From: Fretibacterium sp.
GTDB lineage: Bacteria > Synergistota > Synergistia > Synergistales > Aminobacteriaceae
NCBI GenBank assembly: GCA_024695065.1
Contig: JAILIX010000008.1
Span: 1 to 50,266, forward strand
Direction: 5' to 3'
DNA length: 50,266 bases
The position numbers and the translations under genes were made by a program. How positions within the stretch are numbered: position 1 is the first letter of the stretch; each line of letters begins with the position of its first letter. Shown here piece after piece: positions 1 to 50,266 of the stretch. The notes beneath the pieces are model-generated. The model had not been told where the DNA came from and did not search any database. It worked only from the letters and a program-made list of their open reading frames with translations.

Positions 1-1414
<1,414 letters not shown>

Positions 1415-1463
1415 GAATCACTCTCCCCTGTCCAGCGGTCTTATCTTGACCAATAATGACCAA

Positions 1464-1492
1464 ATTATAGATTCCGTTTGAAAGAGGGGCAA
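1464..1492 (-). promoter_or_regulatory. clpB promoter
   Basis: On the minus strand a TTGCCC -35 box (1487-1492) is followed after 17 bases by a perfect TATAAT -10 box (1464-1469), about 50 bases before the clpB start. This fits a housekeeping sigma-70 promoter; no heat-shock operator of the CIRCE type is visible. The remaining gap up to coaX (about 1493-1597) shows no clear plus-strand promoter; TTGCCA near 1533 with TAGGCT 17 bases later is a weak candidate. Confidence 0.6.
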
Positions 1493-1597
1493 TACGCTGT
1501 TTGTCGTAATTGTGCGGAAGCGGGGATTGGAGCTTGCCAAAAACAGTGCAAGACGGTAGGCTTATTCCTGTTATCTGCTTATCTGGGAGGCGGAGCC

Positions 1598-2362
1598 ATG
1601 CTGCTGGTTATGGATGTGGGCAATACCACGACGGTTGTGGGTCTCTTTGAAGGGGAGACCCTGAGGGCGCAATGGCGTCTTACCTCCACGCTTCAGACGT
1701 CCGACGAACTGGGGATCCGGCTGCTCTCACTGCTGGGCACGAAGGGCGTCGGCCCGGATGCGGTGGAGGGGGCGGCTTTTGCCAGCGTAGTGCCTATGCT
1801 GGACTTCCCCATCCGGGAGTCGCTGTGGAACTTCTTCAACACGGAACCGCTGCAGGTGGATGCCGCCACGGACACGGGCATGGAGGTCCGCTACGGCACG
1901 CCCCACGAACTGGGGGCTGACCGTCTGGTGACGGCTGTGGCGGGCCGGGAGAAGTATGGCGCGCCCCTGATTGTGGCGGACTATGGTACGGCGATTACCT
2001 TTGACGCAGTCTCGCGGGACGGGGCGTACCTGGGCGGCGCCATCGCGCCGGGGCTGAACTCCGGCATTTCCGCGCTGTTCTCCAAGGCGGCGAAGCTGCC
2101 TCAGGTGGGGCTGACCCTGCCCAGGTCCGTCATTGGCCGCAACACGAACGAGTCCATTCAGTCGGGCATTGTTCTGGGCAACGCGGGGCTGACGGACCAC
2201 ATCGTGGGGCTGCTCCGGGCGGAGGTGGGGGCGGAGGCGAAGGTGATTGCCACCGGAGGCCACGCCGGGCTGATGGGCAAAGTTTGCCGGACGATTGACA
2301 AGGTGGACCCCTGGCTGATGCTGGACGGCCTGCGGATGATCTACCGCCGCGTCCGGGGCTGA
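1598..2362 (+). CDS. coaX: Type III pantothenate kinase
   Basis: Phosphorylates pantothenate with ATP, the first step of coenzyme A synthesis; the type III enzyme needs a monovalent cation and is not feedback-inhibited by CoA. The 254-residue length matches the family. It shows the ASKHA-fold phosphate loop DVGNTTT (residues 6-12), ELGADR near 103 with the pantothenate-site Asp, the second phosphate motif DYGTAITFD near 128, and ATGGHA in the adenosine region. The open frame extends 40 codons upstream, but the ATG at 1598 is preceded by GGGAGGCGGAG at good spacing and begins exactly at the conserved strand. Divergent from clpB; the dus gene follows after 11 bases and is probably co-transcribed. 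Confidence 0.95.
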   Translation: MLLVMDVGNTTTVVGLFEGETLRAQWRLTSTLQTSDELGIRLLSLLGTKGVGPDAVEGAAFASVVPMLDFPIRESLWNFFNTEPLQVDAATDTGMEVRYGTPHELGADRLVTAVAGREKYGAPLIVADYGTAITFDAVSRDGAYLGGAIAPGLNSGISALFSKAAKLPQVGLTLPRSVIGRNTNESIQSGIVLGNAGLTDHIVGLLRAEVGAEAKVIATGGHAGLMGKVCRTIDKVDPWLMLDGLRMIYRRVRG

Positions 2363-2373
2363 GGGCTGTGCCC

Positions 2374-3387
2374 ATGCCCGGCCCCCTCAGCGCCGGCGGA
2401 CTGTCTCTGGCCAACCCTCTCTGTCTTGCCCCTATGGCCGGAGTGACCAACGCACCGCTGCGGGAGTTCTTTTCAAACCTCGGTGCGGCCCTCACACACA
2501 CGGAGATGGTGAGCTGCGCCGGCCTGGTCCGCGGAAACGCAAGGACATCGGGGATGCTTTGGGCCTCGCCTCTGGAGGGGCCTCTCATCCTTCAGCTTTT
2601 TTCCCCGGAGGCCGGGACTCTGGCGAGGGGAGCGGCTGCGGCCCTTGAAGGCCGGGAGGAGAACGCTTCCACTGCCGGAGGGAAACGGCCCTGCGGCCTT
2701 GGAATCAATATGGCCTGCCCCATGCCCAAGGTGACGAAGCGGGGGGCGGGCTCGGCGCTTCTGGGACGTCCGGCGGAGGCGGCCGCCATGGTTCGCGCCC
2801 TGAAAGCCTTTTCCCTGCCGGTGTGGGTGAAAATCCGGCGGCTGGAGGACATGGACAGGACGCTGGAGTTCATTGAGGTGCTGGCGGAGGCTGGGGCGGA
2901 CAACGTGTGTCTGCACGGCCGGACGGCTGCCCAGCGCTATGAGGGCAGGGCAGACCGGCGTTTTGCCGCAGAGGCGGCCCGCCGTTTCCCCGGGCTCATC
3001 AGTGCCAGTGGGGATGTGTTCACGGCGGAGGATGTGGGGGAGTACCTGTCGATGGGCTGTGCTCCTGTGATGCTGGCGAGGGGGGCTCTGAGCAACCCCT
3101 GGCTTCTGCCGGAGGCCCTTCAGGTGCTGGGGTACGACGTTCCGCCGGAGAGGCTGTTTCCCACGCCGAAGACGCGGCTTGCAGGGCTGCGCCGGCTGGG
3201 GGAGCGGGCGCGGGAGCTGTTGGGGGAACATCAGGCCGTTGTGCTGCTCAAGCGGCTCATGGGCGGAGTCCTGCGGGGAATGCCGGGGGCCGCGGAACTG
3301 CGCCGGCGGGCAGGGACAGCCGTGGAACTGGCGGAGGTGCTCCGCGTGTTCTCCACCGCTCTCACAGAGGACGCGCCGGCAGTGTGA
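2374..3387 (+). CDS. dus: tRNA-dihydrouridine synthase (Dus family)
   Basis: FMN enzyme that reduces specific uridines in tRNA to dihydrouridine using NADPH. The sequence (~337 residues) has the TIM-barrel Dus pattern: APMAGVT at 19-25, GINMACPMPK with the catalytic Cys at 115, VWVKIRR, LHGRTAAQRYEG with the FMN-contacting His and Arg, SASGDV, and LARGALSNPW. DusB-like enzymes have the same motif order, but the subfamily cannot be fixed by eye. The usual Gly before the Cys (NMGCP) is Ala here, which is tolerated in the family. GTG at 2368 is an alternative start two codons upstream. Lies 11 bases after coaX and ends six bases before the convergent GGDEF/EAL gene, with no obvious terminator between them. 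Confidence 0.9.
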   Translation: MPGPLSAGGLSLANPLCLAPMAGVTNAPLREFFSNLGAALTHTEMVSCAGLVRGNARTSGMLWASPLEGPLILQLFSPEAGTLARGAAAALEGREENASTAGGKRPCGLGINMACPMPKVTKRGAGSALLGRPAEAAAMVRALKAFSLPVWVKIRRLEDMDRTLEFIEVLAEAGADNVCLHGRTAAQRYEGRADRRFAAEAARRFPGLISASGDVFTAEDVGEYLSMGCAPVMLARGALSNPWLLPEALQVLGYDVPPERLFPTPKTRLAGLRRLGERARELLGEHQAVVLLKRLMGGVLRGMPGAAELRRRAGTAVELAEVLRVFSTALTEDAPAV

Positions 3388-3393
3388 GGAAAA

Positions 3394-5622
3394 TCAGGGG
3401 GCCGACAGATTTAGCCAGGGCGGGAGCCTGATATCGGGGGCCAGGTCGATGACTTCCTCGCCCAGGGCCTCCTCCAGGCTCTTCCTCAGCGTTTCGTAGT
3501 GCCCGCCAGGCCCCTCCTTGAGAACGGGCAGGTCCGTCACCTGAAGGTGCTGCGCCAGGATGGCCATGGTCCCCGTTCTCGGGTTGCTGGCGATGTGGGT
3601 GATGCGTGTGCGGACGCAGTTGCCCCACAGGAAGATGTAAAAGTCCTTTCCGGTCTCCCCCTCCCGGAGATTTTCTGTCACAGCCAGGAACTGCCGCCTC
3701 AGGGCGCTGTCGCTGTTCAGGAGCTCTCCCGAACGCAGCGCCGCAACGCGGCTGTCCTTGCCCATCCAGCTTCGGTAAACATCGTTCTCGGTGAGGAGTG
3801 AAAACCGCCCGTTCTCGACCTCAAAGATTGCCATGCTCTGCACTTTGGCCACGGGGTCCCGGCCGCTGCGGTTCATGGCGGACTGGTTGGACAGCTCCAC
3901 CCGGCTCAGACGGTCGTAGTAAGCGATGTCTCGGCAGTCCTCCTTGAGCCGGGGCAGGGCGAAGAGGTCATCCAGCATCATGGGCCGGCCGAACAGAAAG
4001 CCCTGAGCCTTCTCAAAGCCGATGTCCTTCAGGAGAGTCAGCTGCTCCTCCGTTTCCACTCCTTCAGCCAGAGACTGGACGCCAATCTGCTTGGTCATGG
4101 AGAGGTTGGAGCTGAGGATGAAGCGCGTTTTCTCTGAGCGGCCGAAGTCGCTCAGGAACTTCATGTCAAACTTGATTGTGTCAAAGGAGTAGTCCTTCAG
4201 GACGTTGAGGGAGGAGTAGCCGCTGCCGAAGTCGTCCATCCACACCTCATAGCCGTTCTGCCGGAACTTTTCGATGCCCAGATTCAGCACGTTCTGGTCC
4301 TCGCCATGGACGCTTTCGGTGATCTCGATCTTCAGCATGTTTTTGGGGACACCGTACTGCGCTGCGACGCGCTCCACCTCTCTGAAGATGTCGCACAGCT
4401 CAAAGTCCAGCCGCGATAGGTTGATGGAGGTGGGCAGCAGAGGCAGGCCCCTTTCCTTTCTGTCGCGGTACTCGGAGCAGACCTGCTGGAGCGCGCAGAT
4501 GTCCAGCTTGTGGATGTCGCGGTACTGTTCAAGGGTCGGGATGAAGGCTCCGGGGGGGATGGGGCCAAACTCCGGGTCAAGCCACCGGGTCAGGGCCTCT
4601 GTCTCGCAGATTTTTCCCGTCAGGGTGCGGATGATGGGCTGGTAGAGAACCTGAATGTCCCCCTGTTTTATCGCGTTCCCAAGGACATCGATGATGTATT
4701 TTTTCTGCTGCTGCTTCTGGCTCAGTTCCTCCCGGTAAACGCAGAAGCTGGCGCAGTTGTTCCTCCGGATGCTGTCGCAGGCCAGTTTGGCCCGGTCGCA
4801 GGCGAGGCTGGCGTTGTCCCCCTCCGAGGGGAAGTATATTCCGGCACGCAGCCGGAGCCCCGCCTCCTTGTGCAGACGGCGCAGTGCCTTCTGGGAGGCG
4901 TCGATGTTCTCCTCAAGGTTTTCCCATGTGGTGAGCAGGACGAAGTGGTCGTCCGAGAAGCGGGAGATCAGGTCTCCCCGGAATGTGGAGCAGAGGGCTG
5001 AGGCCAGCTCCCTCAGGATGTCGCTCCCGCGGGAGAAGCCGAAGGTGTTGTTGTAAACCTTGAAATTGTCGATGTTGAACCACACAATGGCCTGACCGTG
5101 AAAATCCCCCGCGAGGCGCGAGTCAGCGCTGAGCAGAAACCGCTGGCGGCTCAGGAGCCCTGTGAGATAGTCCACGTCCGTCGGGTAGTGTTTGTCGCAG
5201 AGGTCCACGGCGAACACGAAGAACAGCCCATCGTTCATGGAGCAGCATTGTCCTCCGTGGGAGAGACACACCCCCCCGGAGTTCTGCACAAAACAGCCGA
5301 ACTCTTCAATGTAGCGGATACGGCCTTTCTTTGTCTGAATTCGGTACTGCATGTAATCAAAGCTGTCTCCGGATTTGATCACCTGATCTGCGATCTGACG
5401 CCTGACGCGTTCCAGATCGTCGGGATGAACCAGACCGTGGAAGCTCCCGCCGGTATATTCCATGAACTCCTCAAAATCCGAGCAGTCAAAGAGGTTCATA
5501 AAGTTGTCGTTGGCAAAGAGGATTTCCTCCCCGCCTCCCGCTTTGTAGATGAAAAAACCTCCCGGCATGTACTGTGCGTAGTTCAGGAAGTCGTTGCCTT
5601 TAAAAATACCGTCAAGGTCCAT
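3394..5622 (-). CDS. PAS-GGDEF-EAL cyclic-di-GMP signalling protein, degenerate GGDEF
   Basis: A 742-residue protein without clear membrane segments. Order: N-terminal PAS-like sensor (about 20-115, with HPDDLERVR), a diguanylate cyclase-type domain (about 160-290), an EAL phosphodiesterase domain (about 315-560) and a further ~170-residue C-terminal domain I do not recognise. The GGDEF motif is replaced by FSDDHF, so cyclase activity is unlikely. The EAL domain keeps the metal and substrate residues: EALTRW, NLSRLDF, EITES, DDFGSGYSSL, IKFD, AEGVET and the Gln in AQGF. The most likely role is cytoplasmic c-di-GMP hydrolysis tuned by the PAS and degenerate GGDEF domains. The start follows GGAGGG at normal spacing. 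It is monocistronic, divergent from tamB and convergent with dus. A short Cys cluster (CLSHGGQCC) between PAS and GGDEF is unusual. Confidence 0.9.
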   Translation of the reverse strand: MDLDGIFKGNDFLNYAQYMPGGFFIYKAGGGEEILFANDNFMNLFDCSDFEEFMEYTGGSFHGLVHPDDLERVRRQIADQVIKSGDSFDYMQYRIQTKKGRIRYIEEFGCFVQNSGGVCLSHGGQCCSMNDGLFFVFAVDLCDKHYPTDVDYLTGLLSRQRFLLSADSRLAGDFHGQAIVWFNIDNFKVYNNTFGFSRGSDILRELASALCSTFRGDLISRFSDDHFVLLTTWENLEENIDASQKALRRLHKEAGLRLRAGIYFPSEGDNASLACDRAKLACDSIRRNNCASFCVYREELSQKQQQKKYIIDVLGNAIKQGDIQVLYQPIIRTLTGKICETEALTRWLDPEFGPIPPGAFIPTLEQYRDIHKLDICALQQVCSEYRDRKERGLPLLPTSINLSRLDFELCDIFREVERVAAQYGVPKNMLKIEITESVHGEDQNVLNLGIEKFRQNGYEVWMDDFGSGYSSLNVLKDYSFDTIKFDMKFLSDFGRSEKTRFILSSNLSMTKQIGVQSLAEGVETEEQLTLLKDIGFEKAQGFLFGRPMMLDDLFALPRLKEDCRDIAYYDRLSRVELSNQSAMNRSGRDPVAKVQSMAIFEVENGRFSLLTENDVYRSWMGKDSRVAALRSGELLNSDSALRRQFLAVTENLREGETGKDFYIFLWGNCVRTRITHIASNPRTGTMAILAQHLQVTDLPVLKEGPGGHYETLRKSLEEALGEEVIDLAPDIRLPPWLNLSAP

Positions 5623-5859
5623 GGGCTGTGCCCTCCAAAAACTGTTCCCTGCTGACTGCAGGTTATCTCTCGCTCGTTGTACGGGATGGTGCCGCCACGT
5701 GCCCCGGTGCCCGGAGCATCTTTTGTAATTTTATCATAAATCCGTCCTGGGACGGGTGCCCCTGAGGGCAAAAAAGGCTTATAATTTAAAAAATATTATC
5801 GCCGCTCCGGATAGTCTGCGTGAGATTCCGGGGGCTTCAGGGGAGGTCCCCCTGGATTC
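5623..5859. promoter_or_regulatory. Divergent promoter region, EAL gene / tamB, with inverted repeats
   Basis: This 237-base gap holds promoters in both directions. Plus strand: TATAAT at 5780-5785 inside an AT-rich tract, about 75 bases before the tamB start. Minus strand: TAAAAT with an extended TG just upstream (plus-strand positions about 5728-5736). Between them lie two adjacent perfect inverted repeats: CCGTCC-TG-GGACGG at 5742-5755 and TGCCC-CTGA-GGGCA at 5757-5770. Their position, over both -35 regions, would suit an operator, but a hairpin role is equally possible. No ORF of note here. Confidence 0.45.
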
Positions 5860-8800
5860 GTGAGCCGAAATGGGGTTGTTTTGTTGTTTTTCCTGATAAA
5901 GTTTCTGGTGAGATCGCTGTCCTTCCTCGCCGCCCTGACGGTGGCGGCGGCGGCGGGGCTTGTGTGGCTTCCGACGGGCTCTCTGCTGCAGCTTGCCGTC
6001 GGACATTTCGGCGGCGAGATGATCCCCCGGGTGAGCGTCGGCACCATCGATGGCTCGGTGTGGGGGGGCTACGTCCTCAGGGACCTGTCCCTCGTTTCCG
6101 GGGATGTGACCTTCCTGACCCTGGACCGCGCTGCTGTGAGTCCGGACTGGGATTTGCTCATGGAGGGCAGCCCGTGGCTGAAGGCCGTGGAAGTGGAGGG
6201 CTTCAGCGCTGACGTTGCCCGCCTCCAGACGCTGGCGGAGCACTTCGGCAGCAAGGAAGAGGAGGAGAAGGAACCCTCCTCGTTCCAGATCACTCCCCAT
6301 CCGCTGCAGATCTCCGTCAGGGATATTCATCTCACCGCGCCTCAGGGCGTCTTTGATCTCTTTTCCCTGTACCTTGAGAAGGACGGCAGGCTGACGCTCC
6401 GTGCCCGGGTGGAGGATGCCCGGTCGGGCGCCGTGCTGCCTCTGGATGCGGACCTGCAGCTGGGCTTCGCGCCCCTTGAGCTGGTGTCCTCGGACCTCCG
6501 GATCGGAAAGGGGCAGATATCCCTGAGTGGAGTGCTGGAGCCCCCCTTTGACTTTCAGGGGAACCTCACTGCCTTTCCTATTGAGACCATCATGGCCTTT
6601 GTTCCGGACAGCCCTGTTCAGGCCTCCGGCCGTGTGGACGGGCGCGTTTCCCTGAAGGGGAAGGACGCCTCTGAACTGAGGGCTTCCGGCGTGATCTCCG
6701 TGCCCCGGAGCGTCATCAACGATATTCCTCTGAGCTTCCGGCTTCCCTGGACCTGGGACGGACGGACCTTCCTGCTGCAGGAGGCTGCGTTGAAGACAAA
6801 GGCTGCGGTGCTGTCCCTGACTGCCTCCGCCGATCTGGAGGCCGGGCGTGTGATGGCCCGGGGGGATGCCAGGAACCTCTCTCTGGGGGAGATTGGCCGC
6901 ATTGCCGCGCCAAAGGCGGGGCTTGCCGGAGAGGGGGGGCAGATCCACTTTGACGTTTCCGCCGGTCTGGACGGGGACCTGGAGAAAATCGCCGGGGAGT
7001 TCCGTGCACGTCTGCCGGAGGTCTCGGCCGCCGGGGTCCGCCTTGTCAGGGGGCTGGACGCCGGTTTTGTGCTGGATCCGGGGAAGGCTCCAAGGCTGTC
7101 CTGCTCCGGCGAGGTCTTTGGAGGCAAACTCTTCGGCCGGGCGGCAATGCCCCAGACGGAAAAGGGTGTCCGGCCTGAGGCGGTGTTTTCGCTGGTGAAC
7201 ATTGACCTGGCCACTCTGGGGGCTGCCTTCCCCGCCGCGGCGGAGGCCAGGCCTTCCGGCAGGGTGAGCCTCACCGCCCGGGTTGCCGGGGATCTCTCCG
7301 TCACGGGCAGTCTCAGTTCGGAGAAACTCTCAGCTGCCGGGGTCGTCCTCCAAAAACTTGCGGCGGATTTCAGCTATAAGAACGAGGCCGCCTCAGGCCG
7401 AGTGACACTGGACCGGTGCCTGGCCTCCGGGCTGACAGTTCATGGTCTGGCGGCCAGACTCAGCTACAGGAACGGCCTTGCCGCGCTGGAGTCCCTGACG
7501 GGCAGGCTGGCTCCCAGGGCCCTCATTTCTGCCTCAGGTACGGCGGACGTGAACAGGCAGACGCTGAACTTCCGGGCCGGAATTCAGAACATCAACCCGC
7601 GCGACATTCCCCAGCTCAGGGACACGCAGTTCAGGGGAATCTGCAGTCTGGAGGCCACGGCGGAGGGGCCCTTCTCCAGCCCCAGGGCAGCTGTTCGCCT
7701 GATGGGGCGGAATAACCGCGTGGCGAATCTGTCCCTGGGCAACCTTGATGTTTCCGTGCAGTACGCGGATAACCGGGTGACGGTCTCAGAGACCCGGATC
7801 CGTCTGCCGGGAGGGGGCGTGACGCTGGGCGGCAGCGTTGCTCTGGGCGGGGCGGAGCCGAGCCTGGACGCCTCTGTTTCCGCCGGGAAGCTGAATCTGG
7901 CTCAGATATCCCAGGCGCTGGGCCTGAAGACCCCGGTGAGAGGCACGGTGGAGGGGTATGTGAACGTCAAAGGTCCCCTGCACGCGGCGAAGGTTGCGGC
8001 GCATCTCCGGGCGGATGACGTGAGGACCGGACAGAGGCCCCCTGCGGGCCGGGGTGAGATCCGCGTGCCCTACGTGGTGCTCGATGCCCGCGGGGACATG
8101 GAGCACATCAGGCTGGACAGGCTTGAGGCGAAGGTGGGCGGAGCACTCATCAGCGGGCACGGCAGCTTCACAGCAGGCAAAAAGAGACTGATGGACAGCA
8201 GTGTGAACCTTGGCCTCGTCGTGAAGGGGCTGGAACTGCGCCCGCTTCTGATACAATTCATGGACAAACCGCCGGTGCAGGGCGTTCTGGATGGGACTCT
8301 GGCCCTGACGGGGACCCTGGCTGAGCCTGCCCTCTCCGCAAAGGTGACGTCGCCTCTGGCCGTCAACAAGATGACGGTGGACTCTCTGGCCCTGAAGGTC
8401 ACAGCTCCCGCGCCGGAGCATTACAAGCTGAGCGCCAGCGGCAGGATGCAGGACTTTGTCCTTGCTGTGGACGGAGACCTTCAGCGCCGGGGAGGAAAAT
8501 GGGCCTACAGTGCCGTGACGCGGCCTGTGAATGTGGAAAAGCTTGCCGGCGTCCTGGCGCCTGAGGCAAAGGGCCTTGTGGCCGGGGAGGCAACCGTCAG
8601 GGTGAAGGGAGCCGCGCCTGGAACTGCTCCCATTGATATCCGGCTGTCCATGCCGAGGCTGACGGCCATCGGCAAGGTGGTGGTTCAGGACATCTCCGTG
8701 CCCGTCAGCGTGCTGCCTGCCTCCGGCAGAATTCATGTGAAGGATGCGCGCGCTGTGCTCTGCGGCGGTGTCATCCGCTCCGGAGTGGATGTCGACCTCA

Positions 8801-9594
8801 CAGAGTCCACCTGGAAGGGCAGTGTCACCCTGAGGAATCTGGACATGGGCAGGCTGGCCGCGCCCTTCCTGCCGGAAGGGGAGCTGGTGGGCTCCGCGGA
8901 CGCCACCGTGGATATGAAAGGGAGCTTTGGTCTGTTCCCCACATCCTATGCCAGCGGCACTCTCAACACCAGCAGCGGCTATCTGCACAAGATGTCCATG
9001 CTGGCGAAGGTGACGCCCACGAAACGGCTGAGTTTTGAGAACATCCGCAGCACCTTCTTCTGGAACGGCAGGGACCTCTTCATCAACCCCGGCACTCAGG
9101 TCACCGCCGGACCGGACGAGCCGCTTTACCGCTATTTCTCGGTCAACGGTTCCATGGGCATCCCCGGAAAGGGGCTCAAGCTGCTGTTCAGGGGCCGGTT
9201 TGACATGAAGCTGCTGGATCAGTTCCTTGGGGCCATGAAGGGGGCGTTCCAGTACATGACGGGGGCCCTCACCGGCGGCGGCGCGGGAGGTTTTCTGCGC
9301 GACGCGGCGGGACGCATCCTGGGGATCAAGAAGCGCGACTATCAGGATGTGTCTTTCACTCTGGCCAACAGCTGGCAGGAGCTGCGCCTTCTGGATCTCA
9401 AGACCACCAAGTCCATTCAGGACTTCCTGCCCATCGAACGGCTCAACAGGGAGGAGCAGCAGAAGGACAGCAAGCAGTTCAAGCTGCGCCTCAGGATCCC
9501 CACAGGCCCCGGAAGTCAGGACCCGGAGGATACCTCGACGGGCGATCAGTTCAAGGAGCAGCTCATCGACAACCTGTTCAGCATTGGAAGTTAG
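5860..9594 (+). CDS. tamB: TamB/AsmA-like translocation and lipid-transport protein
   Basis: A 1244-residue protein with one N-terminal signal-anchor (about 8-32) and a very long, mostly beta-strand body rich in repeated amphipathic segments, typical of TamB/AsmA-like proteins that bridge the periplasm as a lipid groove. The C-terminal ~200 residues match the TamB (DUF490) domain style: GLKLLFRGRFDMKLLDQF, LTGGGAGG, then IKKRDYQDVSFTL. TamB proteins connect the inner membrane to an Omp85-family outer-membrane partner; the BamA homologue at 18047 is the only Omp85 visible here. The GTG start at 5860 is preceded by GGGGAGGT (12 bases) and gives the hydrophobic anchor at once. No tamA neighbour is present. 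Ends at a bidirectional terminator. Confidence 0.87.
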   Translation: MSRNGVVLLFFLIKFLVRSLSFLAALTVAAAAGLVWLPTGSLLQLAVGHFGGEMIPRVSVGTIDGSVWGGYVLRDLSLVSGDVTFLTLDRAAVSPDWDLLMEGSPWLKAVEVEGFSADVARLQTLAEHFGSKEEEEKEPSSFQITPHPLQISVRDIHLTAPQGVFDLFSLYLEKDGRLTLRARVEDARSGAVLPLDADLQLGFAPLELVSSDLRIGKGQISLSGVLEPPFDFQGNLTAFPIETIMAFVPDSPVQASGRVDGRVSLKGKDASELRASGVISVPRSVINDIPLSFRLPWTWDGRTFLLQEAALKTKAAVLSLTASADLEAGRVMARGDARNLSLGEIGRIAAPKAGLAGEGGQIHFDVSAGLDGDLEKIAGEFRARLPEVSAAGVRLVRGLDAGFVLDPGKAPRLSCSGEVFGGKLFGRAAMPQTEKGVRPEAVFSLVNIDLATLGAAFPAAAEARPSGRVSLTARVAGDLSVTGSLSSEKLSAAGVVLQKLAADFSYKNEAASGRVTLDRCLASGLTVHGLAARLSYRNGLAALESLTGRLAPRALISASGTADVNRQTLNFRAGIQNINPRDIPQLRDTQFRGICSLEATAEGPFSSPRAAVRLMGRNNRVANLSLGNLDVSVQYADNRVTVSETRIRLPGGGVTLGGSVALGGAEPSLDASVSAGKLNLAQISQALGLKTPVRGTVEGYVNVKGPLHAAKVAAHLRADDVRTGQRPPAGRGEIRVPYVVLDARGDMEHIRLDRLEAKVGGALISGHGSFTAGKKRLMDSSVNLGLVVKGLELRPLLIQFMDKPPVQGVLDGTLALTGTLAEPALSAKVTSPLAVNKMTVDSLALKVTAPAPEHYKLSASGRMQDFVLAVDGDLQRRGGKWAYSAVTRPVNVEKLAGVLAPEAKGLVAGEATVRVKGAAPGTAPIDIRLSMPRLTAIGKVVVQDISVPVSVLPASGRIHVKDARAVLCGGVIRSGVDVDLTESTWKGSVTLRNLDMGRLAAPFLPEGELVGSADATVDMKGSFGLFPTSYASGTLNTSSGYLHKMSMLAKVTPTKRLSFENIRSTFFWNGRDLFINPGTQVTAGPDEPLYRYFSVNGSMGIPGKGLKLLFRGRFDMKLLDQFLGAMKGAFQYMTGALTGGGAGGFLRDAAGRILGIKKRDYQDVSFTLANSWQELRLLDLKTTKSIQDFLPIERLNREEQQKDSKQFKLRLRIPTGPGSQDPEDTSTGDQFKEQLIDNLFSIGS

Positions 9595-9606
9595 AGAACA
9601 AAACAA

Positions 9607-9641
9607 AGACGGCGTCCCGGGAGGAACGCCGTCTGTTTTTT
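9607..9641. terminator. Bidirectional terminator between tamB and the coiled-coil gene
   Basis: Perfect 9-bp stem AGACGGCGT / ACGCCGTCT (9607-9615 with 9626-9634) around a 10-base loop, followed on the plus strand by G and six T. The upstream flank is A-rich, so the minus-strand transcript also ends in U-rich sequence. It sits between the convergent genes ending at 9594 and 9658. Confidence 0.9.
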
Positions 9642-9657
9642 CTCTTCGGGGAGAGAA

Positions 9658-10908
9658 CTACGGCCTGAGCCGCTTGTTGATTTCCTCAAACTCCCGCCGC
9701 ATGGCCTCGCTCTCAAAGGGCTGAAGCTGAGGCATGGAAAGCGCATGGATGGAGTCGAAGAGGGCCAGCCCGGAGTGGATGAGGTTGCGCAGGTCCCCGG
9801 AACTCCTCACCGTCCGGTAGGTGTTCTCCGCCAGGTCCCGGTTTCGGCGGAGACCCTGGAGGTTATCCAGAATGCCCTTGCGCTGGGAGTCCAGCAGTTT
9901 GACGTAGAGCTGGGCCACCCGCGCCGTCATGGCGTTGGATTCCGCGTTCAGGGCGAAGGATTTCTGCTGCGCCTCCGTGTATCCCTTCTGACGGCTCCGC
10001 TTCTGAGCTTCGGCCTGAAGACTCTCCGCCTCCCTGATAAGCTCCGCCAGCCGGGGCTTGTATTCCCCGTCAATCTTCCGCACAAGCTCCTCCTGAGTGT
10101 GGATGAGAAGGTCATTCAGCACCAGGTACATCCCGGTGTAACGGCGGCTGATCTCCAGATCGTTCTGGTCGTTCTGCGCCAGAACCTCCAGTTTTTCCAC
10201 CACGCTCTTCACGTTGGCGAAGACCACGGTATTCCGGAGCAGGTCGTCGCCGGTGACGGAGCTCAGCAGAACGTCAATCTGAGCCTGGTCCAGCTCCAGC
10301 CCCATCTCCCGCAGCGCGGCGGCCAGCCGGTCATTCAGGGAGACCAGCGAGGCCTCTTTGTCTTTTATCTCCTGTTCCAGATCCGCCAGACGCTCGTCCA
10401 CTTTAGCCCGGGTCTTCTTCCAGGGGAGCAGGGAACTCTCCGGTGCCGTGATGCGCTGGTTTCTCAGCCGGTCTGCCTCCTGACGCAGGTCCGACAAGGC
10501 TTCGCGAAGGGCCGCCGCCTCGTTCCGCATCTCTCCTGCCCGTCCCTGCACCAGGATTTCCAGTGCCTCATCCAGCAGTTTGTTGATTTTCTTCCCGTTG
10601 GAACTCTTATCGTCTCCGAACCAGGCGGAGTCCGGCAGTGTTTCCTGCTCATCGCGCAGATTCAGCGCTTCCGTCAGGGCACCGGTCAGTTTCTCCCAGC
10701 TTCCGGCCAGGTAGTCCGGCAGGTTGTCCTGTGAGACGGGGGACACATCCTCCGATTCGCCCCAGGAGAAGAGACCCGTCACCTTATTCCAGCCCCCGGC
10801 CAGATAGTCCATCCAGCCTTCCGATTCCCCGGCCGCCGCAGGGTGCGCCAGACAGCAGAGCAGAAGCAGCCCTCCTGTGCAGAACAAAAACCTTCTTTGC
10901 CTCGTCAT
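9658..10908 (-). CDS. Exported coiled-coil protein of unknown function
   Basis: 416 residues. The N-terminus is a signal peptide (hydrophobic core ~8-22, likely cleavage after AHPAAA near 26). A short motif then occurs twice, at residues 34-47 and 65-78: DYLAGGWNKVTGLF and DYLAGSWEKLTGAL. From about 100 to 400 the protein is highly charged, Leu-, Glu-, Arg- and Gln-rich, with long helical and coiled-coil stretches (for example ADLEQEIKDKEASL). No catalytic motif or known domain was recognised. I chose the ATG at 10908 over the GTG at 10917 because GGGAAGGGGTGG lies just upstream of it. It lies 112 bases after der on the same strand, with a TATATT-type -10 candidate in the gap, so it may be transcribed separately. 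Probably periplasmic, perhaps a spacer or scaffold. Confidence 0.75.
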   Translation of the reverse strand: MTRQRRFLFCTGGLLLLCCLAHPAAAGESEGWMDYLAGGWNKVTGLFSWGESEDVSPVSQDNLPDYLAGSWEKLTGALTEALNLRDEQETLPDSAWFGDDKSSNGKKINKLLDEALEILVQGRAGEMRNEAAALREALSDLRQEADRLRNQRITAPESSLLPWKKTRAKVDERLADLEQEIKDKEASLVSLNDRLAAALREMGLELDQAQIDVLLSSVTGDDLLRNTVVFANVKSVVEKLEVLAQNDQNDLEISRRYTGMYLVLNDLLIHTQEELVRKIDGEYKPRLAELIREAESLQAEAQKRSRQKGYTEAQQKSFALNAESNAMTARVAQLYVKLLDSQRKGILDNLQGLRRNRDLAENTYRTVRSSGDLRNLIHSGLALFDSIHALSMPQLQPFESEAMRREFEEINKRLRP

Positions 10909-11020
10909 TAAAACCACCCCTTCCCGTTGGGATAAGATTCCGAATAAATAATATACCCTGACGAGGTTTCTTATGGTCCGCCATTAGCCGCAAATTAAAA
11001 CGGGCAATACGCGCGGCCGG

Positions 11021-12421
11021 CTAATCCTCCTCTTTCCCGCGCCAGAAAACGCGGATAGGAGACCCCGTGAAGTCCGACAGGGCCCGGAGTTCGTTGCGGA
11101 CATGGTTCTCGAAGGCGGTGTTCACAATAGAGGGGTCGTTGACGAAGAAAACGAAAGTCGGCGGCTCCACCTCGACCTGGGAACAGTAATAAATGCGGAG
11201 CGCGCGTCCCTTCCGGTTGGAGGGGAGACGGTCAAAGGCCAGCACGTCCCGCATCAGGCGGTTGAGCGCATTGGTGGGGATCCGCCGGCGGCGTGCCTCG
11301 TGAACGGACATCACCGTGGAGGCGATCTTCTGCACGCCGCGTCCGCTGAGCGCCGAGGTGAACAGCACGGGCGCCCAGCTCAGAAAGGGCATATCGTCCC
11401 TTATCCGGCGGGTCAGGGTGTCGCCGGGCCGTTCCTGACCGGTCATGAGGTCCCACTTGTTGACGACGAGGACCAGGCCCTTGCCCTTCTCGATCACATG
11501 GGCGGCGATCTTTTTGTCCTGATCCGTGCAGGGGTCAGCCGCGTCCATCAGGAGCAGCGCCACGTCCGATCGGTCCACCGCGGACAGTGTGCGGACAAAG
11601 GAGTAGTACTCCAGATTGCGTCCTCCGGAGGCGGATTTCCCGCCAGACCACGCGGCGGGCTTTCTCCCGGCCCGGCGCAGCCCCGCCGTATCGATCAGGC
11701 GGAAGCGCTGCCCATCCAGTGTGACGGAAGTGTCAACGGGGTCGCGGGTTGTGCCCGCCACGGGGCTCACCAGCGAGCGTTCCGCGCCCGCCAGCCGGTT
11801 CAGCAGGGAGGATTTCCCGACATTGGGCCGGCCCACGATAGCCAGCCTCACGGTGTCCTCTTCCGTTTCTCCCGCAGGGGCCTGAGGCAGCAGGCGGACC
11901 AGGAGGTCCAGCAGGTCCTCAAGGTTGCGCCTGTGCAGCGCGCTGATGGGCACAACGTGCTCAAAACCCAGCATGTAAGCTTCCGCAGCGTTATCCTCAT
12001 GTTTGATGTCATCCAGTTTGTTGACGGCGACGATGACGGGCTTGCGTTCCCCGCCGGAAGAACCGGCCCGGCGCAGAAGCGTGGCCAGCTCCTCGTCAGG
12101 AGGGGTGACCCCGGCCTGTCCGTCCAGCACCATCAGAATCACGTCGCACTCGCGGATGGCCGCGTCGACGTGAGCCCGTATCCCCTCGCTGAAGGCCGTG
12201 TCCTCGCCAAGGATGCCTCCCGTGTCGATGACGTAGAAGGAACGATCCCTCCACTCCGCCGTACCGTAAAGCCGGTCGCGGGTGACGCCGGGGGTGTCGT
12301 CGACAATGGCCTCCCTCCGGCCGATCAGCCGGTTGAAGAGGGAGGACTTCCCCACATTGGGGCGGCCGACGATGGCGACAAGCCCGTAAGGAGTGGCCGC
12401 GCAGAGAGTATCCGCAGTCAT
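11021..12421 (-). CDS. der: Ribosome assembly GTPase Der (EngA)
   Basis: Double GTPase needed for maturation of the 50S ribosomal subunit. The 466 residues show two G domains in tandem, each with the G1 motif GRPNVGKSS (residues 19-27 and near 195), DTPGVTRDR and DTGG in the first, TTRDPVD and DTAGL in the second, and the base-specificity motifs NKLD and NKWD. The C-terminal ~110 residues are the KH-like domain. An insertion of about 15 basic, Gly/Ser-rich residues (RKPAAWSGGKSASGG) follows the second DTAGLRR and looks like a lineage-specific loop. The ATG at 12421 shares its A with the TGA of the upstream asparaginase-like gene (TGATG), so translation is probably coupled. Confidence 0.96.
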   Translation of the reverse strand: MTADTLCAATPYGLVAIVGRPNVGKSSLFNRLIGRREAIVDDTPGVTRDRLYGTAEWRDRSFYVIDTGGILGEDTAFSEGIRAHVDAAIRECDVILMVLDGQAGVTPPDEELATLLRRAGSSGGERKPVIVAVNKLDDIKHEDNAAEAYMLGFEHVVPISALHRRNLEDLLDLLVRLLPQAPAGETEEDTVRLAIVGRPNVGKSSLLNRLAGAERSLVSPVAGTTRDPVDTSVTLDGQRFRLIDTAGLRRAGRKPAAWSGGKSASGGRNLEYYSFVRTLSAVDRSDVALLLMDAADPCTDQDKKIAAHVIEKGKGLVLVVNKWDLMTGQERPGDTLTRRIRDDMPFLSWAPVLFTSALSGRGVQKIASTVMSVHEARRRRIPTNALNRLMRDVLAFDRLPSNRKGRALRIYYCSQVEVEPPTFVFFVNDPSIVNTAFENHVRNELRALSDFTGSPIRVFWRGKEED

Positions 12422-13413
12422 CACTGTTCGCCTTTCATGTAGCGGGCGAGGTCCTCACCCTTGAGCCCCGCCGAAAGTCCCACAGCCAGCCGCAGGCGTG
12501 CCTGATAGGGGGAGAGCATGCCGGCATCGAGCAGACCGAACTCCAAAAGCTGAGAGGCGCTGCCCTCAAAGTCCTCCGCGTCCTGGACGCGGCCGCCGGG
12601 GCGGGAGGCCAGCACAATGGGGATCTCCGTGCGGACGAGCTTGCGGATCAGGGGAACCCAGCCTGAGGGCACGTCCCCGTCCCCAAGGCCGGAGATAACC
12701 AGCCCATCCAGCTCCTCAAACCGCTTGTCCAGAAGGGCCTTCAGCATGAGGTCTCCATCTCCCAGGGAAGCGTTCAGGATCTCGATGTTCCTTGCCAGCG
12801 GGAAGCCCAGACTCAGGACCTGCCGGCGCCGGGGGCTGCGGAGGGGCAGCAGCTCTCCCGATGGCTGAGCGAAGACGGCCAGAGGCGCGTCCGGGAAGGC
12901 AAGGATGTTGCGGCGGAAGCTGCATATCTGAAGTACGTCTGCCGGGGAGTAAATGGCGTCCTGAATGCAGAGCAGCGCGCCCTTCCCCGTGCAGAAACCG
13001 GACATCACTGCCTGAACGGACTGCTCCAGCCGGATGGACGTCTCGCTGCCGCGGGAGCCGGCGTTGAAGAGGGAGCCCGTAAAGACCAGTGGGGGATTGA
13101 GATCCCAGATGAGGTCCGCAAAGTAGGCCAGTTCAGCAATGCCCTCAATCCCGCAGGTGACGATGACCCCTTTAGCCCCATCGTTATTGATGTAGGAGGC
13201 GGCCATGCTGATAATTTCGCTGCACATCCTCAGTGTGTAGTTGGAGACGGGCTGAAGGCTCCATTTTTGAAATGTCGTGTGCTCCCGAAATTGATCGGAA
13301 AGAAGGGCATTCAGTTCCTCCTCCTTCAGATCCGGCTGCACGGAGGGCATGGCCTGACGCTGGACAACTCTGCCCCCCGCCAGGAGTACCACGACTTTAT
13401 CTCTGTTCTCCAT
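12421..13413 (-). CDS. Asparaginase-fold protein lacking catalytic threonines
   Basis: 330 residues along the bacterial L-asparaginase (AnsA/AnsB) pattern: the first strand VVVLLAGGRVV, the second-triad region TCGIEGIAELAYF, GSLFNAGSRGSETSIRL, a GLGDGDVP turn, VLASRPGGRV and QARLRLAVGLSAG. In active enzymes the first nucleophile lies in GGT; here that position is Arg15. The second Thr-Asp pair (THGTD) is Ile89-Glu90. The catalytic Lys also seems lost, though that alignment is less certain. The fold is therefore probably kept for binding rather than hydrolysis. No frameshift is present and codon use matches the neighbours, so this is a maintained gene and not a fresh pseudogene. It overlaps der by one base. 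Confidence is high for the family and moderate for loss of activity. Confidence 0.8.
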   Translation of the reverse strand: MENRDKVVVLLAGGRVVQRQAMPSVQPDLKEEELNALLSDQFREHTTFQKWSLQPVSNYTLRMCSEIISMAASYINNDGAKGVIVTCGIEGIAELAYFADLIWDLNPPLVFTGSLFNAGSRGSETSIRLEQSVQAVMSGFCTGKGALLCIQDAIYSPADVLQICSFRRNILAFPDAPLAVFAQPSGELLPLRSPRRRQVLSLGFPLARNIEILNASLGDGDLMLKALLDKRFEELDGLVISGLGDGDVPSGWVPLIRKLVRTEIPIVLASRPGGRVQDAEDFEGSASQLLEFGLLDAGMLSPYQARLRLAVGLSAGLKGEDLARYMKGEQ

Positions 13414-13468
13414 TGAGTCCTTGACCTTTCCTGTTGTGATTTGAACCGGGACTTTGCCCGGTGGGGCG

Positions 13469-14116
13469 TCAAAACCCCAGTTCTGTCCCCACGAGAATGA
13501 CGTGGGTCTCGCGCCCGTGGGTCGGTGCCTCCAGAATCAGCGTCGCCCGGCATATCCGCGAGTCGCTGCGGCAGTCGACACAGTGTCCGGCCTGTGTGCA
13601 GGGCAGAGTGCTCCCCAGCCGCAGGGCGTTGGGAATGGCGGCGGCCCGGGCACGGCGGAGCCCATCTTCGAGGTTCGGGGCCAGCTTGTTGAGGCCGATC
13701 ACAAAAATCAGGACGCCGCATCCCCAGGCCTGAGCGGCGACGCGGTTCCCGTCCCCGTCAATGCTGATGATCTGACCGTCCTGAGTGAGCGCGTTGGCAC
13801 TGGTGAGAAAGACGTCCGCAGCGTTTTCATCCATGCGGGCCTGCAGCCGCGCCTTCGGGGTGAGAGGCCCCCAGTGCTGATAGACCGTGCAGCCGCGGGA
13901 CTCCAGCGCCTCTATTGCGCCGATCTCACGCACCGTTACGCTTCCGGGGATGCCCACGGTGGCTCCGTTGGGTATTTTCTCCAGAACAAGTTCCAGCGCT
14001 TTTTCCTTCGACCCGGCGTACACGGCGTCGAATCCCCGGCCCTTCAGTGCCTTTACCACGGCGTTCCCCACGGCCTCACCGGCACTTCGGCGCGCAGCTT
14101 CAAATATCTCAGACAT
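13469..14116 (-). CDS. LUD-domain (DUF162/LutC-like) protein
   Basis: 215 residues with the LUD fold seen in LutC/YkgG and related proteins: VGIPGSVTVREIG (residues ~53-65), ADVFLTSANALTQDG and IDGDGNRVAAQAWG in the centre, then IGLNKLAPNLEDGL. The C-terminus adds four cysteines at 173, 179, 182 and 189 (CX5CX2CX6C), suggesting a metal or Fe-S site. LutC-type proteins belong to lactate utilisation, but lutA and lutB are absent here, so that role is not supported. Start ATG with GAGAGG upstream. It lies between the TPR gene (41 bases before) and the asparaginase-like gene (55 bases after) on the same strand, probably in one transcript. Confidence 0.82.
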   Translation of the reverse strand: MSEIFEAARRSAGEAVGNAVVKALKGRGFDAVYAGSKEKALELVLEKIPNGATVGIPGSVTVREIGAIEALESRGCTVYQHWGPLTPKARLQARMDENAADVFLTSANALTQDGQIISIDGDGNRVAAQAWGCGVLIFVIGLNKLAPNLEDGLRRARAAAIPNALRLGSTLPCTQAGHCVDCRSDSRICRATLILEAPTHGRETHVILVGTELGF

Positions 14117-14157
14117 CGTTTTTCCTCTCTTTTACACACAAAATTCGCTGTCAGCTG

Positions 14158-15915
14158 TTACCGGATTCTCCGCTGCAGATCCCTGAGCTTGACCTCGATG
14201 GTCGGGTTCCGGGGAAGCGTGTTGCGGGCATCAACCAGCACACGGAAAGCCTCGCCCACCGCTCCCTTCCCCTCGAAAGCCGCCACAATCCCCAGCCACG
14301 CACGGGGGTCGTCTTTCCGGCGTTCCAGGGCCTGAGAGAAGGTCTCCATAGCCTCATCGTAGCGCCCGTTGTTCAGAGCCGCTGTTCCCAGACGGACCTG
14401 TCCCTCATAGGAAAGGGGCAGAACAGGCTCCGCCGGACCGGACTTCCGGGAGGAGGGCGCCGGCTTCTCTGTTGGAGTTGCCGCCGGTTTCTCCGCAGTC
14501 TCTGGCTTTTCTGCAGGCTGCGCCGGTTTTTCCGCCGGCTTCTCTGTTGGAGTTGCCGCCGGTTTCTCCGCAGTCTCCGGCCTTTCTGCAGGCTGTGTCG
14601 GTTTTTCCGCCGGCTTCTCTGTTGGAGTTACGGCTGGCTTCTCCGCCGTCTCCGGCTTTTCTGCGGGCTGCGCCGGTTTTTCCAGCGGCTTCTCTGTTGG
14701 AGTTACGGCTGGCTTCTCCGTCGTCTCCGGCTTTTCCGTCGGGGCGGACCTTTCCTTGGGCTGCACGGAGCCCGTCGCCGGCACGGTCTCCTTTGTTTGG
14801 GACGCGGGGGTTTCCGTCGCCGGCGGTGCGGGCGGTTTTTCCGCGGTCACGGAGGCAGCGGCAGGGCGGATGGAGGAGCCGTCCTCAGTCCGTACGTCCG
14901 TTTGGGTCTCCGGCAGAACAGAACGGTTCAAATCCCCCCTGCCCGTGAGTTGGCCGATGTTGACCTGAAGGTAATGAAGCACGGTCCAGGCCCCCCCAAG
15001 GGTGAATAGGAGGATAGCGCTGAACGCAAGGGTGTGCAGCCAATAGCGGAGGGTGGGTGCCGGTTTCCTGGGCTGATGGGCTGACGTGAAGCCCTTCTTT
15101 TGTTCCTGAAGTCCCTTATGCAGTTTTCGGGTGAAGTCTTTGTTGTATCTGCCCTCACTCTCCTCCTGTTCCTCCTGCTCATCATCAAGCAGCCCCTCAA
15201 GCGACCAGCCGTCCGGCATGGAGATGGGACGCGTCTTCAGAGAAGGCATGGGGCGCGGTTCCTGAAAAGGAGTCAGCCGTGGGCGGACAGATTCAGCCGG
15301 AGTGGAAACAGGGACCGGCCGGGCTTCAGAAAATGTTTTGGATACAGACGCGGGGTCCGGCTCCGGCACCGGCTGGGGAGCGGCCTGTGGAGCAGAGACT
15401 GTTTCCGCCTGCAGAGCTTCAGACGGGGTCCTGGGTGCAGACGCGGGGTCCGGCTCCGGCACCGGCTGAAGGGCGGCCTGCGGGTCAGAAACTGTTTCCG
15501 TCTGCAGAACTTCAGACGGTGTCCTGGGCGCAGAGACGGGTTCCGGTTCCGGCTGAAGGGCGGCCTGCGGCTCAGAGGCTGTTTCTGCCTGCAGAGCTTC
15601 AGAAGGTGTTCTGGGCGCAGAGGCGGGTTCCGGTTCCGGCTGGGGGGTGGCCTGCGGCGCAGAGGCTGTTTCCGCCGGCTGTTCAGGCTCAGGCGCGGGC
15701 TGGGGTTTCGGTTCCGGCTGTGGGGTGTTTTTCTCAGGGGGCTCTTTTTTCAGGACTTCCTTTTTGGGGGCTTTCCGGGCCTCGGGCTCCACGACGAGCA
15801 ACTGTGTCTCCATCGCGCCTGAGCGCTCTGAAGACGCACCAAGAGGGGCCAGAAGCAATCCTGTCCCCTTTGAGTCCGATCCTCCATTCAGCCAGTCCGC
15901 CAAATCCTGCCTCAC
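14158..15915 (-). CDS. Bitopic proline-rich TPR protein with two repeat tracts
   Basis: 585 residues in four parts: (a) an N-terminal, probably cytoplasmic region to ~290 rich in Pro, Glu and Ala, with three to four copies of a 29-31-residue unit (SAPRTPSEALQAET) at about 75-188; (b) one membrane segment near 291-316 (LAFSAILLFTLGGAWTVL); (c) a Lys/Pro/Glu rod (about 385-485) of four 25-residue units (ETAEKPAATPTEKP), reminiscent of the extended EKP region of TonB; (d) a C-terminal TPR pair (about 500-585, AALNNGRYDEAMETFSQALE). The likely layout places the rod and TPR in the periplasm. No TonB C-terminal domain is present. The GTG start has only a modest GGTGAG site upstream. Function unknown. 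Confidence 0.78.
   Translation of the reverse strand: MRQDLADWLNGGSDSKGTGLLLAPLGASSERSGAMETQLLVVEPEARKAPKKEVLKKEPPEKNTPQPEPKPQPAPEPEQPAETASAPQATPQPEPEPASAPRTPSEALQAETASEPQAALQPEPEPVSAPRTPSEVLQTETVSDPQAALQPVPEPDPASAPRTPSEALQAETVSAPQAAPQPVPEPDPASVSKTFSEARPVPVSTPAESVRPRLTPFQEPRPMPSLKTRPISMPDGWSLEGLLDDEQEEQEESEGRYNKDFTRKLHKGLQEQKKGFTSAHQPRKPAPTLRYWLHTLAFSAILLFTLGGAWTVLHYLQVNIGQLTGRGDLNRSVLPETQTDVRTEDGSSIRPAAASVTAEKPPAPPATETPASQTKETVPATGSVQPKERSAPTEKPETTEKPAVTPTEKPLEKPAQPAEKPETAEKPAVTPTEKPAEKPTQPAERPETAEKPAATPTEKPAEKPAQPAEKPETAEKPAATPTEKPAPSSRKSGPAEPVLPLSYEGQVRLGTAALNNGRYDEAMETFSQALERRKDDPRAWLGIVAAFEGKGAVGEAFRVLVDARNTLPRNPTIEVKLRDLQRRIR
14462..14761. repeat. Four 75-bp tandem repeats coding for an EKP rod
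   Basis: Near-identical 75-base units begin at 14462, 14537, 14612 and 14687 (each opening GGCTTCTCTGTTGGAGTT on the plus strand), inside the TPR gene. 75 is a multiple of three, so copy-number change keeps the frame. The fifth copy has degenerated. Such tracts commonly vary in length between strains by slippage. Confidence 0.9.
15350..15690. repeat. Imperfect ~90-bp tandem repeats coding for Pro/Glu/Ala units
   Basis: Three to four imperfect units of 87-93 bases in the 5' half of the TPR gene, each encoding a segment like PRTPSEALQAETVS followed by PQPEPEP. Units differ by two codons in length (EPEP against VPEPDP), which indicates in-frame unequal exchange. Boundaries are approximate. Confidence 0.8.
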
Positions 15916-15930
15916 CCCATCTCACCCCAT
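15911..15930. repeat. 10-bp tandem duplication at the TPR gene start
   Basis: CTCACCCCAT occurs twice back to back, at 15911-15920 and 15921-15930. Read on the minus strand each copy holds an ATG and a GTG; the chosen GTG start (15915) lies in the second copy as read in that direction, and the first supplies GGTGAG as its ribosome site. The duplication thus forms the translation start region. Confidence 0.7.
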
Positions 15931-16006
15931 GCTCAGTTTAGCAAATTTTCGGGAGTTTGCAACGAGGCTCTGAAACGGTCGGCATTCGGCGGCGAAAAGA
16001 TCTTCA

Positions 16007-16015
16007 TGTTATAAT
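16007..16015 (+). promoter_or_regulatory. Extended -10 promoter for the phosphatase-sigma-bam cluster
   Basis: TGT followed directly by TATAAT (16010-16015) makes an extended -10 element; no good -35 hexamer lies 16-18 bases upstream. It is 50 bases before the first gene of the plus-strand envelope cluster. The rest of the 15916-16064 gap is AT-rich between divergent genes; no separate minus-strand promoter was clear. Confidence 0.5.
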
Positions 16016-16064
16016 TTATAGAAAATTATGCTCTGTCGGGCGTGGGGCAAAGGGGGTGAGGACA

Positions 16065-16712
16065 GTGGGGATTGACGGACGCCGTATTTTGCTGGCACGG
16101 CATGGGCAGACGCAGTGGAATCAGGAGCTCCGTTTTCAGGGGAGCACGGACACGCCGCTGAACGAGACAGGCCGGGAACAGGCCCGCGCTCTGGCCGCCC
16201 GCCTGTCCTCCTGGCCCATGGAGGTCATCTACTCCAGCCCGCTGGACCGCGCCCTCTATACCGCTGTCATGGTGGGGGAACGGCATGGCCTCACTCCTGT
16301 TGTTCTGCCGGAGCTTTGTGAGGTGGGCTTTGCGGGATGGGAAGGAAAGTCCATCCCGGATCTGGCGAAGGATCCTGGGGGAGATTATGCGCGCTGGCGT
16401 GCGGACCCGTTCTTTAATCCGCCCGAGGGGGGAGAAACGTGGGAAGAGATTTTCCGAAGGCTGTCCAGAGCCATGGAGATTATTCTGGATGGGCCGCAGC
16501 AGCGGATTCTCATTGTGTCCCACGGCGGGGTGATGAGGGGCCTCTACGCCGTGCTGGCTGACATGGACCCCCACAAGGTCTGGAACATGGACTTCTCGAA
16601 CTGCGCGATAAGCGGGATTGAGATCCGGTGGGGGCGGCCCTGTCTGGCCTTTGCCAACGACAATCTGCACATCCGCGGCGGAGAGCCGGGACAGCGCATG
16701 CCGGTGTGGTAG
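16065..16712 (+). CDS. Histidine phosphatase (phosphoglycerate mutase-like)
   Basis: 215-residue member of the RHG phosphatase family, in which a phospho-histidine intermediate removes phosphate from small molecules. Motifs: LLARHGQTQWN near the N-terminus (nucleophile His), YSSPLDRALYTA, the EVGFAGWEGKS region with the acid Glu, and VSHGGVMRGL with the second His. The substrate cannot be read from the sequence; alpha-ribazole phosphatase (CobC) or a broad-specificity phosphatase are both possible, and no cobalamin genes are nearby. GTG at 16065 is preceded by AGGGGGTGAGG; longer starts upstream have no better ribosome site and add non-conserved residues. The sigma factor follows after 23 bases. 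Confidence 0.88.
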   Translation: MGIDGRRILLARHGQTQWNQELRFQGSTDTPLNETGREQARALAARLSSWPMEVIYSSPLDRALYTAVMVGERHGLTPVVLPELCEVGFAGWEGKSIPDLAKDPGGDYARWRADPFFNPPEGGETWEEIFRRLSRAMEIILDGPQQRILIVSHGGVMRGLYAVLADMDPHKVWNMDFSNCAISGIEIRWGRPCLAFANDNLHIRGGEPGQRMPVW

Positions 16713-16735
16713 CCGGACGAAAGCGAGGCTGAGAG

Positions 16736-17374
16736 ATGCCGGAGAAGGAACAGCAAAGGATGACGGCGGGGCCTGGAAACGGGGAGCCCTCCGGTCTGCG
16801 CAGCGGGCTTCCCGCCGGGAGGGAGAGGGAGCTCTGGGACCTTTGTCTCTCAGGAGATGCCGCCGCCCGGGAGGAATTGATTGTCGCCTATCGCCCTCTG
16901 GTGTTCTGGCTTGCCGGGAAAATTCACGCCGCCCCTTCCCTGAGGCAGGATATCATTCAGGAGGGAATGCTGGCGCTGATACGGGCAGTGGACCGCTTTG
17001 ACCCGGACCGGGAGTTTCGGTTCTCCACCTATGCCTGTTACAGGATACGGGGACAGATGCTCAATATGCTGGAGCGCTCTGAGCGGAGGGCCCCCATCCC
17101 CGTTCCGGATGACTGGATTCAGGTGGCCCATGAGGAGCCGGACGATGAGGACTGGCAGGACGTGGCGGAGGGCATCGCTCACCTTCAGGGGAGAGAGGCG
17201 GAGGTGGTGTCCGCGCTTTTCTTTGAAGGAAAAGCCCCGCGGGACGTGGCGGAGGAACAGAAACTTGATGTCAGCCACGTTTACCGCCTGAGGCGTGCCG
17301 CCGTCGCCCATATCCGGGCCTGGCTGGGGCTTCCTGCCCATGCCATAAAGGCCATGGATGGCGGGATAAATTAA
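16736..17374 (+). CDS. Sigma-70 family RNA polymerase sigma factor (alternative)
   Basis: 212 residues. Region 2 (about 45-115) is clear: LIVAYRPLVFWLAGKI, DIIQEGMLALIRAVDRFDP, then FRFSTYACYRIRGQMLN, which contacts core polymerase and the -10 element. Region 4 (about 150-200) has a helix-turn-helix, DVAEEQKLDVSHVYRLRRAA, for the -35 element. The linker is short and acidic (EEPDDEDW), without a clear region 3. The layout recalls FliA/SigF-type group 3 factors more than small ECF factors. It sits just upstream of a one-TM protein and bamA, so a role in envelope gene control is a reasonable inference; its regulon cannot be read here. An alternative ATG lies at 16760. Confidence 0.88.
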   Translation: MPEKEQQRMTAGPGNGEPSGLRSGLPAGRERELWDLCLSGDAAAREELIVAYRPLVFWLAGKIHAAPSLRQDIIQEGMLALIRAVDRFDPDREFRFSTYACYRIRGQMLNMLERSERRAPIPVPDDWIQVAHEEPDDEDWQDVAEGIAHLQGREAEVVSALFFEGKAPRDVAEEQKLDVSHVYRLRRAAVAHIRAWLGLPAHAIKAMDGGIN

Positions 17375-17423
17375 TAATGTATGGGAAATAATCCCTTTAT
17401 TTTTTGGGGGTGTGGATATAAAA

Positions 17424-18050
17424 ATGGCTCAGGGAGGTATTGAGAGGCGGGTTGCCGCCATCAATCGCTGGCTGGAGCGTTTTCAGCGTTCCTATCGGTC
17501 GGGCGCCATGGAGAGTGCCCTGATGGATGCTGAATGTGCCCGGGCAGACCTGGAGGATTTGCGGCTGGACGTATGGGAAAGGGTGGGGCGCGCTTCGATT
17601 CCCCGAAGACTGAGGGTCGGAGCTGTGTGCGGTCTGCTTCTTTCCACGTCGCTGATTGTCATGGCGACGGCCTCTCCTGTCGCAAAGGGGGAGGGGAGTG
17701 TTCCTGCCGCTGTTCAGGTCTCCCCTTCCCGGCTGTGTGCTGCGGCGGAGTCGGCATCTCCGGCGCCTCCCGCCGTGCAGCCCGTGGCGAAGGCATCCGC
17801 AGCGGCTCCGGTGCAGAAGGCCGTCCGGCGGGAGCCGCGTCCTTTGCCTGTAAAGAAGGAGAAGGAGCGCCCGGTGCGCAGAGCTGCTGCGGAGCCCGTG
17901 CAGAAAGCGGTTCCGGCAAAACATCCGGCGAGGGTACTGCCTGATAATGAGGTATTTTCGCTGGTTCAGACAGGATCACGTGCTTTAAGGAACGAGGATC
18001 CCGTGATAAAGATCCGTCGGAGGATTGGGAAGGGAGAGGATAACCCTTGA
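17424..18050 (+). CDS. Single-TM protein, possible anti-sigma factor
   Basis: About 208 residues, not matching a family I know. N-terminal ~60 residues: charged and helical (RRVAAINRWLERFQRSY, DAECARADLEDLRLDVW). Then one membrane segment (about 62-87, VGAVCGLLLSTSLIVM), then a ~120-residue Ala/Pro/Lys-rich, low-complexity tail that would lie in the periplasm. This layout, right after a sigma factor gene, is the classic shape of a membrane anti-sigma factor, but no ZAS or RskA motif is visible, so it is only a hypothesis. The ATG at 17424 is preferred to GTG at 17412, which is too close to the G-rich ribosome site. The 49-base gap before it has a weak hairpin GGGA-AATAA-TCCC followed by T-rich sequence, perhaps an attenuator. 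Its stop overlaps the bamA start. Confidence 0.65.
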   Translation: MAQGGIERRVAAINRWLERFQRSYRSGAMESALMDAECARADLEDLRLDVWERVGRASIPRRLRVGAVCGLLLSTSLIVMATASPVAKGEGSVPAAVQVSPSRLCAAAESASPAPPAVQPVAKASAAAPVQKAVRREPRPLPVKKEKERPVRRAAAEPVQKAVPAKHPARVLPDNEVFSLVQTGSRALRNEDPVIKIRRRIGKGEDNP

Positions 18051-19849
18051 GTCGCTTTTTTTCTTTACATAAGACAAATCATTGGAAGTTTCGCGGACTT
18101 TCTCTGTTGTTGCTGTTGTTTCTGACTGTTCTGCTGCCGTCGGCAGGCCGGGCGGAGGATAGTCAGGCTGTCCCTGTGACAGTTGTTGGGGTTGCCGGCA
18201 ACAGTCAGGTGACGTCAGAGTACATTCTGGGCATCATCAGCACAAAGGTGGGGCAGATTCTGGACCGGGAGGTTCTGCAGAAGGACATTGAGGCCATCTA
18301 TGATCAGGGGTTCTTCTCCTTTGTGGACGTCGACCTTCGCCCTGAGACAGCGCAGGATGGGAGCGAGGGAGTCTCTGTGACTTTCTTTGTGCAGGAAAAC
18401 CCGGTCATTGAATCCATTACCTTTGAAGGCAACACCATCTACACCAGCGATCAGCTGATGAAGGAGGTGTTTTCCCAGGTGGGGACGGTCTTCAACCGGG
18501 CCTTCTTCCGCAACGACCTTGACCGCATCCAGGAGCGCTACCACAAGGACGGCTACGTCATGGTGCGGGTCGCGGACGTCCAGGTTCAGGGTGGGGATAT
18601 CCGGGTGACCATCCTGGAGCCCCGGGTGGGGAACGTCATCATTCAGGGCAATAAGCGGACGAAAGACTACGTTATCCGCCGGCAGATAAAGCTGAAGGAG
18701 GGGGACCTCTTCAACGTCAATCACTTCCGCCACCATCTGGGCAAACTCCAGGGGCTGGGGTACTTTGAGGACGTGAACGTCGCCTTCGACAACCCGGAGG
18801 ACCGGGATGACGTTGTGGACCTCATCCTTACGGTCAAGGAGAAGCGCACGGCTTCCATCGGCGTGAATGTGGGCTACGGGTCGGAGAGCGGGCTCAGCGG
18901 AGGACTGACCTACGGGGATACGAACCTCTCCGGCCGGGGGTACAACTTTGAGGTCGGCTTTGACGAGGGGGACGAGGCCAGCTACTGGCTCACCCTGTCC
19001 AGTCCCTTTATGGATTCCGAGACCTATGCCTGGCGCATCGGGGCCCGCTATTATACATATGATGACCGCTATTATTACCGCCATGCTGTCCGTCAGTTTG
19101 AGTTTGACGAGAAGACCTTCAGCGTTTATGCCGGTCTGGGAAAGAAATTTAAGAATGAGGACTGGAGCTGGTTCCTCACGCTGCGCCGTCAGGATACGTC
19201 CTATGACGATGTCCACAACGCGATTCCAGGCTACACGGATGACCTGACGATGTGGGAGGGAGTCAACCAGACGGTGGAATTTCAGCTGGCGTGGGACAAA
19301 CGTAACCCTTATCTCTCCTACCCCAAGGGGCTGGTCTGGGACACGACGCTGGAGCAGGCAGTGAAGGCCCTGGGCGGTGATTATACCTATTTGAAATACT
19401 GGACTCAGCTGCGCTACTACACCCCGCTGAACGGCCTCTTCAACAGTCTGGGGCTGGATAATATTGAGGGGACCTGGACGGAGGAGAACCCCCTGCTTCT
19501 GGCTGCGCGCGTGAGGGTCGGGTCCGCCACCAAGGATGAGGGACTGCCTGCCTTTGCCCGTTACTCTCTGGGAGGCATGAATTCGCTCCGGGGCTACAAC
19601 AGCCGCTCCTTTGAGGGCAGCAACGTCATCCTGGGCAACTTTGAGCTGAGGGTGCCGATCAGTGACAACTTCTCTTTAGTGGGCTTTTACGACGTCGGCA
19701 ATGCCGACTATAACATGGACTGGGGCGATCTCCACGACAACTACGGCGTCGGTGTCCGCGTGAAGACGCCCTTTGGGAACCTGCGCGTAGATTACGCTCA
19801 TGGCGAGGAAGAGAACAGGACTTACTTCGGCTTCGGAGAGATGTTCTAG
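18047..19849 (+). CDS. bamA: Outer-membrane assembly factor BamA (Omp85), three POTRA domains
   Basis: Inserts beta-barrel proteins into the outer membrane. 600 residues: signal peptide (1-36, LLLLLFLTVLLPSAGRA), three POTRA domains (about 42-120, 121-195, 196-270; the second opens VIESITFEGNTIYTSDQL), then a ~330-residue 16-strand-type barrel ending in Phe (YFGFGEMF), as needed for recognition by the Bam machine. The conserved loop-6 motif appears as SLRGY. E. coli BamA has five POTRA domains and ~810 residues, so this is a short form, as in several deep-branching diderms. It starts at TTG (18047), which overlaps the upstream TGA as TTGA, with AGGGAGAGGA seven bases before. Followed by an unknown exported gene and lpxD. 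Confidence 0.93.
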   Translation: MSRFFSLHKTNHWKFRGLSLLLLLFLTVLLPSAGRAEDSQAVPVTVVGVAGNSQVTSEYILGIISTKVGQILDREVLQKDIEAIYDQGFFSFVDVDLRPETAQDGSEGVSVTFFVQENPVIESITFEGNTIYTSDQLMKEVFSQVGTVFNRAFFRNDLDRIQERYHKDGYVMVRVADVQVQGGDIRVTILEPRVGNVIIQGNKRTKDYVIRRQIKLKEGDLFNVNHFRHHLGKLQGLGYFEDVNVAFDNPEDRDDVVDLILTVKEKRTASIGVNVGYGSESGLSGGLTYGDTNLSGRGYNFEVGFDEGDEASYWLTLSSPFMDSETYAWRIGARYYTYDDRYYYRHAVRQFEFDEKTFSVYAGLGKKFKNEDWSWFLTLRRQDTSYDDVHNAIPGYTDDLTMWEGVNQTVEFQLAWDKRNPYLSYPKGLVWDTTLEQAVKALGGDYTYLKYWTQLRYYTPLNGLFNSLGLDNIEGTWTEENPLLLAARVRVGSATKDEGLPAFARYSLGGMNSLRGYNSRSFEGSNVILGNFELRVPISDNFSLVGFYDVGNADYNMDWGDLHDNYGVGVRVKTPFGNLRVDYAHGEEENRTYFGFGEMF

Positions 19850-19877
19850 CTTCAGAGGGGGGCGCGTTTTTCCCCCT

Positions 19878-21113
19878 GTGAGGCGGTTGAGGGCTGCGGC
19901 GGTGTTTCTGGAGGCCGCGGTCCTCCTTCTGTTTTTTTCAGTGCCCTGCCCTGCTCTGAGCGTCTCTGGCCTTCCCAAATGGCTGGAACCGGCCGTTCTC
20001 CGAAGTCTGGAGGCCGTGTGGGCCGAGATTCCGGAGACGCCGGGCGTGGATCGGGAGGGCACTCTGGAGCTGGTTGCCCGACAGCTTTTTGCCGGGTATG
20101 AGATTGAGACAGTCCGTGGAAGCGATGGGGAGCCTGCCCTGCGCTTTGTCCCTCAGGGGGAGACCCGCTGGGAGGTTCGCGTTGCGCTGCCGGAACTGCG
20201 GGAGATGGCCGCGGACTGGTTTTCTTCGGATATTCAGGGGCTTGAGGGTGAGGTTGCCGCGCTTTTGCCTGTTCTGCCGGGGGCAGCTCTGACCTGGGCG
20301 GACGGTGCGCTGAAGGAGGCCCTTGCGTCTCTCATCCGGGCGCGGGTGCCTGGCTGGGAGTTTTCCGTTCAGATTGCCCTTGGGATTGGGGAGGGGACGC
20401 TGACACTCTCTTTCCGTCCGGGACCGCCGCTGGTGCTGGCTCTTAACCCTGCGATCTCTTCCCGGACGATTCCGGTGATGTTCCGTTCCGACCTTGAAGC
20501 CAGGCTGATACCGGGGCTTTCCCCTTTGATCGGGCTGCCTGTTGCTTGGGTGGAGCGTCACCGGGCCGATGTGGAAAAGGCTGCGCGGGCCTTCCTTGAG
20601 GACAGGAACACCGTAGAAAACCTGAGGGCCGAGGTGAATGTGACCTTTCTTCCCGGTCCTGTGTCCGGTGTGGACGCGCGGGTGGACAGCAGCCGGTTCC
20701 TCTTTCAGGTCTGGGTGGCTGCCTACGCGGGGCTGGAGGACCGTTATCCTGAGGCGGGGGTTTTCTTCGGATGGAACACCGCTCACCTTACGGGGCTGAA
20801 CCTGGAGCTCTACGCCGAGGGGATTGTCCCCCTGGATGATTTTGAATGGACCCGCCGCCTTGGAGTGCGGGCGCTGCTCTTTCGTGATTTCTGGGCGGGG
20901 GTGGAGATGGAATGGCCAGGAGACAATGGCTTTTACCGTGTCCAGTGGGATTCCGGCCGTGTAAAGAGACCCTATCTGTCGTGGCGCTGGAGCCCGGACA
21001 GGGGGCACGAGGCCGCCCTTGGGTATCGCGTGGACGGGCATGTCTCCATTGAGGTTTACTATGACGGGACGGGGAGCGACAAAGTGGGTGTGCGGGGGCT
21101 CTGGTCCCTTTAG
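19878..21113 (+). CDS. Unrecognised exported protein between bamA and lpxD
   Basis: About 411 residues from the GTG at 19878, which gives a clean signal peptide (RRLRAAAVFLEAAVLLLFF, cleavage near PALS). The frame also allows an ATG at 19800, inside bamA, but that adds 26 basic, non-signal residues. A G-rich stretch 17 bases upstream is the only ribosome site, so the start is uncertain. The first half is mixed helix/strand. The last ~140 residues alternate polar and hydrophobic/aromatic residues in strand-sized blocks (FRDFWAGVEMEWPG, RPYLSWRWSP, VSIEVYYDG) and end SL, which suggests a small barrel or beta-sheet domain. No homology was recognised. In many bacteria skp occupies this place between bamA and lpxD; this protein is not Skp-like (Skp is ~160 residues and helical). 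Confidence 0.7.
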   Translation: MRRLRAAAVFLEAAVLLLFFSVPCPALSVSGLPKWLEPAVLRSLEAVWAEIPETPGVDREGTLELVARQLFAGYEIETVRGSDGEPALRFVPQGETRWEVRVALPELREMAADWFSSDIQGLEGEVAALLPVLPGAALTWADGALKEALASLIRARVPGWEFSVQIALGIGEGTLTLSFRPGPPLVLALNPAISSRTIPVMFRSDLEARLIPGLSPLIGLPVAWVERHRADVEKAARAFLEDRNTVENLRAEVNVTFLPGPVSGVDARVDSSRFLFQVWVAAYAGLEDRYPEAGVFFGWNTAHLTGLNLELYAEGIVPLDDFEWTRRLGVRALLFRDFWAGVEMEWPGDNGFYRVQWDSGRVKRPYLSWRWSPDRGHEAALGYRVDGHVSIEVYYDGTGSDKVGVRGLWSL

Positions 21114-21128
21114 CGAGGAGAGGATAGG

Positions 21129-22166
21129 GTGGCTGAGATAAAAGGGATTGCACTGAACGTGTTGGCGCAGGAGCTGGGGCTCTCTGTCGTGGGGAATGGG
21201 AACCGCGTGGTGCGGTGTGTCGTATCCCCGGAGGACGCGACGCAGGAGACGCTCTGCGTCGTGTGGGATGAGAAAGCCCTTGCGGTGCTGGACAGGAGCG
21301 TCCCTGTCGTGGCCCCTGAGAGGCTCTTTCAGGAGGGACGGGACGGCATCGCTGCGGAGAGGCCCCGCGAGCTTCTGCCGCGCCTGCTGGCGTTCTTCAT
21401 TCCCGCTGCTCCCCGCCTGAAAGGCATTCACCCGGCAGCCGTCGTCTCGCCGGAGGCGTCCGTTGATTCCGGTGCCTGGGTGGGGCCCTGTGCCGTGGTT
21501 GAGGCGGGGGCCGTGATTGAAGCCGGGGCCCGGATTGGCGCGGGAGCCTATGTGGGGGAGGGCTGCCGCGTTGGGGCAGACACGGTGGTTGAGCCCCGCG
21601 CTGTGCTTCTGGCAGACGTGCGGGTTGGAAAAAACTGTCTGCTTCATTCCGGGTGTGTCCTTGGATGTGATGGCTTCGGTTTTACCCCCTCCCCCCGTGG
21701 GCCCGTGAAGATTCCCCAGATGGGAGGGGTCACCGTGGGCGACGATGTGGAAATCGGGGCCTGCTCCACGGTGGACCGGGGAACGCTGGCGGACACCGTC
21801 ATCGGGTCCGGCACAAAAATTGACAATCACGTCCAGGTGGGACACAACGTTAAAGTGGGACGCGGCTGCATTTTGTGTGCCATGTCAGGCATTGCCGGCA
21901 GCTCTGTGCTGGAGGACAGGGTGACGCTCTCCGTTCAGGCGGGCGTGACGGACCACGTGAGAATAGGGGCTGGGGCGGTGCTGGCTGCCAGGACGGGTGT
22001 GACGAAGGACATTCCGGCCGGAGCCGTGATGTCCGGTTTCCCCGCCCGTCCCCACACCGAGGCGCGGAAAAGCCTGGTGCTGACGGCTGATCTGCCGGAG
22101 CTTTTTAAGCGTCTTCACAGCCTTGAGAGCGAGCTGGATTCCATAAGGGAGGAGGACAGGTCATGA
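21129..22166 (+). CDS. lpxD: UDP-3-O-acylglucosamine N-acyltransferase LpxD
   Basis: Third step of lipid A synthesis: transfers a hydroxyacyl chain from acyl carrier protein to the 2-amino group of UDP-3-O-acylglucosamine. 345 residues. An N-terminal uridine-binding domain (about 1-100) is followed by a left-handed beta helix of hexapeptide repeats (about 101-310, [20 protein letters not shown]) and a C-terminal helix. The catalytic His is at 239 in VGHNVKVG, the same number as in E. coli, and GCDGFGFTP marks the family loop. It begins at GTG (21129) after GAGAGGAT. Its TGA overlaps the lpxC ATG by four bases, so the two are translated together. Confidence 0.96.
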
Positions 22167-23029
22167 CGCCTTTCCGCCGGATCGCGGAGAGCTTTGAGCT
22201 GAAAGGCGTGGGGTTGCATTCCGGGCGGGAATGCCGTCTGCGAGTGTCTCCGTCGGAGGAGGGCCGGATTGTCCTTGCGGCGGGAGGGGCGGCAGGAAAC
22301 CCGCTTTGCGGGCAGGAGCTGCCCATCGACCTGCTGGGGCTGGATGGTTCCAGCCGTGGGTCAGATTACATTTTTCCTGACGGAAGCCGGGTCCGGACCT
22401 GTGAGCACATCCTCGCCGCGCTGACGGGGATGGGCGTGTGGAGCGCCCGTCTGGAAGTGGAGGGGGGCGAGATGCCCGCGCTGGACGGCTGCTCTGGAAA
22501 GGCCTCGGAGGAGATTCTGAAATATTCGGAGCCCTGTGAGGAGGCCGGGCTCAGCCCCTTTGCCCTGTCCTCTCCCCTCATCGTTGGGGAGGGAGAACGC
22601 TTCGCAGCGGCTTTCCCCGCGCCGGAGTTCCGTGTGACATACGCCGTCCGCTACGACACGCCCGTCATCGGGACGCAGATGCTGGATTTTTCCGGAGGAC
22701 CGGAGGAGTTTTACCAGGACATCGCGCGGGCGCGGACATTTGCCATGGCCTCGGAGATTGAGGCGCTGCGGGCTCAGGGCATGGCTCTGGGGGGCTCGCT
22801 GGACAATGCGATTCTGGTGGAGGAGTCCGGTGTCCGGGCGTCTGGAGGCCTTCGCTGGCCCGATGAGTTCGTCCGGCACAAGGTGCTGGACCTCATGGGG
22901 GATATGGCTGCGCTGGGCCGCCCGCTCCATGCGCACATTGTGGCCGTGAGGGCGGGACATGAGCTGCATCTTCGTCTGGCAGAACGTCTGAGAAGGTTAC
23001 AGGGGGCCGCTTCGGGCCGCTGTCGTTAG
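22163..23029 (+). CDS. lpxC: UDP-3-O-acyl-N-acetylglucosamine deacetylase LpxC
   Basis: Zinc enzyme for the committed step of lipid A synthesis. 288 residues, with all key residues at near-E. coli positions: Glu81-His82 in EHILAAL, His239 and Asp243 in HKVLDLMGD, and His266 in GHELH. The RTFAM and [10 protein letters not shown] segments of the family are also present. It overlaps lpxD by four bases. The order lpxD-lpxC-fabZ-lpxA, with lpxC inside the acyltransferase cluster, differs from E. coli, where lpxC lies with the cell-division genes. LpxC and FabZ are separate proteins here, not the fusion found in Bacteroidota. Confidence 0.96.
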
Positions 23030-23048
23030 AGAGGGAGGTTTCAACAAT

Positions 23049-23516
23049 TTGGATATCCTGGAAATCATGGAAATACTGCGCCACCGCTATCCCTTTTTGA
23101 TGGTGGACCGTATCACGGAGTACGATGACACACACGTCGTTGGCTACAAGAACGTTACGATCAACGAGCCTTTCTTTCAGGGCCATTTTCCAGGGGACCC
23201 GGTCATGCCCGGCGTGCTGATTCTGGAGTCGATGGGGCAGGTGGCCTCCGTGCTGGTGGCCGTGCGTCTGGGCAAGGAGCAGGCCGGCAAGATTGCCTTC
23301 CTCGGCGGGGTGGACAAGGCCCGGTTCCGCAGGCCGGTCCGGCCGGGAGACAGGCTGGTGACAAAAGCGGAGCTTCTGCGGCTGCGGGGCCTTTCCGGCA
23401 AGGCGAAGGTGGAGGGCTACGTGGATGACCAGCTTGTTGCGGAGGGGGAATTTCTTTTCCTGGTGGGCTCAACCCTGAATAATAAACAGAAGGGGAAGGG
23501 GGAAGAGACGGAGTGA
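23049..23516 (+). CDS. fabZ: 3-hydroxyacyl-ACP dehydratase FabZ
   Basis: Dehydrates 3-hydroxyacyl-ACP in fatty acid elongation, competing with LpxA/LpxD for the same hydroxyacyl-ACP pool, which explains its place here. 155 residues with a hot-dog fold: HRYPFLMVDRI near the N-terminus, then the active-site motif GHFPGDPVMPGVLILE with His46 and Glu60. It begins with TTG (23049) after GAGAGGGAGG at good spacing; no ATG lies near. The stop overlaps the GTG of lpxA (GTGA). Confidence 0.96.
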   Translation: MDILEIMEILRHRYPFLMVDRITEYDDTHVVGYKNVTINEPFFQGHFPGDPVMPGVLILESMGQVASVLVAVRLGKEQAGKIAFLGGVDKARFRRPVRPGDRLVTKAELLRLRGLSGKAKVEGYVDDQLVAEGEFLFLVGSTLNNKQKGKGEETE

Positions 23517-24319
23517 GTGTAAATATTCATCCCTCGGCCATTGTCGCGCCCGGGGCACAGCTTGGCGACGGCGTGAGCGTCGGGCCCTTCTGCGTTGTCG
23601 GTTCGCGCGTGATCATCGGAGAAGGGACGGTTTTGAACGCGTTTGTAACGGTAAACGACTGTGTGACCATTGGACGCAACTGCCACATCTACGAGTACAC
23701 CGCTCTGGGCGGAGATCCCCAGGACCACGGGTATAAGGGCGAGGAGTCCTGGGTGCATATCGGCGATGACAATATCATTCGTGAGAATGTCACCGTCAGC
23801 CGCGCCACAGGCGAGGGGGCTGAGACGGTGGTGGGGAACAGCTGTTTCATCATGGACGGAGTTCATCTGGCGCACAACGTCCGGCTGGGGAACTTCGTCA
23901 CTATCGCCAATAAAGTGGGGCTCTCCGGCTTCGTCTCCGTGGGGGACTACACGGTGTTCGGCGGCATGTGCGGTGTCCATCAGTTTGTCCGCATCGGCAG
24001 CTACTGCATGATTGGCGGATTGTACCGTGTGGTGAAAGACGTGCCTCACTACACGCTGGCCTCCGGCGAGCCCCTGCGGCTGACGGGCCTGAACTCCGTG
24101 GGGCTGAAGCGCGCGGGCTTTGACGGGGAAAAGCGCAGAGCGATTCACTCATTCTACCGTGAGCTCTACCGCCGGGACTGCCGGTTTACGGAATCCCTCA
24201 ACGAAGCCAGGGCGAAACGCAGCTCCTACATCCCTGAAATTCAGAACATCATCGACTTCTTTGAGGACAGCAGGCGCGGCGTCACCTTCTGGGGGCGTTC
24301 TTCGGGCAGCGAAGAGTGA
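23513..24319 (+). CDS. lpxA: UDP-N-acetylglucosamine acyltransferase LpxA
   Basis: First step of lipid A synthesis. 268 residues: left-handed beta helix of hexapeptide repeats (about 1-190), then a helical C-terminal domain. The catalytic His is 121 in HLAHNVRLG (His125 in E. coli). GGMCGVHQF and VKDVPHYTLASG match the family. GTG start at 23513, overlapping fabZ by four bases, with AAGGGGGAAGAG upstream. lpxB and lpxI/H are not in the window. A T-rich 37-base gap leads to pgm. Confidence 0.96.
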   Translation: MSVNIHPSAIVAPGAQLGDGVSVGPFCVVGSRVIIGEGTVLNAFVTVNDCVTIGRNCHIYEYTALGGDPQDHGYKGEESWVHIGDDNIIRENVTVSRATGEGAETVVGNSCFIMDGVHLAHNVRLGNFVTIANKVGLSGFVSVGDYTVFGGMCGVHQFVRIGSYCMIGGLYRVVKDVPHYTLASGEPLRLTGLNSVGLKRAGFDGEKRRAIHSFYRELYRRDCRFTESLNEARAKRSSYIPEIQNIIDFFEDSRRGVTFWGRSSGSEE

Positions 24320-24356
24320 GCAGAGTTTTTAATTTTTTATTCAGGAGGTCTTTGTG

Positions 24357-25967
24357 ATGGAAGCGCGGAAAATCGTTAATATACCCAGCCTTATCAGCGA
24401 CTATTACACCCTCGAGCCGGATCCGGGGGAGAAGTCCCATCAGGTGGCTTTCGGCACGTCCGGGCACCGCGGATCATCGGCGCTCCACAGCTTCAACGAG
24501 ACCCATATCCTGGCCATTGCCCAGGCTGTGGCGGAGCACCGCAGGGAGGCGGGGATCTCCGGTCCGCTGTACATCGGCGCGGACACCCACGCCCTGTCGG
24601 AGCCGGCGCTGCGGACCTGTGTCGAGGTTCTGGGCGCCAACGGCGTGGAGATCGTGCTTCAGGAGGGCCTGACCCCGACCCCGACCCCCGTTGTCTCCCG
24701 CGCCATCCTGGCGCACAACCGCGCAGGCGGGAAGGAAGCTGACGGCATGGTCATCACTCCGTCCCACAATCCTCCCACCGACGGCGGCATCAAATATGAC
24801 CCGCCCAGCGGCGGCCCTGCCTCCCCGGAGATCACGTCCAAAATCCAGAACCGTGCCAACGATCTGATCCGGTCCGGCGAGGCCGGGAAAATCAGGCGCA
24901 TTCCCTTTGAGCGGGCGGTGAAGCTCCCGACCACGCATTTTGAGGACTACATCATGCCCTACGTCAGGGCTCTGGCCTCCGTGGTGGACATGGAGGCCAT
25001 CGCGAAGTCCGGCCTGAAGATCGGCGTGGACCCCCTGGGCGGCAGCGGCATCAACTACTGGGCCCCCATCGTGGAGGTCTACGGGATTAAGAATCTCACG
25101 GTTGTCAATCCCAACCTCGACCCCACGTTTTCCTTCATGCCTCCGGACCACGACGGCAAAATCCGCATGGACTGCTCCTCGCCCTGGGCCATGGCGAACC
25201 TTATCAAGATGAAGGACGATTACGACGTGGCCTTCGGCAACGACACGGACTATGACCGCCACGGCATTGTCACGCCGTCAGGACTCATGAATCCCAATCA
25301 CTATCTCGCCGTTGCCGTTCAGCACCTCTTCACCACGCGCACAGGCTGGCGGAAGGATGCCGCTGTGGGCAAGACGGTTGTCTCCAGCTCCATCATCGAC
25401 CGCGTGACGGCGGGCATTGGCCGGAAACTCTGCGAGGTGCCGGTGGGCTTCAAGTGGTTTGTTGACGGCCTGCTGGACGGTTCCATGGGCTTCGGGGGCG
25501 AGGAGAGCGCCGGCGCTTCCTTCCTCTGCCGGGACGGCTCCGTGTGGACGACGGACAAGGACGGGATTATCATGGACCTGCTGGCCGTGGAAATCACTGC
25601 TGTGACGAAGAAGGACCCCTCCGAGCACTTCCGCGAAATCACCGGGAAGTACGGCGCCTCCTGCTACGCACGCATTGATGCCCCCGCCACGCCGGATCAG
25701 AAGGCCAAGCTGGCAAAACTCTCCCCGGAGATGGTGAAGGCCGACACTCTGGCCGGAGATCCCATCACAGCGCGTCTGACCAACGCCCCGGGCAACGGTG
25801 CGGCCATCGGCGGGCTGAAGGTGACGACGGCGGACGGCTGGTTCGCGGCGCGTCCCTCCGGCACGGAGAATCTGTACAAGATCTACGCGGAGAGCTTCAA
25901 GGGTGAGGATCATCTGAAGCGCATTCAGGACGAGGCGCGGGAGATCGTCTCCGCCGCCATCGCTTAA
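24357..25967 (+). CDS. pgm: Phosphoglucomutase (alpha-D-glucose-specific type)
   Basis: Interconverts glucose 1-phosphate and glucose 6-phosphate, feeding UDP-glucose for polysaccharide and LPS sugars as well as glycogen. 536 residues with the four alpha-D-phosphohexomutase domains: the active serine at 136 in TPSHNP, the Mg-binding loop [10 protein letters not shown], the sugar loop GGEESAG, and the C-terminal phosphate loop [10 protein letters not shown]. Length and motifs agree with the E. coli Pgm subgroup (546 residues). AGGAGGT seven bases before supports ATG 24357 over GTG 24354. Four bases separate it from the S4-domain gene. Confidence 0.95.
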
Positions 25968-25971
25968 CTCC

Positions 25972-26289
25972 ATGTCCGTTCGGCTGGACAAGTTTCTGAA
26001 GCTGGCCCGCCTGGTCAAGCGCCGCAGCGCCGCCCAGGAAATGATAGAGCTGGGGGCCGTGCGGCTGGAGGGGCGGACCTGCAAGCCCGCCGCCGAGGTG
26101 CGCGAGGGAACCGTGCTGGAGATAGCCTACATGAACCGCGTGCTGAAGGTGCGGGTCCTCTGCGCGGAGGAAGCCCTTCTGAAGCGCCCCCATACGGTGT
26201 CCTGGGAGCAGCTTGAGGAACGACCTGTCTCGCCGGACGAGAACCCCTGGGAGGAAGCGGGCGGGACGGCCGGAGAGAAGCGGGATTGA
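25972..26289 (+). CDS. rqcP: S4-domain RNA-binding protein, RqcP-like
   Basis: 105 residues. Residues 3-65 form an S4 domain (VRLDKFLKLARLVKRRSAA) closely resembling Bacillus RqcP (YabO), which binds the 50S subunit and P-site tRNA to help RqcH add alanine tails on stalled peptides. The C-terminal ~40 residues are acidic and not part of the domain. Hsp15 is the nearest alternative, but the LDKFLKxxRLxKRR start is RqcP-like. rqcH is not in the window. ATG at 25972, four bases after the pgm stop. Confidence 0.78.
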   Translation: MSVRLDKFLKLARLVKRRSAAQEMIELGAVRLEGRTCKPAAEVREGTVLEIAYMNRVLKVRVLCAEEALLKRPHTVSWEQLEERPVSPDENPWEEAGGTAGEKRD

Positions 26290-26323
26290 TGTTTTTTTGT
26301 GGAAATGTACGGTCCCCGGAGGG

Positions 26324-26357
26324 CTGACAAGCGAAAAGCAGGTTTATGCTTTATAAT
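26324..26357 (+). promoter_or_regulatory. eno promoter
   Basis: TATAAT at 26352-26357, in the context ATGCTTTATAATA, about 50 bases before the eno start. CTGACA at 26324-26329 is a -35-like box, but the spacer is 22 bases, longer than usual, so the -10 probably dominates. AGAGAGGAG follows as the eno ribosome site. Confidence 0.5.
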
Positions 26358-26387
26358 AAGGGACGTTGTTTTGGATTTTTATTTTAA

Positions 26388-27686
<1,299 letters not shown>

Positions 27687-27710
27687 GCACATTGAGGGAG
27701 GAATTTTAAT

Positions 27711-28127
27711 ATGGCAGAAGCAGCATCAGCACCCGCGCAGACGACCACCGCAGTTTCCCCGTGCGGCTCCTTCGGGGGCGGCGCGCCGGCTGGCGGCGGT
27801 GCGGAGGGCGCCCCTCAGCAGGGCAGCCTGATGGGCATGCTTTTCCCGCTGGCGATTTTTGTCCTCATCTTCTACTTCTTCATTATCCGTCCGCAGAGGA
27901 AGCGCCAGAAGCAGCATGACTCGATGATATCCGCCATCAACCGGGGAGACCAGATTATCACTATCGGCGGTTTCCTTGGGACAGTGCGCGAGGTTCGGGA
28001 TGACACGTTCCAGATTGAGCTGGCCGAGGGCGTTCGGGTTCGTATCCTGAAGTCCGCCGTGCAGACCAAGCGCGCGGCCCAGCAGCCGGCTCCCAGTGCC
28101 CCGGCGCTGGACACGGAGAAGGAATAG
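27711..28127 (+). CDS. yajC: Sec translocase accessory subunit YajC
   Basis: Small inner-membrane subunit associated with SecDF. 138 residues: a ~40-residue Gly/Ala/Pro-rich N-terminus longer than usual, one membrane segment (about 43-61, PLAIFVLIFYFFIIRPQ, with the hallmark RPQRKR just after), then the cytoplasmic domain with GDQIITIGGFLGTV. Upstream of secD-secF, the common order. ATG preceded by GAGGGAGGA. Confidence 0.95.
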   Translation: MAEAASAPAQTTTAVSPCGSFGGGAPAGGGAEGAPQQGSLMGMLFPLAIFVLIFYFFIIRPQRKRQKQHDSMISAINRGDQIITIGGFLGTVREVRDDTFQIELAEGVRVRILKSAVQTKRAAQQPAPSAPALDTEKE

Positions 28128-28148
28128 GAAAAGAAAGTCTTAACGCCG

Positions 28149-28186
28149 CCGCCTCCGCGGGAGGTCTGGCCTTTCGCGGAAGGCGG
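28149..28186 (+). other. Strong hairpin between yajC and secD
   Basis: CCGCCTCCGCG (28149-28159) pairs with CGCGGAAGGCGG (28175-28186) with one bulged base, around a 15-base loop. No T-run follows, so it is not a normal terminator; it could be an mRNA processing or stabilising element that sets yajC against secDF levels. The secD ribosome site GGGGGA follows. Confidence 0.6.
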
Positions 28187-28213
28187 TAATTTGGATGCAG
28201 GGGGATTTACTCT

Positions 28214-29617
28214 ATGAATCGTAGAGATCGACTGCGGCTCTGGGTCGTGGTGATCGTCGTTATCGCGGCGCTGGCCTACGCCTGGCCTGTGGTGGGGAGG
28301 CTCAACCTGGGGCTTGACCTCAAGGGCGGAGCCCACATCGTTCTTCAGGCGAAGGACACGCCGGAGGCCCCGGTGGGGGAGGACAGCATAGACCGTCTTC
28401 TGGCCGTGCTGCGGAATCGCGTTGACCAGTACGGCGTTGCGGAGCCGATTCTTCAGAAGAGCGGCTCGGACAGGATTATTATCGATCTGCCCGGGATTCA
28501 GGATCCCAAGGCAGCGCTGGAGCTGATCGGCAAGACGGCGCAGATGGACTTCCGTGAGGTGCTGGACGCCACGCCTCCGGCCCCGCCCGCGCCGCAGCGT
28601 GAGAACTATGACAACGACCTTCAGTTCGTCCAGGCCCAGGAGCGCTGGCAGAAGGCCATGGATGAGCGCAGGGACTCCGATACCCTCAAGGTTCGTGCGA
28701 AGGATATTGCAGGGGCTATCGTCGCTCCCGGCGAGGATGACGATGCGGGACGCTACTATCTCCTTGGGCCTGTTCTGCTCTCCGGCAAGGAACTTAAGAC
28801 GGCGGGGGTCAGCCCCGACAGTCTGGGACGCATGGGCGTTTCACTCTCCTTCAGTTCCGAGGGGGCGAAGCTCTTTGAGGAGGCCACGGGACGTCTGGTG
28901 GGCAAGCAGATTGCCATTGTGCTGGACAACGTCGTGATCTCCGCGCCCGTTGTGCAGGACCGGATCTCCGGCGGCCAGGCGCAGATCACAGGGCGCTTCA
29001 CGCCCGACGAGGCCTCCCGGCTGGCTATCATGCTGAGGGCGGGGGCTCTGCCTGTGGCGGTGGAGATTGCCGAGAACCGCTCCGTCGGCCCCAGCCTTGG
29101 GGCCGACTCCGTGCGGCAGGGGCTCCAGGCGGGCCTCTTCGGCGCGGCGATGGTGCTGGTGTTCATGCTCATCTATTATCAGTTCCGCGGACTGGCGGCG
29201 GATGTGGCTCTGATTGTGACGATACTCCTTATCTTCACGGGGCTCATCGCCTTCAGGGCGACGCTGACCCTGCCTGGCATCGCGGGCATCATCCTGACGC
29301 TGGGCATGGCGGTGGACGGCAACGTGCTGATCTATGAAAGGATAAAGGAAGAAACGAAGGCAGGGAAAACGCCTATGGCGGCCCTTGATGCGGGCTTCCG
29401 CAAGGCGCTGGTCACTATCCTTGACTCGAACATCACGACGCTCATCGCGGCGCTGGTGCTCTTCTACTTTGGCTCCGGCTCCGTCCGCGGCTTTGGAGTG
29501 ACGCTTTCCATCGGCCTTGTGGCCAGCGTGTTCTCCAACATCGTGGTCACGCGTGCGCTCCTTCAGCTCTTCATCAGCCGCAAGGGCAACGCGCTGAGAA
29601 AGGAGGGGTCGCGATGA
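28214..29617 (+). CDS. secD: Protein translocase subunit SecD
   Basis: Uses the proton (or sodium) gradient to finish export of proteins through SecYEG. 467 residues: first membrane helix (about 10-30), the D1 motif LGLDLKGGAHIVL, a large periplasmic P1 domain (about 50-280), and five C-terminal membrane helices with MAVDGNVLIYERIKEE, whose Asp is the conserved ion-relay residue. The periplasmic domain is shorter than the E. coli one (615 residues total) but usual for other phyla. Overlaps secF by four bases (ATGA). Confidence 0.97.
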   Translation: MNRRDRLRLWVVVIVVIAALAYAWPVVGRLNLGLDLKGGAHIVLQAKDTPEAPVGEDSIDRLLAVLRNRVDQYGVAEPILQKSGSDRIIIDLPGIQDPKAALELIGKTAQMDFREVLDATPPAPPAPQRENYDNDLQFVQAQERWQKAMDERRDSDTLKVRAKDIAGAIVAPGEDDDAGRYYLLGPVLLSGKELKTAGVSPDSLGRMGVSLSFSSEGAKLFEEATGRLVGKQIAIVLDNVVISAPVVQDRISGGQAQITGRFTPDEASRLAIMLRAGALPVAVEIAENRSVGPSLGADSVRQGLQAGLFGAAMVLVFMLIYYQFRGLAADVALIVTILLIFTGLIAFRATLTLPGIAGIILTLGMAVDGNVLIYERIKEETKAGKTPMAALDAGFRKALVTILDSNITTLIAALVLFYFGSGSVRGFGVTLSIGLVASVFSNIVVTRALLQLFISRKGNALRKEGSR

Positions 29618-30483
29618 CCGCTAATTTCAACTTTATGGGCTATCGCCGGCCGGCGCTGGCGTTCAGTGCCCTTTTGATTGTGGCAAGCCTTGTCTGCCTC
29701 TTCACCCGCGGCCTGAATCTGGGCATTGACTTCACGGGCGGCAACGTCATTCAGGCGGACTTCGGGGAACGTCCCGACGTGGCAAAGGTGCGCGAGGTTG
29801 TGTCCAGCGTTGCCGCGCAGGGGGCCATGATCCAGAACTTCGGGGAAAAGGGCATCATCATCCGCACGAACGAGGATACGGAGGAGAGCCGTGAGAAGGT
29901 TCTGGAAGCTCTGCAGAAGAACTTTGCGGACATGACCGTCACGGGCTTTGAGAAGGTGGGGCCCGTGGTGGGCGGCGAACTGCGGCGTCAGGCGTTTATC
30001 GGCGTCTCTATCGCGCTGGTTGCTATCCTGATTTACATCACGCTGCGTTTCCAGTTCCGGTTTGCCGTGGTGAGCGTTATCCCGCTGGTGCATGACGTGA
30101 TTGTGGCGCTGGGTTTCTTCAGCGTGACGCAGATGGAGATCTCTTCGTCCTTCATTGCGGCCATACTGACCATCGTGGGCTACTCGCTGAACAACACGAT
30201 CATCATCCTTGACCGTGTGCGTGAGAACTGGTCCACCCTGGGGCGCGACGGCATTGTGTCCCTGGTCAACCGCTCCGTCAATCAGACGCTGGCGCGCACC
30301 ATCAACACGACCCTGACCACCATTCTGCCCGTCATCGCACTGTGTGTGTGGGGCGGCCCTGTGCTCCATTCCTTCAGCTACGCCATGCTGGTGGGCATCA
30401 TCGCGGGGACGTGGAGCTCCATGTTCGTTGCCTCGGGCTTCCTCATCGAGTGGTGGCTTGCCATCCCGGAGAAGAAGAGGTAA
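29614..30483 (+). CDS. secF: Protein translocase subunit SecF
   Basis: Partner of SecD in the export motor. 289 residues, six membrane helices: the first followed by LGIDFTGGNVIQADF (D1-type motif), a small periplasmic domain (about 50-125), then LVHDVIVALGFFS with the conserved Asp, and SLNNTIIILDRVREN. It overlaps secD and is closed by a terminator 25 bases downstream. Confidence 0.97.
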   Translation: MTANFNFMGYRRPALAFSALLIVASLVCLFTRGLNLGIDFTGGNVIQADFGERPDVAKVREVVSSVAAQGAMIQNFGEKGIIIRTNEDTEESREKVLEALQKNFADMTVTGFEKVGPVVGGELRRQAFIGVSIALVAILIYITLRFQFRFAVVSVIPLVHDVIVALGFFSVTQMEISSSFIAAILTIVGYSLNNTIIILDRVRENWSTLGRDGIVSLVNRSVNQTLARTINTTLTTILPVIALCVWGGPVLHSFSYAMLVGIIAGTWSSMFVASGFLIEWWLAIPEKKR

Positions 30484-30508
30484 GACGTTTTTCTCAGCAA
30501 AAGACAGA

Positions 30509-30542
30509 AAAGCCGTGGGCCCAAAGGCCCCCGGCTTTTTTT
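30509..30542 (+). terminator. Terminator after secF
   Basis: Rho-independent: AAGCCG-T-GGGCC (30510-30521) pairs with GGCCC-C-CGGCTT (30526-30537) with one mismatch and a CAAA loop, followed by a seven-T tract (30536-30542). It ends the eno-yajC-secDF unit. Confidence 0.92.
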
Positions 30543-30546
30543 GTCC

Positions 30547-30607
30547 CCTCCGCGGAGGTGCCGCGGGCTGCGGATGAGGCGGAGCCGGCTGAAGGATGTT
30601 TTATAAT
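30547..30607 (+). promoter_or_regulatory. Mrp operon promoter with upstream palindrome
   Basis: TATAAT at 30602-30607 in the context ATGTTTTATAATA, 70 bases before mrpE; no good -35 box. A perfect 12-base palindrome, CCTCCGCGGAGG, lies at 30547-30558, about 45 bases upstream, and might be a regulator site. The 30484-30676 gap otherwise holds only the secF terminator and an AAGGAGG ribosome site. Confidence 0.5.
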
Positions 30608-30676
30608 AGAACGGACTCCCGTTTGTGCCCCTGGGGTACTTGTGTTCTGTGGGTGAACTGAAACAAGGAGGCTATC

Positions 30677-31165
30677 ATGACAAGCGTGTATTTTGCCCTC
30701 TGGCTGGTGCTGAACGGCCGCGTGACGGCTGAGGTCCTCATCCTTGGCATTCCTGTCGCTGTCGGGCTGGACTGCTTCATGCGCCGGGTTCTGAATATCC
30801 GCTTTCCGTCTGTTTCCGCAGCCGGGCTGGTCCGTCTTCTGCCCGGTGCGCTTCTGTACGTCGGGGCCCTGATCAGCGCGATTGTGAAGGCGAATATCGC
30901 ACTCATCCGGCTCGTCCTGGCCCAGAATATCGAGGTGGAGCCCTGCCTGGTCCGCTTCCGCACAAAACTCAGAACCAGCGCCGCGCGGGTGGCTCTGGCA
31001 AACTCCATCACACTGACCCCGGGAACGATTACCGTGGCGCTGGAAGGGGACGAACTTCTGGTCCACGCGCTGAATCACGAGATGGCCCGGAGTCTGGCAG
31101 ACTCCGATTTTGAACGTCTCCTCTCCCGAATGGAGAGTCCGCCGGAGGTGGTTTCCCATGACTGA
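30677..31165 (+). CDS. mrpE: Cation antiporter subunit MrpE/MnhE
   Basis: 162 residues. MrpE family: a short hydrophobic N-terminus (VYFALWLVLNGRVTAEVL), a second hydrophobic pair (about 50-75, LLPGALLYVGALISAIVKANI), then a soluble domain with the hallmark ANSITLTPGTITVAL followed by VHALNHE. In Mrp complexes it is required for assembly of the multi-subunit Na+/H+ antiporter; the archaeal Mbh hydrogenase counterpart is MbhA. First gene of the operon, ATG after AAGGAGG. Overlaps mrpF by eight bases. Confidence 0.93.
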   Translation: MTSVYFALWLVLNGRVTAEVLILGIPVAVGLDCFMRRVLNIRFPSVSAAGLVRLLPGALLYVGALISAIVKANIALIRLVLAQNIEVEPCLVRFRTKLRTSAARVALANSITLTPGTITVALEGDELLVHALNHEMARSLADSDFERLLSRMESPPEVVSHD

Positions 31166-31496
31166 ACTGTTCCGCGGCGTCCTCTCCCTCACCGGGCTTC
31201 GTCAGCTTCTGCTGGTGGGGAGCGCCGTCTTTCTGTCCGTCACGCTTTTCCTGTGTCTTCTCCGGGCCGTGCTGGGGCCGCGGCTCACGGACCGCGTCAT
31301 TGCGGTCAACATCGTGGGGACAAAGGTCATCGTGCTCATCGCGATCCTGTCCCTCATTCTTGATGAGACCTATCTTGCCGATATCTGCCTCATCTACGCG
31401 GTCATCAGCTTTCTTTCCGTCGTTGTGCTCTCCCGTTCCATCCTCAGCGGAGAGGACCGGGGAGAAAACCTCGGCGGAGAGGAGGCGGAGTCATGA
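31158..31496 (+). CDS. mrpF: Cation antiporter subunit MrpF/MnhF
   Basis: 112 residues with three membrane helices (about 20-40, 47-66, 72-92). DRVIAVNIVGTKVIVLIAILS is typical of the family, including the conserved DR pair. The ATG at 31158 lies inside the end of mrpE; the frame is open further upstream, but only this start gives the family length. Overlaps mrpG by four bases. Confidence 0.93.
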   Translation: MTELFRGVLSLTGLRQLLLVGSAVFLSVTLFLCLLRAVLGPRLTDRVIAVNIVGTKVIVLIAILSLILDETYLADICLIYAVISFLSVVVLSRSILSGEDRGENLGGEEAES

Positions 31497-31843
31497 TCCG
31501 CCTGTTTCTTGCTGCCCTTTTGATCCTCCCGGGGCTCTTTGTGCTGGGCATCGCCACCCTGGGCATCTTCCGCTTCAGCACCATGCTGAACCGCATCCAT
31601 GTTGCCGCCAAGTGCGACACCCTTGGGGCGCTTCTGGTGCTGCTGGGGCTCGTTGTGCTGGCGGGCTGGACGGCCCTTTCGCTGAAGCTGCTGCTGACAG
31701 TGGTCTTCCTGTGGCTGAGCAACCCCGTGGCCAGCCACCTTGTCGCCCGGGCGGAGGTGCGGACAAATCCGCATCTGGCTCAGACCTGCGACCTCATGGA
31801 GATTGACGGACAGGGCGAGCTCCGGAAGATGGAGGGGGAATAA
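31493..31843 (+). CDS. mrpG: Cation antiporter subunit MrpG/MnhG
   Basis: 116 residues, three membrane helices. Contains the family pattern GIFRFSTMLNRIHVAAKCDTLG, with R and H at the membrane edge, and FLWLSNPVASHLVARA near the end. E, F and G in this order match both Mrp antiporters and Mbh-type hydrogenase modules. Confidence 0.93.
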   Translation: MIRLFLAALLILPGLFVLGIATLGIFRFSTMLNRIHVAAKCDTLGALLVLLGLVVLAGWTALSLKLLLTVVFLWLSNPVASHLVARAEVRTNPHLAQTCDLMEIDGQGELRKMEGE

Positions 31844-31844
31844 C

Positions 31845-32141
31845 ATGGCTGCTGTGGAATGGCTTTTGCTGATCTTTCTCATTGTCTGCGCGCTGGCCGT
31901 CTCCATTGCCAGAAACCTTTTGAATGCCGTCGTCATCTTCATGACGTACAGCCTCGTTATGTCGGTGGTCTGGGTGCTGCTTCGGGCCCCGGACCTTGCC
32001 ATCACGGAAGCGGCGGTGGGCGCCGGGGTCACGGGCGTCCTGTTCTTCCTGACGCTCCGGCGGGTCAATCAGCTGGGGCACAGGGCAGAGTCCGACGCGG
32101 AACAGGACGGAGACGAAGGGAAGGAGGAAAACCATGACTGA
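31845..32141 (+). CDS. DUF4040 subunit (MbhD / C-terminal MrpA-like)
   Basis: 98 residues, three membrane helices, ending in an acidic tail. LLRAPDLAITEAAVGAG is the DUF4040 hallmark. In classical Mrp operons this segment is part of the C-terminus of MrpA; in Mbh-type operons it is a free subunit (MbhD), as here. The Glu in ITEAAVG is on the proposed ion path. ATG at 31845, one base after the mrpG stop codon. Overlaps the next gene by eight bases. Confidence 0.88.
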   Translation: MAAVEWLLLIFLIVCALAVSIARNLLNAVVIFMTYSLVMSVVWVLLRAPDLAITEAAVGAGVTGVLFFLTLRRVNQLGHRAESDAEQDGDEGKEENHD

Positions 32142-33060
32142 GAGGCTGAGAAACCTTTGGACGGGGTTCCGGGACTGGGTGGAGGGGAACGGCCCGCGCC
32201 CGGAGAACGAGGTCATCCCGCCGGAGCCGCCGCCTCCCCTGCCGTTCACACTGAGGCCGGCAGCACGCCGGACGCGCTTTCACGAGCTGACGCTTCGGGA
32301 ACGCTATGAGCTGTGGCTGGAGCATCACGGAGGGCATCTGTTCTCGTCCCTCTACGCGGGGCTGAGCGTCCTCACCTGCTTGCTGCTTGTGCTCCTGCTG
32401 CTGACGGCTGTGGCGGAGCTCCCGACCTTTGGACACCCGGAGAATCCGGCCAACAATGAGGTGGTCCGGCGCTACGTGGAGCAGGGCGGCCGGGAGACCG
32501 GGGCTCAGAACATCGTGACGGGCATGATTCTGGACTACCGCGCCTTCGACACCTTTGGGGAGACCGCCGTGCTCTTCACGTCGGCGTCCTGTGTCCTGAT
32601 GCTGCTGGGCGGGGTATCCCGTCCGCGCCACCACACCTTCCGCCGGGACGACTCCATTCTGCGGGGCGTCGCGTCAATCTCCATCCCGGCCATCCTGATT
32701 CTGGGCTGTGCTGTTGTGATCAACGGGCACATCTCGCCGGGCGGGGGCTTTGCAGGCGGGGCTGTCCTGAGCACGGCGCTGATCCTCTGCGCCAACGCCT
32801 ATGGCTTTGACCGTGTCCACAGCTTCTTTCCGGAGCGGAGATTGATGATGTCCGGCAGCGGAGCCCTCCTGGCCTACGCTGTCATGAAGGGCTGGTCCTT
32901 CTTCACGGGGGCCAATCATATCCCCTCAGGCATTTCGGCCGGCACCGTGGGGAATATCCTGAGCGGAGGGCTGATCCTGCCCCTGAACATCTGCGTGGGG
33001 CTGGTGGTGGCGGGGACGCTCTACGGCTTTTACGCGCTCTTCAGTGAGGGGGAAATCTGA
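32134..33060 (+). CDS. mrpB: MbhE-MrpB fusion subunit of the antiporter
   Basis: 308 residues. The first ~70 are cytoplasmic and Pro-rich (PPEPPPPLP), which is unusual. One membrane helix (about 75-95) leads to an MbhE-like part with QNIVTGMILDYRAFDTFGET. The second half is MrpB/MbhF: ISPGGGFAGGAVLSTALIL and four membrane helices. In Mbh-type operons E and F are often two genes, and in Mrp the E part sits in MrpA, so this is a fused arrangement. Next gene starts one base after the stop. Confidence 0.88.
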   Translation: MTERLRNLWTGFRDWVEGNGPRPENEVIPPEPPPPLPFTLRPAARRTRFHELTLRERYELWLEHHGGHLFSSLYAGLSVLTCLLLVLLLLTAVAELPTFGHPENPANNEVVRRYVEQGGRETGAQNIVTGMILDYRAFDTFGETAVLFTSASCVLMLLGGVSRPRHHTFRRDDSILRGVASISIPAILILGCAVVINGHISPGGGFAGGAVLSTALILCANAYGFDRVHSFFPERRLMMSGSGALLAYAVMKGWSFFTGANHIPSGISAGTVGNILSGGLILPLNICVGLVVAGTLYGFYALFSEGEI

Positions 33061-33061
33061 C

Positions 33062-33553
33062 ATGCTGGGCCGTCTGATACTGAACCACTACGAGGCGGTG
33101 GCCGTGATCCTCACCGGCATTGGGCTGACGACGCTGCTGCTCAACCGGAACCTCATCAAAAAGATACTGGGCCTCAACATCATGGATACGGCGGGGTTTC
33201 TGTTCCTTGCGGCCAAGGGCTACGTGGCCGGGCGGGCTGCCCCCATTCTCCTCCCCGATGGGAAGGGGGGCTGGGTGGAACAGGCGGGCGCCTATGTCAA
33301 CCCCATCCCCGCGGGGCTTGTCCTGACGGGGATTGTTGTCTCCGTCAGCGTCACGGCCTTCGCGCTGGCGCTCACCCTTCGCTTTTATGAACACTACGGC
33401 ACGCTGGATATCGACGAGGCTCTTGTTCTCATCCGGAATGCTGAACAGCAGTCCGGCGAGGAGGACCCCCTCCTGGTTGACGATGGGGACGGCGAGGCGG
33501 AGCCGGAGACCCTGACAGCGCGGGAGCTGCTGGAGCGGGAGGGGCTGTTATGA
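33062..33553 (+). CDS. mrpC: Cation antiporter subunit MrpC/MnhC (NuoK-like)
   Basis: 163 residues with three NuoK-type membrane helices: a first helix AVAVILTGIGLTTLLL, a second with GLNIMDTAGFLFLAAKG, and a third with LVLTGIVVSVSVTAFALAL. Between helices 2 and 3 lies a Gly-rich loop. The ~50-residue C-terminal tail is acidic and absent from short MrpC proteins. The ATG at 33062 directly follows the mrpB stop. Overlaps the next gene by four bases (ATGA). Confidence 0.92.
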   Translation: MLGRLILNHYEAVAVILTGIGLTTLLLNRNLIKKILGLNIMDTAGFLFLAAKGYVAGRAAPILLPDGKGGWVEQAGAYVNPIPAGLVLTGIVVSVSVTAFALALTLRFYEHYGTLDIDEALVLIRNAEQQSGEEDPLLVDDGDGEAEPETLTARELLEREGLL

Positions 33554-35043
33554 GCCCGCTGGCGTACAACGTCCCGTTCATCAGCATTTTCCTGATGATG
33601 GTCACAGCCATCCTGATGCCGCTTCTGCCCAACCGGAACCGGATCCCGGAGTGCGCGGCCTGCGCCGCCGTTGCAGCGTCGGGGATCCTGTCCGCGTTCC
33701 TGCTGGCCTCAGTGCGGTCGGGCCTGACCTTTACCTTTGCGATGGGACATTTCCCGGCCCCCTGGGGCAACGAGCTGCGGGCCGGTCCCCTTGAGGCAGT
33801 TCTGGCGCTGGCCTTCAGCGCTGCGATGCTGCTGTCCATCCTTGGCAACTCCGACACCACGGCGGAGGATATTCCCCGGAGGCGGCAGCCCCTTTACTAC
33901 GCGCTGATCTGCCTGCTGATGAGCTCGCTGCTGGCGCTGACCTACACCAACGACCTCTTCACGGCCTACGTCTTCATTGAGATCAACACCCTCGCGTCCT
34001 GCGGCATTGTTGCGGCCAGGGACAGCCCGGAGACCGTGCGGGCCGCGCTGCGCTATCTGGTGATGAGCCTGGTGGGTTCCGGGCTGCTTCTGACTGCCAT
34101 CTGTCTGCTTTACGACCTGACGGGACACCTGCTGATGGAAAATATCCGGCCGGCCGTTCAGGGGCTTGTGGCGTCCCGGCGCTACATGCTGCCCCTCGCC
34201 TCCGCCCTCTGCCTGATGACGGCGAGCCTTGCCATTAAGAGCGCCCTCTACCCCTGCGCCTTCTGGCTGCCCGATGCCCACGGCAGTGCCACCAACGCCT
34301 CCAGCGCCATCCTCTCCGGCCTTGTGCTTAAGGGGCATATCCTGCTGATTGCCAAGATATTCTGCCGCGTCTACGGCATGGAGGTTGTGCAAAAGCTGCG
34401 GATGGACAACGCCCTTCTGATCCTGGGGCTTCTGGCGATGATGATGGGCTCCCTCCACGCGCTGGGGCAGAAGAACGTCAAGCGGATGATCGCCTGGTCC
34501 TCCGTGGCGCAGGTGGGATACATCTTTCTGGGCATTGGGCTGAACACCTTTGCCGGCATTGCGGCGGCGTGCCTTCATATCATCGTCCACGCGGCCGTCA
34601 AGCCCATGCTCTTCACCGCCGCGGGGGGGCTGATCAGTGCCTCCTGGCACCGGAAGGACCTGCATTCGCTGATGGGATCCTTCTACCGTAGCCGCTGGGC
34701 CGGTCTGGGGTTCATCGCTGGGGCGTTCTCCATGATGGGGCTTCCCACCTTTGCCGGTTTTGCCTCCAAGCTCAGCCTCACCCTTGCGGCCTTTGACAGT
34801 CCCGCTATCGTCTGGGCTCTCGGGGCTCTGGCGGCAAGCTCCGTGCTGAATGCCCTCTACTATGTGCCGGCGGTTATGGTGATCCTGACGCCGCCGGAGG
34901 AATCCCCGGCCCTGCCGGCCCCGCCTCCCACGTGGCGCTTCAGGGCGGCTATGGCGGCTTTTCTGGCGCTGAACTTTTATCTGGGGCTGTTCTGCGTCCC
35001 CCTTTCACGGCTGCTTGAGAGAGGAGTGAAGGTGTTTGGTTAA
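33550..35043 (+). CDS. mrpD: Antiporter-type pump subunit 1 (MrpD/NuoN-like)
   Basis: 497 residues with about 14 membrane helices, of the proton-pumping NuoL/M/N family. The key channel residues are present: Glu in TM5 (YVFIEINTLAS), Lys in TM7 (SLAIKSALYPCAFWLPDAHG) and Lys in TM8 (HAAVKPMLFTAAG). Its place right after mrpC marks it as the MrpD equivalent. Followed by a 75-base gap, the longest within this operon apart from the Sel1 region. Confidence 0.92.
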   Translation: MSPLAYNVPFISIFLMMVTAILMPLLPNRNRIPECAACAAVAASGILSAFLLASVRSGLTFTFAMGHFPAPWGNELRAGPLEAVLALAFSAAMLLSILGNSDTTAEDIPRRRQPLYYALICLLMSSLLALTYTNDLFTAYVFIEINTLASCGIVAARDSPETVRAALRYLVMSLVGSGLLLTAICLLYDLTGHLLMENIRPAVQGLVASRRYMLPLASALCLMTASLAIKSALYPCAFWLPDAHGSATNASSAILSGLVLKGHILLIAKIFCRVYGMEVVQKLRMDNALLILGLLAMMMGSLHALGQKNVKRMIAWSSVAQVGYIFLGIGLNTFAGIAAACLHIIVHAAVKPMLFTAAGGLISASWHRKDLHSLMGSFYRSRWAGLGFIAGAFSMMGLPTFAGFASKLSLTLAAFDSPAIVWALGALAASSVLNALYYVPAVMVILTPPEESPALPAPPPTWRFRAAMAAFLALNFYLGLFCVPLSRLLERGVKVFG

Positions 35044-35118
35044 TCTCAAATTTGACTCAGGTGGAAAAAAACCCACTGAAACCCCCATATTTCACAGCCC
35101 TGTCTGGAGGGATTTATC

Positions 35119-36630
35119 ATGACGGAGTTCTCCGCGTTTCTGCCCAGGCTGCCCTTTCTGCCGGTCCTCTTTCCCATTGCTGCCGGGATTGCGCTGCTGG
35201 TTCTGCCCACAGGCCGGACGGCGGGGCTGAGGCATGCCTACGTCGGGTTTGTGACGCTGCTGAACGCGGTCCTGACCGTGGCGCTGTCGGCCCTGACGCA
35301 GGGGGAGCTTTTCACCCTCTGCCAGGTGACGGACACCCTCAGCATTGCCTTTCGCATGGATATGCTGGCCCGGGTCTTCGCCGTGCTGGTCTCCTTCATC
35401 TGGCCGCTTGTGACCTTCTATGCCTTTGAGTATCTGCGGCGGCGGCCGCCGGAGGGCCGGTTCTTCGTCTTCTTCCTCTCCACCTGTGGCATTCTGATCG
35501 GTATTGCCTCTGCCGCCAACCTCCTGACGCTCTACCTGTTCTATGAGCTCATGACGTTCATGACGCTGCCCCTTGTGATGCACTCACAGCAGCGGGAGGC
35601 CATCCGCGCCACGGTGAAGTATCTGTTCTACTCGCTGGCCGGTGCGGTCATGGCGCTGGGGGGCTTTTTCTTCTTCCACGTCTACGGCGTGTCGATGGAC
35701 TTCACGCCGGGGGGCGTTCTGGACATGGCGAAGGTGGCGGGCAGCCGGGGCACGATGCTGACTGTGACGTTCCTGACCCTGCTGGGATTCGGGGCGAAGG
35801 CCGGCATGGTTCCCCTCCATGCGTGGCTGCCCACCGCCCACCCTGTGGCGCCCACCCCGGCCAGCGCCGTCCTCTCCGCCCTCATCACCAAGGCAGGGAT
35901 TATCGCGATGTTTCGGGTCACCTACTTCCTGGCGGGGCCGGACTTCCTCCGGGGGACCTGGGTGCAGAAGGCCCTTATAGGCCTGGCGCTCCTCACCATC
36001 TTTGTGGGCTCCATGATGGCTTATACGGAAAAGCACCTCAAGAAGCGCATTGCCTGGTCCTCCGTCAGCCAGGTCTCCTACGTCGTCTTTGCCATGATGC
36101 TGCTGACGCCGCAGGGACTGACCGGCGCGCTGCTCCAGATTGTGGCGCACGCCCTGGCCAAGAGCTGCCTCTTCCTCAGCGCGGGCGTCGTCATCTACTT
36201 CACGCTCCAGGGCGCCAACTACCACTACGCGGACCAGCTCCACGGCGTGGGCAGAGAGCTCCCCATGACCATGAGCTGCTTTGCGGCTGCCTCCCTCTCC
36301 ATCGTCGGGCTTCCTGTGACGGGGGGATTTGTCGCCAAGTGGTACATGGCGTCGGGGGCACTGTCGCCGGAGCTCGGCTGGCTCGGGGCGGCGGGCGTCG
36401 CTGTCCTCATGATCAGTGCGCTTCTGACGGCGGGCTATCTGCTGCCCATCGTGATAGATGCGTTCTTCCCCGGCGATGATTATAACTACTCAACGGTGGT
36501 TCGCCTCCATCTGCCCATGAAGATGCGGCTGCCGCTGCTCCTGCTCAGCGCGGGCGCGGTGCTGACAGGTCTGTTTGCGGGCCCCCTGACGCGCTGTTTC
36601 GGCCAAATCGTCGGGGCGGTGCTCCCGTAG
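35119..36630 (+). CDS. Antiporter-type pump subunit 2 (NuoM/N-like)
   Basis: 503 residues, ~14 membrane helices. TM5 Glu in LFYELMTFMTLPLVM, TM7 Lys in FGAKAGMVPLHAWLPTAH, and TM8 Lys in AHALAKSCLFLSAG are all intact. It closely resembles the next gene (shared AFEY, NLLTLY and PLVMHS segments), so the two arose by duplication. Extra pump subunits of this kind exceed the two (MrpA, MrpD) of a standard Mrp antiporter. ATG with GGAGGGA upstream. Confidence 0.9.
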   Translation: MTEFSAFLPRLPFLPVLFPIAAGIALLVLPTGRTAGLRHAYVGFVTLLNAVLTVALSALTQGELFTLCQVTDTLSIAFRMDMLARVFAVLVSFIWPLVTFYAFEYLRRRPPEGRFFVFFLSTCGILIGIASAANLLTLYLFYELMTFMTLPLVMHSQQREAIRATVKYLFYSLAGAVMALGGFFFFHVYGVSMDFTPGGVLDMAKVAGSRGTMLTVTFLTLLGFGAKAGMVPLHAWLPTAHPVAPTPASAVLSALITKAGIIAMFRVTYFLAGPDFLRGTWVQKALIGLALLTIFVGSMMAYTEKHLKKRIAWSSVSQVSYVVFAMMLLTPQGLTGALLQIVAHALAKSCLFLSAGVVIYFTLQGANYHYADQLHGVGRELPMTMSCFAAASLSIVGLPVTGGFVAKWYMASGALSPELGWLGAAGVAVLMISALLTAGYLLPIVIDAFFPGDDYNYSTVVRLHLPMKMRLPLLLLSAGAVLTGLFAGPLTRCFGQIVGAVLP

Positions 36631-36645
36631 CGGGGAGGCGGAGCG

Positions 36646-38130
36646 ATGTCTGAGCGATTTCTGCTTCTTCCCATCCTGTTCCCGGCCTGCGCGGCGTTTG
36701 TGTTTTCCGTGCCCGCCCTGCCCCTCAACCGCTACCGGCTGCGGTTCTGGAAGGACCTTGCCGTCCTGGCCGCCGTGCTGGCGAACTCGGGGCTGCTTCT
36801 GTTCCTCGTATGGAGCCCCCCCGCGGGGACTCTGACCCTCTTCCGCCTGTCGGGCAATGCCGCCTTCGCCCTGCATCTGGATGGGCTGGGGAGGAGCTTT
36901 GCCGCGCTGATCGCGGTCCTCTGGCCCCTGACCACCCTCTACGCCTTTGAATACATGGAGCACGAGGGGAGGGAGAGCCGGTTCTACGCCTGGTTCCTCA
37001 TGACCTATGGCGTCGTGTCCGGCATTGCCCTGTCTGGCAACCTGCTGACTCTGTACTTTTTCTATGAGGTCATGACGCTGACCACGCTGCCGCTGGTTAT
37101 GCACTCGATGGATGGCCGGGCGCGGTACGCGGGCCGCTGGTATCTCATGTACTCCGTGGGAGGGGCCGCGCTGGCCTTCATCCCGCTGGCGTTCTCCCTT
37201 CTCCACGGGGGCGGGAACTTCGCCCTGGGCGGCACGCTGGGCAGCTGGCCCCAGCTTCCGGTCAACATCCTGCTGTCCACGTATTTTCTGGGGTTTACCG
37301 GCTTTGGCGTCAAGGCGGCGGTCTTCCCATTCCACGGCTGGCTGCCCGCGGCCTCCGTTGCCCCCACCCCTGTGACGGCGCTGCTGCACGCGGTGGCGGT
37401 GGTCAAGGCCGGGGTGTTTGCCATCATCCGCCTGACATGGTATGTCTATGGGCCGGAGCCCCTGAGGGGGACCTGGGCCCAGACCGCTGCCTTTGCCATG
37501 GCCTGCCTCACCATCCTTTACGGATCCTCCATGGCCCTGGCCGCCCATCATCTGAAGCGGCGCTTTGCCTACTCCACCATCAGCCAGCTCTCCTACATTT
37601 TGCTGGGTGTGCTGCTGCTGACGCCGGAGGGCCTCGTCGGAGCTCTGACGCACCTGACGGCCCACGCCGTGATGAAGATCAACCTGTTCTTCTGCGTCGG
37701 GGCCATCCTGTGCCGGACGCGACGCGAGTACCTCTTTGATATGCGCGGCATTGCCATGGGGATGCCCTGGACCTTCCTGGCCCTGCTGGGGTCTGGCCTG
37801 GCGCTCTGCGGCCTGCCACCGGCGGCGGGTTTCATGGGCAAGTGGCAGCTTGGCATTGCGGCGGCATCGGCTCCGCCTCTGGGTTACGCCGGGCTTGTGG
37901 TGATCGGGGTGTCGGCGGTCCTGACGGTGCTGTACGTCTTTTCCATCTTCGGGACGGCGCTTATGCCGGGCAAGAACTTCGACTTCAGGGCGGCCAACGA
38001 AGGCGTCTCGGACCCCAGCGCGCGGATGCTTCTCCCAATGAGCCTTCTGGCGGCGGCAGCGGTGCTCTTTGGGCTGTACTGCGGCCCGATGCTCCGGTTC
38101 TTTGACGAAATTGCCGCCGGAAAGCTATAA
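36646..38130 (+). CDS. Antiporter-type pump subunit 3 (NuoM/N-like)
   Basis: 494 residues, ~14 membrane helices, paralogue of the preceding gene. TM5 Glu in FFYEVMTLTTLPLVMHS, TM7 Lys in FGVKAAVFPFHGWLPAAS, TM8 Lys in AHAVMKINLFFCVG. The stop codon lies within the -10 box of the promoter for the Sel1 gene that follows. GGGGAGG precedes the ATG. Confidence 0.9.
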   Translation: MSERFLLLPILFPACAAFVFSVPALPLNRYRLRFWKDLAVLAAVLANSGLLLFLVWSPPAGTLTLFRLSGNAAFALHLDGLGRSFAALIAVLWPLTTLYAFEYMEHEGRESRFYAWFLMTYGVVSGIALSGNLLTLYFFYEVMTLTTLPLVMHSMDGRARYAGRWYLMYSVGGAALAFIPLAFSLLHGGGNFALGGTLGSWPQLPVNILLSTYFLGFTGFGVKAAVFPFHGWLPAASVAPTPVTALLHAVAVVKAGVFAIIRLTWYVYGPEPLRGTWAQTAAFAMACLTILYGSSMALAAHHLKRRFAYSTISQLSYILLGVLLLTPEGLVGALTHLTAHAVMKINLFFCVGAILCRTRREYLFDMRGIAMGMPWTFLALLGSGLALCGLPPAAGFMGKWQLGIAAASAPPLGYAGLVVIGVSAVLTVLYVFSIFGTALMPGKNFDFRAANEGVSDPSARMLLPMSLLAAAAVLFGLYCGPMLRFFDEIAAGKL

Positions 38131-38131
38131 T
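38102..38131 (+). promoter_or_regulatory. Internal promoter for the Sel1-repeat gene
   Basis: TTGACG (38102-38107), an 18-base spacer, then TATAAT (38126-38131). It is the best two-box promoter in the window and lies across the 3' end of pump subunit 3. It would give the Sel1 gene, and possibly the last pump subunit, a transcript independent of the operon promoter. Confidence 0.75.
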
Positions 38132-38166
38132 TGTGCTGAAGATTTATACCTAAGGAGGAATTTCCT

Positions 38167-39057
38167 GTGTTCAGGCATTGCAGGTATGCAGCGTTCATCG
38201 TGGTTCTGTTTGTTCTGGTGTTGTCCGGCAGCGCGTGCGGGGCGCTGCAGGTGCGGCTGGGAGGAAGTGACGCCGACGGGCAGCTGCGGAAAGGCGTGGA
38301 ATGTTACGAAAAACAGAACTACGCGGAGGCCGCCCGGTGGTTCCGCAAAGCGGCGGAACAGGGAAATCCGGACGCGCAATTCAACCTTGGCATTATGTAC
38401 GACAAGGGCAGGGGCGTTAAGCAGGACTTTGCGGAGGCGGTCAAATGGTATCGCAAGGCCGCGGAACAGGGGGATGCCAAGGCTCAGGTCAACCTTGGAC
38501 TGAAGTACGACCAGGGCAAGGGCGTTAAGCAGGACTTTGCGGAGGCGGTCAAATGGTATCGCAAGGCTGCGGTGCAGGGAGATGCCAATGCTCAGTTCAA
38601 CCTTGCGGTGAGTTACGACGAGGGCGAGGGCGTTAAGCAGGACTACGCGGAGGCTGCCCGGTGGTACCGCAAGGCCGCGGATCAGGGAAAAGCGGACGCG
38701 CAGTATAACCTTGGCGTTATGTACGACGAGGGCAGGGACGTTAAGCAGGACTACGCGGAGGCGGTCAAATGGTATCGCAAAGCCGCGGAACAGGGATTTG
38801 TACAGGCTCAGTTCAACCTTGGCGTTATGTACGGCAATGGCCGTGGCGTTAAGCAGGACTATGCGCAGGCCGTCCAATGGTATCGTAAAGCTGCCGAGCA
38901 GGGAGATGCAAGAGCTCAGTACAACCTCGGGGTTGCCTGTGCCAACGGCGAGGGTGTGGAAAAGAATGAGGATGAAGCCGTCCGGTGGTGGCGTATGTCC
39001 GCAGAACAGGGAAATGCCGATGCGCGGAACATACTCTCCAGCTGGGGAATTCAATAG
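38167..39057 (+). CDS. Exported Sel1-repeat protein inside the antiporter operon
   Basis: 296 residues. Signal peptide at 1-25 (FIVVLFVLVLSGSACG), whose SACG could also be a lipobox, making it a lipoprotein. Six full and one partial 36-residue Sel1-like (TPR-type) repeats follow from about residue 45, consensus YAEAVKWYRKAAEQG then AQFNLGVMY and GRGVKQD. Sel1 proteins act as scaffolds for protein-protein contacts, often in the periplasm. The units are highly similar at DNA level (108-bp), indicating recent amplification. It begins with GTG after AAGGAGGAA. Its own promoter and following hairpin suggest a cassette inserted between pump subunits. No link to antiporter function is known to me. 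Confidence 0.87.
   Translation: MFRHCRYAAFIVVLFVLVLSGSACGALQVRLGGSDADGQLRKGVECYEKQNYAEAARWFRKAAEQGNPDAQFNLGIMYDKGRGVKQDFAEAVKWYRKAAEQGDAKAQVNLGLKYDQGKGVKQDFAEAVKWYRKAAVQGDANAQFNLAVSYDEGEGVKQDYAEAARWYRKAADQGKADAQYNLGVMYDEGRDVKQDYAEAVKWYRKAAEQGFVQAQFNLGVMYGNGRGVKQDYAQAVQWYRKAAEQGDARAQYNLGVACANGEGVEKNEDEAVRWWRMSAEQGNADARNILSSWGIQ
38320..39040 (+). repeat. 108-bp tandem repeats of the Sel1 gene
   Basis: Tandem units of 108 bases encode the 36-residue Sel1 repeats. Segments such as GAGGCGGTCAAATGGTATCG and GGCGTTAAGCAGGACT recur almost unchanged in several units. Boundaries approximate. The unit length keeps the frame if copies are gained or lost. Confidence 0.85.
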
Positions 39058-39090
39058 GTCCTCTGAACTCCTCATCGAAAAAAAGATAAC

Positions 39091-39113
39091 GGGACACCCC
39101 CCAGGGGTGTCCC
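39091..39113. terminator. Hairpin after the Sel1 gene
   Basis: A perfect 10-bp stem GGGACACCCC / GGGGTGTCCC with a 3-base loop. It has no T-run on the plus strand, but an A-tract precedes it, so it would read as a terminator on the minus strand. It could act as a partial attenuator or mRNA 3' end stabiliser for the Sel1 transcript. The rest of the 39058-39181 gap shows only the AAGGGACGG ribosome site of the next gene. Confidence 0.6.
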
Positions 39114-39181
39114 TGACAGCAGAAGGCAGGGGCGGTGCGGCACGGCGGAATCCACATTCAGATAAGGGACGGTGAATCCAG

Positions 39182-41251
39182 ATGAAAGGCAATCCTCTTC
39201 TCCTGTTCCTCGTTCTCTGGCCCATGGCCGGGGGCGTCCTGTCGTTTATGGCGGGACGGCATCACAAGAGGATTCGGGACATCATTGCCGGTGCGGCGGC
39301 GCTGGCGGAACTGGCGGCGGCTGTCTGGTGCCGCGGACTTTTGGGAGCCTCGCTGGCTCTCGAAGGCGTGTGCGGACTGGGGCTCAACCTGACGCTGGAC
39401 GGCTTCCGGCTGATCTATGCGGTCATCATCGCCTTCATGTGGACCGCGACGACGCTCTTCTCCCCAGAGTATCTGGAACATCATCACAACCGCACCCGCT
39501 ACTACCTCTTTGTCCTCATGACCGAAGGCGCCATCATGGGGGTCTTCCTCTCCGCGGATCTCTACACCACCTTTGTCTTCTTTGAGATGATGTCCCTGTT
39601 CTCCTACATCATGGTGGTTCAGGACGAGACGCCCGCCGCCCGCCGTGCTGCCCAGACCTACCTTGCCATTGCGATCATAGGCGGGCTGGTGACCCTTGCG
39701 GGGCTTCTGGTGCTCGTCCGTCAGACCGGCACGCTCGTCATTGCGGACCTGGCGGGAGCTGTGGAGGCCATGAAGGACAGGAGCGCGCTCTATATTCCCG
39801 GCTTCCTCGTCTTTGTGGGGTTTGCGGCGAAGGCTGCCATTTTCCCGGCGCACATCTGGCTCCCCACCGCCCATACCGCTGCCCCGGCCCCGGCCAGCGC
39901 CCTGCTGTCCGGGCTCCTCACCAAGTCCGGGCTTTTCGGGATTCTGGCCCTCAGCGCCGGCCCCTTTCTCCACGACGCCCGCTGGGGCCTGATGCTCCTC
40001 GTCCTTGCCCTCATCACGATGGCGCTGGGGGCGGTGCTGGCCGTCTTCTCCGTCAACATCAAGCGGACCCTTGCCTGCTCCTCCATGTCGCAGCTGGGCT
40101 TTATCCTCACGGGCGTTGCCATGCAGTGTTTTCTGGGGAAGGACAATGAACTTGCCGTGCGCGGCACAATCCTCTACATGGTGGGGCACTCGCTCATCAA
40201 GCTGGTGCTCTTCCTGTCCGCCGGCGTTGTCCACATGAACACGCACAAACTGGAGCTGCAGGACATCCGCGGTTTTGGCCGGGGCAGGCCCCTGTTCCTC
40301 TTTGCCTTCCTGATGGGCGGCCTGGGCCTCATGGGGATGCCCCTCTGGAACGGCTACCTGGGCAAGACCCTCATTCATGAGGCCATCGTTGAGCACATCC
40401 ACCACATTGGCCACGCCGGGACGGGAACGCTGGGCTTTATCATGACCGCTTCCGCCGAGGCGTCGCTGTTCCGGGCGGCGGAGTGGACGTTCCTCCTCTC
40501 CGGGGCGCTGACCACGGCCTACGTCGTCAAGCTCTTTGTGGTGCTCTTTGTGGAGCAGCCCGCGCCCGGCCTCCATGAAAAAAAATGTTACATCAGCCCG
40601 CTGAACGCCGCCGTGCTGGCGGTCTCCGCCGCGGTGCTGCCCCTTCTGGGCTGCCTGCCCTATCACCTGGCGGACCCCATCGCCTTCCTTGGCGCGCCGT
40701 TCATGAGCGGGACGGCAGGAATCCCGCAAAGCGGGCCTGCAGGAAGCTCAGTCAGTGAGGCGGCGGTGCACCATGCCGTGAGCTACTTCTCTCCGGAGGC
40801 CCTGGAGGGGGCCGCAATTTCCATTGGCATTGGGCTGGCGGTTTTCTTCCTTTTGGTCCGGGGCTTTTTGATGTTCACCCGTCGCTGGCCGGAGTGGCTG
40901 AACCTGGAGGACCGTTTCTTCCGGCCCCTCATCGCCGGGGCGCTGCCCGCGACGGGGGCGTTCTTCGCGAAGAGGGTTGACAGGGCGGCGGACGCTGTCA
41001 TCCGCGCTCTGCCCTTCCTGGGGGCGCTGATGGCCCGGGTGACCGATCTTATCTGCGCCGGGCCCATGGATCTGGTGTTGTCCCGCGCCGCGCGGGCCCG
41101 CTTTATCCGCCCGCCGGAGGACCATGAATTTGGCGTGTATCAGGAGGAGGACCCGGAGCCGCCCCTGAGGATTCTGCTGCCCTCCACTCTGGCTTACGGC
41201 CTGGCGGCCTTTGCTCTGGGGCTGCTGTTTATTCTGGCTTACCTGATATGA
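39182..41251 (+). CDS. Antiporter-type pump subunit 4 (NuoL/MrpA/HyfB-like)
   Basis: 689 residues, the largest pump subunit. Core of ~14 membrane helices with TM5 Glu (FVFFEMMSLFSYIMV), TM7 Lys (FAAKAAIFPAHIWLPTAH) and TM8 Lys (GHSLIKLVLFLSAG). The C-terminal ~200 residues add helices and an amphipathic stretch, as in NuoL-type subunits, but without the DUF4040 and MbhE parts of true MrpA, which are separate genes here. It is the last gene of the operon and ends just before the hisA terminator. Confidence 0.9.
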   Translation: MKGNPLLLFLVLWPMAGGVLSFMAGRHHKRIRDIIAGAAALAELAAAVWCRGLLGASLALEGVCGLGLNLTLDGFRLIYAVIIAFMWTATTLFSPEYLEHHHNRTRYYLFVLMTEGAIMGVFLSADLYTTFVFFEMMSLFSYIMVVQDETPAARRAAQTYLAIAIIGGLVTLAGLLVLVRQTGTLVIADLAGAVEAMKDRSALYIPGFLVFVGFAAKAAIFPAHIWLPTAHTAAPAPASALLSGLLTKSGLFGILALSAGPFLHDARWGLMLLVLALITMALGAVLAVFSVNIKRTLACSSMSQLGFILTGVAMQCFLGKDNELAVRGTILYMVGHSLIKLVLFLSAGVVHMNTHKLELQDIRGFGRGRPLFLFAFLMGGLGLMGMPLWNGYLGKTLIHEAIVEHIHHIGHAGTGTLGFIMTASAEASLFRAAEWTFLLSGALTTAYVVKLFVVLFVEQPAPGLHEKKCYISPLNAAVLAVSAAVLPLLGCLPYHLADPIAFLGAPFMSGTAGIPQSGPAGSSVSEAAVHHAVSYFSPEALEGAAISIGIGLAVFFLLVRGFLMFTRRWPEWLNLEDRFFRPLIAGALPATGAFFAKRVDRAADAVIRALPFLGALMARVTDLICAGPMDLVLSRAARARFIRPPEDHEFGVYQEEDPEPPLRILLPSTLAYGLAAFALGLLFILAYLI

Positions 41252-41272
41252 TTTACCTGAAATGATTGGAAA

Positions 41273-41303
41273 AGCGGCTCCGGCCCAACAGGCCGAAGCC
41301 GCT
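41273..41303. terminator. Terminator of the his operon (minus), possibly bidirectional
   Basis: AGCGGCT-C-CGGCC (41273-41285) pairs with GGCCG-A-AGCCGCT (41291-41303), one mismatch, 5-base loop. On the minus strand a run of four T follows, 30 bases after hisA ends. The plus side lacks a T-run, so it probably only partly stops the antiporter transcript. Confidence 0.75.
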
Positions 41304-41334
41304 GTGCCGGATTGCCGGCCGCCGGGGGGACACG

Positions 41335-42072
41335 TCAGCGGGCTGCCTCCACCGCCTCCCGCAGCGAGACCGCCCCGGTGTAATACGCCTTGCCGATGAT
41401 GGCCCCGTAAAGCCGGAGGGCGGCCAGCTGCCGGACGTCCTCCAGCGAGCTCACTCCGCCCGACGCGATGACGCGCATATCAAATTGTTCCTGAAGTTCC
41501 CTGCAGAGCCCGACGTTGGTGCCCTTCATGGCCCCGTCGCGGGAGATGTCCGTGCAGATGAGCGTGCGGACCCCCGCCTGCTGCATTTTCCGGCAGAAGC
41601 CGAAGGCCTCCAGGCCGGAGTCCTCCGTCCAGCCCTTCACGGCCACACGCCCCTCCCGCAGGCCCGCGCCGGGAGCGGTGAAAATGTCCACGCCCACGGC
41701 GATTTTATCCCCGTACCGCCGGACCGCCTCCTCCGCCAGCCCCTGCTCCTGCACGGCCGCCGTGCCCAGAATCACGCGGTCCAGCCCCGCGTCAAGACAG
41801 CGGGCGATGACCTCCAGACTGCGGATGCCGCCCCCCACCTCGCACTTCAGGCCGCTCTCCCGTTTGATTTTCAGAACGGTCTCAAGGTTGGGCGTCTCTC
41901 CGGTTTTTGCGCCCTCCAGGTCCACGAGGTGCGCCCACTCCGCGCCCTGCCGGGCAAAGTCCCGTCCAACGTCCGCCGGGCTGTCGCTGTAGACGGTCAT
42001 CCGGGCATAATCCCCCCGCAGCAGCCGGACCGCCTTTCCCTCAAACAGGTCGATGGCCGGTAAAATCAGCAT
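41335..42072 (-). CDS. hisA: Phosphoribosylformimino-AICAR ribotide isomerase HisA
   Basis: Amadori isomerisation in histidine synthesis. 245-residue TIM barrel with catalytic Asp8 in LPAIDLFEGKAVRL and a second Asp in CTDISRDGAMKGTN, plus VGGGIRSLE and IASGGVSS phosphate loops. Last gene of the his operon here; its partner hisF does not follow. ATG overlaps hisH by seven bases. Confidence 0.96.
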   Translation of the reverse strand: MLILPAIDLFEGKAVRLLRGDYARMTVYSDSPADVGRDFARQGAEWAHLVDLEGAKTGETPNLETVLKIKRESGLKCEVGGGIRSLEVIARCLDAGLDRVILGTAAVQEQGLAEEAVRRYGDKIAVGVDIFTAPGAGLREGRVAVKGWTEDSGLEAFGFCRKMQQAGVRTLICTDISRDGAMKGTNVGLCRELQEQFDMRVIASGGVSSLEDVRQLAALRLYGAIIGKAYYTGAVSLREAVEAAR

Positions 42073-42755
42073 GACCCTGACGGCCTTTCCTGCTCGGAGG
42101 GGCTCTTTTCCCCCGCGTCAAAGGCGAAGGCCCGGAGGATTTTCAGCCCCACGGTCCCGCTCTTCTCCGGGTGGAACTGGCAGCCGTACACGCTGCCGCG
42201 CTGCACCGCCGCCGTCAGCTCCGCGCCGTACTCCGTCGTGGCGGTGATGAATTCGCCGGGGCACTGGGCGGAGTAGGAGTGGACGAAGTAGACGCAGTCC
42301 CCCTCTTTGATGTGGGCAAACAGCGGCCATGGACCCTGACCGGAGTGCCCCTCCGTCCCTGAGCGGCTGAACTTAAGCGCGTTCCAGCCGATGTGGGGGA
42401 TTTTCAGCCCCCGGGGGATGAACTCGGAGATGGGGCGGATCTCCCCGGGGATGAGGCCAAGGCCCTCGTGGGTGCCATACTCAAAGCTGCGCTCAAAGAG
42501 GAGCTGCATTCCCAGGCAGACGCCCAGGAAGGGCTTGCCCCGCCGGGCCTCCCCGATGAGCGTGTCCACCAGACCGGAGGCGCGCAGTTTCTTCGCCGCG
42601 TCGCCAAAGGCCCCCACGCCGGGCAGAACGATGCGCTCCGCCGCCTGGATTTCCCCGGCATCTGAAGTCACCTTCACCTCCTTCGCGCCAATGGCCGCGA
42701 AGGAGCTTTTGAGCGAGAACAGGTTGCCCACGCCGTAATCCACAATGGCAATCAT
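42066..42755 (-). CDS. hisH: Imidazole glycerol phosphate synthase glutaminase HisH
   Basis: Provides ammonia from glutamine to HisF. 229 residues of class I amidotransferase type: DYGVGNLFSLK, oxyanion PGVGAFGDA, catalytic Cys near 79 in GVCLGMQLLFE, and His-Glu in QFHPEKSG. A ~20-residue C-terminal tail exceeds the usual length. hisF is not in the window, though HisH has no use without it. Confidence 0.96.
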   Translation of the reverse strand: MIAIVDYGVGNLFSLKSSFAAIGAKEVKVTSDAGEIQAAERIVLPGVGAFGDAAKKLRASGLVDTLIGEARRGKPFLGVCLGMQLLFERSFEYGTHEGLGLIPGEIRPISEFIPRGLKIPHIGWNALKFSRSGTEGHSGQGPWPLFAHIKEGDCVYFVHSYSAQCPGEFITATTEYGAELTAAVQRGSVYGCQFHPEKSGTVGLKILRAFAFDAGEKSPSEQERPSGSC

Positions 42756-43343
42756 TCACAGCACCCCCTTGGTGGATGGAATCTCGTCCGAAAAGGCCGG
42801 GTCAATGGCGGCAGCCTGCCGCAGGCTCCGGGCCACGGACTTGAAGGCCCCCTCGATGATGTGGTGGGAGTTTTCCCCCGCGAGCTGGCGGAAGTGCAGG
42901 GTGCAGGCGGCGCTCCGGGTGAAGGCCAGCCAGAATTCCCTGGCCAGCTCCGTGTCAAAGGTCCCCACCTTCTGCGTGGGGATGTGCATTTCCCAGCCCA
43001 GAAAGCCCCGGCCCGAAAAATCCACGGCAGAGAGGATAAGGGCCTCGTCCATGGGCAGGACCGTTGAGCCGTAGCGGAGGATGCCGCGCTTGTCCCCAAG
43101 CGCCTGAGCGAAGGCCTCCCCAAGGCAGATGCCCACATCTTCGACGGTGTGGTGGTCGTCCACATGCGTGTCGCCCCGGCACATCAGGTCCAGGTCAAAC
43201 CGCCCATGCCGGGCGAAGAGTGTCAGCATATGGTCCAGAAAACCGCAGCCGCTGTGGATCTTCCCGGCCCCGCGGCCATCCAGCTCCAGCACCAGCGCGA
43301 TGTCCGTCTCCGCCGTTTTCCGCGATACCTCGGCGTTCCTCAT
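42756..43343 (-). CDS. hisB: Imidazoleglycerol-phosphate dehydratase HisB
   Basis: 195 residues, monofunctional form without the phosphatase domain of E. coli HisB. Metal-binding motifs: GFLDHMLTLFARHG, DDHHTVEDVG and NSHHIIEGAFK, all intact. It abuts hisH with no gap and overlaps hisC by four bases. Confidence 0.97.
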   Translation of the reverse strand: MRNAEVSRKTAETDIALVLELDGRGAGKIHSGCGFLDHMLTLFARHGRFDLDLMCRGDTHVDDHHTVEDVGICLGEAFAQALGDKRGILRYGSTVLPMDEALILSAVDFSGRGFLGWEMHIPTQKVGTFDTELAREFWLAFTRSAACTLHFRQLAGENSHHIIEGAFKSVARSLRQAAAIDPAFSDEIPSTKGVL

Positions 43344-44422
43344 CGTGCCTCCTCCTCAATGCTTTTCAGCGCTTCCAGCAGGGATTCCATCTGTTCCCCT
43401 GTCCCGATGGTGATGCGGACACAGGGGACCAGCGCCTCCGGCGCGCTGTAGCACCGGACAAGGATTCCCCGCTCCTTCAGCTTCCGGGCCAGCTCCCCGC
43501 CGCCGAACCGGGGATGACGGGCCAGCAGGAAGTTGCCCAGAGAGTCCGTCACTTCAAAATTCATGGCCCGGAGCTTCTCCGCCGTGAAGGCCCGGTTCTC
43601 CATGATCGTCCGGCAGTTGGCCCGGGTGTATTCCCCGTCCTCCAGGGCCCCCAGCCCGGCGGCCAGCGTTGTCCCGCTGATGTTGTAGGGCGCGATGGAG
43701 TTCTTGAGGGTCATGAGGTCCCGGATCAGATCCGCCTGCCCCAGGCAGAGGCCCAGCCGCGCCCCGGCCAGAGAGCGGGATTTGGAGAAGGTCTGCACCA
43801 CCAGCAGGTTGTCGTACCTGCGGATGAGGGGGACGCAGCTCTCGGCCCCGAAGTCCACATAGGCCTCGTCTATGACGACGATGTTGTCCGGGTTCCCCTG
43901 GATAATGCGCTCCGCTGCGGAGCGGGGGAGCGCCAGTCCCGTGGGGGAGTTGGGGTTGGCGATGAAGAGCGTCCGGCCAACCGGCCGGCTTACGCGGTCC
44001 ACGGGGAGGGAGAAGTCGGGGCTGAGCGGAATCGTCTCAAAGGAAACGTGGTTCAGTCCCGCAAGGATTTCATAGAAGCTGTAGGTGATGTCGGGAAAGG
44101 CGGCGCCGCAGCCTGGGCCCGTGCCCGGACGGACAAAGGCCATGAAGATGAAGGACAGCGCCTCGTCGGACCCGCAGGTCAGCAGCACCTCCTCCGGCCG
44201 CAGGCCCAGAACCTCCGCGGCCTTCTCCGTCAGCTCGCGGCCATCGGGGTCGGGATAGAAGTTCTGTGTCCCGGCGGCCTCCGCCGCGCGTGCCAGAGCC
44301 CTGGGCGAGGGCGGGAAGGGGGACTCGTTGGTGTTGAGCTTCACAAACGCCCCTGCCTCGTGTTCCCCCGCCGTGTCATAGGGCACAAGGCCCCGGTATT
44401 TTTCATTGAGAAAGCGGCTCAT
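43340..44422 (-). CDS. hisC: Histidinol-phosphate aminotransferase HisC
   Basis: PLP-dependent class I/II transaminase, 360 residues. The PLP-binding Lys is 214 in TFSKSRSLAGARLG; NPNSPTGL, DEAYVDFG and LNTNESPFPPSP match the family. The ATG is preceded by AAAGGAGC. A 141-base gap, with a small tandem duplication, separates it from hisD. Confidence 0.95.
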   Translation of the reverse strand: MSRFLNEKYRGLVPYDTAGEHEAGAFVKLNTNESPFPPSPRALARAAEAAGTQNFYPDPDGRELTEKAAEVLGLRPEEVLLTCGSDEALSFIFMAFVRPGTGPGCGAAFPDITYSFYEILAGLNHVSFETIPLSPDFSLPVDRVSRPVGRTLFIANPNSPTGLALPRSAAERIIQGNPDNIVVIDEAYVDFGAESCVPLIRRYDNLLVVQTFSKSRSLAGARLGLCLGQADLIRDLMTLKNSIAPYNISGTTLAAGLGALEDGEYTRANCRTIMENRAFTAEKLRAMNFEVTDSLGNFLLARHPRFGGGELARKLKERGILVRCYSAPEALVPCVRITIGTGEQMESLLEALKSIEEEAR

Positions 44423-44563
44423 GAGATAAAAGCTCCTTTCAAATTCCAGCTCAAATTCCAGCTTGACCCGCAGGCAGCTCCGCGGCGTTTGCCGGGGACT
44501 TCCGGGGGACAGAGACTCCGTCCGGAAGGCCTGCAGGACCGCCGCCTCTGCCGGGCGGCAATT
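44423..44563. repeat. hisD-hisC gap with 12-bp tandem duplication
   Basis: The only sizeable gap in the his operon (141 bases). CAAATTCCAGCT occurs twice back to back at 44440-44463, immediately before the hisC ribosome site. The rest is GC-rich with short inverted segments but no clear promoter or terminator; no ORF seen. Confidence 0.7.
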
Positions 44564-45856
44564 TTATTCTTTTCCCTTCTCCATCCTTTCCAGCGCGCTC
44601 CGGGCGTGTCCGGTCAGGCCCTCGGCGCGGGCGAAGGCCGCCACGTCCGGGGCCGCAAGGCGCAGGGCCTCCGCGGTGTAGTAGGTGTACTGCGACTTCC
44701 TGACAAAATCATCCACGGAGAGCGGGCTGGAGAAGCGGGCCGTGCCGCTGGTGGGCAGCGTGTGGTTGGGCCCGGCGTAATAATCCCCCAGGGCCTCAGG
44801 ACAGTGTCGCCCCAGGAACACCGACCCCGCGTGCCGCACCCGCCCCAGCCAGGCGAAGGGGTCCTCCACGCAGAGCTCCAGATGCTCCGGCGCAAGGGCG
44901 TTGGAGATGTCCAGGGCCTGAGAAATATCCTCAACAAGGATAATCTTTCCATTGCCGTCAATGGAGGCCCGGGCAATCTCCGCGCGGTCCAGCCGGGGGA
45001 TCTGCACCTCCAGCTCCGCGCTCACCGCCCGGGCAAGCTCTGCTGAGTCCGTCACCAGCACGGCGCTGGCCATTTTGTCATGTTCCGCCTGGGACAGCAG
45101 GTCCGCCGCCAGCCACCGGGCGCTGCTTTTGCCGTCCGACACGATGAGGATCTCGCTGGGCCCGGCAATCATGTCGATGGCGACGGCTCCGAAGACCTGA
45201 CGCTTCGCCTCGGCCACGTAGACGTTGCCCGGCCCCACGATTTTGTCCACCCGGGGGACGCTTTCCGTCCCCCAGGCCAGGGCTGCCACCGCCTGTGCGC
45301 CGCCGGCCTTAAAGATCCGGTCCACCCCGGCCACCTCCGCCGCGGCGAGGATAGCCGGGTTAAGGGTGCCGTCCTTCCGGGGGGGCGTCATCATCACCAC
45401 CGTGCCGCAGCCGGCCACCCTCGCGGGGATGGCGTCCATCAGCACCGTCGAGGGGTAGGCCGCCGTGCCGCCGGGGACGTAAATCCCCACGCGCTCCAGA
45501 GGGAGAACCCGCTGGCCAAGAACGATGCCTCCCGCTTCTTCCGTGAGGATAAAGCCGCTGCGGACCTGCTGCTGATGAAAACGGCGGATGTTGGCCGCCG
45601 CCCGCTCCAGCAGCGCCATGAACTCCGGCCCCACGGCCGCCGCCGCCCGCTTCCGCTCCTCAGGCGTCGCCTCAACGGCGCTCAGTTTCACGCCGTCAAA
45701 CTTTTCTTCATATCGGAGAAGCGCCGCGTCGCCCTCCTGCCGCACCTGGGACAGGATCTCCGCCACCGCCGCGCTGACCCGGGGCGCGGCGGCCTCCACG
45801 CCCCGGGCGAATATCTCGCTGTCCGGCACTTCGCCGTATTTCATGATCTTTATCAT
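44564..45856 (-). CDS. hisD: Histidinol dehydrogenase HisD
   Basis: NAD- and zinc-dependent oxidation of histidinol to histidine in two steps. 430 residues, normal length. Motifs: IYVPGGTAAYPSTVLM, KIVGPGNVYVAEAK, IDMIAGPSEILIVSD, AEHDKMASAVLVT with the zinc/base residues, and NHTLPTSGTARFSSPLSV. Start ATG overlaps the hisG stop (ATGA). Confidence 0.97.
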   Translation of the reverse strand: MIKIMKYGEVPDSEIFARGVEAAAPRVSAAVAEILSQVRQEGDAALLRYEEKFDGVKLSAVEATPEERKRAAAAVGPEFMALLERAAANIRRFHQQQVRSGFILTEEAGGIVLGQRVLPLERVGIYVPGGTAAYPSTVLMDAIPARVAGCGTVVMMTPPRKDGTLNPAILAAAEVAGVDRIFKAGGAQAVAALAWGTESVPRVDKIVGPGNVYVAEAKRQVFGAVAIDMIAGPSEILIVSDGKSSARWLAADLLSQAEHDKMASAVLVTDSAELARAVSAELEVQIPRLDRAEIARASIDGNGKIILVEDISQALDISNALAPEHLELCVEDPFAWLGRVRHAGSVFLGRHCPEALGDYYAGPNHTLPTSGTARFSSPLSVDDFVRKSQYTYYTAEALRLAAPDVAAFARAEGLTGHARSALERMEKGKE

Positions 45857-46497
45857 TGTATCTCTGCCTCCAGCCCGCGCAGAACCTCCTGAATGCGCCC
45901 GCCCTTGAACTTTGAACCCGCCTTGTTCGCGATGATCCGCGCACTGAGCTCCGCCACCGTGTCGATGACGTGCAGATGATTTTCCCGCAGCGTCGTCCCG
46001 GTCTCCACGATGTCCACAATCACATCGGAGAGTCCCAGGATCGGCGCAAGCTCAATGGAGCCCCGCAGCGGGATGATGTCGATGTCACGTCCCCGCTCCG
46101 CGTAGAACCTCCGGGCGATGTTGGGGAACTCCGTGGCGACGCGCAGCGTGCGCTCCGGGTCGTCGCGGAAGCCCTCAGGCGCCGCCACCGCCATGCGGCA
46201 CACGCCGGTGCGCAGGTCCAGCAGCTCATAGACGTCCGGCCCATACTCCAGCAGAATGTCCCTGCCCGCCGCACCGATATCCGCCGCGCCGCGCTCCACG
46301 TAGATGGGCACGTCCGCCGGCTTGACCCAGAAGCAGCGCAGGCCAAGCTCCGGGTTCTCAAAGATCAGCTTCCGGCCCTTGTCCAGCGCGCCGGGGCAAC
46401 CGAACCCCGCCCGCTCAAACATCCCGTAAACCCGCTCGCCCAGGCGCCCCTTGGGCAGTGCGATGCTCAGCATGGAACCTGTTGAAACGGCCTTCAA
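45853..46497 (-). CDS. hisG: ATP phosphoribosyltransferase, short form HisG
   Basis: First step of histidine synthesis: condenses ATP and PRPP. 214 residues, i.e. the short HisG-S type, lacking the C-terminal regulatory domain and needing HisZ, encoded just upstream. IALPKGRLGE, AADIGAAGRDILLEYG and the PRPP loop DIVETGTTLRENHL are present. It starts at TTG (46497), overlapping the hisZ stop, with GGTGAGGG before it; an ATG at 46473, eight codons in, is a fair alternative. Confidence 0.94.
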   Translation of the reverse strand: MKAVSTGSMLSIALPKGRLGERVYGMFERAGFGCPGALDKGRKLIFENPELGLRCFWVKPADVPIYVERGAADIGAAGRDILLEYGPDVYELLDLRTGVCRMAVAAPEGFRDDPERTLRVATEFPNIARRFYAERGRDIDIIPLRGSIELAPILGLSDVIVDIVETGTTLRENHLHVIDTVAELSARIIANKAGSKFKGGRIQEVLRGLEAEIQ

Positions 46498-47492
46498 TGT
46501 CCCTCACCTCGTCCTTCCGCCGGCCCGCGGAGGGCCCCGGTGTTGAATCCGAGGGGCTCCAGCAGGTCCATGTAGACGGCAAAGCCAATGGCGTGCCCTC
46601 CGGCGTGGCCCATCCGCTCCATCAGCCGGTCATACTGTCCGCCGGAGAGGACAGCTGCCGGGATGCCGTCGATGAACCCGCGGAACACAATGCCGTTGTA
46701 ATAGTTCAGGTTGCTGACGGCGGAGAGGTCAACGTTGAGGCTCAGGGGGGCTTCTCCGGAGAAATCCGCCCCGTCCCCCAGGGCGCTCAGGATGCGCTCA
46801 AGCTGCTCCAGACATTTCAGGGCCGGTCCGCAGTCCGCCAGGTCCCGCCGCAGCGCCGGCAGGGCCTCCTCCGGCCGTCCGCAGTCCCCGACGAGGGCCC
46901 GCAGATATTTCGCCGTGTCCGTCTCCGCTCCGCACAGCCGGGTGAGCTCGTGGATGTTCTTCTCCGCCACGCACTGGATCAGCGCGGGGCGGGCGGAGGG
47001 CTCCGCCCTGTCGAGGACGGCGGAGAGTACCCCCAGGTGGGCAACGTCCAGCACCCGGGCCCGGGACTCCGCCACAAGGCTCAGGCTCTCCGCCGCGAGG
47101 GACAGCACCTCCCGGACGCAGCCGTCGTCCACGGCCCCCAGACACTCCAGCCCCACCTGGGGAATCTCGCGGAACGTGCCGCGCTTGCCCGCCTGACGCG
47201 GGGCGCGGTAGACGTTCTCGTCATAAAAAATTTTCTGCACCACGCCGGGCTCAATCCGCGCATGACGGACAATCGACAGCGTGACGTCAGGCTTGAGGGC
47301 CATCAGCCGGCCGTCGGTGTCCGTGAAGGTGAGGATGTCCCCGGAGGACAGGAAGTCCCTGTTCTGGGCGTAGAAGTCGTACTCCTCAAACTTGCTCATT
47401 TTGTAGCAGGCGTATCCGCGGCGCTGGTAGAGGCAGCGCAGGGCCAGAATGGCCCGTTCCCCGCCTTTAAGCGATGTGATGTCAATGTTCAT
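46494..47492 (-). CDS. hisZ: ATP phosphoribosyltransferase regulatory subunit HisZ
   Basis: HisRS-like protein that activates short HisG and carries histidine feedback inhibition. 332 residues resembling the catalytic core of histidyl-tRNA synthetase: motif-2-like IVRHARIEPGVVQKIFYDENVYRA (shortened here to its key residues R, E and Y), NLNYYNGIVFRGF, and AVLSGGQYDRLMERMG. No anticodon-binding domain follows, which separates it from HisS. ATG at 47492 has GGAGGAG upstream; the frame is open 30 codons further but without conservation. Confidence 0.92.
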   Translation of the reverse strand: MNIDITSLKGGERAILALRCLYQRRGYACYKMSKFEEYDFYAQNRDFLSSGDILTFTDTDGRLMALKPDVTLSIVRHARIEPGVVQKIFYDENVYRAPRQAGKRGTFREIPQVGLECLGAVDDGCVREVLSLAAESLSLVAESRARVLDVAHLGVLSAVLDRAEPSARPALIQCVAEKNIHELTRLCGAETDTAKYLRALVGDCGRPEEALPALRRDLADCGPALKCLEQLERILSALGDGADFSGEAPLSLNVDLSAVSNLNYYNGIVFRGFIDGIPAAVLSGGQYDRLMERMGHAGGHAIGFAVYMDLLEPLGFNTGALRGPAEGRGEGH

Positions 47493-47711
47493 TCCGTTTT
47501 CTCCTCCGAACCTCCCCGGAAAACTATAAGAATATGCCGATATTTTACCAGAGGCGGCAACGGGTTTGCAGATGGGGCTCATCGCCCCCCCCCGGGATGC
47601 CCGCGCCCCTCCGGGCTCCGTCCGGCGGTTGCACAGGGGTTTTTACTGATATAATAAAGGCACTGCTTTTCTGATTAAAATCACTTTATCATGGAGGGAT
47701 GAGATGATGTC
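47493..47711. promoter_or_regulatory. Divergent promoter region, his operon / ABC importer
   Basis: Minus strand: TAAAAT with extended TGG upstream (plus positions 47542-47547 and flank) and CTGCAA about 18 bases before. TTATAGT nearer hisZ is a second -10 candidate. Plus strand: TTGCAC (47629-47634), 15 bases, then TGA-TATAAT (TATAAT at 47650-47655), 57 bases before the permease. The 47587-47593 stretch is a C-run. No histidine leader peptide with a His-codon run was seen. Confidence 0.5.
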
Positions 47712-49949
47712 ATGAGTGATGGGGCTATGAGGAAAAAGGCGCTTCACTTCATTTTGATGCTGCTCTTCGTCGCGGCCGTGGGAAGCTGGATTTACACCAG
47801 CGTCCGGGACGAGTTCCTGAAGCAGTCCCGGATTGGGCAGCGGCGCACGGTGGAGACCATCACTGCAGGCTATCCCGCTGAGGGCGGGGATGTGGAGGGC
47901 TGGCTCCGGCGCCTTTCGGGCGAGGGGGGCGCGGACTGCGAAGTGGCCCTGATTGACGGCCTTCCCGCCCCCGGGGATGAGATCCGGGTGCGGGGCAGCG
48001 CGGAGCTGGCCGCCCTGTGCCGGACATCCGCGGCAGACCCGGAGTTCAGCAGGGGAATCGATAACGCCGCCTACGAGGAGATCTACCGCAGCGTGAAGGA
48101 CTGGACGCTGGGGGACCCCGCGGACGGCGCGGGGGGTGAAAGGGAGCGGGCGCTGTTCTTTGCCCCCGCGATGAACCCCAGTACCCACGAAATCAGCGGT
48201 GTGCTGGTCTTCGCCTTCAGCACCGGCGCGGAGCGGGGCTTTGTCCGGATGCTCAACACCCTCTTTGGCGCGGCGCTGCTGCTGTTTGTCATTGTCATCT
48301 GGCAGATGATGATGAGCCGGGACCCCATTGTGGGATTTGCGCTGGCCGGGCTGTTCCTGATGGCCCTGACCTTTGTGGCCTACCCGCTCTTTGAGGCCGT
48401 GCGTCTCTCCTTCCTTCAGAACGGCCGCTTCTCCCTGGAGATCTGGCGGACGATCCTGACCTCGGAGGGGTATCTGGACGCGCTGATGGGGAGTCTGAAG
48501 CTGGGCTGCTGGACGGCGACGGTCTCCACCTTTGTGGGGTTCCTGTTCGCCTTTGCCGTTACCCGCACCAACATCGTCTTAAAAAAGCTCATCTCCACGA
48601 TGGGCGTCCTGCCGGTCATCTCGCCGCCCTTCTCGCTGACACTGTCCATCATCCTGCTGTTCGGCAACAACGGGCTTGTGACGCGCTGGCTGGGGCTGAC
48701 GGGCACGGGCTTCACCATTTACGGCCTGCCGGGGCTCGTCCTGGTGCAGACCATGGGCATGTTCCCCATCGCGTTCCTGACGCTCACCGGCGTGCTGCAG
48801 GCCATCGACTCCACCTATGAGGAGGCGTCGCTGAACCTCTCGGCCAGCCGCCTCAAGACCTTCACCGCCATCACGCTGCCCCTGGCCGTGCCGGGGCTTC
48901 TGAGCGCGTGGCTGCTGGTCTTCACCACGTCGCTGGCGGACTTCGCCAACCCGCTGCTCCTGGCGGGGGACCTGCGGGTGCTGTCCCTGGAATCCTACAT
49001 TGAGGTAACGGGCATGAACCGTCTGGGCCATGGCGCGGCGCTCTCCATCCTGCTGCTGCTGCCGACGCTGACGGCGTTCCTGGTCCAGCGCTTCTGGGTG
49101 GCGAGGAAGTCCTATGTCACTGTCACGGGCAAGCCCTCCGGCCGCGTCATGGAGCTGACGACGCCGGGGGTGAGAAAGCTGCTGACGGCGGTCATCTTCC
49201 TTATTATTATCTTCCTTGTTATGCTCTACGGGACGATCTTTGCCGGCTGCTTTGTCAAAAACTGGGGCATCGACTACACCTTCAGCCTGGAGAACATCAC
49301 GGAGGCCATCACGCGCTCCCGGGACGCGCTGTTTGACACCGTGACGCTGGCCGCGGCCGCCACGCCCATCGCGGGGATCATCGCCATGATCGCGGCGCTG
49401 CTGATTGTGCGGCGGCACTTCCACGGAAAACGGCTGCTGGAGATGCTGCTGATGACGCCCTTTGCCCTGCCGGGCACCCTGGTCGGCATCAGCTACATCC
49501 TGGCTTTCAACCACGCTCCCATCATCCTGGTGGGCACGGCGGCCATCATCATCATCAACTACGTGATCCGCGAGCTGCCCGTGGGCATTGAGGGGGGCAT
49601 CGCGTCCCTGCGGCAGATTGACCCCTCCATTGAGGAGGCGGCCACGGACCTGGGCGCGGACTCCGCCACGGTGTTCCGCACCATCGTCCTGCCGCTGGTG
49701 AGGCCGGCGTTCCTGTCCAGCCTGTCCTACACGTTCGTGAGGTCCATGACGGCCGTGAGCGCGGTCATCTTCCTGATCTCCGCCCGGTGGTACCACCTGA
49801 CGGTGCTTATCTACAACTTCTCGGAGAACCTGCGCTTCGGGCTGGCGAGCGTGCTGTCCACCGTGCTGATCATCATCGTGTTTGGGGCCTTTGGGCTGAT
49901 GAGGCTTCTCGTCCGTGAGAACGAGAACCTGATGAAGAACGTAACCTGA
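47712..49949 (+). CDS. ABC importer permease, two fused permease domains, Fe3+/PotBC type
   Basis: 745 residues. N-terminal membrane helix (about 8-30), then ~145 residues predicted outside the membrane (about 31-175), then a second helix and two BPD_transp_1 permease domains in tandem (about 215-475 and 495-735). Each has its EAA loop: YEEASLNLSASRLKTF and IEEAATDLGADSATVF, which dock the ATPase. Fused permeases of this kind serve ferric iron, thiamine or polyamine import; the substrate cannot be told here because no binding-protein gene is in view. The N-terminal exported domain is unusual and has no family I recognise. ATG at 47712; another ATG is at 47727. Confidence 0.88.
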   Translation: MSDGAMRKKALHFILMLLFVAAVGSWIYTSVRDEFLKQSRIGQRRTVETITAGYPAEGGDVEGWLRRLSGEGGADCEVALIDGLPAPGDEIRVRGSAELAALCRTSAADPEFSRGIDNAAYEEIYRSVKDWTLGDPADGAGGERERALFFAPAMNPSTHEISGVLVFAFSTGAERGFVRMLNTLFGAALLLFVIVIWQMMMSRDPIVGFALAGLFLMALTFVAYPLFEAVRLSFLQNGRFSLEIWRTILTSEGYLDALMGSLKLGCWTATVSTFVGFLFAFAVTRTNIVLKKLISTMGVLPVISPPFSLTLSIILLFGNNGLVTRWLGLTGTGFTIYGLPGLVLVQTMGMFPIAFLTLTGVLQAIDSTYEEASLNLSASRLKTFTAITLPLAVPGLLSAWLLVFTTSLADFANPLLLAGDLRVLSLESYIEVTGMNRLGHGAALSILLLLPTLTAFLVQRFWVARKSYVTVTGKPSGRVMELTTPGVRKLLTAVIFLIIIFLVMLYGTIFAGCFVKNWGIDYTFSLENITEAITRSRDALFDTVTLAAAATPIAGIIAMIAALLIVRRHFHGKRLLEMLLMTPFALPGTLVGISYILAFNHAPIILVGTAAIIIINYVIRELPVGIEGGIASLRQIDPSIEEAATDLGADSATVFRTIVLPLVRPAFLSSLSYTFVRSMTAVSAVIFLISARWYHLTVLIYNFSENLRFGLASVLSTVLIIIVFGAFGLMRLLVRENENLMKNVT

Positions 49950-49950
49950 T

Positions 49951-49967
49951 GGGGACGTCCCCTTATT
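49951..49967 (+). other. Palindrome between permease and ATPase genes
   Basis: GGGGACGTCCCC is a perfect 12-base palindrome (49951-49962) followed by TTATT, just after the permease stop. It may form a small hairpin that protects or partly terminates the upstream message. The ATPase ribosome site TTGGAGGCAGAG follows. Confidence 0.4.
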
Positions 49968-49995
49968 CGGGCTTGACGAATTGGAGGCAGAGATT

Positions 49996-50266
49996 ATGGC
50001 AGAGACATCCGTAAAGGTGGCGGCAAAGTCGAAGTCCGTCACGTTTGAGGGAATTACAAAGATATTTAAGGACCCGCAGTCCGGCCAGGACGTGAAGGCG
50101 GTGGACAGCGTCTCCTTCCGCATTGAGCCGGGGGAGCTGGTCACGCTGCTGGGGCCCTCCGGCTGCGGCAAGACGACGGTGCTGAGGATGCTTTCGGGCT
50201 TTGAGCCGCCCACGGCGGGGCGCATCCTGATTGGTGAGACGGACGTGACCCAGACCCCGCCCAACA
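49996..50266 (+). CDS. ABC importer ATPase, 5' part only (FbpC/PotA type)
   Basis: First ~90 codons of an ABC ATPase, cut by the window end. Walker A is GPSGCGKTT near residue 55, followed by LRMLSGFEPPTAGRILI as in spermidine/iron (PotA, FbpC, CysA-like) ATPases. The N-terminal ~15 residues (ETSVKVAAKSKSV) extend beyond the usual start. Clearly the partner of the permease 46 bases upstream. Confidence 0.9.
   Translation, partial: MAETSVKVAAKSKSVTFEGITKIFKDPQSGQDVKAVDSVSFRIEPGELVTLLGPSGCGKTTVLRMLSGFEPPTAGRILIGETDVTQTPPN

Follow-up and report, generated by a model that had tools for sequence, protein, structure and literature searches.

Thr12, Tyr25, Thr89, Asp90 and Lys162 are crucial residues in class 1 L-asparaginases (PMC8256714). 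The enzymes of Bacillus licheniformis (7c8q, 7cb4, 8h44-8h4g) and Streptococcus pneumoniae (9d91) share their whole fold and two-domain layout with the protein described here, and the PSxH-type loop of native asparaginases aligns with its QPSSHY stretch. They differ from it in sequence, with 22–23% identity in the structure alignment, and in that their catalytic and substrate residues (Thr12, Ser58, Thr89, Asp90 and Lys162, hereafter T/S/T/D/K) are all replaced in our protein. Two EcAII mutants, T12V (6pa9) and T89V/K162T (6pa3), are laboratory versions of these losses. Because both, like Bacillus T13A, were crystallised with Asn or Asp according to their entry titles, binding can outlive catalysis. 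The EcAII mutants carry engineered single or double changes, whereas here at least four catalytic positions and S58 have been replaced by evolution. GatD, subunit D of the archaeal Glu-tRNA(Gln) amidotransferase, also contains an asparaginase-like domain, but its NCBIfam model matches our protein weakly, at 38.5 bits where the cut-off is 310, and the catalytic set is absent from our protein. The canonical AnsA of the same genome (locus L001, contig C16) has the same Pfam domains; it differs in keeping T/S/T/D/K intact, in lying on another contig and in being missing from the majority of genus g11 genomes.

Pseudoenzymes have mostly been studied as single cases. Our searches of the open-access literature, where absence is weak evidence, returned no description of an asparaginase pseudoenzyme and nothing relevant on asparaginase in connection with Synergistetes. 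Conserved pseudoenzymes built on known enzyme folds are themselves a familiar kind of object; what is undescribed, as far as these searches show, is this lineage, its breadth and the repeated loss of catalysis within it.

Fold and catalytic residues of the window protein

The window, the whole stretch of 50,266 nucleotides from Fretibacterium sp. that was analysed, contains the gene in question and its two catalytic motifs at the following positions.

12421..13413, minus strand: pseudo-asparaginase gene (asn), 330 aa, class 1 asparaginase fold, with R15, V56, I89, E90 and Q162
13369..13380, minus strand: codons of A12-G13-G14-R15, the first threonine motif, GGT changed to GGR
13144..13149, minus strand: codons of I89-E90, the second motif, GTD changed to GIE

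The frame opens with ATG and runs for 330 codons uninterrupted by stops. Its product matches both PF00710 (53.5 bits, cut-off 22.5) and PF17763 (59.6 bits, cut-off 34.6), the pair of domains that defines the two-domain fold of class 1 (type I/II) L-asparaginases. By comparison, the NCBIfam asparaginase and GatD models all scored below their curated cut-offs, the best reaching 63.5 against 314.3 bits. An AlphaFold (AF2) monomer model built from 15 family sequences had a pLDDT of 82.6 and a pTM of 0.84, and when it was searched against the PDB with Foldseek the best match was B. licheniformis asparaginase (E 1.4e-24, TM 0.83/0.86), with the E. coli, H. pylori and S. pneumoniae asparaginases ranking after it. 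The intact asparaginase-fold frame of 330 residues reported in the earlier note is thus upheld by the reading frame, both Pfam domains, the model and the structural matches.

Residues were registered by profile alignment to solved asparaginases together with the family alignment. Relative to EcAII, four of the five catalytic residues are replaced (T12 by R15, T89 by I89, D90 by E90 and K162 by Q162), the local motifs being AGGR at R15 and CGIE at I89/E90; Q162 was assigned from the lysine column that directly precedes window residue 163 in the family alignment. The lid carrying the Tyr25 site is too divergent for alignment, and residues 16–30 of the window protein contain no tyrosine. The changes from GGT to GGR at 15 and from GTD to GIE at 89-90, already noticed in the earlier note from the sequence, were confirmed by alignment to solved structures, which added two more, K162 to Q162 and, at the substrate serine, S58 to V56. 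Lacking Thr12, Thr89, Asp90 and Lys162, the protein departs in sequence from the class 1 enzymes, and judging by these residues it very probably has no classical Thr-nucleophile asparaginase activity. As a control, the same alignment procedure was applied to 20 distinct canonical asparaginases, 19 of them Synergistota paralogues and one from S. pneumoniae; T/S/T/D/K were intact in all 20.

Distribution, loss of catalytic residues and retention

Protein searches found orthologues in 77 of the 83 genomes of the window's family (f1), representing all 20 of its genera. Across Synergistota, a profile search matched 157 of 188 genomes, a figure whose weakest matches may take in a few distant paralogues; the core orthologues stand out clearly by their scores and by a common WSxQP..xY..RM motif. 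The closest named relatives are MAGs labelled Fretibacterium, one from deer rumen, with 81–88% identity in this protein.

Thr12 is absent from every f1 orthologue, its place being taken by R, Q or E. Of the three replacements singled out in the earlier note, R15 is fixed in 35/35 sequences of the near clade (genera g1 and g11), but I89 and E90 are not: among the same sequences position 89 varies between I, L and V, and at position 90 Q or P prevails, with E and S also occurring. Sampled members of families f2, f3, f9 and f10 retain T/S/T/D/K, with the exception of L111, which has glycine at the serine site. Elsewhere the Thr12 site is occupied by S (f5), E (f6) or P or A (f4), and in f8 the lid region is missing from most members. 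On a tree built without the catalytic columns, the Thr12 state requires at least four changes by parsimony, and a tree forcing all Thr12-losers into one clade was rejected (p-AU 0.0048). The loss count is nonetheless approximate, because the constrained group was defined after inspection of the alignment and the deep branches are poorly resolved.

These distributions suggest the following history. The window gene would belong to an orthologous family that spans Synergistota and descends from a Bacillus-asparaginase-like L-asparaginase of class 1; the ancestral family probably had the full catalytic set that some families still carry. Catalysis would have been dispensable and lost several times, through change of T12 to S, E, Q/R or P, or through deletion of the lid loop. 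In the window's clade the loss appears stepwise, with T12 and K162 going first, S58 and D90 second, in the clade that acquired a linkage to der, and T89 last, when R15 became fixed.

The gene has nevertheless been kept. Reading frames are intact in nearly all orthologues, and pairwise dN/dS of the asparaginase-fold gene is 0.05–0.14, compared with 0.035–0.14 for der and 0.045–0.19 for the adjacent LUD gene on the same genome pairs; the g1 values (0.10–0.14) are the safer ones, since g11 pairs are near synonymous saturation. In g11 the gene is present in 41 of 43 genomes, and in 38 of those 41 the pseudo form is the only asparaginase-fold kind, indicating that it was retained through loss of the canonical asparaginase. 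With purifying selection acting on a gene whose catalytic residues are gone across orthologues, the protein is a conserved pseudoenzyme. The claim that it is maintained rather than decaying therefore stands: Thr12 is missing family-wide, the near clade has R15 throughout, dN/dS values are low, and most of g11 has lost the canonical paralogue while keeping this gene. A role as regulatory subunit of canonical AnsA is unlikely, as AnsA is missing from most g11 genomes. In one single-contig genome (G015 of genus g8, L058 5004-6999) the asparaginase-fold gene and der are both split by frame changes, and since the adjoining der frame is also broken, sequencing errors (indels) are the probable source.

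Gene neighbourhood

The window gene is flanked by the following genes.

11021..12421, minus strand: der (EngA) GTPase gene, whose ATG overlaps the asn stop by one base
13469..14116, minus strand: LUD-domain (DUF162) gene, 215 aa, upstream of asn and its most widely kept neighbour
14158..15915, minus strand: TPR-repeat protein gene, heading an apparent TPR-LUD-asn-der unit and recurring in the der-linked clade (cluster 6)

The asn stop (12421-12423) and the der ATG (12421-12419) have one base in common in a TGATG junction, and an alternative GTG start for der lies at 12424-12422. This shared base, already described in the earlier note, recurs in all four genomes of the window's genus. Within f1, der lies directly downstream of the asparaginase-fold gene in 14 of 20 genera, and in 36 of the 45 linked loci measured the two genes are spaced by −4 to +4 bases. 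Beyond f1 it was found beside the gene in none of 40 sampled loci, and in three unlinked genomes der sits beside a presumed priA in what we take, from reading of the sequence rather than family searches, to be the order gmk-coaBC-priA-der. The linkage is thus real in one clade, and the general linkage contemplated in the earlier note is rejected on these samples. S58 and D90 were lost, on the tree, in the very clade that gained der; as this is a single event, we make no causal claim. One genome (G027) carries two LUD-asn-der copies, L071 (on contig C58) and L072 (on contig C56), whose asparaginase-fold proteins share 64–65% identity with that of the window; the bin may be mixed.

The LUD protein is an older and more general neighbour than Der. 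Its gene lies immediately upstream in nearly all f1 loci and in sampled f2, f6, f7 and basal f8 genomes, and about 3–8 kb away in sampled f3, f4, f9 and f10 genomes. LUD proteins are tied to lactate metabolism and resemble the ISOCOT superfamily (PMC3924224). No NCBIfam model matched this one at E 1e-5. Its C-terminal cysteines C173, C179, C182 and C189 are conserved in most or all aligned Synergistota families, a pattern that possibly marks a metal or Fe-S site. The 14158-15915 product is long and proline-rich, with repeats and a C-terminal TPR region.

Other neighbours vary from family to family. Opposite the LUD-asn pair there is mostly, in unlinked f1 genera as well as f2, f6 and f7, a cluster that we presume, from its sequence, to be ylxM-ffh-rpsP-khpA-rimM-trmD. 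In crown f8 the lid loop is deleted and the asparaginase-fold gene runs up to 4 bases into the start of rimO, encoding the S12 methylthiotransferase (for example L126 3267-5551 and L129 3944-6234, and further f8 loci), and in f9 and f10 it adjoins trkA and trkH. A gene for a YbaK-like aminoacyl-tRNA editing domain occurs near the asparaginase-fold gene in many families (L107 6532-7044, L046 6663-7175 and others). Because the neighbours differ between families, no partner is consistently indicated.

The altered pocket and candidate functions

Since evolution has kept the protein despite its replaced catalytic residues, another job seems to be involved. We favour, tentatively, a conserved non-hydrolytic asparaginase-fold protein that would probably serve as a ligand-binding regulator or scaffold. 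A second, non-hydrolytic role would predate the losses and be what selection keeps; this is preferred because catalysis was lost repeatedly and with differing replacements, and because strong constraint persists over the rest of the protein. Most likely the altered inter-subunit pocket would bind a small carboxylate or amino-acid-like ligand and relay its ligand state to a partner, as a cytosolic sensor or scaffold, probably co-expressed in the window genome with the LUD-domain protein and Der. Against this reading, S58 and D90, both substrate binders, are lost here, and gene neighbours vary between families.

The pocket itself was compared with random sets of positions. Conservation of the ten first-shell positions is far above background in the catalytic clade, only 7 of 10000 random sets being as low. 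The pseudo clades show no significant excess (1948/10000 and 2544/10000), which also weighs against the favoured reading, and in the near clade a wider set of 19 pocket columns is mildly conserved (193/10000). A first test gave 24/5000, but a stricter one that excluded Gly and Pro and used first-shell positions only gave 1948/10000, and strong pocket conservation was rejected as proof of ligand binding. Invariant across the 35 near-clade sequences are R15, Q54, P55, S57, Y59, S114, D245, D247 and E283, part of 87 invariant positions spread over the whole protein that include W51, M63, W103, W252 and R271. D247 is present in 49/49 sequences of the der-linked clade, and R162 in 31/35 of the near clade. 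The pattern reads as relaxed catalytic constraint with some re-specialisation, and is weak evidence for a retained ligand.

With the first shell at background conservation, a purely structural role is possible. An oligomer working through its surface only, for instance by holding the LUD protein or Der, with the pocket as a relic, is in our judgement rather unlikely, though it accommodates the drift at the catalytic sites (I/L/V at 89, Q/P/E/S at 90), the protein-wide spread of invariant positions and the operon with LUD and der. It fits less well with the fixation in the near clade of pocket or rim residues (R15, Q54, P55, S57, Y59, S114, D247 and E283), or with partner genes that change between families.

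Those fixed residues could instead belong to a new active site. A pocket built on R15, D247 and E283 with a chemistry of its own, whose product the LUD protein perhaps supplies or uses, would explain why the replacements at R15, D247 and position 162 are fixed by lineage rather than random, and the lactate and ISOCOT connections of LUD proteins would suit it. It is unlikely, given that T12 was replaced differently in each pseudo lineage and that no nucleophile or base set is common to them.

A further alternative, along the lines of the earlier note, is a ribosome-assembly factor or Der regulator that would detect an amino acid or an aminoacyl compound and adjust Der at the 50S subunit accordingly. 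The near-zero der spacing, the 4-base rimO overlap in f8 and the adjoining ffh/rpsP cluster in other families are in keeping with it. We consider it improbable: the gene is conserved away from der in six f1 genera and in all other sampled families, der is located elsewhere in the unlinked genomes examined, and f9 and f10 offer a different class of neighbour in trkA/trkH. Resting on one clade-specific der operon and a separate rimO coupling in another family, a ribosome-assembly role is weakly supported.

That a single genome holds a decaying or mis-assembled asparaginase gene would account for the absent catalytic residues, and is refuted to near certainty by frames intact in nearly all orthologues, a dN/dS close to that of der and identical residues fixed clade-wide.

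For annotation, the conserved pseudoenzyme carries a warning: in much of Synergistota the asparaginase label probably sits on genes without that activity, and in one rumen genus the majority of genomes seem to contain no canonical class 1 asparaginase. One orthologous family in one phylum here comprises intact, partly disabled and fully disabled forms with changing operon partners; this combination, with its repeated losses, makes the order of events testable. A bolder version of the favoured reading, which we regard as fairly unlikely, is that the family once had a hidden second role, kept while enzyme activity was lost independently in at least three lineages, and that a new form of control responding to amino acids is tied either to the LUD protein or to the translation genes der, rimO and ffh/rpsP. 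If that were true, the family would be a natural experiment in repeated enzyme-to-sensor conversion.
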